A DNA stretch of 36,689 bases from Flavobacteriales bacterium (lineage in GTDB: Bacteria; Bacteroidota; Bacteroidia; Flavobacteriales_D; Sanyastnellaceae): contig CANHPZ010000011.1 in NCBI GenBank assembly GCA_947462725.1, forward strand, positions 1 to 36,689. Reading direction: 5' to 3'. The translations under genes and the position numbers were made by a program. Of this stretch, positions 1-36,689 are shown one piece after another (position 1 is the stretch's first letter; each line of letters starts with the position of its first letter). The notes beneath the pieces are model-generated. The model was not told the DNA's origin, ran no database searches, and saw only the letters and a list, made by a program, of their open reading frames with translations.

Positions 1-1262
1 AGCTCGATGAAGCAATTGCGGCCTTCCAAGCTTTTCTGGCGCAAGAAAAACCAAGCACTTACGAATACGAATTGGCCGTGCAGTATCGCGACCAATGTTT
101 GTATGCCAAAGAGATGATGAAAAAGCCTGTACAGGTGACGATAGAAAACATGGGCAACCTCATCAATTCCCGCTACGACGACTATACGCCGAGTATTTCC
201 GCCGATGGTAAATTGCTCGTGTTTACTGCGCGTCGCAACGACACCAAAGGTGGCCGCATGGATGAACAAGGCGACTACAAATATTTCGAAGACATTTACT
301 ACAGCGAGTATGACGAAGCCACAAGCAGCTGGTCGCAAAGCACAGCGGTTGAAGGCGATTTAAATACCGAAACTTACGATGCGGTGCTTAGCATTTTCCC
401 ATCGGGCAGTGGCATGTATGTTTACAAAAACACAGTGTCGAGCACGGGCGACATCTATTACAGCGAGTATCGCCCTAGCACGAAAGAATGGACAGCTGCT
501 CAAAAAATGCCTCGCCCCATCAACACATCGTACTTCGAAGGATCCATATCCATGACCGCCGATGGCAACACGGTTTACTTCGTGAGTGAACGCCCAGAAG
601 GCGAAGGCCAGGGCGACATTTACGTTTCCACCAAAAAAGGTGAACACTGGTCGAATCCGAAAAACTTGGGTGAAGTTGTGAATACCGATCTCGATGAAAA
701 ATTCGTGTTCATTCATCCGAATGGCAAGACACTTTTCTTCGCGAGCAACGGACATCAAACGATGGGCAGCTACGACATTTTCAAAACTGAATTCGTGAAC
801 GGTGCTTGGAGCGTACCGATGAATCTGGGATACCCAATCAACACCGTGAATGAAGAGTCTACATTCTCGTTGACCAAAGACAACAAGTCGCTCATGATTG
901 CCGCGGAGTATGAGGACAGCTTTGGTGAGCGCGACATCTACCGCATCGATGTAAGCAAGTACGACATGCTTTCTGAAGGATATGATGCGCGAACGGCCGG
1001 ACAAATACTCGTAACGTGCACCAATGTTGCAGGTGAACCCGTGAAGAAGGCTACTGTTGAAGCGCGCTATACATCTACCGGTAAGGCTATTATTTCAGTA
1101 CAAACCGACGAAATCGGTCGTGCAAAGTTGAATCTTCCAGGCAATGCGTCATATACTATTGTTGTGACCTTGGATGATTTCAAATCAGAAAAAACGATTG
1201 ACCTTCAACTCAAGCAACAAGGTGAAACCGTCATCAAACACGATGTGGTGATTACCGAATAA
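1..1262 (+). CDS. PorE-like TPR/PD40/CRD envelope protein, 5'-truncated by the window edge
   Basis: The reading frame is open from base 3, so the N-terminus lies outside the window and the TTG at 72 is not a real start. The first visible residues look like the end of a TPR helix pair. They are followed by PD40/WD40-like propeller blades, each with a polar turn then an ADGK/PNGK-type turn and a hydrophobic strand (near bases 165-230, 530-590, 690-745 and 845-905). The last ~85 residues form a carboxypeptidase-regulatory-like (CRD) beta-sandwich beginning near AGQILVTC. TPR, propeller and CRD in this order is the architecture of PorE, a type IX secretion protein that normally also carries a C-terminal OmpA peptidoglycan-binding domain. 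Here translation stops straight after the CRD, so that domain is absent. A role in the envelope or T9SS is inference. The stop codon abuts the stop of the convergent beta-mannosidase gene with no spacer. Confidence 0.75.
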   Translation, partial: LDEAIAAFQAFLAQEKPSTYEYELAVQYRDQCLYAKEMMKKPVQVTIENMGNLINSRYDDYTPSISADGKLLVFTARRNDTKGGRMDEQGDYKYFEDIYYSEYDEATSSWSQSTAVEGDLNTETYDAVLSIFPSGSGMYVYKNTVSSTGDIYYSEYRPSTKEWTAAQKMPRPINTSYFEGSISMTADGNTVYFVSERPEGEGQGDIYVSTKKGEHWSNPKNLGEVVNTDLDEKFVFIHPNGKTLFFASNGHQTMGSYDIFKTEFVNGAWSVPMNLGYPINTVNEESTFSLTKDNKSLMIAAEYEDSFGERDIYRIDVSKYDMLSEGYDARTAGQILVTCTNVAGEPVKKATVEARYTSTGKAIISVQTDEIGRAKLNLPGNASYTIVVTLDDFKSEKTIDLQLKQQGETVIKHDVVITE

Positions 1263-3731
1263 TTAGTACGCCGCTTTAAATAGAATTGTAGAACTGTCGG
1301 TGGTGTTGCGCGTTTTCGGATCGAATGATTTATAGTTGACTCGATATGGAATTATAGCCTTACTGCTCTTTGCAATCAACTTTTGAATGCGCTTGTACTG
1401 CGGATTTGCCTGTCCGGGATAACTGATGCGAGCTTCAATGATTAAATTCTCCGGTGAGTCGATTCCCAAATCTTCCAGCGCGATGCTGTGCACTTGCATA
1501 GCGCCATAACCAATGCGACAACCCAATACTGGCGATTGATACAGTGCTTCATTTGTACTTCGTATCTGTGGATTGGGTTCTCCCTTAAACGTGCTTCCAT
1601 CGTAAATCGCGTAATCCAACTGCATCGAATCGGAATCAATACGCGTATCAGAAATCCACCAAATCTGCAACTCATCACCATCCATAGTGGTTGAAATTAA
1701 TTGCGGAGCGTATACAGTCTTCACATAGTCATACATCAATTTGGGTGCACCCTTGTAGTCGATGCTGCTCCAGCTAAATGAAGGCCATACATCGTTGAGT
1801 TGCCAGTACATGGTACCCATACAACGAGGCATCGCTCTGCGTTGCGCTTCAATGCCCATAGCCATGCCTTCCGCTTGCACAGCCTGTGTCATCATTCCAT
1901 ACAACTCGACTTCATCCCGACTCACAGGCGGATACCAATTGTTCATGTATTGATCCATCAATGCAAAACCGCGACTGTGTTTTTGATGTTGCACAATGCC
2001 TTCATCGGAAATACTCACTTCCTCTTCCTCCAACATTTCCTCAATGACTTCTTGAGAGGGATAACTCTGCATTCCGAACTCACTCATGAAGCGAGGAACC
2101 TTGGTTTGCAGTACTTCGAATGGTTCGCCATCGTGCCACAGTCCCCAATAATGCGAATCACCTTCATTGATACTGCGAGCGTCGCCTCGGCCCCAGCGCG
2201 GCGAACTTTCCCAATACCGCGTTGTGGTATTTTGCGACACTGCTTCGGGAAGAATTTTCTTGAATAAGCGGTCGTAAGCTTGCTGTACGCTATCAACTTG
2301 CGGCTGCGTCAAACCCGCCTTCCACCCCCATCGCTCCCAGCCTTCCGCATTCTCATTGTTACCACACCAGAGCGCTATGCAAGGATGATTTCGCAACCGC
2401 TGTGTTTGCTCAACAGCCTCTGATTTCACATTGTCTAAAAACGTTTGATTGCCCGGATACATGCTGCAGGCATACATGAAGTCCTGCCATATCATGATGC
2501 CATACTGATCGCACAAATCATAAAACACCTCCTCTTCATACAGGCCACCACCCCATACACGCAGCATGTTGATGCCGGCGTCCTTGCATTGCCAAATCAG
2601 TTTTAAGTAATCGTCGTATGTGGCTTCACCCGGAAAGTAGCGGATTGGAATGTAGTTGGCGCCCTTCACAAACACAGGCTGTCCGTTGAGTTGAAAATAG
2701 AATGATTCACCGATGGAATCGCGCTCAGTGATCAAACGCAAATCACGCAATCCAATCAACTCTTCTGTGTGTTGGATAACCTTGCCATTTTTCAACACTT
2801 CGATTTCGAAAGCATACAAATTGGATCGACCCTGACCATTGCACCACCACAATTGTGGTGTATGAATGCGGATGGGAAAAAACACATCATTGCTGCCTTC
2901 GACTGCAAAGAACTCTTCCGACCATGTGCCACCTGATGTTTTACCTTTCACACGCACTACCAACGTGTCGCTCTTAGCAGCAATGACATGCGCCTTAAAT
3001 TGCATTTCCGCGAGTTGCTCGTTAACTTCTGATTGCTTGAAGTAATAATCAGCCAAGCGTGCTTCATCACTTGCCACCCACTCTATGTGGCGCGTGATTC
3101 CACACGTGATGAGCTTCGGCCCCCAATCCCATCCAAAATGAAATTGCGGCTTGCGCACGACCGAGCGCAGTGAATCTCCCGGAAGTGGATAGGGCACCGC
3201 GACCAGTAATTCCTGTGCTCGTTTTACAGCAGATGTAAACGTGATGCGCAATACGTTGCCACTCTTAATCAGATGTGGCTTCACTTCAACAACCCATGAC
3301 CGATGCGCATTGTCGGACTCCAAAATATTCACGCCATTCAACTCTACCCGCGCGTATGTATCCAAGCCATGAAACTTCCACTGTATTACTGTTTTGTTGA
3401 AAATGGAATCAGGCACATCAAAAGGCAAAGTCTCGTATTGCCAGTCGCGCTCACCTACCCACTGACAATCATTTTCATTGGTGCCGTAAAATGGATGATC
3501 GATGCGCCCGGCGCGAATCAAATCGGTATGCACGCAACCGGGCACACGCGCTTCGATCCAACTGCCATTGCGCGACATACGATGTTCAAATTCACGCACG
3601 CGCCACTGTGCATCCAACGTTGTGACATGTTGCAACGGATTTGATGCTTCAGCTTGTATAACAACTGCCTTCTGAGAAACGGCAGAAGACACGATGAAGA
3701 TGAGCAGGAAGATGGTTAACAGATAACGCAT
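1263..3731 (-). CDS. Exported beta-mannosidase, glycoside hydrolase family 2
   Basis: This is a retaining exo-beta-mannosidase of family GH2, which releases terminal beta-D-mannose. The frame is open to 3761, but the ATG at 3731 begins a clean signal peptide (MRYLLTIFLLIFIVSSAVS, then Q), so I chose it; the product is 822 aa, a normal family length. Numbered from that Met, the N-terminal sandwich domains cover about 35-330, the TIM barrel starts near 340, the acid/base is Glu460 in the WCGNNEN motif and the nucleophile is Glu551 in MSEFGMQS. Both are intact. There is no T9SS C-terminal sorting domain, so a periplasmic or lipid-anchored location is likelier than T9SS secretion. The gene starts 34 bases after the GT2 gene on the same strand and is probably the last cistron of the polysaccharide operon, which suggests trimming or recycling of a mannose-containing glycan. 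Confidence 0.93.
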   Translation of the reverse strand: MRYLLTIFLLIFIVSSAVSQKAVVIQAEASNPLQHVTTLDAQWRVREFEHRMSRNGSWIEARVPGCVHTDLIRAGRIDHPFYGTNENDCQWVGERDWQYETLPFDVPDSIFNKTVIQWKFHGLDTYARVELNGVNILESDNAHRSWVVEVKPHLIKSGNVLRITFTSAVKRAQELLVAVPYPLPGDSLRSVVRKPQFHFGWDWGPKLITCGITRHIEWVASDEARLADYYFKQSEVNEQLAEMQFKAHVIAAKSDTLVVRVKGKTSGGTWSEEFFAVEGSNDVFFPIRIHTPQLWWCNGQGRSNLYAFEIEVLKNGKVIQHTEELIGLRDLRLITERDSIGESFYFQLNGQPVFVKGANYIPIRYFPGEATYDDYLKLIWQCKDAGINMLRVWGGGLYEEEVFYDLCDQYGIMIWQDFMYACSMYPGNQTFLDNVKSEAVEQTQRLRNHPCIALWCGNNENAEGWERWGWKAGLTQPQVDSVQQAYDRLFKKILPEAVSQNTTTRYWESSPRWGRGDARSINEGDSHYWGLWHDGEPFEVLQTKVPRFMSEFGMQSYPSQEVIEEMLEEEEVSISDEGIVQHQKHSRGFALMDQYMNNWYPPVSRDEVELYGMMTQAVQAEGMAMGIEAQRRAMPRCMGTMYWQLNDVWPSFSWSSIDYKGAPKLMYDYVKTVYAPQLISTTMDGDELQIWWISDTRIDSDSMQLDYAIYDGSTFKGEPNPQIRSTNEALYQSPVLGCRIGYGAMQVHSIALEDLGIDSPENLIIEARISYPGQANPQYKRIQKLIAKSSKAIIPYRVNYKSFDPKTRNTTDSSTILFKAAY

Positions 3732-3765
3732 AGCGCAAGTATAGCGCACAAAAATCAACAACTCA

Positions 3766-4782
3766 CTAACGCGTTAGCGCTGCACTGCTGTTGCTCGGTT
3801 TGCGTGAAAGCACATAGAAATGCAATATCCCATTCAGATATCCCAACCCATACGACGCATGCAGAATGCAATAGCACCAAAGCAATTTTAGCATCAGCTT
3901 AAAATGAAAACGACTCGATCTGTAAGCCACCCATTTCGCAATTCCCAAATACAGCGTAACCAACCCAATGTATGCGTAACCGAGATAAGGATGAATGAAA
4001 AATCCGACCCAACCGAGCAGCACAAACAACATCCAAAGCGGAGGCGCGAGTTGGCGCAGGCTCGTTATAGCGCGGTGCTTTTTATTCACGAACACTTTCC
4101 AGTAGCCGTATTGAAAATACTGCTTGTAGAGTTTTGTGAATGATCCGCGAACGAAATAATTCGAACGTATCGAGGGCTCGAGATAAATCTTGAAACCGTG
4201 TTGCAATACTCGATAGTTGAACTCATCGTCTTGATTGCGGATGAGTTCTTCATCAAATAATCCGCATTGCTCGAACACCTCGCGGCGATATGCACCAAAG
4301 GCAACGGTATCGACATATCCCGATTTTCCTCCCGTGCGGAAATACGCATTGCCCACTCCAAAAGGAGAGGCCATGGCCATTGAGATTACTTGTGAAAGCT
4401 CGTTTTCATGAACGTTAGTGATGATGCCACCTGAGCAACCCACTTCGGGATGCTCGCGCAAAACTCGCAAATTTTCAGCGATGAAATCTTGCTCCACTTC
4501 GGCATGCGCTCCGAGAATTATTCCAACGTCATAATCCATTGTGCGCAAACCCAAGTTGAGTGCGAAAGGTGTTGTGCGTTGCACATTATCTACCAACTGA
4601 ACAGCTGCATGCCCTGCCGCATAGCGAGCAACAATATCTCGTGTGCCGTCATCGCTCATGCCGTCAACGACAGCAATTGCGAGATTAATATCGCTGAGAT
4701 TCGATTGCAGCAATGAATCGATGCATCTTCCGATGTATGCAGATTCGTTGCGACACGGTATGACCACTTTTACTCGCTGCAT
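3766..4782 (-). CDS. Membrane-anchored family 2 glycosyltransferase (ExoA-like)
   Basis: The N-terminal GT-A domain (about residues 3-230) opens with VVIPCRNESAYIGRCIDSLL and contains the nucleotide-binding VDGMSDDGT strand and the downstream QDDEFNYRV acceptor-side motif. Hydrophobic segments near residues 245-315 anchor the protein in the inner membrane. It resembles the succinoglycan ExoA group. In that group the metal-binding motif usually reads DAH; here the equivalent stretch is GAHAE, so the first Asp is replaced by Gly. The start is the ATG at 4782, which shares one base with the TGA of the upstream GT4 gene (TGATG), a sign of translational coupling; the TTG one codon earlier is less likely. 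It would add a sugar to a lipid-linked repeat unit. Donor and acceptor cannot be read from the sequence. Confidence 0.88.
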   Translation of the reverse strand: MQRVKVVIPCRNESAYIGRCIDSLLQSNLSDINLAIAVVDGMSDDGTRDIVARYAAGHAAVQLVDNVQRTTPFALNLGLRTMDYDVGIILGAHAEVEQDFIAENLRVLREHPEVGCSGGIITNVHENELSQVISMAMASPFGVGNAYFRTGGKSGYVDTVAFGAYRREVFEQCGLFDEELIRNQDDEFNYRVLQHGFKIYLEPSIRSNYFVRGSFTKLYKQYFQYGYWKVFVNKKHRAITSLRQLAPPLWMLFVLLGWVGFFIHPYLGYAYIGLVTLYLGIAKWVAYRSSRFHFKLMLKLLWCYCILHASYGLGYLNGILHFYVLSRKPSNSSAALTR

Positions 4783-5903
4783 CAATTCGCAATTCGGTGA
4801 TAGAATGAAATCAGTTTCGATGCTTCCGCTTCCCAGTTGAACTTCGACTTCACGTATGCTCTTCCCCGCTCGCCCATAGCTTCTGCGGCATGCGCATCGG
4901 AAAGCAATTCATTGGCTATGCGCGCAATCATGTGCACGTCCATCGGATCCACACAAATGCCGGTATGCTCATCCACTACCATCGATCGCCAGAGGGGAAA
5001 ATCAGAGGCCAATACAGGCAATCCCGCGCCCATGTATTCAAACATCTTGATGGGGTAGGAATCCATATAGCTGAGCGTAGGGTGCAATGTCACCATTCCC
5101 AAAGCGGATTCGCTTAAGAGCTTGGCTATCTCTGCGCGGCCTACCACTCCATGATAATCGACCTTGCTCCATCCGGGCAGTTGTGTGCAAAGCTGCTTCA
5201 AAGAATCATCTTCAAACCTTCCGGCCAAGTGCAAGCGTCCATCGATGTGCTCGAGTGCATGCAGCAATTCTATAATACCTCGCTTGCGCGAAATGAGACC
5301 GATGTAGATGAGTCTGCGCGATGTATAATTCGGCTGCACATCCCAATTGAACTCGCGGAGCAGCGGCGCGTTGAAGATGCACTCCACTTGATTGTTCACC
5401 TGTAAAAAACGATCGCGAATCAAAGGTGTAGCAGCAACAATTGCTGTCGCCTTGCGTGCAGCAGAGCTTTCCCAGGTTTCAACCAAACGCGATAAAATGC
5501 CGCGAAACAACGCGGGTATCCATTGCTTGGTCATGATTTGACGAGGTAAATCCTCGTGCACATCGTAAATGATTTTCTTACCTCGTTCAACAAACAACGG
5601 CACAAATCGCAGCAATTCAGGATCGTGAAAATGATACACATCGGCATCCAAATCCAGAGCTCTTTCTGCTACCTGACGAGCGAAATTAGTCGCTCTGCTG
5701 ATGCGTCCTCGAAAGGCATTCGCCATGGATACGACCTTCACGCCATATTCACTGAATTCATCATTGTTCTCGCCCACAGCGATGAGCGTAACATCCATTC
5801 CCGATTGCGCCAAGGAAACACATTCCTTGTGAAAAATGCGAATGTCGGCCCATGGATGAACCGACGAGAAATGACATACGCGTATGGCAGTTGATGAACT
5901 CAT
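4782..5903 (-). CDS. Family 4 glycosyltransferase
   Basis: This is a 373-aa GT-B fold enzyme of the GT4 type. The N-terminal Rossmann domain begins with CHFSSVHPWADIRIFHKECVSL, and the C-terminal nucleotide-sugar domain begins near LIYIGLISRKRGI. The GT4 signature is present in the degenerate form D-x7-E within SYPIKMFEYMGAGLPVLAS, where the first acidic residue is Asp. No membrane segment is visible, so it probably acts at the cytoplasmic face. The start ATG overlaps the TGA of the preceding GT4 gene by four bases (ATGA, 5900-5903), and its own stop overlaps the next gene by one base. It is therefore an internal cistron of the polysaccharide operon. Substrate is unknown. Confidence 0.88.
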   Translation of the reverse strand: MSSSTAIRVCHFSSVHPWADIRIFHKECVSLAQSGMDVTLIAVGENNDEFSEYGVKVVSMANAFRGRISRATNFARQVAERALDLDADVYHFHDPELLRFVPLFVERGKKIIYDVHEDLPRQIMTKQWIPALFRGILSRLVETWESSAARKATAIVAATPLIRDRFLQVNNQVECIFNAPLLREFNWDVQPNYTSRRLIYIGLISRKRGIIELLHALEHIDGRLHLAGRFEDDSLKQLCTQLPGWSKVDYHGVVGRAEIAKLLSESALGMVTLHPTLSYMDSYPIKMFEYMGAGLPVLASDFPLWRSMVVDEHTGICVDPMDVHMIARIANELLSDAHAAEAMGERGRAYVKSKFNWEAEASKLISFYHRIAN

Positions 5904-7036
5904 GACTCTGATATCACACGCGAATATAGTTCGGTGAGTTGGCGAGCAACGGCCTGATAGCTAAAACGCGCTTCACACACAGCGCGCACAGCATCAGGGT
6001 TGTGCTGTAATCGATTCTGAAACGCGCGAAACATGGCGGCGCTATATGCAGCTACTTCACCTTTCGCAATTTCGCCGCACAAACGCACTGTGTCCTCAGG
6101 GCCTCCGCATGGTGTAGCAATCACATGAAGACCGCACGCCATAGCTTCAATGGCCACAACACCAAACGTTTCGTGATTGCTGCTGATTAAAAAAACGGAA
6201 GCCTGTTGCATGCGCTTGACGATCTCTTCACGATTCAATTGACCGAGAAAGCGAACCTTCGCATAAATTCCAAGTTGTTGGACATGTGTCTTGCATGTGG
6301 CGAGTTGCTCACCATCACCGGCCAGCCACAACTGAGCTCCCGGCATCTGATCGCACACGGCATGAAACGCATCAATTTGCAAGCGTTGATTTTTATTGCT
6401 CGTAAAATTTCCTGCTGAAAGAAATATAAAATCCGATGATGGGGCTGCTGGCTTGAACACTTCTGTATTCACTGCATTCGGAATAACCTGAAACGGAACC
6501 TTGGATTTTGACTCAAGTGCCTTTCGAAATGCTTCGCTTACAGCTATGCGCTCATCCGCCTGCTGAAAAAACTGCAATGCAAAACGCAATCGCTTTGCAT
6601 CGAGCGTATGCGCCATAAAACGTGAATTGTGTTCGGTCACTACTACTGGCAGTTGGTATTTTTTGCTAATACGCATGGCCAATTTTCCGGAATGAAATCC
6701 ATGTACATGCAACACATCCGGTTGTCCATGCGTTTGCACATAACGCAGCATCATGGTATTGCCCGAATGTGCGTTGCGCCAGATCGGATAACTATAGACT
6801 TTTGGCCATTGTGCATAGCACAACCCACTGACATGCACACCGTGTTCGTGCTGTTCATATGCACCCAAACCACGCATGCCAATTTGTTTGATGTCATTCC
6901 AAGAAATTGGAATCAATGCAAGCACTCCCACCTGATGTCCGGCTTGCGCCAAGGCCTCGGCCTGATCGCTCACGAACACACCCATAGCCTTGCGAAAAGG
7001 ATTGGGATAACTATCGGTGATAATCAGCACATGCAT
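5900..7036 (-). CDS. Family 4 glycosyltransferase
   Basis: This is a GT-B glycosyltransferase of family GT4, 378 aa from the ATG at 7036. That start gives the standard opening MHVLIITDSYPNPFRKAMGVFV and lies two bases after the stop of the polymerase gene. The open frame continues upstream to 7099, but that stretch overlaps the polymerase coding region and is not typical of the family. The donor-site motif HETFGVVAIEAMACGLHVI holds an intact E-x7-E pair, and NQRLQIDAFHAV plus WLAGDGEQ mark the start of the C-terminal domain. No transmembrane segment is seen. Its place between the polymerase and a second GT4 gene argues for a sugar-adding step in repeat-unit assembly. The sugar specificity is unknown. 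Confidence 0.9.
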   Translation of the reverse strand: MHVLIITDSYPNPFRKAMGVFVSDQAEALAQAGHQVGVLALIPISWNDIKQIGMRGLGAYEQHEHGVHVSGLCYAQWPKVYSYPIWRNAHSGNTMMLRYVQTHGQPDVLHVHGFHSGKLAMRISKKYQLPVVVTEHNSRFMAHTLDAKRLRFALQFFQQADERIAVSEAFRKALESKSKVPFQVIPNAVNTEVFKPAAPSSDFIFLSAGNFTSNKNQRLQIDAFHAVCDQMPGAQLWLAGDGEQLATCKTHVQQLGIYAKVRFLGQLNREEIVKRMQQASVFLISSNHETFGVVAIEAMACGLHVIATPCGGPEDTVRLCGEIAKGEVAAYSAAMFRAFQNRLQHNPDAVRAVCEARFSYQAVARQLTELYSRVISES

Positions 7037-7038
7037 AG

Positions 7039-8337
7039 TCAGGATGCTTTCTGTTTTTGATCGAATAGCACAAACATCGGCAATGCCAGCATCACCCAAC
7101 TCACCGGTGACGCGAGGAAAGAGCTATTTGCCATTTGCAAAAGCGCGAGTGCAATCGTGTAACACCACGACCAAGGTGCTGCAGAAGTGCCATAAAGGAT
7201 TAGTATGAGATATCCGTACAACAGCGCAATCAAAGTAAGAATCAAAACGCCATATTGAGCTCCAATTTCTATGACACCTGAATGAGCGTTGGTCATGCCG
7301 CCAGCTTCTGCGCTGCACTTGCCATCGCTCACAAATGAAGCAAACTGGCCTGCGCCTATTCCAAGACCACTCGAAGATTTCACTGCTTCAGTTCCGCATA
7401 CAAACATCGCCATGCGCGAAGCTGATGATTGCGCTTTGATTGCTTTGGCTGCGCCCATTTCACGCTCATGCGCCAAAGCCAATTCGCGCGTGTTCTTCCA
7501 TTCAATACTCGAATACAAAGCCATTAGCAACAGCAAACCACCCGCGATGGCGATGCGGTAACGGCTCCATAACAACGACAACTGATTTCGCTCGCTCAGC
7601 AATGCGTATATCGTAATCACTACCCAAGCGATGAATGCAATTTTGCTCGACGTCATAAACAACAGCAAAGACGCTACTGCAAACACGCCGATGAAAAATT
7701 CGCGACGTATCGAGCGGCGGAAGTAAACCATGAGCAACAAATGAATGCACAAGTAGAATGCAAAGTGATTGGGATTGCCAAACATGCCCACCGGAGATAA
7801 TCGCACAAAATGCTCTGATGAATATTGAATGAGGTCATTTGCATGTGAGCTCTGAGGTTGAATGGAAGTGAGCATCTGCACAATACCGAGAATCAGATTC
7901 ACGGCCAATCCTGCCATGGATCCGTGCAACAACTCCTTGCTTCTGCCACAGGCAAGCAGGTGATGAATGGATAGCAAGGTGCACGCACCCATAAAGAGAA
8001 AGAAAACATCCTTCTGCCATGCGTGGTAATCGGTAATGGTAGCAATCGGAATCAGCGCCCAAAGCAGCCAAAAAGCCATGACAGTAAAAAGTGCAGTTAT
8101 CCAACTCGAAGCAAATGCTCGAACAGATAGTAGATCCAAGATTCCCAAAAATGCAATCAACAGCACAGCCCATCGAAAGAGATAGAATGTAGCACCTCCG
8201 ATATTTACCGGCAACAAGTCGGAGCCGCCTGCAAATGACAGCGCGAGTAACCATGCCAACACGGAAGTGATTCTACCATGGCGAGTGATGCGCAACAGCC
8301 CAGTGCTTGCTTCTTGAGGTATAGAGGTTGTCGCCAT
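7039..8337 (-). CDS. Wzy / O-antigen-ligase-like polysaccharide polymerase
   Basis: This is a 432-aa integral membrane protein with about ten hydrophobic segments. A long soluble loop at roughly residues 285-350 sits between membrane helices and contains SSGLGIGAGQFASF and NAHSGVIEIGAQYGVL, the pattern of the Wzy_C/O-antigen-ligase family, where the loop faces the periplasm and holds the conserved Arg and His residues. Members either polymerise lipid-linked repeat units or ligate finished glycans to an acceptor, and sequence alone does not separate the two. The start ATG shares one base with the stop of the flippase gene (TAATG at 8335-8339), so the two are translationally coupled, which supports a Wzx/Wzy pair. 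Confidence 0.85.
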   Translation of the reverse strand: MATTSIPQEASTGLLRITRHGRITSVLAWLLALSFAGGSDLLPVNIGGATFYLFRWAVLLIAFLGILDLLSVRAFASSWITALFTVMAFWLLWALIPIATITDYHAWQKDVFFLFMGACTLLSIHHLLACGRSKELLHGSMAGLAVNLILGIVQMLTSIQPQSSHANDLIQYSSEHFVRLSPVGMFGNPNHFAFYLCIHLLLMVYFRRSIRREFFIGVFAVASLLLFMTSSKIAFIAWVVITIYALLSERNQLSLLWSRYRIAIAGGLLLLMALYSSIEWKNTRELALAHEREMGAAKAIKAQSSASRMAMFVCGTEAVKSSSGLGIGAGQFASFVSDGKCSAEAGGMTNAHSGVIEIGAQYGVLILTLIALLYGYLILILYGTSAAPWSWCYTIALALLQMANSSFLASPVSWVMLALPMFVLFDQKQKAS

Positions 8338-9602
8338 TATTCGTCGTGCAACAATTTAGAAGTTCGAATGAAATATATCGCGAGCACAATAGCCATGACA
8401 TAAAAGCTCACTTGCGCCCACGTAAATCCCCACAAGGCACCCAGCGCAGTGCCGGAGCTTATGCGACCGATATGAAAGCCTGCATAGATCATGACCACGT
8501 GCAGCACATCCATAAAGAGCATGAGGTGCTGACGTTGCAATCGCAAATAGATAAACGACAAACTCGACGAAATGAACCACACGCCAAGCCAAACACTGAT
8601 GACGCGGCAATACACGATGAGGTCGTTCCACTCGGGACCTAAAACACCGACAATCCAAGATGCCGGGAACACCCACACCATCGCCGTCATCACGCCTGAC
8701 ATCAGTAAGAGTCGTCCCAAAAAACGCACATACAACGACTCCAGTTCTTTGCGCTTGTGTATGTTCGAAATCGTTCCGAAGAACACTTGCGATATAGATC
8801 CGGCCACCATGCCCAATCCCGCTCCTACGTATGTCATGGCCACACTCACCATTCCGGCGCTTTCGCTGCCAAAATGCTCAAGAAACATTTCGATGTAGAG
8901 GAAATTGATGAGCGCACCAACAAACACGCTTGGTGTTGTAAACAGCACGTATGACTTGTGTCGCTTGATGGTTTCCCATTTGGAAAAATGCCGACGTTCT
9001 ATTCCGACTGCATGCGCGGCGAAGCGTCTCCACTGCAAGACGGCCACCGACACATATCCTAAAACTCTACCGACAATCAATCCTGTAAAATTCAATCCTG
9101 CCAAGCCAGAAGCAAGCTTTACGCCTTCACTCGTTGCCGTTTGCACAAGTTTACCCTGGGCAATTTTCGGATACTCCTGCCGCGCATTGAACCAATAGGA
9201 AGTGATCTGCATCGACCCCATAGCAAGCACTACCAGCGGCAACAAAAAAATACTTGTGCCCAACTGATGCAATCCATGAATGACATCCCATTGAAAGCAA
9301 ATCACAGCAAGAACAATTGAAAACAATGTGCTGATGGATACCACACGGTATCCGGTAACGGCCACTTCCCTCGCGTCTTGCGGTGTGCGCTGAGCAACGA
9401 TAGCATACTCCAACTTGAGTGTGCTCACTACGCCTATCATTTCACTGAAATAAACAAACGAAGCAAGCAAAGCAAAATCGGCCGGACCATAGAAATACTT
9501 CTGTAGTATGGGTAGAACAATAAATGGAATGAGCTGCGACAGCGCAGTGCCCGTAGTAAGCACCATCACATTGCGCGAGAATTTACTTTTCATTCCAAAC
9601 AT
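8337..9602 (-). CDS. Wzx-like polysaccharide flippase (MATE/MOP superfamily)
   Basis: This is a 421-aa polytopic membrane protein with about twelve hydrophobic segments. The N-terminal pattern NVMVLTTGTALSQLIPFIVLPILQKYFYGPADFALLASF is typical of polysaccharide biosynthesis flippases in the MOP superfamily. It would flip undecaprenyl-linked repeat units across the inner membrane for the adjacent polymerase. Two start codons are possible, ATG at 9602 and ATG at 9593 (MKSKFSRN), and I kept the longer one. The gene begins 34 bases after the end of aroE on the same strand and opens the tightly coupled five-gene glycan run. No initiating phosphoglycosyltransferase, Wza exporter or Wzc kinase gene is nearby, so initiation and export must be encoded elsewhere. 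Confidence 0.87.
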   Translation of the reverse strand: MFGMKSKFSRNVMVLTTGTALSQLIPFIVLPILQKYFYGPADFALLASFVYFSEMIGVVSTLKLEYAIVAQRTPQDAREVAVTGYRVVSISTLFSIVLAVICFQWDVIHGLHQLGTSIFLLPLVVLAMGSMQITSYWFNARQEYPKIAQGKLVQTATSEGVKLASGLAGLNFTGLIVGRVLGYVSVAVLQWRRFAAHAVGIERRHFSKWETIKRHKSYVLFTTPSVFVGALINFLYIEMFLEHFGSESAGMVSVAMTYVGAGLGMVAGSISQVFFGTISNIHKRKELESLYVRFLGRLLLMSGVMTAMVWVFPASWIVGVLGPEWNDLIVYCRVISVWLGVWFISSSLSFIYLRLQRQHLMLFMDVLHVVMIYAGFHIGRISSGTALGALWGFTWAQVSFYVMAIVLAIYFIRTSKLLHDE

Positions 9603-9636
9603 GAATCAAAACTATTCTTTAAGGCAATGCATGCCT

Positions 9637-10398
9637 TCACTTTATTTCATTCCAAATCTCCCAACTGCGCTCGGCTTGTTTGATGAGCATGGCATAACCA
9701 TTCATCGTTTTGGCTCCGCTCAATCGACCCAATCGAAGAAATGTTGTTTCCTCAGGATTGTATATCAAGTCGTATAAAAAATGCTTTTCCGTCAAGCCTT
9801 CATATGGCAAATACGGACAAGCATCAATATCTGGATAAGTGCCGAGCGGTGTGGTATTGATAATGAGCGGAAAATGATGCATCACTTCCGGCTTCAACAC
9901 GTCATAGCCCAACTCCTGGTCGCCTTGTGGTGTGCGGCTCACAAAGTGAAATGGAATACCCCACTTGCGCAGCACATAGGCCACAGCCTTCGATGCTCCG
10001 CCAGTGCCCAGTATAAGCGCACGCTCGTATTGATTTTCCAGAAACGGCTTGATGCTCATCTCAAAACCAAAGACATCGGTATTGAAGCCTGTGGTTATGC
10101 CATCTGCAATGCGAATGCAGTTGACAGCGCCCACTTCTGCCGCAACAGGATCAATGGCATTCAACATCGGCATAACCGTTTCCTTGTGCGGAATGGTAAC
10201 GTTTAATCCGCATAAGTCGCGATGTGCATCCAGCAATGCCGGAAAATCTTGAATATCGCTTAGCGAGAAATTCTCGTACACACAATCGCCCCTTCCCCAC
10301 TCGGCGAATTTTCCTTGAAAATATCCTTTCGAAAACGAATGCACCAGCGGATATCCGATGAGGCCGTAGCGATTGATATGCGTTGGTGCTTGCGTCAA
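9637..10398 (-). CDS. aroE: Shikimate dehydrogenase (TTG start)
   Basis: This NADP-dependent enzyme reduces 3-dehydroshikimate to shikimate in chorismate biosynthesis. The 253-aa product has the substrate-binding YGLIGYPLVHSFSKGYF segment (11-27), the catalytic Lys72 in NVTIPHKE, Asp108 in GFNTDVFGF, and the dinucleotide-binding loop GTGGASKA (131-138). The start is a TTG at 10398: the only upstream codons in frame are TTC and then the TAA that ends the dedA gene, and there is no ATG before residue 77, well inside the domain. The gene therefore lies in the same frame as dedA, six bases behind its stop. Co-transcription with dedA upstream and the glycan genes downstream is likely from the spacing; no functional link is evident. 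Confidence 0.95.
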   Translation of the reverse strand: MTQAPTHINRYGLIGYPLVHSFSKGYFQGKFAEWGRGDCVYENFSLSDIQDFPALLDAHRDLCGLNVTIPHKETVMPMLNAIDPVAAEVGAVNCIRIADGITTGFNTDVFGFEMSIKPFLENQYERALILGTGGASKAVAYVLRKWGIPFHFVSRTPQGDQELGYDVLKPEVMHHFPLIINTTPLGTYPDIDACPYLPYEGLTEKHFLYDLIYNPEETTFLRLGRLSGAKTMNGYAMLIKQAERSWEIWNEIK

Positions 10399-10401
10399 GA
10401 A

Positions 10402-11043
10402 TTACGACTTTTTGAGTTTTGCGCGCAATACACCAATGATGATTGGCAATACCGATACACCAATAATTCCGAATACAACGAGCTCGAAATTGTTCTTCAC
10501 GATATCGAATCCACCGCACGTATAGCCAAGCATGGTAATTCCGAAAACCCACAATATCGCACCAAGAATACACACCGTGATATACCGGCGGTATGGCATA
10601 TTGCCTGCACCGGCTACGAAAGGCGCTATGGTGCGCACAATGGGAACAAAGCGCGCCATAATGATGGCCTGTCTTCCATACTTCGCGTAAAACTCTTCCG
10701 TCTGCGTGATGTATTCGCGCTTGAAAAACAAAATGCGCTCGCGTCGTTTGATTTGCTCGCTGAAAAAACGTCCCACAAAATAATTGACATTATCACCGCA
10801 CAAAGCGGCCAGAATGAGCAGTGGCATGAGCACCCACACATTCAATCCAACATTACCACTAGCAGCAGCAATAGCGCCAGCGGCAAAAAGCAATGAATCA
10901 CCGGGTAGCAAAGGCATCACTATAAAACCTGTTTCTACAAATACAATCAGAAATAGAATGGCGTAAACCAAAGTGCCATAATCGGCCACCATGGCCATAA
11001 GGTGCTCATCAATGTGCAGCACAAAATCAATTAAAGTTGACAT
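10402..11043 (-). CDS. DedA family membrane protein
   Basis: This is a 213-aa polytopic inner-membrane protein of the DedA/VTT (SNARE-associated) family. The family signatures are the ETGFIVMPLLPGDSLLFAAGAIA segment (about residues 37-59), the FVGRFF stretch, and the conserved RFVPIVRTIAPFVAGAGNMPYRRY region (about 130-153). Two DedA subfamilies have been tied to flipping undecaprenyl phosphate or phosphatidylethanolamine. Recycling of the lipid carrier would fit a position between peptidoglycan and polysaccharide genes, but that is inference from context. The start lies only about 20 bases downstream of the T-rich tail of the ftsA terminator, and I see no clear promoter in the gap. Its stop is followed directly by the TTG start of aroE. 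Confidence 0.93.
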   Translation of the reverse strand: MSTLIDFVLHIDEHLMAMVADYGTLVYAILFLIVFVETGFIVMPLLPGDSLLFAAGAIAAASGNVGLNVWVLMPLLILAALCGDNVNYFVGRFFSEQIKRRERILFFKREYITQTEEFYAKYGRQAIIMARFVPIVRTIAPFVAGAGNMPYRRYITVCILGAILWVFGITMLGYTCGGFDIVKNNFELVVFGIIGVSVLPIIIGVLRAKLKKS

Positions 11044-11063
11044 ATTCTTATTGGGGTTTATTC

Positions 11064-11115
11064 AAAACAAAATGGCGATGCACCGCAATGTACTCCATTG
11101 TTATGCACCGCCATT
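11064..11115 (-). terminator. Rho-independent terminator after ftsA
   Basis: Arms at 11104-11115 and 11071-11082 form a 12-bp stem on the minus-strand RNA, with one G-U wobble that would be a mismatch on the other strand. An inner 5-bp stem (CAATG/CATTG, 11086-11090 with 11096-11100) sits within the loop. The stem is followed on the minus strand by TTTTGTTTT. Strand-specific pairing and the T-rich tail place the end of the ftsW-ftsA operon here, 19 bases after the ftsA stop. Confidence 0.75.
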
Positions 11116-11133
11116 GCGATAGTTTATTCGTTA

Positions 11134-12444
11134 TTATTCTTCTTCCGCATCGAAGAATTGCTTGATGCTGTTGAGGAAACTGAAACTTTCCTTCACCTCG
11201 CGCTTTGTATCTTTCAATGGGGTTGTTGCTTTCTTCTCAGCAGAAGTTGCAGGCGTAGTGATCGGTTGATTTTCAACTGATGTATTCACAGAGAATTTCT
11301 CGAGACCATAGATTACCAAACCAACACCGGTGCTCATGGCCGGAATAAGCATATTCTCATTTTTCGCCTTCACGACATGCTCGTTCGGATAACCAATGCG
11401 GCAATCCATGCCCGTGATGTACTCCACCAGTTGCTTCATGTGCTTGAGCTGAGATCCGCCACCGGTGAGCACGATACCACCGATGAGTTTCTTCTCGTAG
11501 CCACTGTTGCGAATTTCATAGTAAACGTGCTCGATGATTTCATCCATACGCGCCTGAATAATGCTCGCCAGATTCTTCAACGAAATCTCCTTGGCTTCGC
11601 GGCCCTTCAAGCCCGGTATGCAAACGATTTCTGTATCCTTGTTCTCGGTAGCCAATGCACTGCCAAATTTCACCTTCAACAACTCAGCCTGATTGCGCAT
11701 GATGGTGCAACCTTGCTTGATGTCTTCAGTGATGATATTTCCGCCGAAAGGAATTACCGCAGTATGACGGATAATTCCATCTTGGAAAATGGCTACATCC
11801 GTTGTGCCACCACCGATATCTACCAATACAACACCGGCCTCTTTCTCTTCTTCGCTCAGCACAGCTGCAGCGCTTCCGAGAGGTTCGAGTGTAAGTGCAT
11901 CTACGGTAAGGCCGGCTTTGGTAACACACTTATAAATATTCTTGATGGCCGTGATTTGCCCCGTGATGATGTGAAAATTGGCTTCCAAGCGTGAGCCGCA
12001 CATGCCAATCGGATCCTTAATTCCCGTCTCGCTATCAACAGTGTATTCCTGCGGCAACGCGTGAATAATTTCCTCACCGGGCAGCATCACCAATTTGTGC
12101 ATGTCTTCAACCAACGCATCGATGTCGAGTTGAGAAATTTCTTCTTCCACGTTGCGGCGTGTGCGCATGCCACGGTGTTGCAAACTCTTGATGTGTTGGC
12201 CTGCGATACCAACATTCACCAAACGAATGTTGACGCCGCTTTCGCGCTCTGCATCCTCTACCGCAGCACGAATGCTCTGCACGGTTTTCTCAATATTGGA
12301 AACCACACCGCGTGTTACGCCGATGCTTTCGCTCTTCCCAATACCGAGAATCTCGATTTTATTGTTCTCCGTTTTGCGGCCCACCAAACAAGCAATCTTG
12401 GTGGTTCCGATGTCAAGTCCAACTACGATCTCTGATGAATTCAT
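11134..12444 (-). CDS. ftsA: Cell division protein FtsA
   Basis: FtsA is the actin-like protein that tethers FtsZ filaments to the membrane and recruits late division proteins. The 436-aa sequence has the phosphate-1 motif VGLDIGTTKIACLVG (8-22), a 1C subdomain near 84-160, the phosphate-2 motif VLVDIGGGTTDVAIF (206-220) and the adenosine motif GGIVLTGGGSQLKH. A linker rich in Thr and Lys leads to a C-terminal amphipathic helix (SFLNSIKQFF), the usual membrane-targeting element. It is the last gene of the ftsW-murG-murC-ftsQ-ftsA block and is followed by a terminator. In most Bacteroidota ftsZ comes next; here the next gene is dedA, so ftsZ must lie elsewhere. Confidence 0.98.
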   Translation of the reverse strand: MNSSEIVVGLDIGTTKIACLVGRKTENNKIEILGIGKSESIGVTRGVVSNIEKTVQSIRAAVEDAERESGVNIRLVNVGIAGQHIKSLQHRGMRTRRNVEEEISQLDIDALVEDMHKLVMLPGEEIIHALPQEYTVDSETGIKDPIGMCGSRLEANFHIITGQITAIKNIYKCVTKAGLTVDALTLEPLGSAAAVLSEEEKEAGVVLVDIGGGTTDVAIFQDGIIRHTAVIPFGGNIITEDIKQGCTIMRNQAELLKVKFGSALATENKDTEIVCIPGLKGREAKEISLKNLASIIQARMDEIIEHVYYEIRNSGYEKKLIGGIVLTGGGSQLKHMKQLVEYITGMDCRIGYPNEHVVKAKNENMLIPAMSTGVGLVIYGLEKFSVNTSVENQPITTPATSAEKKATTPLKDTKREVKESFSFLNSIKQFFDAEEE

Positions 12445-12490
12445 GGGGTTATCGTTTTCTGTTATTCAATTGTTCTCTTTTCAAAAAAGG

Positions 12491-13327
12491 TCAGCGCTTC
12501 ACACACACTACCTGTCCATTATACTGCGCATTAATGACCGCGTATTGATCCAAATCTGTGGTCGATACAGCATGCTCATAAAACGCTTTCAGCTTCTTTA
12601 ATTTCTGGGGCAAATTGGCAACACCTCCCACATTCACGCGCTGATTGCCAATGCGCGGAATGATCTCAAACTCTCCTGCGGGATTGATATACACGTGCTC
12701 TGCCTGAGCTCTCCAAAACGTATCCTGCACAATCACATTCGTAAACGTGTAGATATCGTCGAGGTATGTTTTCCAAGCCAATGAATCCGGAAAATTGATG
12801 GTAACACTTTCGGTGCGCAAGCCATCGTATATCTCACCGGTGAACACAGGCAACTTGGCCGTTGCTAAATCGGACAGCGCCATCGTGAATCCATCTTTAT
12901 CGAGGTAATAACTCTCGCCGTAAGCATTGAAGATTCGCGCAATGGGCGTACGCTGCTTCACATGAATCACACAGCGACCATCGACAGTTGTATACACGTG
13001 AGCTTCACTCACTGAAGAATTTTTGCTGATAGCACTATGGATGGCTTGAATATCCACTTGACTTACAGCCTTGCCCAATATCTGATCTGTTGAACTATCG
13101 GCCAAAGCAGCAATCATCTGCTCATCGATAAACTTGCGTCCGTCGGGCGCCTCAAGCTGCACCTCCAGCTTCCAGCACGCCGTATTGCTTTGCTCTTTTC
13201 CTACAAAACCAAGCAAAACAAATAAGCCAACAGCGCCAATGAAGGCGAACGAATAGATAAACGCCAAGCGCAAACGCTTGCGTTTTTCGATGTCCTTGAT
13301 GAAAATATTGGTTGTCTCTTTCGCCAT
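12491..13327 (-). CDS. ftsQ: Cell division protein FtsQ
   Basis: FtsQ is a bitopic membrane protein that scaffolds FtsB/FtsL and the septal synthase. The 278-aa product has a basic cytoplasmic tail (KDIEKRKRLRL), a single membrane segment at about residues 20-43, and a periplasmic POTRA-like domain followed by the beta domain (QRTPIARIFNAYGESYYLDKDGFTM is the recognisable core). It is divergent, as FtsQ of this phylum usually is, so the call rests partly on its place between murC (37 bases upstream) and ftsA (46 bases downstream). Both spacings allow co-transcription. The start ATG directly precedes the short Lys/Glu-rich tail expected of the family. Confidence 0.92.
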   Translation of the reverse strand: MAKETTNIFIKDIEKRKRLRLAFIYSFAFIGAVGLFVLLGFVGKEQSNTACWKLEVQLEAPDGRKFIDEQMIAALADSSTDQILGKAVSQVDIQAIHSAISKNSSVSEAHVYTTVDGRCVIHVKQRTPIARIFNAYGESYYLDKDGFTMALSDLATAKLPVFTGEIYDGLRTESVTINFPDSLAWKTYLDDIYTFTNVIVQDTFWRAQAEHVYINPAGEFEIIPRIGNQRVNVGGVANLPQKLKKLKAFYEHAVSTTDLDQYAVINAQYNGQVVCVKR

Positions 13328-13364
13328 GATTTTGGTTCTGGCGAAGGAGCATGTCTTTCGCCAA

Positions 13365-14747
13365 TCACTTCGAGTAGGCCGCCGCCACAGGGGCTACGAG
13401 CGCATCGATATCGCCGGCTCCCAGCATAACGATGACTTCACGCGGACTACTTGTCAGTTCTGCTAATAAATCACCCTTCTGAACGAGTTTTTTACCCGGT
13501 TTGGAAATGTTATCCAACAGCAGTTGTGAATCAATTCCTGGAATCGGCAATTCGCGAGCGGGGTAGATTGGAAGAAGGATGACCTCGTCGAGCATTTCGA
13601 GACTTGCTACGAAACCATCAGCAAAATCCCGGGTTCTGGAAAAGAGATGTGGCTGAAAAACGCCGGTAATACGCTTGTCGGGGTACAATTCCCTCACCGA
13701 TGCAATACATGCCCGCAATTCTTCTGGGTGATGGGCATAATCATCAATCAACACCAAATCCGGTCTGCGGATGTGATACTCAAAACGGCGCTTAACACCC
13801 AAAAAGGTGCGCAAGCCATCGCGTATTTCCTGCTCGGTTAATCCCACTCGCAACGCCACAACAATAGCCGCTACAGCATTTTCCACATTGTGTGTGCCGG
13901 GCAAACCCAACTCCACATCGGCCCATTTCGCCTCAGGCGACTGAAACGTGAAGAAGTAACGTCCGTCGCGGATGTCAATATCACGACCGCGATAATCAGC
14001 CGTGTCGTTGAGGCAATAATTGCTATGCTCAACACCTGCAACCAAAGCACCTGTATCTATTGGCAAACCGGATTTATAAATGAGCATTCCACCCGCTTTT
14101 AATTTCTGTGCAAAGAGGTTGAACGACTCCTTCATGTATTCATGCGAACCATAAATATCAAGATGATCGGCATCGGTGCTGGTGATGATAGAAATAGCCG
14201 GTGAAAGCGTGAGAAATGATCGATCATATTCATCGGCCTCAACTACTGTCCATTCAGCCTTAGCATCAAGCAATAAATTCGTCTTGTAATTGGTCGCAAT
14301 CCCTCCCAAAAAAGCGTTACAGCCTCTGCCGCTGTGCTGCAGCACATGCGCAATCATGGAGCTCGTTGTGGTCTTTCCATGCGTGCCGGCAACAGCAATC
14401 GTCTTCGACTGCTCGGTGATAATTCCAAGCGCTTGCGCGCGCTTGATGATGGTGTAGCCTTGATCGTGAAACCAATTGAGTTCAGGGCTGTCCTTTGGAA
14501 TGGCCGGTGTATAGATAACCAATACCTTCTCCTTGGGCGTCAGCTTTACCACGTGAGGAATTTCCAGCACGCTATCATCGAAGTGCACCGATATACCCTC
14601 CAACTCGAGTTCAGTGGTCAATGGCGTGCTGGTGCGATCATAGCCCATCACGATTTTCCCTTGCGAGTTGAAATAACGAGCAACGGCCGACATGCCAATG
14701 CCGCCAATACCCATAAAATAATAGACTTCGATCTGCTGAAAATTCAT
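13365..14747 (-). CDS. murC: UDP-N-acetylmuramate--L-alanine ligase
   Basis: MurC adds L-Ala to UDP-MurNAc in an ATP-dependent reaction, the first step of stem-peptide assembly in the cytoplasm. The 460-aa product has the Rossmann-like UDP-binding loop FMGIGGIGMSAVARYF (11-26), the Mur-ligase P-loop AVAGTHGKTTTSSM (118-131), the central-domain motif EADEYDRSF, and the C-terminal DDYAHHPEE motif with HLFSRTRDF. Length and motifs are complete. It sits between murG and ftsQ as in the ordinary dcw order. About 90 bases without a gene separate it from murG, the largest gap in the block, and I see no hairpin or clear promoter there. Confidence 0.98.
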   Translation of the reverse strand: MNFQQIEVYYFMGIGGIGMSAVARYFNSQGKIVMGYDRTSTPLTTELELEGISVHFDDSVLEIPHVVKLTPKEKVLVIYTPAIPKDSPELNWFHDQGYTIIKRAQALGIITEQSKTIAVAGTHGKTTTSSMIAHVLQHSGRGCNAFLGGIATNYKTNLLLDAKAEWTVVEADEYDRSFLTLSPAISIITSTDADHLDIYGSHEYMKESFNLFAQKLKAGGMLIYKSGLPIDTGALVAGVEHSNYCLNDTADYRGRDIDIRDGRYFFTFQSPEAKWADVELGLPGTHNVENAVAAIVVALRVGLTEQEIRDGLRTFLGVKRRFEYHIRRPDLVLIDDYAHHPEELRACIASVRELYPDKRITGVFQPHLFSRTRDFADGFVASLEMLDEVILLPIYPARELPIPGIDSQLLLDNISKPGKKLVQKGDLLAELTSSPREVIVMLGAGDIDALVAPVAAAYSK

Positions 14748-14838
14748 GGGGGCAAATTAGTGTGAACGGGGAAATGCTTTGGGTTGAAAGTTGAAGGGTG
14801 AAGTTGCTAGCTCTGTGAACTCTAGTCAAAAAAAATTC

Positions 14839-15939
14839 TCAAGCAACTCTGTGTAACAAAACGAGCTTCATGACCTCCTCCACAATACGCTCTGCCGCAC
14901 TGTCGTGCGCCATGGCTTTCGATGCGACCGATAGCGCCTGCATGCGCGATTCATCACTCACCAACTTCAACACCGTATCGCACAACTGCGACGAGGCATC
15001 AGCATCACGCACAAGTAACGCTGCGTCGCGCGATACCAGCGCCATCGCGTTCTTGGTTTGATGATCCTCCGACACATTCGGCGAAGGCACAAACACAACG
15101 GGCTTCCCTACCAAACACAGCTCCGATATGCTCATGGCGCCTGCGCGTGAAACAACAATATCCGCCGCGGCATACGCGTAATCCATTTCCTTTATGAACT
15201 CCTGGGCCTGCACATGCACAAGTGTTTGTGTGCACTTCTTCGCTTGATCGATATAGCCCTTTCCCGTTTGCCAAATCACTTGCAAACCACTCTCCTCCCA
15301 TCGCGCTGCTGAGGCTTCTACCGCCTGGTTGATGGTGCGGGCACCCAAACTACCACCGATGATGAGGAGTGTTTTTCGATTGCTATCCAAGTTAAAGAAC
15401 TGCGTGGCCTTATCGCGCTTGCCTTGTAAATCGACCACTTCAGGTCGCACCGGATTGCCGGTCAAAACAATCTTCTCGGCCGGAAAATATTTCTCTAACC
15501 CGGGATAGGCCACACAAATGGTGTTCACCTTCTTCGACAAGATGCGATTGGTAATGCCGGGATACGAATTCTGTTCTTGAATCAGCGTGCGCACACCTGC
15601 GGATGCAGCAGCGCGCAACAGCGGACCACTCGCATATCCACCCACACCAATAGCAATATCAGGCTTGAACGACTTGATAATCTGACGTGCCTTCCACATA
15701 CTCGCTAAGAGCTTAAATGGCACCAAAAGATTCTTCCAAGTGAGCCTGCGTTGAATGCCGACTATAGGCAAACCTATAATCTCAAATCCGGCAGCCGGAA
15801 CCTTTTCCATTTCCATTTTCCCTAATGCACCAACAAACAGTATGACTGCATCCGGATGCTGCTGCTGAATCGTCTTTGCTATAGCTACCGCAGGAAAAAT
15901 GTGTCCTCCGGTTCCTCCTCCTGAAATGATCACGCGCAT
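14839..15939 (-). CDS. murG: Lipid II synthase MurG (UDP-GlcNAc transferase)
   Basis: MurG is a GT28 enzyme that transfers GlcNAc to lipid I at the inner face of the membrane, making lipid II. The 366-aa product starts with MRVIISGGGTGGHIFPAVAIA, the family G-loop, followed by the second GxGGY loop in IAIGVGGYASGPLL. The C-terminal domain begins at GNPVRPEV and contains LIIGGSLGARTIN and the UDP-GlcNAc site around SRAGAMSISELCLVGKPVVFVPSPNVSEDHQ. The gene starts 10 bases after ftsW ends, so the two are very likely co-transcribed. Confidence 0.98.
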   Translation of the reverse strand: MRVIISGGGTGGHIFPAVAIAKTIQQQHPDAVILFVGALGKMEMEKVPAAGFEIIGLPIVGIQRRLTWKNLLVPFKLLASMWKARQIIKSFKPDIAIGVGGYASGPLLRAAASAGVRTLIQEQNSYPGITNRILSKKVNTICVAYPGLEKYFPAEKIVLTGNPVRPEVVDLQGKRDKATQFFNLDSNRKTLLIIGGSLGARTINQAVEASAARWEESGLQVIWQTGKGYIDQAKKCTQTLVHVQAQEFIKEMDYAYAAADIVVSRAGAMSISELCLVGKPVVFVPSPNVSEDHQTKNAMALVSRDAALLVRDADASSQLCDTVLKLVSDESRMQALSVASKAMAHDSAAERIVEEVMKLVLLHRVA

Positions 15940-15949
15940 AACAATTGTT

Positions 15950-17128
15950 TTATTGGGTTACTGCTGGTGCGGGCAAATTCGTCTTGGTAAGCGTAAGGTC
16001 TTCCTCTTGCTCATCCTTGCTCCTGCAAATGCTCAGTATTATTCCAAGTGCCAAACACGTAAACAGGATACTAGTTCCACCCATACTCACCAGCGGCAAT
16101 GGCTGACCTGTGGTCGGAAACAAACTCACCGCAACGGCCATGTTGATGAACGCTTGAATCACCAGCATAAATGCAAGCCCCAGCGCTGTGAGCTGAGCGC
16201 CCAACTTCGGGTTATTGATAGAAAGCTTGATGGTTCGATACATCAAAATCAGATATAGCAGCACAAGCGTGATGCCGCCGAAAATGGAGCCATACTCTTC
16301 GATGATGAACGGGTAAATCATATCGGAATAAGGATGCGGCAAGAAATTGCGTGAGCTACCTGTGCCCGGACCCTTGGGAATGACGCCACCCTCATGAATA
16401 GCATACTTCGCCAAATCAGTTTGATAATTACCCTCACTGTCTTCATCCATAGCACTTACGATACGGTTCTTCCATGTGGCATAGCGCGACGGAAACCCTG
16501 TTGTTTCGCCCACTACAATGATGAGCAATACAAATCCAAAACCGGCGGCAATCAATTTACTCATGTGTCGAAACGGAACACCTGCGAGAAACATCATCAA
16601 AAAACAAATGCTCGCCAGCATGGCTGCCGTAGAAAAGTTGGCCGGCAAAATGAGTCCACAAATCAGTGCAATTGGCCATAAAACAGGGACAATACCTTGC
16701 TGAAAATCGTGCAGCATATCACGCTTTACAGCCAATGTTCGACCTACGTAAATAATCAAAACAATCTTAGCAAAGTCGCTGGGCTGAAATGTTAGACCCG
16801 TAAATGGTATAGCAATCCATCGATTCGCATCATTTAAATTCTGACCGAAAAACAAAGCATACGCTAGCAGTATGGCCGCAACAATCAAAAGAATTTTGGA
16901 TAGCCGCGAGAAATAGCGGAAAGCCATCCGGTGCACAACGTACATGATAAAGAATCCCAGCGCAATCATACTTCCATGCTTCAACAGGAAAAACAAACTA
17001 TTGCCATGCGCCTTGTAAGCCAGCGTAGAAATGGCGCTATAAACGGCAAGAATAGAAATGAGCGAGAGGAAAAACGTGACCATCCAAATGGTGCGGTCGC
17101 CTTGTAATTTATTGAGCAGGGTTTTCAT
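15950..17128 (-). CDS. ftsW: SEDS peptidoglycan polymerase FtsW
   Basis: FtsW polymerises lipid II at the septum together with the class B penicillin-binding protein FtsI. The product is 392 aa with ten hydrophobic segments. The open frame reaches 17212, but the ATG at 17128 gives the family-type start MKTLLNKLQGDRTIWMVTFFLSLISILAVYSA. Recognisable SEDS motifs include PFTGLTFQPSDFAKI, the large periplasmic loop with IHEGGVIPKGPGTGSSRNFLPHPYSDMIYPFIIEEYGSI, and the end of the core PTTGQPLPLVSMGGTS. The upstream neighbour is not murD, as would be usual, but the terminator of the gcdH gene. ftsW is therefore the first gene of its operon here and needs its own promoter within 17129-17226, where I could not identify one with confidence. 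Confidence 0.96.
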   Translation of the reverse strand: MKTLLNKLQGDRTIWMVTFFLSLISILAVYSAISTLAYKAHGNSLFFLLKHGSMIALGFFIMYVVHRMAFRYFSRLSKILLIVAAILLAYALFFGQNLNDANRWIAIPFTGLTFQPSDFAKIVLIIYVGRTLAVKRDMLHDFQQGIVPVLWPIALICGLILPANFSTAAMLASICFLMMFLAGVPFRHMSKLIAAGFGFVLLIIVVGETTGFPSRYATWKNRIVSAMDEDSEGNYQTDLAKYAIHEGGVIPKGPGTGSSRNFLPHPYSDMIYPFIIEEYGSIFGGITLVLLYLILMYRTIKLSINNPKLGAQLTALGLAFMLVIQAFINMAVAVSLFPTTGQPLPLVSMGGTSILFTCLALGIILSICRSKDEQEEDLTLTKTNLPAPAVTQ

Positions 17129-17221
17129 GATTTCAGCTTCTAGCGAAACTGCATCCTTTTTCGCATTTTTCTCAGCGCATGCCAGCTGCGTTTTACACAG
17201 CACCCTGTGCATGGTTCAGGC

Positions 17222-17252
17222 AAAAAAAATCCCGCCACAAGGGGCGGGATTT
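17222..17252 (-). terminator. Rho-independent terminator after gcdH
   Basis: A perfect 10-bp stem (AAATCCCGCC at 17227-17236 paired with GGCGGGATTT at 17243-17252) with a 6-base loop is followed on the minus strand by a run of eight T. It lies 19 bases past the stop of the glutaryl-CoA dehydrogenase gene and separates that gene from ftsW. Confidence 0.9.
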
Positions 17253-17271
17253 CAAAATTATTTTCTATTCC

Positions 17272-18450
17272 TCATTTGAAAGCATCAAACCCGGTCACAT
17301 CCATACCCGTGATGAGCAAGTGGATGTCGTGGGTGCCTTCATAGGTAATCACCGATTCGAGGTTCATCATATGGCGCATAACAGGGTATTCACCTGTGAT
17401 ACCCATTCCGCCGAGCATTTGACGGGCATCGCTCACAATTTGCTTCGCCATGGCGATGTTGTTGCGTTTGGCCATGCTGATTTGAGCAGAAGTAGCGCGA
17501 TTTTCATTGCGCAATTGCCCCAAACGGTATGTGAGCAATTGTGCCTTGGTGATTTCGGTAATCATCTCGGCCAACTTCTTTTGCTGCAATTGGAAAGCTC
17601 CGATTGGCTTGCCAAACTGAATGCGTTCCTTGGAATAGCGAAGAGCCACATCGTAGCAATCGAGTGCCACACCAATGGCGCCCCATGCTATGCCATAACG
17701 AGCAGAATCAAGGCAACCCAGCGGTCCGCCCAAACCTGATTTATTTGGAAGCAAGTTCTCTTTTGGAACCTTTACGTTATCAAAAATCAATTCACCCGTA
17801 TCGCTGGCGCGCAAGCTCCACTTGCCGTGCATGGTTGGCGTGGTGAATCCTTCCATGCCGCGCTCTACAATCAATCCGTGGATACGACCCTCTTCGTTTT
17901 TCGCCCAAACAACGGCGATCTGTGCGAATGGCGCATTACTAATCCACATCTTAGCACCATTGAGCAAATAGTGATCACCCATATCCTTGAAGTTGGTGAG
18001 CATACCACCGGGGTTGCTACCAAAATCAGGCTCTGTCAAACCAAAGCAACCAATCCACTCGCCCGTGGCCAACTTCGGCAAATACTTCATGCGTTGCTCT
18101 TCGTTGCCATACTTGTATATCGGATACATTACGAGTGAACTTTGAACCGAAGCTGTAGATCGCAAACCGCTATCACAACGCTCAAGCTCTTGCATAATCA
18201 ATCCGTAGGATATCTGATCGAGTCCGGCGCCACCGTATTCAGCAGGGATATAAGGACCAAATGCTCCGATTTCTCCCAGCCCCTTCAGCAAGTGTTGTGG
18301 AAACTTTGAATTTTCTGCAGCCTCTTCAATGATTGGCGAAACTTCCTTCTTCACCCATGCACGAGCTGTGTCACGCACGAGCTTATGCTCTTCAGTTAGC
18401 CATTCATCCATCATGTAATAGTCGTGGCCCTGGTATAGATCTGTACGCAT
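17272..18450 (-). CDS. gcdH: Glutaryl-CoA dehydrogenase-type acyl-CoA dehydrogenase
   Basis: This is a FAD enzyme of the acyl-CoA dehydrogenase family, 392 aa. It matches the glutaryl-CoA dehydrogenase group, which oxidises and decarboxylates glutaryl-CoA to crotonyl-CoA in lysine and tryptophan breakdown. Supporting motifs are ERCDSGLRSTASVQSSLVMYPI, with the conserved Arg that binds the glutaryl carboxylate, the flavin-site GCFGLTEPDFGSNPGGM, the MWISNAPFAQIAVVWAK strand, and the catalytic Glu371 in ITYEGTHDIHLL. The ATG at 18450 gives the usual N-terminus ending in LTEEHKLVRDTARAWV. About 140 gene-free bases separate it from rnhA upstream. A strong terminator follows it. Confidence 0.93.
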   Translation of the reverse strand: MRTDLYQGHDYYMMDEWLTEEHKLVRDTARAWVKKEVSPIIEEAAENSKFPQHLLKGLGEIGAFGPYIPAEYGGAGLDQISYGLIMQELERCDSGLRSTASVQSSLVMYPIYKYGNEEQRMKYLPKLATGEWIGCFGLTEPDFGSNPGGMLTNFKDMGDHYLLNGAKMWISNAPFAQIAVVWAKNEEGRIHGLIVERGMEGFTTPTMHGKWSLRASDTGELIFDNVKVPKENLLPNKSGLGGPLGCLDSARYGIAWGAIGVALDCYDVALRYSKERIQFGKPIGAFQLQQKKLAEMITEITKAQLLTYRLGQLRNENRATSAQISMAKRNNIAMAKQIVSDARQMLGGMGITGEYPVMRHMMNLESVITYEGTHDIHLLITGMDVTGFDAFK

Positions 18451-18478
18451 TGTGTATTGAATGTTTTATCAGATTGTG

Positions 18479-18570
18479 CTTCGGCTTTTCCGAAGTCGGC
18501 GCGAATGTACAACGGCCATGTGTCAACAGCCAACAAAAAGGACGAAGGGCGAAGGGCTAAGGGCCACTCA
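18479..18570. other. Intergenic segment between rnhA and gcdH with a small hairpin and short tandem repeats
   Basis: CTTCGG (18479-18484) and CCGAAG (18490-18495) can form a 6-bp stem with a 5-base loop in the gcdH leader. A Purine-rich stretch around 18540-18565 repeats GAAGGGC-like units (GAAGGGC, GAAGGGC, TAAGGGC). No T-run follows the hairpin, so it is not a convincing terminator. No function can be assigned. Confidence 0.35.
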
Positions 18571-18589
18571 CATCGTCTTTGGCCCATCT

Positions 18590-19048
18590 CTACTTATTCG
18601 CCTCATACCACGAATCCACCAACAAATGACTGCCCACGCTGGCCTCCACCGCGAGGAAGTCGCAACGTTCGTTCATCGGGTGACCGTTATGTCCTTTGAT
18701 CCACTTAAAACGCACTTGGTGCCGAGCCGCCACCAACAGATAGCGCTTCCACAAATCCGGGTTCTTCACATCCTTCCAACCCTTGCGCACCCAACCTTGT
18801 ATCCACTTCTTCTCGACGGAATCCACAACATATTTCGAATCTGAATAAACCGTCACATCACAGCCCTCCTGCTTCAGCATTTCCAGGCAAACGATAACGC
18901 TGAGCAACTCCATTCTGTTGTTGGTGGTTAATCGAAAACCTTGACTGATTTCCTTGTAATGCGGGCCACTTTGCATGATAGCGCCGTAACCGCCAGGGCC
19001 AGGATTGCCCTTAGCTGCGCCGTCGGTGTAAATGGTAATACTTGTCAT
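18590..19048 (-). CDS. rnhA: Ribonuclease HI
   Basis: RNase HI cleaves the RNA strand of RNA-DNA hybrids such as R-loops and primers. The 152-aa product is full length for the bacterial enzyme. The four catalytic acids are visible as Asp9 (TIYTDGAAKGNPGPGGYGA), Glu47 (TTNNRMELL), Asp70 (VYSDSKYV) and Asp130 (NERCD), with the conserved His120 in WIKGHNGHP. The basic handle region KKWIQGWVRKGWKD is also present, and there is no added N-terminal hybrid-binding domain. The gene begins 9 bases after the end of marC on the same strand, so the two are likely co-transcribed. Confidence 0.97.
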   Translation of the reverse strand: MTSITIYTDGAAKGNPGPGGYGAIMQSGPHYKEISQGFRLTTNNRMELLSVIVCLEMLKQEGCDVTVYSDSKYVVDSVEKKWIQGWVRKGWKDVKNPDLWKRYLLVAARHQVRFKWIKGHNGHPMNERCDFLAVEASVGSHLLVDSWYEANK

Positions 19049-19057
19049 ACAAAGGGG

Positions 19058-19636
19058 TTACCCCAATAGGTGTTGAATGTTGTTGGAGAAAAGCTTAACC
19101 GCTATGGCGAGCAAGATGATTCCAAAGATTTTCTCCATCACACTAATGCCCGCCACGCCCAACCAACGCTCCAGTCGATTGGTGAGTTTGAGCACAATAA
19201 AAATCAACGGCATATTGAGCGCAATGGCAATGAGAATGTTGATCTGATGGTACTCAGCTCCCAATGAAATCAAGGTCGAAAATGTACCTGCTCCAGCAAT
19301 AATGGGGAAAGCAAGCGGAACTATGGAAGCCGCGCCCTCTGTTCCTTCCTTCTGTTTGAAAATCTTAATACCCAATACCATTTCCATCGCGATGAAAAAC
19401 AGAATGATGGAACCGGCAACGGCAAACGAGTTCACATCAACACCAAATAAAAAAAGAAAGCGCTCGCCGAGAAACAGGAACACAACCATGAGCAAGAATG
19501 AAACAAGCGTAGTGGTTATGGGTTGAATGTTCCCGGTGGTATTCTTGATCTTGACAATCACCGGAATGCTGCCGATAATGTCGATCACAGCAAACAACAC
19601 CATAAAGCAAGAGCCTATTTCTTTCCAATCGATCAT
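19058..19636 (-). CDS. MarC family integral membrane protein
   Basis: This polytopic inner-membrane protein of the MarC/YchE/YhgN family has about six hydrophobic segments. From the ATG at 19636 the product is 192 aa and begins MIDWKEIGSCFMVLFAVIDIIGSIPVI, which matches the family opening with its conserved Asp and Pro. The frame stays open to 19672 but those 12 extra residues are not typical. Further family features are the SIILFFIAMEMVLGI helix and VPLAFPIIAGAGTFSTLI. The molecular function of MarC proteins is not settled. It precedes rnhA by 9 bases. Confidence 0.92.
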   Translation of the reverse strand: MIDWKEIGSCFMVLFAVIDIIGSIPVIVKIKNTTGNIQPITTTLVSFLLMVVFLFLGERFLFLFGVDVNSFAVAGSIILFFIAMEMVLGIKIFKQKEGTEGAASIVPLAFPIIAGAGTFSTLISLGAEYHQINILIAIALNMPLIFIVLKLTNRLERWLGVAGISVMEKIFGIILLAIAVKLFSNNIQHLLG

Positions 19637-19679
19637 GGTGGGCAAAAATAGGCACGTTGGTGAATTTACCATCCGTAGG

Positions 19680-19708
19680 GTCGCCCCAACCAGCGTCGCC
19701 CCAACCAG
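19680..19708. repeat. Two-copy 14-bp tandem repeat between purN and marC
   Basis: GTCGCCCCAACCAG occurs twice exactly, at 19680-19693 and 19695-19708, giving a 15-base period. It is in the 98-base gap between purN and marC. It could be slippage debris or a paired protein-binding site; the sequence gives no further clue. Confidence 0.7.
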
Positions 19709-19734
19709 GTTAGACCATTCAATTAAAACCTAAT

Positions 19735-20295
19735 TCACAACAACGATTCTATCACTTTCGGAAACCATTCCATTTCGAGCGCACGCACCTTCATTTCTAT
19801 GGCATGCGCATCATCGTCGGAGGCAATAGACACCTTGTGCTGAGCGACAATCGCTCCTTCATCATACTGTTCATTCACATAGTGAATCGTAATGCCGGAT
19901 TCAGTTTCTCCCGCTGCAAAAACAGCATCGTGCACAAAATGCCCATACATGCCTTTGCCTCCATATTTGGGCAATAGCGAAGGATGAATATTGATGATAC
20001 GCTGCGGAAAATGCTGAACCATCGCGGCAGGAACTTTCCATAGAAAACCTGCCAGCACAATCAAATCCACTTTCAGAGCCTTCAGCTCATCAATAAAATC
20101 ATTACTTAATCTGAAATTTTCCTTGGTGATAAGTTGAGTTGGAATAGCATGTCGAGCCGCTATATCCAGCACACCTGCATCGCTGCGATTGGAGGCGATA
20201 AGCACCACTTCCATCTTGTCTGAACCTTTGAAATAGGAAAGGATATTGGCGGCATTACTTCCTGCGCCTGAGGCTAAGATGGCTACTCGCTTCAC
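19735..20295 (-). CDS. purN: Phosphoribosylglycinamide formyltransferase
   Basis: PurN transfers a formyl group from 10-formyltetrahydrofolate to GAR in purine biosynthesis. The family opening (V)KRVAILASGAGSNAANIL starts at a GTG at 20295, giving 186 aa, close to the usual length. An ATG at 20352 in the same frame would add 19 atypical residues and overlap the kinase gene by 35 bases, so I prefer the GTG. Catalytic residues are seen in INIHPSLLP (Asn and His) and in the DEGAIVAQ segment (Asp), with the folate-pocket VLAGFLWKVP strand between. The GTG lies 22 bases after the stop of the hybrid kinase gene on the same strand. Confidence 0.95.
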   Translation of the reverse strand: MKRVAILASGAGSNAANILSYFKGSDKMEVVLIASNRSDAGVLDIAARHAIPTQLITKENFRLSNDFIDELKALKVDLIVLAGFLWKVPAAMVQHFPQRIINIHPSLLPKYGGKGMYGHFVHDAVFAAGETESGITIHYVNEQYDEGAIVAQHKVSIASDDDAHAIEMKVRALEMEWFPKVIESLL

Positions 20296-20317
20296 TGTGT
20301 TTTTTCGCAAAAGTATA

Positions 20318-22195
20318 TCAACCGACAAAGATGAACCCGTAGATTTTTTCATACAGCAGTTCAGGTTGAAATGGTTTGGATACGTAATCGTTCATACCGA
20401 TTTCCAAACTCCGCTCATGCTCGCCGTTGAGCGCGTTTGCAGAAAGGCCAATTACAGGAACACTCAACTTCATTTGATTGCGTATAATCATGGTGGCTTC
20501 AAATCCATCCATCAGCGGCATTTGCAAATCCATCAACACAAGATCATAGGTGCTTTGCTTTAATCGCTCAATCGCATCAATACCATCCTCACTGATTTCG
20601 GTATGCGCATTCCAAGATTTCAGCAAAGCCATAGCCAAGTATTGATTCACTTTATTATCCTCCACCAACAGGATGCGCGCGCCACGCAAATCCGGCTTAA
20701 ACTCCACCTCCTGCGTTGCCACTGCTTCAGCACGCTTCAATGGTATGGTAAAGTAGAATTTCGATCCACTGTTCTTCTCGCTGCGCAGCGCCAACTCTCC
20801 TCCCATCATCTCTACAATCTTCTTGGAGATAGAAAGTCCAAGTCCGGTGCCGCCATATTTCCGTGTGGTGCTCGAATCCTCTTGAGTGAATGCCTGGAAA
20901 ATCGCGGCTTGACGCTCCGCAGCAATGCCAATTCCAGTATCGGTTACTGTAAACCTAATCAGTTGCGACGCTTCATTTTCATCGGATAAATCAATGGCTA
21001 AATCAATGCTGCCTTGTGGTGTAAACTTGATGGCGTTGCTGATTAAGTTCGTGAGTACCTGATTTAACCGATGCACATCACCCGATAGCCTCTCCGCAAT
21101 TCCATCAGCAACTCGGCAAGAAAATTCCAATCCCCTATCGACTGCTTTCAGATTAAGCGCCTTGGTGAGCTCGCCAAAATTCTCTTTCGGCGAAAAAGCT
21201 ATCTGTTCTAGTTCCACCTTTCCACTTTCGATGCGCGACACATCCAATAAATCATCGATGAGCACTAACAAGCCATTCGAAGAAAAGCGCATGTTTTTCA
21301 AATACTCGTGCTGCTGTTCCGTGAGCTCCGTATTCGAAAGCAACGACGACATGCCAACGATAGCATTAATCGGTGTTCGCAGTTCGTGACTCACGTTGGC
21401 CAAAATTGTTTTCCGCAATTCCAAACCAGCTTCGGCCGCCTTCTTGGCATCGCGCATTTCGCGTTCCAAATTTTTCTGCCGCGTAATATCAAACACAACA
21501 ATAACTCCACCTTCCACTGCACCCTTATCATCAAACAATGGGGCTGTTGTGCATAGTAGCCATACCTCCTTATTGCCCTTTGCAACCAAGGGCGCTTCAA
21601 ATACACTGTTACTTGATATAAACTCAAAGCTGCGGACAATATCCAATTCGTCGGCTAAAATTGGCGCCATTTGAAAATCGGCTGCCGTGAGGCCCACCAA
21701 CTCTTCCGATTGCTGATCAAATATCTCAGCGAATCGCTTCTCGACATGCGTGAGCTTACCACGCGCGTCGTAACGCGCCATGCCCAAATTCAAACTCTCA
21801 ATAATATCTGTCAGTCGCTGCTCCGACTGCGCCTTACGCGACTCGGCAACATGACGCTTGGCAACTTCTTCCTGAATTACATCCGCGAGTTGCAGCAGAT
21901 CCTCATTGGCCATAATCTGCTGGTCTGAAAACAACGACCGCGCAGCATACTTAAGCGACTCTAATACATTCGACTGCTGTAGCAAAAGATCATTCAATGC
22001 ATTCTTCTTGGACAACAACTCATCACTGCTCTCGCGCATGGCAGTTTCCATAAGCACCCGATCATTATCGAAATGATTATAGCTGTTGTTGATGGCTTGA
22101 AAAAGTTCCTCCATTTCACCGGGCATCTCAGGATAACCCGGAAAAAACTTCTTCAACTGCCTCTCTAATAATCGATGATAACCTTTGCCCGTCAT
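20318..22195 (-). CDS. Soluble hybrid histidine kinase (PAS-HisKA-HATPase-REC)
   Basis: This 625-aa protein has no membrane segment. Residues 1-125 are mostly helical with coiled-coil character. A PAS domain follows (about 126-240), then HisKA with phosphoacceptor His270 in ANVSHELRTPINAIVGM. The HATPase_c domain has N-box LTNLISNAIKF (Asn387), G1 DTGIGI and G2 GGTGLGLSISKK. A C-terminal receiver has the acidic pair in LLVEDNKVNQ, phosphoacceptor Asp556 in LMDLQMPLMDG and the conserved Lys in YVSKPFQP. No DNA-binding or enzymatic output domain follows, so the phosphate must be relayed to another protein. Its start ATG overlaps the stop of the FIST gene by four bases, which strongly suggests that the FIST protein is its sensory partner. 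Confidence 0.95.
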   Translation of the reverse strand: MTGKGYHRLLERQLKKFFPGYPEMPGEMEELFQAINNSYNHFDNDRVLMETAMRESSDELLSKKNALNDLLLQQSNVLESLKYAARSLFSDQQIMANEDLLQLADVIQEEVAKRHVAESRKAQSEQRLTDIIESLNLGMARYDARGKLTHVEKRFAEIFDQQSEELVGLTAADFQMAPILADELDIVRSFEFISSNSVFEAPLVAKGNKEVWLLCTTAPLFDDKGAVEGGVIVVFDITRQKNLEREMRDAKKAAEAGLELRKTILANVSHELRTPINAIVGMSSLLSNTELTEQQHEYLKNMRFSSNGLLVLIDDLLDVSRIESGKVELEQIAFSPKENFGELTKALNLKAVDRGLEFSCRVADGIAERLSGDVHRLNQVLTNLISNAIKFTPQGSIDLAIDLSDENEASQLIRFTVTDTGIGIAAERQAAIFQAFTQEDSSTTRKYGGTGLGLSISKKIVEMMGGELALRSEKNSGSKFYFTIPLKRAEAVATQEVEFKPDLRGARILLVEDNKVNQYLAMALLKSWNAHTEISEDGIDAIERLKQSTYDLVLMDLQMPLMDGFEATMIIRNQMKLSVPVIGLSANALNGEHERSLEIGMNDYVSKPFQPELLYEKIYGFIFVG

Positions 22196-23319
22196 TCAAT
22201 CTCGTGATAAGTAGTTATCGTCATGGTCTGATTGTGCAATGAACATTGCGTGCTGCCCAGCTGAGGCGAAATTTCACCATTCGAATAAAACCCGGTATAG
22301 GCCGCACCGGCTCCAAAATATTGGCATACAGATTCAACTTCCTCTTCAATGCGCTGATCGAGTACAATCTTGCGCCCCACGCAACTCACCATAATGACGA
22401 GCTCCGGTGATTGATCTTGCGATTGCTCTGCGGCTCGCGCAGCACCATCTATCAAACGATCAAAATTGGCCATCATAAATTGCACCTGTGCCCCCTCGGG
22501 AATATTACCGGCAAATCGCAAGGTACCCGCTTCTTCGTCAATACTCAAAATGGTTCGAACCAATTGACTTTGGTTATCATCCCCCAAAATACAGAGCGGA
22601 AACAACAAGGCCGAACCCGGCAGCTCGCTTGCGCGCGGCCCCAAGTAGCGCTTGTAAATCGACAAGGCATTCTCACCATCCAACTCATACAGCACATTAT
22701 CGGTGGCCTTAGTCACTTGTCGAACCGGACCGAATAAATCCCAACCTCCGTGAGAACCATGTGTGATGCGCAGTTTGTCTCCATAAAAACCAATTGCAAC
22801 AATGCGATTGGATTGTGGATTCTTGTTGGCTCCAACCAGAGTCTTTGTAAATCTTCCCGCATCAGCCGCCAATCCGCCGGTCACAACTACATGATCAGGC
22901 AATTGGCTATTTATTCCGCGAACCAAATCATCGCCATTCACTGAAATTCCATCCGACAACACCATGATGTGACACAGGTCTGCAGCATATAGATCTTCTG
23001 TTATGCTCAAACCGCAATCATAGCTGGAGGCACAATCATTCACATCACTATCTATTACACGGAGACGCGTTTTATCAAAACGACAGGCACTCACACTCAC
23101 CGTGTGATCATGCACTTCTTCGCCATGTATTTCACCTGCAGTGCTGGCCATTACAACCTCAGCATCAGGATACATTTTGCGAATTTCACCATACACATTA
23201 TCGTTGGCCAAGGCATCAACACCTCCAAAAGCCAATACCAGATTAGGTTTGAAATCGGCTATCGATAGCGGATCTAACCAACCCTTACCTTCACTCCATA
23301 AATGTTGTTTTACTTGCAT
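22192..23319 (-). CDS. FIST-domain sensory protein
   Basis: The 375-aa product has the two-part FIST architecture. FIST_N covers about residues 25-215 (PNLVLAFGG, then ASTAGEIHG, then VVTGGLAADAGRF with FYGDKLRITHGSHGGW). FIST_C covers about 225-355 (YKRYLGPRASELPGSALLFPLCI, RFAGNIPEGAQVQFM, and the end VCQYFGAGAAYTGFYSNGEISP). FIST domains were described as ligand-sensing modules linked to signal-transduction genes, with small molecules such as amino acids proposed as ligands. There is no signal peptide or membrane segment, so it senses a cytoplasmic cue. It is translationally coupled (ATGA, 22192-22195) to the hybrid kinase and is the first gene of this minus-strand run, divergent from gldA across 157 bases. 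Confidence 0.93.
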   Translation of the reverse strand: MQVKQHLWSEGKGWLDPLSIADFKPNLVLAFGGVDALANDNVYGEIRKMYPDAEVVMASTAGEIHGEEVHDHTVSVSACRFDKTRLRVIDSDVNDCASSYDCGLSITEDLYAADLCHIMVLSDGISVNGDDLVRGINSQLPDHVVVTGGLAADAGRFTKTLVGANKNPQSNRIVAIGFYGDKLRITHGSHGGWDLFGPVRQVTKATDNVLYELDGENALSIYKRYLGPRASELPGSALLFPLCILGDDNQSQLVRTILSIDEEAGTLRFAGNIPEGAQVQFMMANFDRLIDGAARAAEQSQDQSPELVIMVSCVGRKIVLDQRIEEEVESVCQYFGAGAAYTGFYSNGEISPQLGSTQCSLHNQTMTITTYHEIE

Positions 23320-23451
23320 GCATTGTGATATTGGTGATCGAAAAGGAAAACACTCGACATAAGTCGCGTAATTTTCAGGCTCAAGTTAACCCCAAAGCAT
23401 CCAACTATCAGCATGTTTATGTCAGCGCACATGGAAAAACGCTAAATGCAT

Positions 23452-23459
23452 TAGGTTTG
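23452..23459 (+). promoter_or_regulatory. Possible -7 element upstream of gldA
   Basis: TAGGTTTG matches the Bacteroidota -7 consensus TAnnTTTG exactly and lies 17 bases before the gldA ATG. No good TTTG/TTG -33 element is found at the usual distance, so this is a weak candidate. Confidence 0.35.
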
Positions 23460-23476
23460 CGCCATATCTGCAGCAC

Positions 23477-24196
23477 ATGTCTATTTCAGTTAAAGGTGTA
23501 TCAAAAGTGTATGGCTCACAACGCGCTCTGAATGAGGTTTCATTCGAAATTGGTCAGGGAAAAATCGTTGGATTCCTGGGCCCCAACGGCGCAGGAAAGA
23601 GCACTATGATGAAAATTATCACATGCTACATTCCACCAACATCAGGAAAAGTAGATGTATGCGGCTATGATGTTATGGAGCAAAGCACCGATGCCAAGCG
23701 ATGCATTGGCTACTTGCCCGAACACAACCCACTCTACACGGATATGTATGTGCGCGAATACCTCTCCTTTGTGGGCGGCATGTATCGCATTCCAAATCTT
23801 AAGCAGCGTGTTGAAGAGATGATAGAAACCGTGGGCCTGCAAGTGGAGGCGCACAAGAAAATTGAAACACTGTCGAAGGGATATCGTCAACGCGTAGGAC
23901 TTGCGCAAGCCATGATTCACGATCCGCAGGTACTCATTCTTGATGAGCCAACCAGCGGACTCGACCCCAATCAACTGGCTGAGATACGCGAACTGATTGT
24001 TTCTATCGGCCGCAAAAAAACGGTGATGCTTTCAACGCATATCATGCAAGAAGTAGAAGCCATGTGCGATCACGCACTCATCATCGATCGCGGAAATATT
24101 GTGGCTGAAAACCTCGTGATGAGCGAACTCGCGAAAACCGATCGCAAACTCGAAGACATTTTCAAAGAGGTTACGCAAAAGGCTCAGGCCTTGTAA
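23477..24196 (+). CDS. gldA: GldA-like gliding motility ABC transporter ATPase (short form)
   Basis: This ABC ATPase closely matches GldA, which in Flavobacterium partners GldF and GldG in gliding motility. Walker A is GFLGPNGAGKSTMM (about 33-46), the Q-loop region is IGYLPEHNPLYTDMYV, the ABC signature is LSKGYRQRVGLAQAM, Walker B is VLILDEPTSGLDP, and the switch His is in MLSTHIMQEVEAMCD. The product is 239 aa. GldA proteins are, from memory, about 300 aa with a C-terminal extra domain before the final LEEIF-type helix. Here the chain passes from DRGNIVAENLVMSELAKTD straight into LEDIFKEVTQ, so that domain appears to be missing. gldF and gldG are not adjacent. The 3' end overlaps nadE by 13 bases in the convergent direction. 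Confidence 0.8.
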   Translation: MSISVKGVSKVYGSQRALNEVSFEIGQGKIVGFLGPNGAGKSTMMKIITCYIPPTSGKVDVCGYDVMEQSTDAKRCIGYLPEHNPLYTDMYVREYLSFVGGMYRIPNLKQRVEEMIETVGLQVEAHKKIETLSKGYRQRVGLAQAMIHDPQVLILDEPTSGLDPNQLAEIRELIVSIGRKKTVMLSTHIMQEVEAMCDHALIIDRGNIVAENLVMSELAKTDRKLEDIFKEVTQKAQAL

Positions 24197-24984
24197 GCTG
24201 CAGGAATCAAGCACACCGGAATCGGCTGCATCTTATGCTGGTTGGCCTTGTGCATGCGCAAGTAAATACTCAGCACTTCGCATTGACGCGCACTTAAATG
24301 AACTGCAGGCTCCTCGCCATTTTCCTCCACATAGCTCATTGCCCACTCCAATTCCGGATAACTCGCACCAATCTGATCTTCATCGGTGCGGTCATCACCC
24401 CACAATCCGTCGGTTGGTGCTGCTTTCAAAATGGATGGCACCACACCCAAATGCGCAGCTAAAGCATACACTTCTGTTTTGGTTAGATCGGCAATAGGAG
24501 AAAGATCAACACCACCATCGCCGTACTTGGTATAAAATCCAACTCCGAAATCCTCAATCTTGTTGCCCGTGCCTGCCACCAACATGCCATGTACACCAGC
24601 GAAGTAATACAGCGTGCTCATGCGCAAACGAGCGCGCGTATTGGCGTCTGTGAGTTGTTGAGTATGCGCATCTTCCGACACCTCGCCCATCGACTGCTTG
24701 AAGAGTTCGTAAGAAGGAGTAAGATCCACACGCGCATCGGTCACCAAGGGAAAGTTCTTTTTCAACCACGTGATATGTTCCTGCGCGCGTCCTACCTGGC
24801 TGGCGGCTTGGTGAATGGGCATCTCCAACACCTTTACAGGTTTGCCTGTGAGGGCGCACAATGTAGAAGTTAGCGCAGAGTCGATGCCACCACTGATGCC
24901 CACCACAAATCCGTGTGTGCGGCTAGATTCGGCGTAGGCCTTCAACCACGCAACGATATGTTCGGATACAGTTTGATAATTCAT
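24184..24984 (-). CDS. nadE: Ammonia-dependent NAD+ synthetase
   Basis: NadE converts deamido-NAD to NAD+ with ATP and ammonia. The 266-aa product from the ATG at 24984 has the PP-loop FVVGISGGIDSALTSTL, the ARLRMSTLYYFAG helix, GTGNKIEDFGVGFYTKYGDGGVDLSPIADLTKTEVYALA and the DGLWGDDRTDEDQIG loop. No glutaminase domain is attached. The frame is open to a TTG at 25005, but that codon lies inside a terminator stem, so the ATG is preferred. The start codon follows the T-run of that terminator by only about six bases, so the source of its transcript is unclear. In some Flavobacteriales nadE is found near gldB, as here. Confidence 0.96.
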   Translation of the reverse strand: MNYQTVSEHIVAWLKAYAESSRTHGFVVGISGGIDSALTSTLCALTGKPVKVLEMPIHQAASQVGRAQEHITWLKKNFPLVTDARVDLTPSYELFKQSMGEVSEDAHTQQLTDANTRARLRMSTLYYFAGVHGMLVAGTGNKIEDFGVGFYTKYGDGGVDLSPIADLTKTEVYALAAHLGVVPSILKAAPTDGLWGDDRTDEDQIGASYPELEWAMSYVEENGEEPAVHLSARQCEVLSIYLRMHKANQHKMQPIPVCLIPAAYKA

Positions 24985-24990
24985 AGAAAC

Positions 24991-25020
24991 AAAAAGTCCC
25001 GCCAAAGATGGCAGGACTTT
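24991..25020 (-). terminator. Terminator-like hairpin between the barrel gene and nadE
   Basis: Arms at 25010-25020 and 24993-25003 form an 11-bp stem on the minus-strand RNA with one U-G wobble and a 6-base loop. TTTTT follows on that strand. It is 17 bases beyond the stop of the outer-membrane protein gene and ends about six bases before the nadE ATG. It may also act as an attenuator for nadE. Confidence 0.8.
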
Positions 25021-25037
25021 CTCTTCATCGCTGCTGA

Positions 25038-25823
25038 TTAGAATAAAATTCCTATTTGCAAAGCGACAATATTGCTGATACCTCTCAAGTCGTATGTCTT
25101 AGGCTTATTATCAGTTGCATTGAAAGCAGGCTCGTTGTTCGATTTCACTACTCCATTGTGATTGAGAATATTGTTGAAGGCATTATTGAAATTCACACCT
25201 GCCACGATGCTCGCGTCGCCGCTGAGGTTGTATTCAATACCACCGGCAATAATCAAACTTGTGCGAAAGATTCCGATATCATCACTAATGTCTTCATCTT
25301 CCACTGTTTCATCCAATATGAGTGTTGCATCAGCCCAGCGCAGAGAGTCGGCATTGGTGCTGATGTCTACTTTCTTGTAATCAATCACATCATCTGACTT
25401 TGCTTTGATGTTAATGCCCAAACCAATACCTACCTGAGCCCAATACGTGATATAGCCGATTTCATTGGTGCGCAACTTGAGCGTGATCGGAATTTCGGCA
25501 TACTTCAACTTGTACACTCGATCCATCAAAGCCACTGTGCGTGCTCCTGACTCAGATGTCCGCTCTTGAAAATAGGACAGCTGCCCTCCTGTATTGATGA
25601 TATTAAAGCCGGTGCCTATGGCGTAATTATCAGTAAACATTTTGTCGATAGCCACACCAAAGCCAAAGTTCATTTTGTTTTCGCCTGCAGTCATACTCTT
25701 GTTATCAGGCTTAATCCAAGAAACATTCGGATCAACGTGCAAAGCAATTTTCCATTTCTTGGCCTGTGCCATCATCGATGTAGAAATCATCGCTATAACG
25801 ATGACTGAAATAATTTTTTTCAT
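25038..25823 (-). CDS. Outer-membrane beta-barrel protein (PorT / porin family)
   Basis: From the ATG at 25823 the product is 261 aa with a signal peptide (MKKIISVIVIAMISTSMMAQ, cleavage probably before AKKW). The remainder alternates hydrophobic and polar residues in short strands (FGFGVAIDKMF, YAIGTGFNIINTGG, LKYAEIPITLKLRT, WAQVGIGLGINIKA, SLIIAGGIEYNLSG, ASIVAGVNFNNAF) and ends in the terminal Phe usual for outer-membrane barrels. This pattern is that of the Bacteroidota PorT-like/OMP_b-brl family. An acidic loop (about residues 165-195, with ETVEDEDISDD) is probably surface exposed. The frame upstream to 25865 is not needed. The gene diverges from gldB across 62 bases. A role in the type IX system is only a guess from family and neighbours. 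Confidence 0.85.
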   Translation of the reverse strand: MKKIISVIVIAMISTSMMAQAKKWKIALHVDPNVSWIKPDNKSMTAGENKMNFGFGVAIDKMFTDNYAIGTGFNIINTGGQLSYFQERTSESGARTVALMDRVYKLKYAEIPITLKLRTNEIGYITYWAQVGIGLGINIKAKSDDVIDYKKVDISTNADSLRWADATLILDETVEDEDISDDIGIFRTSLIIAGGIEYNLSGDASIVAGVNFNNAFNNILNHNGVVKSNNEPAFNATDNKPKTYDLRGISNIVALQIGILF

Positions 25824-25849
25824 GCGTTGGGGTTTACTGTTATAACATT

Positions 25850-25871
25850 GCCCTTCCAAGGGCATGCAACA
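25850..25871. promoter_or_regulatory. Dyad-symmetric element between the barrel gene and gldB
   Basis: GCCCTTCCAAGGGC-type symmetry (25850-25863) is flanked by TTG and CAA ends, giving an imperfect palindrome in the 62-base divergent gap. The two-base centre is too tight for a good RNA hairpin, which favours a protein-binding site. This is inference from symmetry alone. Confidence 0.3.
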
Positions 25872-25898
25872 AAACTAACGCAATCATGAAATTTTCAA
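25870..25898 (-). promoter_or_regulatory. Candidate promoter of the outer-membrane barrel gene
   Basis: On the minus strand TAGTTTTG (25877 down to 25870) matches the Bacteroidota -7 consensus TAnnTTTG exactly. A TTG at 25898-25896 lies 18 bases upstream, close to the usual spacing of the -33 element. The leader before the ATG at 25823 would be about 40 bases. The element overlaps the first codons of gldB. Confidence 0.5.
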
Positions 25899-26932
25899 TA
25901 CCCGCTTTGCTGATGTTATTCATAGTGGCCTGTGGATGCAACAACGACAAACCACTCAGCAAAGTTGAACTTAAGGAAGAAGCGCGTCAACTCGAGGTAT
26001 CTGTGCGCTCATTCGACACCGACTTATTTACTTGCAACTTCAACGAACCTGCAGCTTGCGCTAGCAGCTTGCGCAATCAATACGGTTCATTTTATTGCGG
26101 TTTTGTAGAAGATGACATCAGGATTGCAGCTTGCAACTCTGACAGTGCCGGTGCATTGCTCCGCGCCTTCGCAACGGATCCGCAAATTGCCGAAACACAT
26201 CAGGAAGTGATGCGCATTTATACACCAGAAAAACGTGAAGAGATTTCAGAATCGCTCAAAGATGTTGTGCGCCGGTGGCATCATTTCTTTCCCGACAGCA
26301 TTGTTCCCGGCGTTGTATTTTACTGTTCAGCATGGAATCGCAGTATTGCAACCACCGATTCTACTCTTGGCGTGGCACTCGACTGCTATCTTGGATCAAA
26401 CCACACGATAACCCAGCGACTATCGCCCGACATTTTCCCGCAGTATGTAAAGGACAACATGGATGGCCGCTACATCGTTGCCGACGCCGCGAAAGGCTTC
26501 GCAGCCTATAAGGCCCGCGGATACTATGAGCAAAAAGACCTGCTCAGCGAATTGATTTTCTACGGCAAAGTCATGTACCTCGCCGAAGCCCTTGCGCCGG
26601 AAATTCCTGATTCAACACTTATGAGTTGGTCGTCGGAACAATGGAATTGGGCCCAACAAGCTGAAAATCTGGTTTGGAAAACCATGGCCAATGAGCAAGT
26701 GATGTATCGATCCAAACCTTTTGAAGTCAACAAGTGGTTTGCCGACGGCCCATTCACCACAGCTACAGGCATCCCCCAAGACAGCCCGCCTCAAGTCGGA
26801 GTTTGGATCGGTTGGAACATCGTGCGTCAATACATGAGCAAGCATCCGGAAACGACATTGCCGGCGCTGCTCGCTGAGAAGGACTTTCAGAAATTGCTTG
26901 CGGCCTATGCACCGGGAAAAACCAATTCATGA
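25886..26932 (+). CDS. gldB: Gliding motility lipoprotein GldB
   Basis: GldB is a membrane lipoprotein required for gliding in Flavobacterium. The 348-aa product begins with a lipoprotein signal (MKFSIPALLMLFIVAC) whose lipidation Cys is residue 16. Family features include the SVRSFDTDLF segment after the leader, ALDCYLGSNHTITQRLSPDIFPQYVKDNMDGRYIVADAAKGFA in the centre, LLSELIFYGKVMYLAEALAPEIPDSTLMSWSSEQWNWAQQAE, and PRVGVWIGWNIVRQYM-like PPQVGVWIGWNIVRQYMSKHP near the end. The gene directly downstream is gldC, which confirms the call by context. The molecular role of GldB is not established. Confidence 0.93.
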   Translation: MKFSIPALLMLFIVACGCNNDKPLSKVELKEEARQLEVSVRSFDTDLFTCNFNEPAACASSLRNQYGSFYCGFVEDDIRIAACNSDSAGALLRAFATDPQIAETHQEVMRIYTPEKREEISESLKDVVRRWHHFFPDSIVPGVVFYCSAWNRSIATTDSTLGVALDCYLGSNHTITQRLSPDIFPQYVKDNMDGRYIVADAAKGFAAYKARGYYEQKDLLSELIFYGKVMYLAEALAPEIPDSTLMSWSSEQWNWAQQAENLVWKTMANEQVMYRSKPFEVNKWFADGPFTTATGIPQDSPPQVGVWIGWNIVRQYMSKHPETTLPALLAEKDFQKLLAAYAPGKTNS

Positions 26933-27010
26933 CATGCTGATGCATGAGCGGAAATACCATGTACACACTACGCTCCCGCATGCCGACTTTCCAAGCACTA
27001 CATTTGCCCT

Positions 27011-27340
27011 ATGAAACTCGAACAAATCCGATTCGACATTGAGCTCGACGACAACAATGTACCGGAGAAAATCAACTGGACAGCTACCGACAATGGGCGC
27101 GCTTCAGAAGCCAAAGCCATGATTATTTCCGTTTGGGATAAAGAAGAACAAAATGCACTGCGCATCGATTTGTGGACGAAAGAAATGCAGGTAGATGAAA
27201 TGAAGCAGTTTGTGCATCAAACCATACTCACACTTGCAGATAGCTTTGAACGCGCCACCAACGAAAAACCCATGGCGGATACCATGCGCGATTTTTGTCA
27301 GTACTACGCAGAGAAGATGAACATACAATCCCCAATTTGA
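27011..27340 (+). CDS. gldC: Gliding motility protein GldC
   Basis: GldC is a small soluble protein of about 110 aa that enhances gliding in Flavobacterium, where it is encoded next to gldB. This 109-aa product has the conserved openings IRFDIELDDNNVPEKINWTATDNG and ALRIDLWTKEMQVDEMKQFVHQTILTLADSFERATNE, ending in MRDFCQYYAEKMNIQ. No signal peptide or membrane segment is present. It starts 78 bases after gldB on the same strand. No hairpin separates the two, so they are probably co-transcribed. Confidence 0.95.
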   Translation: MKLEQIRFDIELDDNNVPEKINWTATDNGRASEAKAMIISVWDKEEQNALRIDLWTKEMQVDEMKQFVHQTILTLADSFERATNEKPMADTMRDFCQYYAEKMNIQSPI

Positions 27341-27348
27341 TTACAGAG

Positions 27349-27376
27349 TAATCAGTAATCACAAATCAGCAATCGC
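27349..27376. repeat. Degenerate 7-bp tandem repeat between gldC and engB
   Basis: Four successive 7-base units read TAATCAG, TAATCAC, AAATCAG and CAATCGC within the 39-base gap. They end just before the engB start. A slippage-derived spacer is the simplest reading. Confidence 0.5.
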
Positions 27377-27379
27377 CTT

Positions 27380-27985
27380 ATGCTCATCACCAACGCCACT
27401 TTTCTCAAATCATCGACACTACTTGAACAGTGTCCTGCTACCGACCGACCTGAGTTTGCATTCATCGGCCGCAGCAATGTGGGGAAGAGTAGCCTCATCA
27501 ACATGTTGGTGAATAAAAAGAACCTAGCCAAAACGTCCGGAACTCCTGGAAAAACTAGACTCATCAATCACTTCGATGTGACTTCGAACAAAGGACAGTG
27601 GTATTTGGTCGATCTTCCCGGCTATGGCTATGCGAAAATTTCGCGCAGCGAAAGAGAGAAATGGGAAATCATGATTGATCAATTTCTCATTGACCGCGAA
27701 AATCTCCTGTGCACGTTTGTGCTTATCGACGTGCGTCTCGAACCGCAAAAAATCGATCTGGAATTTTGCCTCAAACTAGGTCAAGACGGAATGCCTTTCG
27801 CCATCGTTTTCACCAAAGCCGACAAGGAAAAACCTGGCGCCGTAGAACGCAACGTCAACACATTCTGCAATAAACTACTTGAACACTTCGCAGAATTGCC
27901 CAACGTGTTTGTGACATCGGCCACTGAACGCACAGGGCGCGACCGTTTACTGGGTTTCATTGGCGACAACATCGCACGGAAGTAA
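27380..27985 (+). CDS. engB: Ribosome biogenesis GTPase EngB/YihA/YsxC
   Basis: EngB is an essential TRAFAC GTPase needed for maturation of the 50S subunit. The 201-aa product carries G1 GRSNVGKSS (30-38), the G2 region TSGTPGKTRLINHF, G3 DLPGYGYAKIS, G4 TKADK and G5 TSATERTGRD. Length is normal for the family, which has a single G domain. It follows gldC by 39 bases and converges on the hydrolase gene across a 149-base gap in which I see only a weak 5-bp stem (TGCGC/GCGCA) and no clear terminator. Confidence 0.97.
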   Translation: MLITNATFLKSSTLLEQCPATDRPEFAFIGRSNVGKSSLINMLVNKKNLAKTSGTPGKTRLINHFDVTSNKGQWYLVDLPGYGYAKISRSEREKWEIMIDQFLIDRENLLCTFVLIDVRLEPQKIDLEFCLKLGQDGMPFAIVFTKADKEKPGAVERNVNTFCNKLLEHFAELPNVFVTSATERTGRDRLLGFIGDNIARK

Positions 27986-28134
27986 ATACGGATTCTATTC
28001 TCGCTAAAAATCGCTAAGAGATTTCACACCAAGAATCACAGGCCGATTAGCCCACATCATTGCGCTCTTTGCGCACATCATGGCTAAACCTGCTTGAAAT
28101 GGAAAACGTTCTGAAACACAAGGCAACAAAGGCC

Positions 28135-28893
28135 TTACAGCTTCTCCTTTATCCACGCATCCAGCAATTCATTGAATCGTTGCGGATGCTCCATCATCGG
28201 CGCATGGCCGCATTCATCAATCCAATACAGACTTGAATTGGTCAACAGCTGATGAAATTCTTCAGCCACTTCAGGAGGTGTGATCGTATCGTTCTTTCCC
28301 CAGATCAAACACACCGGAAACTTCATGTGCGGAAGTTCCTTCGCCATGTTGTGACGAATAGCAGACTTGGCCAATGCCAATATGCGCAGCACACGATTGC
28401 GGTCGTTTACGATTTCAAAGCACTCATCCACCAACTCATCCGTAGCATGGCTTGGATCGTAAAACGTTAGTCCAACTTTCTGGCGAATAAACTCCTTATC
28501 CTCTCTGCGGGGAAAGCTCGATCCAAAAGCGTTTTCATACAATCCCGAACTGGCTGTAAGTGTAAGAGAGCTTACCCGTTCAGGATGTTCCTTGCAGTAA
28601 ACCAGCGCTACGTGACCACCCAATGAGTTACCAAGCAAATTCACTTTTGCGTAGTGTTTAAATTCAATAAAGTCGTGTAGAAAATGTGCAAGACTCTTGA
28701 CACCTGTTGTGAGTACCGGCATTGTGTAAAGCGGCAGCATAGGTATTACAACACGGTGTGTTTGGGAGAAATGTGAAATCACATCCTTGAAGTTGCTCAG
28801 CGCACCGAACAAGCCGTGCAGCAATATGAGCGGCTCTCCCGAACCCTCCTCGATATAACGAAATCCATTTTCCTCTTTGAGCTGATAATCCAT
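28135..28893 (-). CDS. Alpha/beta hydrolase
   Basis: This alpha/beta hydrolase-fold enzyme is 252 aa from the ATG at 28893 (MDYQLKEENGFRYIEEG). The open frame continues to 29001 but the extra 36 residues are not family-like. The oxyanion region is LILLHGLFGALSNF (about 22-35), the nucleophile is Ser90 in LLGNSLGGHVAL, the acid is Asp202 in WGKNDTITPPEVA, and the base is His230 in DECGHAPMMEHPQRF. The triad is complete. It has no signal peptide. The substrate is unknown; an esterase or carbon-carbon hydrolase role is equally possible. It is divergent from mraZ, with which it shares a 432-base intergenic region containing repeated ATGTGG elements. Confidence 0.92.
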   Translation of the reverse strand: MDYQLKEENGFRYIEEGSGEPLILLHGLFGALSNFKDVISHFSQTHRVVIPMLPLYTMPVLTTGVKSLAHFLHDFIEFKHYAKVNLLGNSLGGHVALVYCKEHPERVSSLTLTASSGLYENAFGSSFPRREDKEFIRQKVGLTFYDPSHATDELVDECFEIVNDRNRVLRILALAKSAIRHNMAKELPHMKFPVCLIWGKNDTITPPEVAEEFHQLLTNSSLYWIDECGHAPMMEHPQRFNELLDAWIKEKL

Positions 28894-29135
28894 AGTGCGT
28901 TTGTATCCGCTGTGTTGCTCGAATGTAAATGAAAGTTGACCACCCAAGACTACACAACAACATCGTGCAAGATGAGAAAAGGCAATTGGATCGACGCACA
29001 CTCCATCGTAAATCCATCAACACAGGCATGGTTAAAAATCCTCCCACGGGATTTTAAATGTGCGATTTACGCCTCCGGAGACGACCCATTTCGCATCGAA
29101 AAACCACCAAAAACACAAAATTTCACCTTTTTCCT

Positions 29136-29151
29136 CCCACATCTTACCACC
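29136..29151 (-). promoter_or_regulatory. Candidate MraZ-type double box, minus orientation
   Basis: On the minus strand this reads GGTGGTAAGATGTGGG, two GTGG cores 10 bases apart. It matches the double box next to mraZ at 13 of 14 positions but in the opposite orientation. MraZ of other bacteria binds direct repeats of TGGG or GTGG with a 10-base period. Confidence 0.4.
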
Positions 29152-29264
29152 TCGGAACATTTTCCGTTATTCTCTTGTTTTCCAACTATTTAACCCCACA
29201 TTTCACCGATTTCAGCCCGAAATAAAAACCCACATTTTTCAACAAAAGGCCTCTTTTTGACCCA

Positions 29265-29284
29265 TTGTGGTAAAATGTGGTAAA
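29265..29284 (+). promoter_or_regulatory. Candidate MraZ operator upstream of mraZ
   Basis: TGTGGTAAA occurs twice, at 29266-29274 and 29276-29284, a direct repeat with a 10-base period like known MraZ boxes. A TTTG at 29256-29259 just upstream could serve as a -33 element, which would put the boxes between the two promoter elements, but no good -7 match follows. Autorepression of the dcw operon by MraZ is the inferred role. Confidence 0.6.
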
Positions 29285-29325
29285 TCCTATCTATTTTCGT
29301 CCCCACCAAGGCAAACGACAAACAG

Positions 29326-29799
29326 ATGCTCAAACTCCTAGGAGAATATCCATGCAAGCTCGACAACAAGGGAAGATTCCTCTTCCCGGCTCGCATGCGT
29401 AAGTCTTTGGAGGAAGTTATTCACCTCGGATTGGTGATCAACCGCGACATCTACACCAAGTGCCTGGTGATCTACCCGCAACCCACATGGGATAAAATTT
29501 CGGCAGACCTCGAACGCATGAATCCGCACAACCGCAAGCATGCAGAGTTCATCCGATTCTTCCTCAACGGTGCAACCGAACTCGAACTCGATTCGGTGGG
29601 ACGCATCAACATCCCAACACACCTATTGGAATATGCGCAGGTAGATCTGAAAAAGAACAACGACCTCGTGCTGTGCGGTCTCGGTCAAAAAATGGAATTA
29701 TGGAATAAGGAAACGCGTGACAACAAATTCGGCGAACCTGATTTCGATTTCATGCAACTGGCTGAGGAAGTGCAAAACGATTTGAGAAAAGAACCATAA
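29326..29799 (+). CDS. mraZ: Transcriptional regulator MraZ
   Basis: MraZ is a DNA-binding protein that represses its own operon, the dcw cluster, in the species studied. The 157-aa product has two SpoVT/AbrB-like domains, each with the signature D-x3-R: DNKGR (Asp13-Arg17) and DSVGR (Asp89-Arg93). It starts with LLGEYPCKLDNKGRFLFPARMR, and the second domain ends at LGQKMELWNKE. A short tail rich in acidic residues follows. It opens the plus-strand dcw block. The direct repeats at 29266-29284, about 40 bases upstream of the ATG, are good operator candidates. Confidence 0.97.
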   Translation: MLKLLGEYPCKLDNKGRFLFPARMRKSLEEVIHLGLVINRDIYTKCLVIYPQPTWDKISADLERMNPHNRKHAEFIRFFLNGATELELDSVGRINIPTHLLEYAQVDLKKNNDLVLCGLGQKMELWNKETRDNKFGEPDFDFMQLAEEVQNDLRKEP

Positions 29800-29837
29800 G
29801 CCAATCCGCCAAATACGGAAAAGCTGCAAATAAGGAT

Positions 29838-30752
29838 ATGTCGAACCACAAAAAAGAAGATGGATACCACCGACCGGTGCTCCTGCAAGCTTCAATCGAC
29901 AGCCTGAACATCAAGCCCAATGGGGTTTATGTGGATGTAACCTTCGGCGGTGGAGGGCATTCAAGAGAAATTTTGAAACAACTGGACAAGGGAAGATTAA
30001 TCGCCTTCGATCAAGACCCGGAAGCACAAGCCAATCGCATTGATGACCCACGGTTTCAGCTGGTAGACCAAAACTTTACGTTTATGTCAAACTGGTTGCG
30101 ACTACTCGGCGTGCGCAAAGTGGATGGCATTCTGGCTGATCTTGGAGTGAGCAGTCATCAGTTCGATAGTGAAGAACGTGGTTTCTCGATTCGATTCGAT
30201 GCCCCGCTCGACATGCGCATGGACATGAGCCGTAAGCTCACCGCTGCAGAAGTGGTGAACACTTACGAAGAGATTCAGCTCACTCACGTGCTTCGTAACT
30301 ACGGAGAACTGGATAATGCGCGCTCCATCGCAAGATCAATCATTCAAGCTCGGCCACTTTACACCAGCGAGGACCTTAAGCAAGCAGTACAAAAACATCT
30401 GCCGCGCATGAAGGAACACAAAGTGCTTGCACAACTCTTTCAAGCGTTGCGCATTGAAGTGAACGATGAACTGGAGGTGCTGAAATCACTGCTGATGCAG
30501 AGCGCAGATTTGCTCAACGAAGATGGACGACTGGTTATCATCAGCTACCATTCACTGGAAGACCGACTCGTGAAAGACTTCATGAAAACCGGAAACTTCG
30601 ATGGTGAGCCTGTGAAAGACTTCTTCGGAAACCTGCAACGCCCGCTAAAACCCTTGACCAGTAAACCCATGCTGCCCGCAGAGGCAGAAATTGAAGAGAA
30701 TACACGTGCACGCAGCGCCAAAATGCGTGTAGCAACTAAAGAAAACAAATAA
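29838..30752 (+). CDS. rsmH: 16S rRNA (cytosine-1402-N4)-methyltransferase
   Basis: RsmH (MraW) methylates N4 of C1402 in 16S rRNA using SAM. The 304-aa product has YHRPVLLQASIDSL, the SAM motif VYVDVTFGGGGHSREIL (30-46), the acidic loop LIAFDQDPEA, and the family signature DGILADLGVSSHQFDSEERGFS with DAPLDMRMD. The C-terminal part has VISYHSLEDRLVKDFM, which is conserved in the family. The ATG at 29838 is preceded by AAGGA at a suitable distance, one of the few Shine-Dalgarno-like sites in the window. It follows mraZ by 38 bases. Confidence 0.98.
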   Translation: MSNHKKEDGYHRPVLLQASIDSLNIKPNGVYVDVTFGGGGHSREILKQLDKGRLIAFDQDPEAQANRIDDPRFQLVDQNFTFMSNWLRLLGVRKVDGILADLGVSSHQFDSEERGFSIRFDAPLDMRMDMSRKLTAAEVVNTYEEIQLTHVLRNYGELDNARSIARSIIQARPLYTSEDLKQAVQKHLPRMKEHKVLAQLFQALRIEVNDELEVLKSLLMQSADLLNEDGRLVIISYHSLEDRLVKDFMKTGNFDGEPVKDFFGNLQRPLKPLTSKPMLPAEAEIEENTRARSAKMRVATKENK

Positions 30753-30805
30753 GCTAATACCGATGCACAGCAGCTAACTGTGCACCGCTTGGTTAACCTG
30801 AATTA

Positions 30806-31243
30806 ATGAATCAATTGAGAGAGGAAAAGATTCCGCTGACCACGGATTCTGCCGCTAATGCGGACAAACCAAATTCATCAAAACCGAAGAAAAAGTCGGG
30901 TGGAGGAAACGTCTTCCAACGTGTCCTCAGTGGTGAATTCCTCGTACGCGACGGACTTATTAAACACCTCTCATTTGTTCTCTTTTTAGTAGCCCTCTTC
31001 ATCACCAACATCGCCCTGGTTTACTACTTCGAAAATACAGCCCGCGAAAAAGTTCGCCTGCAAAACGAACTCAACGAATTGCGCTCTCAATACAACACCA
31101 CTATGAGCGACCTCGAAAAAAGCAAACAACAAAGCAACGTGGCACTAGCCATCGAACAAATAGGCCTGAAAGAGCTCCGCACACCACCCGAAGTAATTGA
31201 CGTGGAGCACGGATTTTTTGACGAGAAAAAATCGGAAGAATGA
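30806..31243 (+). CDS. ftsL: FtsL-like cell division protein
   Basis: This small bitopic protein of 145 aa is in the ftsL position between rsmH and ftsI. It has a long cytoplasmic tail rich in Lys, Ser and Pro (residues 1-50), one membrane helix (about 55-73, LSFVLFLVALFITNIALVYYF) and a periplasmic coiled coil (about 75-115, ENTAREKVRLQNELNELRSQY and on). The C-terminus is acidic. This is the pattern of the Bacteroidota FtsL-like family; sequence similarity to classical FtsL is low, so the call depends on topology and context. It would join FtsQ and activate FtsW/FtsI. Its stop overlaps the ftsI start by four bases (ATGA). Confidence 0.87.
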   Translation: MNQLREEKIPLTTDSAANADKPNSSKPKKKSGGGNVFQRVLSGEFLVRDGLIKHLSFVLFLVALFITNIALVYYFENTAREKVRLQNELNELRSQYNTTMSDLEKSKQQSNVALAIEQIGLKELRTPPEVIDVEHGFFDEKKSEE

Positions 31244-33453
31244 ACAACTCCGAAAACATAAAGAACAGTCATATCAACCAACCGCAACAGCCGGTGTCGA
31301 CTCCACAAGAGCCGACGCCGGCCAATGCACCCCTGGGCAAAAAACAACACATTGCCCTCATCCACAACAAAGCATGGATGGTGTTTGCCGGTCTTTGCAT
31401 ACTGGCCATTGCCATCGTAATTAAAGTTTTTGTGATTCAGCTTTTCCCTGATGAAAAAGCCAACCAACTAGCAGAAAACTTCACTTTTAAAGTGCGTGAA
31501 ATTCAACCCGTGCGTGGTCAAATCTATTCAAGCGACGGAAGCCTTCTCGCCACCAGCATTCCCGAGTATGAAATTCGCTGGGATGCCAAGGCACCCTATG
31601 ACGAAGAACTGTATCAGACTCGCCTCGATTCACTCTGCATAAGCTTCAACCAACTGTTTGGCGATCGCTCCGTAGCAGAATACAAGGCCATTTTCAAACG
31701 CGCCAAAAGCGAAGGCAATCGATACGTAGAAATCATTGACCACGTCGACTACAACCAATTGCAACTGGTGAAGAAATTCCCTTTCATTCGCAAAGGAACC
31801 ATTCGTGGTGGATTTGTATTCGAGGAGAAGTTCATTCGCGATCAACCCTTCGGAACACTCGCCTCACGCACCATTGGCATGGAGCGCGCGGAAAACAAAG
31901 TCGGTATTGAACGCGACTACGACGAACTGCTGCGCGGCAAGAAAGGCAAGCAGATGATGGAGAAGATTGCCGGAGGTGTATGGAAGCCATTGAGCAATGA
32001 ATTCGTAGAAGAGCCAGAACCGGGCGCCGATATCATCACCACTATCGACATACACTTGCAGGATGTTGCGCACGCCGCACTCAAACGCAAACTCGAAGAA
32101 TGCGATGCCGAATGGGGTTGTGCCATACTGATGGAGGTGCAAACCGGATTTGTGCGCGCTGTAGCCAACCTCTCACGCAACAACCGCCAAGGCGAATTCA
32201 ACGAACGACTCAACTTCGCCATTAGCCAAAGCGTAGAACCGGGATCAACCATGAAACTCGCTTCACTCATGGCTTGCATGGATGAAGGACTTGTGCAACT
32301 TGATGAGAAAGTGGCCACCGGAAATGGAACAGCCACATTCCATGGTCAAACCATGAAGGACTCCAACTGGGACAAAGGAGGCAATGGAACAATCACGGCA
32401 GAACAGGTTTTCGAAAAATCTTCCAACGTAGGAACTGCCTTACTCGTGAAGAAGTCGTTTGGCGAAAATCCACAAGGCTACCTCGACAAACTGCAATCTT
32501 TTGGGTTGGGAGAACCACTCGGTATTGCACTCTCGGGCGAAGCAGCACCACGTCTCTACAAAACAACCAAAGACAATGGCTGGAGCGGATTGAGTTTAAC
32601 ACAATTGGCGATTGGTTATGAAACAACCTGCACGCCTCTGCAAACCCTTTCGTTCTACAATGCCGTGGCCAATAACGGCGTGTTTGTTCGTCCGCAATTT
32701 GTGCAACAAGTGAAGCGCAACGGACAGATTATCCAACAAGCGCAACCCATCATCATTCGCGAGAAAATTTGCAAAGATGAAACTCTTGCCAAGTGCCGTA
32801 AAATGATGGAAGGTGTTACAGAAGAAGGCGGAACCGCAGGACGACTATTTGAAAAATGCCCCTACAAAGTGGCCGGTAAAACCGGAACCGCTTGGATGCA
32901 CGAAGCAGGTGGATACCAGGCCCACCACTACCGTGCTTCGTTCGTAGGTTATTTCCCGGCAGAGAATCCGAAGTACTCCTGCATCGTGGTTGTCAACGAC
33001 CCTCGCAGCGGAGGCTATTACGGAGGTGTAATTGCTGCACCGGTATTCATGGAACTCGCCGACAAAATTTACAGCACAGAACTTGAATTCCGCGCACCAA
33101 TCAAAGCAGACAGCACCATGCTTGCCAAGCATCAATGGCCAAGCGTCAAAGGAGGTGCTTCATCCGAACTAAGCGCATTATTCAGCAGCTTGAACATGCC
33201 GGTGTATCAGCGTTCAACCGGCACATGGATTAGCACTTCTACCGCTAACGACTCTTTAATAGTTATGCAACAGCCATTGCAAACAGGCATCGTCCCCAAC
33301 GTTGTGGGCATGGGACTGCAAGACGCGCTCTATATGCTTGAATCCAACGGAATGAAAGTAAGAGTGATGGGCTTTGGTACAGTAAAACGACAAAGCATAC
33401 CTGCCGGTTCATCCATTCAATCTAACCCTAACATCATTATAGAATTACTGTGA
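31240..33453 (+). CDS. ftsI: Septal class B penicillin-binding protein FtsI with PASTA domain
   Basis: FtsI cross-links septal peptidoglycan as partner of FtsW. The 737-aa product has a Gln/Pro-rich cytoplasmic tail, one membrane helix (about 46-67), a PBP dimer/pedestal domain that begins at IQPVRGQIYSSDGSLLATS, and the transpeptidase domain. The catalytic motifs are SxxK at Ser336-Lys339 (SVEPGSTMK), SxN at Ser394-Asn396 (EKSSNVGTA) and KTGT at 547-550. A single PASTA domain occupies about 674-737 (IVPNVVGMGLQDALYMLESNGMKV), as is usual in this phylum. It is coupled to the genes on both sides: ATGA overlap with ftsL and GTGA overlap with murE. Confidence 0.97.
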   Translation: MNNSENIKNSHINQPQQPVSTPQEPTPANAPLGKKQHIALIHNKAWMVFAGLCILAIAIVIKVFVIQLFPDEKANQLAENFTFKVREIQPVRGQIYSSDGSLLATSIPEYEIRWDAKAPYDEELYQTRLDSLCISFNQLFGDRSVAEYKAIFKRAKSEGNRYVEIIDHVDYNQLQLVKKFPFIRKGTIRGGFVFEEKFIRDQPFGTLASRTIGMERAENKVGIERDYDELLRGKKGKQMMEKIAGGVWKPLSNEFVEEPEPGADIITTIDIHLQDVAHAALKRKLEECDAEWGCAILMEVQTGFVRAVANLSRNNRQGEFNERLNFAISQSVEPGSTMKLASLMACMDEGLVQLDEKVATGNGTATFHGQTMKDSNWDKGGNGTITAEQVFEKSSNVGTALLVKKSFGENPQGYLDKLQSFGLGEPLGIALSGEAAPRLYKTTKDNGWSGLSLTQLAIGYETTCTPLQTLSFYNAVANNGVFVRPQFVQQVKRNGQIIQQAQPIIIREKICKDETLAKCRKMMEGVTEEGGTAGRLFEKCPYKVAGKTGTAWMHEAGGYQAHHYRASFVGYFPAENPKYSCIVVVNDPRSGGYYGGVIAAPVFMELADKIYSTELEFRAPIKADSTMLAKHQWPSVKGGASSELSALFSSLNMPVYQRSTGTWISTSTANDSLIVMQQPLQTGIVPNVVGMGLQDALYMLESNGMKVRVMGFGTVKRQSIPAGSSIQSNPNIIIELL

Positions 33454-34913
33454 AGTTGCTCAAGGACATATTGTTTCGATCGCGCATCCAACAGGTGTTC
33501 GGATCTACAAACGTAGCCATCGAACACATCACCATGGACTCACGTGATGTGAAGCCTTTCAGTTTGTTTGTTGCTGTGGTTGGAGTTTCTGTTGATGGTC
33601 ACGACTATATCGACAAGGCCATTGCATTGGGCGCGGTGGCTATTGTGTGCGAAAACATTCCAGCGTACCCCACCGGAGGTATCACGTTCGTTCAAGTACC
33701 AAACTCGGCTGAGGCGCTGGGCTACATCGCAAGCAATTACTACGACAATCCCAGTGAGAACATCGACATCATTGCGGTCACCGGAACGAATGGAAAAACA
33801 ACCACAGCCACGCTCATGTATCAACTCGCGCGTAAGCTTGGATTCAAGGCCGGACTGCTTTCAACTGTAGTCAATAAAATAAACGACCGCGAACTGCCAT
33901 CAACGCACACTACACCAAACGCCATTGCCCTCAATAAGCTTCTGGCCGAAATGGTGGATGCTGGCTGCGCCTATTGCTTCATGGAAGCTTCATCGCACGC
34001 GCTGCATCAACACCGCATCACCGGTGTGCAAATCAAAGGTGCCTTGTTCAGCAATATCACGCACGACCATCTCGACTATCACAAGACGTTCAACGAATAC
34101 ATCAAGGCCAAGAAGATTCTATTCGACATTCTTCCTTCTACTGCATTCGCTATAGTAAATCACGATGATCGCCATAGCGAAGTGATGATTCAAAACTGCA
34201 AAGCGAAAACCAAGACTATGGCGCTTCACAGCATGGCCGACTACAAAGCCAAGGTGATTGAAAATGGTTTTACAGGATTGCATTTATTTATCGACGGCCA
34301 AGATTTATACACGCAACTCATCGGAGGATTCAATGCATATAACATCCTGGCGGTGTACGCCGCAGCTCGAGAATTGGGCCTCGATAAAATGGAAGTGCTC
34401 ACGGCCATCTCAGGACTGCAAGCGCCAGATGGACGTTTCCAATATTTCAAAACACCATCGGGTATTACCGCTGTAGTCGACTATGCACACACTCCCGATG
34501 CTCTGAAAAACGTACTGAAGACCATTGCCGATTTGCGCACAGGCAACGAGCAAGTCATCAGCCTGGTAGGATGTGGTGGTGATCGCGATAAAACCAAACG
34601 CCCCGAGATGGCGCGCATCGCAGCCGAATGGAGCGATCGCGTAATTCTCACCAGCGATAACCCGCGCAGCGAAGATCCTGATACTATCATCCGTGAAATG
34701 AAAGAAGGACTCGATCCGGTGATGATGAAAAAAACACTAGCGGTAACCGACCGCAAAGAAGCCATCAAGCTTGCCTGCACCCTGGCCAACGCCGGCGACA
34801 TCGTGCTCATCGCCGGTAAAGGCCATGAACGCTACCAGGAAATCGCAGGAGTAAAACACGCCTTCGATGATTTTCAAATCGTAAGTGAAACCCTAACCAT
34901 GCTCGAGAAATAA
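33450..34913 (+). CDS. murE: UDP-MurNAc-L-Ala-D-Glu:meso-diaminopimelate ligase
   Basis: MurE adds the third residue of the stem peptide. The 487-aa product has the substrate-binding [17 protein letters not shown] segment, the P-loop [15 protein letters not shown] (110-124), the [17 protein letters not shown] segment with Lys221 as the likely carbamylated Lys, and the DNPR motif (403-406, [12 protein letters not shown]) that indicates meso-diaminopimelate as substrate. The start is a GTG whose last three bases with the next A form the ftsI stop (GTGA, 33450-33453). The stop shares a base with the mraY ATG (TAATG). Both overlaps argue for translational coupling. Confidence 0.98.
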
Positions 34914-36142
34914 TGCTCTATTATCTCTTCCAATACCTCGAACAACACTTCGACTTCCCCGGAGCCGGACTGTTTCAATATATCTCATTCCGTGCAGCAT
35001 GCAGCATCATCCTTTCACTCATCATATCGATGGTGTTTGGAAAACGCCTCATCAACATGTTGCGCAAAAAGCAAGTGGGCGAAACCGTGCGTGACCTCGG
35101 ACTACAAGGTCAAATGGAGAAAGCCGGCACACCCACTATGGGAGGACTCATCATTCTGGCGGCCATCCTTATTCCTACGCTCCTCTTTGCTCGACTCACC
35201 AACGTGTACATCATCACCATGCTCATCAGCACGGTTTGGTTGGGTGCAGTAGGCTTCATGGACGATTACATCAAGGTATTCAAGAAAGACAAACAAGGAC
35301 TTGCAGGCACAAGCAAAATCATCGGCCAAATTGGAGTGGGACTCATCGTGGCCAGCATGCTCTACTTCAATGAGAACGTGTACATCAAGACGAAGGTTAG
35401 CGACACACCACTGGGTAGTTCTTCGCTTACCGCACCCACTGATGCATCACTATGGCAGTCCGAAAAATCACTGAAGACCACCATTCCGTTTGTCAAAGAC
35501 AACGAATTCGATTACACGTCGCTCATACCGGATAGCTGGGAAACGCCAGTTACGCTGTTCATCCTTTTCGCAGTCATCGTTGTAATCATTGTAACAGCCG
35601 TTAGCAATGGTGCAAACATCACCGATGGTATCGACGGACTAGCAGCAGGAACAAGCGCGATTATTGGCGTTACGCTAGCACTGCTTGCGTATCTATCGGG
35701 TAACTACATTTTCGCCGATTACCTCAACATCATGTACATACCGAATGCAGGTGAATTGGTAATTTTCATCAGCGCCTTCGTTGGAGCGTGCATCGGATTT
35801 CTGTGGTACAACACCTATCCGGCACAGGTATTCATGGGCGATACCGGAAGTCTGGCTCTCGGCGGCATTATCGCCACGTTTGCTATAGCTATTCGCAAAG
35901 AACTTCTCATTCCAGTGCTCTGCGGCATCTTCCTCATCGAGAATGTATCGGTGATGATGCAGGTGTCGTATTTCAAATACACCAAGAAAAAATACGGCGA
36001 AGGTCGTCGCATCTTCTTGATGTCGCCATTGCACCACCACTACCAGAAAAAAGGCATGCACGAATCCAAGATCGTTTCGCGATTCTGGATCATCGGCATC
36101 ATGCTCGCCGTTCTCACCATCATTACACTCAAGACACGCTAA
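34913..36142 (+). CDS. mraY: Phospho-N-acetylmuramoyl-pentapeptide transferase
   Basis: MraY transfers phospho-MurNAc-pentapeptide to undecaprenyl phosphate, making lipid I at the inner membrane. The 409-aa polytopic protein has [10 protein letters not shown] (73-82), the Asp pair in GFMDDYIKV (117-118), [13 protein letters not shown] (234-246), [13 protein letters not shown] and the C-terminal [24 protein letters not shown]. It is about 50 residues longer than the E. coli enzyme because of an inserted loop at about 155-210, common in this phylum. It overlaps murE by one base and is followed by murD after two bases. Confidence 0.98.
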
Positions 36143-36144
36143 GC

Positions 36145-36689
36145 TTGAAGAAAAAGATTGTCATATTAGGCGGAGGCGAAAGCGGCATGGGCGCTGCAGT
36201 GCTTGCTATGAAGCAAGGCTTCGAGGTATTTCTTTCCGATCGCGGATCACTGAAAGAAAAATACCGAGAGCAACTGCAATCGCGCAATATTCCGTTTGAA
36301 GAAGGCAGTCATGATGAAGGACGCGTGCTCAGTGCAGATGAAATCATCAAGTCACCAGGCATTCCCGACACTGCTCCGCTTGTCATGCAAGCCAAGGCGC
36401 AAGGCATTCCCGTGATTTCCGAAATCGAATTCGCTGCGCGTTACACCAAAGCGAAGCTTGTGTGCATCACCGGCAGCAATGGCAAAACAACCACCACACT
36501 CCTCACCTACCACATCCTGAAAAACGCAGGTCTGAACGTCGGACTTGCAGGCAATGTGGGCAACAGTTTCGCCTTGCAGGTGGCCGAGCAAAACTTCGAC
36601 ATCTACGTGCTCGAGATCAGCAGCTTCATGCTCGACACCATGTTTGAGTTCAAGGCCGATGTTGCGATACTCACCAACATCACGCCCGA
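36145..36689 (+). CDS. murD: UDP-N-acetylmuramoylalanine--D-glutamate ligase, 3'-truncated by the window edge
   Basis: MurD adds D-Glu to UDP-MurNAc-L-Ala. The visible 181 codons start at a TTG at 36145, two bases after the mraY stop, with the family-type N-terminus (M)KKKIVILGGGESGMGAAVLAMKQGFEVFLSD. The UDP-binding loop is GGGESGMG, and the central P-loop is CITGSNGKTTTTLLTYH, followed by GLAGNVGNSFA and VLEISSFMLD. The next in-frame ATG (GMGAA) would cut into the UDP-binding loop, so the TTG is the likely start. The gene is open at the window end. Whether ftsW or something else follows it is the key question for the split dcw cluster, since an ftsW copy already lies at 15950-17128. Confidence 0.96.
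   Translation, partial: MKKKIVILGGGESGMGAAVLAMKQGFEVFLSDRGSLKEKYREQLQSRNIPFEEGSHDEGRVLSADEIIKSPGIPDTAPLVMQAKAQGIPVISEIEFAARYTKAKLVCITGSNGKTTTTLLTYHILKNAGLNVGLAGNVGNSFALQVAEQNFDIYVLEISSFMLDTMFEFKADVAILTNITP

Follow-up and report, generated by a model that had tools for sequence, protein, structure and literature searches.

Organisation of the locus

The region at 20318-23319 of the window, the 36,689-nucleotide stretch of Flavobacteriales DNA analysed here, contains two genes on the reverse strand, one for a FIST protein followed by one for a soluble PAS-HisKA-HATPase-REC kinase (Table 1). The four-base ATGA overlap between them, pointed out in an earlier sequence-only reading, is present. The highest 19-residue mean hydropathy is 1.07 in the FIST protein and 1.06 in the kinase; hence neither includes a membrane segment, in agreement with that reading. 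As it also stated, the kinase gene is adjoined by purN, recognised by a Formyl_trans_N match, rather than by a response regulator gene. The likely start of purN is a GTG at 20295, 22 bases past the kinase stop, and purN is probably co-transcribed with the FIST-kinase pair.

Table 1. Features of the FIST-kinase locus and its surroundings.
Feature	Position	Strand	Basis or remark
FIST sensor protein	22192..23319	-	375 aa; FIST N ~22672-23244, FIST_C ~22264-22668
Cys313, FIST pocket	22381..22383	-	Aligned with FBXO22 Cys326
Glu349, FIST pocket	22273..22275	-	Aligned with FBXO22 Glu362
His362, candidate metal or heme ligand	22234..22236	-	Column alignment
ATGA overlap	22192..22195	-	FIST stop TGA and kinase start ATG share these four bases
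Soluble hybrid histidine kinase	20318..22195	-	625 aa
N-terminal unit, proposed FIST docking module	21956..22195	-	Residues 1-80; alignment A2, 55 rows
PAS domain	21473..21820	-	PAS_9, 33.4 bits; residues ~126-241
HisKA, phospho-acceptor His270	21221..21415	-	Pfam, 67.6 bits
HATPase_c	20735..21082	-	Pfam, 105.2 bits
Receiver domain, phospho-acceptor Asp556, no effector behind	20342..20674	-	Pfam, 83.9 bits
purN	19735..20295	-	Pfam Formyl_trans_N; next gene after kinase

Pfam matches over cut-off in the kinase are PAS_9, PAS_4 (26.6 bits), HisKA, HATPase_c and Response_reg. With HisKA, HATPase_c and a receiver, and with both phospho-acceptors in place, the protein is a hybrid histidine kinase, and nothing lies C-terminal of Response_reg, consistent with the earlier statement that the receiver has no fused effector. 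Residues 1-125 have no Pfam match over cut-off, and helices extend to about residue 125 in AlphaFold2 models of the related locus L035. The description of this segment as helical and without a recognised domain therefore stands; the PAS domain, itself a possible input domain, had been passed over, and alignment shows that PAS is missing from the kinases of 4 of 16 relatives. The kinase scores 128.2 bits with the NahK model NF041831 (cut-off 1500) and 172.6 bits with the NahK/ErcS C-terminal domain model NF041832 (cut-off 400), and is matched better by general kinase models, e.g. BarA, than by the NahK models.

Conservation of the gene pair

The kinase gene lies directly behind the FIST gene in 16 of the 19 subtype A loci of relatives; in two of the others FIST is followed by purN, and one is cut by a contig end. 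Adjacency of the two genes thus exceeds chance. The spacing was counted in 77 loci from named genomes, with the start codon chosen by script as the one nearest the expected first residue of the N-terminal unit described below. FIST and the unit-bearing gene overlap in 22 of these loci, by exactly four bases in 9, and are elsewhere up to 95 bases apart. Because the genes overlap in just these 22 loci, the overlap is not conserved, an outcome that the sequence-only reading had named as evidence against its proposal, and the overlap is ruled out as a signature of the pair. The co-occurrence of the pair across genomes, which the same reading had proposed to check, was borne out: the operon is conserved although the overlap is not.

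A link of the sensor to purine or one-carbon metabolism by way of purN is considered very improbable. purN is found in 14 of the 19 stretches fetched from relatives and lies directly behind the kinase or FIST gene in 10. However, one gene intervenes in L033, L036, L039 and L043, the kinase of L035 and that of L060 are not followed by purN, the pair of FIST and unit occurs in many settings outside the family, and the position of purN fits a shared promoter. No indication was seen that purN takes part in the FIST-kinase signalling.

The FIST protein and its pocket

The FIST protein matches Pfam FIST (PF08495) at 150.4 bits (cut-off 23.2) and FIST_C (PF10442) at 128.5 bits (cut-off 28.5). The fold was supported by a Foldseek search with the model of L035 (FIST plus unit), in which the top four matches were FBXO22 (best E 6.6e-12). 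Human FBXO22, a eukaryotic ubiquitin ligase F-box protein and in this respect unlike a bacterial FIST sensor, has a reactive pocket that includes Cys326 and Glu362 according to the accessible text on that protein. A weak sequence alignment (E 0.23) places Cys313 and Glu349 of the window protein on these two residues and makes the pocket the first candidate ligand site. The Cys313 column is kept in 94 of 95 subtype A rows, 6/6 NosP-like rows and 3/3 type B rows, and Cys313 is invariant in an alignment of 19 rows.

It is possible, though doubtful, that the pair is a Bacteroidota NosP/NahK, i.e. a heme-bound NO sensor with identical ligand and docking. The two systems share a layout in which a soluble FIST protein is encoded together with a soluble hybrid kinase and the output lies elsewhere, and the window gene adjoins that of a histidine kinase, as expected of nosP. 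The NosP model NF041558 (NCBIfam) matches 46 of 47 subtype A rows (best E 1.2e-21), and His362 lies in the column of the sole His conserved across six Gammaproteobacterial NosP-like proteins. In contrast, the window protein scores 42.5 bits against a NosP cut-off of 450 bits, and hence was not filed as NosP, although this cut-off is reached by no protein of 143 Gammaproteobacterial genomes and the six NosP-like proteins also fall below it, at 260-413 bits. Furthermore, Cys in columns 58 and 271 of all six is replaced by Ala and Gly, respectively, in the window. Heme/NO would be the foremost candidate for the ligand of the FIST protein, and a strong one.

A conserved unit at the N-terminus of the kinase

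Alignment A2 (55 rows) revealed that the kinase begins with a conserved unit of ~80 residues, predicted by AlphaFold2 for L035 to form a short helix and one long helix. Glu59 of the unit is present in 89 of 89 aligned rows, and Gln13, Tyr39 and Asp45 are likewise conserved in A2. At E values up to 0.1, Pfam gave weak, scattered matches in at most 6 of the 55 rows (DUF7018, best E 0.0026) and NCBIfam matches in at most 3 (NosR family, best E 0.028). The best match among PDB sequences was a designed protein (E 0.17), and the best among PDB folds had an E of 6.8. A literature search, the coverage of which excluded most subscription journals, returned no description of the unit or of a Bacteroidota NosP.

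Among 72 unit-bearing proteins, the unit is joined to HisKA in 59, SpoIIE in 6, GGDEF in 2 and EAL in 1. Since it is joined to kinases, SpoIIE phosphatases and GGDEF/EAL proteins, the unit probably acts as a FIST docking module irrespective of output. This spread of fusion partners favours a connecting element over a component of the kinase. The unit is retained in the 4 of 16 relatives with no kinase PAS. FIST and SpoIIE occur in a single chain in L056 (by Pfam) and L057 (by similarity), and the unit is absent from both.

The N-termini of four kinases encoded next to NosP bear on the possible NosP/NahK identity. In hhalign they align with the unit in the same order over 72 columns (E 7e-4), but with a probability of 26% and with only four rows on one side, and the unit model scores at most 10 bits on these kinases. 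That the unit and NahK-type N-termini are homologous is thus no more than suggested.

Co-occurrence of the unit with the FIST subtype

The unit was found in 78 of the best 80 FIST loci from named genomes, in 77 directly downstream of FIST on the same strand. Loci suited to a paired alignment of FIST and unit number in the hundreds. With 45 bits as the minimum for presence of the unit, it occurs in the identical 20 of 60 related genomes as FIST subtype A; in 296 Bacteroidota genomes, both are present in 34 (adjacent in all 34), the FIST subtype alone in 2, the unit alone in 2 and neither in 258. Fisher values of 2.4e-16 and 8e-40, respectively, treat the genomes as unrelated. As the unit is found almost only in genomes with this kind of FIST, it looks like a plug-in connector. 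The FIST subtype occurs without the unit in G484 and G492, which belong to one genus, and in L138; the unit occurs without the FIST subtype in G346 and G463, and G359 carries a further copy that is not linked. A kinase of this type without any FIST gene, which had been named as counting against the sequence-only reading, is rare: among genomes without the FIST subtype, the unit is found in none of the 60 relatives at the 45-bit minimum and in 2 of the 296 Bacteroidota genomes.

The argument from adjacency is limited by the fact that neighbouring genes co-occur even without physical contact. Alternatively, the genes might be co-transcribed without contact of their products, with the unit serving the kinase as a helix for dimerisation or signalling and the FIST protein acting via a small molecule or on another target. 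A short helix and a long one, as in dimer linkers, would fit such an arrangement. However, the unit is no linker of kinases in general: in the 40 relatives that lack FIST subtype A no protein reaches 45 bits, with scored candidates available in most, and each of nine named genomes has exactly one match. It is also carried by phosphatases and cyclases. In G010 and G029, moreover, the kinase behind FIST is gone, yet a unit-bearing kinase persists elsewhere in the genome. Co-transcription without contact is accordingly judged improbable.

A complex was modelled with L035, because the reading frames of the window itself cannot be joined; the L035 FIST gene, its stop, 8 intergenic codons and the unit were read as one chain and combined with 73 other rows. 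AlphaFold2 gave a pTM of 0.79 and a mean pLDDT of 90.7. Joining FIST produced no gain in confidence for the unit, with block pLDDT of 78-94 joined and 79-98 alone, as would also be expected without contact. The prediction of a FIST/kinase N-terminus complex, proposed earlier as a check and judged here on pTM and pLDDT, thus neither supports docking nor counts against it. The suggestion that the kinase N-terminus is the docking surface for FIST gains from a conserved unit that travels with the FIST subtype and draws no sign of docking from AlphaFold2.

Comparison with known systems

In the accessible accounts of NosP-NahK (P. aeruginosa PA1975-PA1976; Legionella NosP-NahK-NarR), the gene for a soluble FIST protein likewise adjoins that for a soluble kinase, and P. 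aeruginosa NahK signals via HptB, which is encoded elsewhere. The window pair would resemble the NosP/NahK-type pairs of Pseudomonas, Legionella, Vibrio and Burkholderia in working principle, but its FIST protein is far under the NosP cut-off and the N-termini of NosP-neighbour kinases differ in sequence from the unit. VpsV-VpsS of Vibrio cholerae, as far as it is described in the accessible text, shares with the window the placing of a FIST gene ahead of the gene for a cytoplasmic hybrid kinase, a likeness by description, and VpsS feeds the shared HPt LuxU; a counterpart of LuxU/LuxO was not identified in the source genome.

According to the accessible part of PMC12570481, NosP binds NosK in two-hybrid assays and changes its autophosphorylation; in Burkholderia pseudomallei NosP inhibits NosK, which has ~130 N-terminal residues without a recognised domain. 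In that text the NosP-NosK-NosR operon includes the response regulator, and NosK is described without PAS or receiver, unlike the window kinase. The accessible text of PMC12143880 reports that RsbT acts on RsbU via a coiled-coil linker, proposed to be common to phosphatases, cyclases and kinases. As proposed for FIST, a partner protein takes effect there through a helix at the N-terminus or in a linker, though the fold of RsbT differs from FIST and the likeness is by description.

NosP-type sensors have been studied in a few Proteobacteria, and the route from the FIST protein to the kinase is undescribed in the literature examined. As a mark of partnership, the unit would allow FIST partners to be found by sequence in genomes such as G010 and G029, where the genes lie apart, and would single out the phosphatases and cyclases under FIST control; it would also be a small target for a binding study.

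Proposed signalling and output

Given the domains, the conserved operon and unit, the co-occurrence with the FIST subtype and the conserved pocket residues, the pair is likely to be a cytoplasmic NosP/NahK-type sensor made up of two proteins, in which FIST would dock on the N-terminal unit of the kinase and the HPt would be encoded elsewhere. A small ligand would bind in the FIST pocket around Cys313, Glu349 and His362, and the FIST protein would dock on the helical unit that residues 1 to ~80 form in the kinase dimer. Docking would alter the helix that runs through PAS into HisKA, and autophosphorylation of His270 would rise or fall in response. The built-in receiver would then take over the phosphate from His270 on its Asp556, and the separately encoded HPt would relay it to a response regulator, which would set the final output. 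The chances are about even for a broader proposal, that the kinase N-terminus is a previously undescribed, output-independent FIST docking domain serving histidine kinases, SpoIIE-type phosphatases and c-di-GMP enzymes in many phyla, and reading the same Cys-Glu pocket of which drug-like compounds make use in human FBXO22.

The sequence-only reading had stressed a missing output gene and an unknown ligand. No regulator is present at the locus, as it said, but the point was overstated in view of the NahK to HptB and VpsS to LuxU precedents and the heme/NO lead. The source genome has 28 receivers, including that of the window kinase, and three Hpt matches, one of them free and just under the cut-off; no specific partner of the kinase stood out. 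All eight genomes of the genus (G000-G007) have a free HPt frame, 123-150 aa long and scoring 23.3-26.1 bits against a cut-off of 24.6; the free HPt of G000 lies at about 64985-65149 of contig C1. G014, which has the FIST subtype, has no free Hpt frame at E 0.001, and relatives that lack FIST subtype A, e.g. G009, G012, G016, G021 and G022, have such free frames as well. The search for a co-varying orphan HPt, suggested earlier, thus gave none specific to FIST, and the free HPt was rejected as a third partner. In 7 of 16 relatives, the kinase is extended at its C-terminus, where an HPt-like His motif can be made out by eye; one further kinase, that of L044, is cut at this position. When three such extended kinases were compared with Pfam Hpt, G008 gave no match, G013 a match below the cut-off and G018 a match over it.

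Gene pair and its conservation in relatives

The window's FIST gene and soluble hybrid kinase gene share an ATGA overlap, with purN next, as read earlier from the sequence alone and now borne out by the window sequence and Pfam. Hydrophobicity also agreed with the claim that both proteins are soluble, as no stretch of membrane-segment length was found in either, and no Pfam family exceeded its cut-off in kinase residues 1-125, the segment described as lacking a recognised domain. The window's genome is fragmented (238 contigs), and its closest named loci belong to MAGs with Flavobacteriales in their titles. A divergent ABC transporter ATPase gene (23477-24196, plus strand), which we presume to resemble those for gliding-motility ABC proteins, lies 157 bases from the FIST start.

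Features of the FIST-kinase locus in the window
Feature	Position	Strand	Evidence
FIST gene	22192-23319	minus	Pfam FIST N and FIST_C, over cut-off
Hybrid kinase gene	20318-22195	minus	Pfam PAS, HisKA, HATPase_c and receiver, all over cut-off
ATGA overlap of FIST and kinase genes		minus	
purN	after kinase gene	minus	

A Pfam search of 60 relatives, including the window's genome, gave FIST matches in 26 genomes. Proteins aligning with the window's FIST at 50-80% identity (subtype A) occur in 20 genomes, two of which are represented by partial genes; the remaining FIST proteins of the relatives are distant (about 22-32% identity). With the window's own locus left out, 16 of 19 subtype A loci have the kinase gene immediately after FIST, in the same orientation; purN directly follows FIST at two (G010 and G029, of one genus), and one is interrupted by a contig end. 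The kinase N-terminus is common to all 16 relatives' kinases. PAS is absent from four of them, and seven are extended at the C-terminus, where an HPt-like His motif was recognised by eye. The pair is real and is a widely conserved sensor-kinase pair.

The window's genome also encodes a second, distant FIST protein (contig C67, 1768-2343; L002, L049). In two relatives (L050, L053) a FIST gene of this kind is followed closely by one for a histidine kinase rich in PAS domains (about 830 aa), the first roughly 220 residues of which match no family. On a Legionella longbeachae plasmid (L062), a FIST gene with 40% identity to that of the window lies beside efflux genes with no adjoining kinase.

The N-terminal unit

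Neither the overlap nor the missing output is the point of interest; that lies in an undescribed unit, kinase residues 1-80, which is a hallmark of FIST partners whatever their type of output. In its alignment (A2), matches to Pfam and NCBIfam families were weak, and each family hit at most 6 of 55 rows. Glu59 is invariant in 89 aligned rows, and Leu10, Gln13, Tyr39 and Asp45 are nearly so.

Scanning genome contigs for relatives of the FIST protein yielded 583. Among the best 80, eight of which (L066-L070, L072, L075, L082) come from genomes already among the relatives, a profile of the kinase N-termini found the unit at 78 loci and failed to find it at L075 and L138. In 77 of these 80 the unit is encoded immediately downstream of FIST in the same orientation, the two overlapping by as much as 23 bases or separated by as much as 95. 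At L141 (368-697) it stands immediately before FIST as a frame of its own, 110 residues long, and may represent either a broken gene or a dock that stands alone. Going by record titles, the loci come from Bacteroidota, Planctomycetota, Ignavibacteria, Armatimonadetes, Gemmatimonadota and Proteobacteria, among others; most are MAGs, which makes individual phylum labels uncertain. On two Azospirillum plasmids (L063, L064), the gene after FIST encodes a large hybrid kinase that matches the unit weakly (33 bits), and a response regulator, of HD-GYP type by eye, comes next; this arrangement is a candidate complete FIST operon.

The A2 model was also searched across whole genomes, whatever the position; misses are possible because a limited number of candidates was scored per genome, and a model built from FIST neighbours could overlook units that are far removed from FIST in sequence. 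Matches at E 0.001 occurred in 22 of the 60 relatives, and those of at least 45 bits in 20, exactly the subtype A genomes (Fisher 2.4e-16, uncorrected for relatedness). Weak matches (20-25 bits) include G023 (internal stop) and G056, both lacking subtype A, and the six relatives with distant FIST only gave no unit. G017 has subtype A and the unit; its congener G036 has neither. G010 and G029 carry the unit and FIST on separate contigs, the unit in a PAS-HisKA_2 kinase followed by an apparent single-domain response regulator.

Among 296 Bacteroidota genomes, the subtype (over 400 bits with model A5) was present in 36, the unit (over 50 bits) in 36 and both in 34, representing 14 families (Fisher 8e-40, again uncorrected). 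In all 34 the matches are on the same strand, -5 to 58 bases apart; G359 has an additional unlinked unit. The search gave the subtype with no unit in G484 and G492. G346 combines the unit with a distant FIST protein encoded 49 kb off; G463 combines it with a partial frame resembling FIST, 3.4 kb away and on the opposite strand. Of ten genomes reached via named loci, nine gave one unit match each and G061, the genome of L138, none.

Outputs behind the unit

Pfam was run on 72 unit-bearing proteins, with the window's among them and some incomplete at contig ends; it assigned HisKA to 59, HATPase_c to 60, receiver to 32, Hpt to 10, SpoIIE to 6, GGDEF to 2 and EAL to 1. The output behind the unit is exchangeable. 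Two congeneric genomes have FIST fused in a single chain: L056 (2593-4716) comprises FIST, FIST_C and SpoIIE by Pfam, and L057 (6168-8258) is similar to it (Pfam was run for L056 only). Both chains lack the unit. On the simplest reading, the unit stands in for a covalent FIST-output link.

Comparison with NosP/NahK and the ligand pocket

The window's pair represents a variation on NosP/NahK, the FIST sensor-kinase pairs of Pseudomonas, Legionella and others. The NosP model did not recognise the window's FIST (42.5 of 450 bits), nor the NahK models its kinase (128.2 of 1500 and 172.6 of 400 bits). These cut-offs are demanding: in 143 Gammaproteobacterial genomes, too, no protein attained the NosP threshold. 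Kinases beside four NosP-like proteins (L166-L169, one ending at a contig end) overlap them by 4, 1 and 4 bases or follow after a gap of 35; three further NosP-like loci (L170-L172) have no directly adjoining kinase. The N-terminus of the four kinases is unlike the window's unit; at 26% probability in profile comparison, kinship is suggestive at best.

Of the subtype A rows, 94 of 95 share Cys313, Glu349 and His362 with the window's FIST, as do 6/6 NosP-like and 3/3 type B rows, and His362 is the sole His conserved across all six NosP-like rows. The FIST part has an FBXO22-like fold. In a profile of diverse FIST proteins Cys313 and Glu349 align with FBXO22 Cys326 and Glu362, described as a reactive pocket (PMC13316043), an alignment that at E 0.23 counts only together with the fold. 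Heme or NO is a candidate ligand suggested by published work on NosP.

Proposed mechanism and phosphorelay

FIST would be the sensor and the unit its dock, a long helix would transmit the change through PAS into HisKA, and the receiver would then require an HPt. The pair probably works by analogy with NosP-NosK, where NosP binds NosK and alters its autophosphorylation (PMC12570481), and with control through a coiled-coil linker, as described for RsbU and suggested to extend to kinases and cyclases (PMC12143880). The sign of the FIST effect is not predictable because NosP effects vary between species (PMC12570481). FIST, stop and unit of a relative's locus (L035), taken as a single chain, gave a confident model (pLDDT 90.7, pTM 0.79), with unit confidence no higher than for the unit alone, which neither supports nor opposes docking.

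The sequence-only reading had stressed that no output gene is nearby. That purN follows holds, but the absence is not strange because NahK signals via HptB (PMC11784011) and VpsS via LuxU (PMC4398556). The window's genome has 28 receivers and three Hpt matches, two within hybrid kinases and one free. An orphan HPt co-varying with the pair did not emerge: a free HPt is present in 8/8 genomes of the window's genus, yet free HPts also occur where the FIST subtype is absent.

A HisKA_2 kinase elsewhere in the window's genome (contig C14; L175, 4620-6248) has a weakly unit-like N-terminus (23.5 bits) and is possibly a second FIST target. It adjoins a receiver-type frame, the upstream frame resembles REC-SpoIIE, and akin weak matches occur in four other genomes of the genus.
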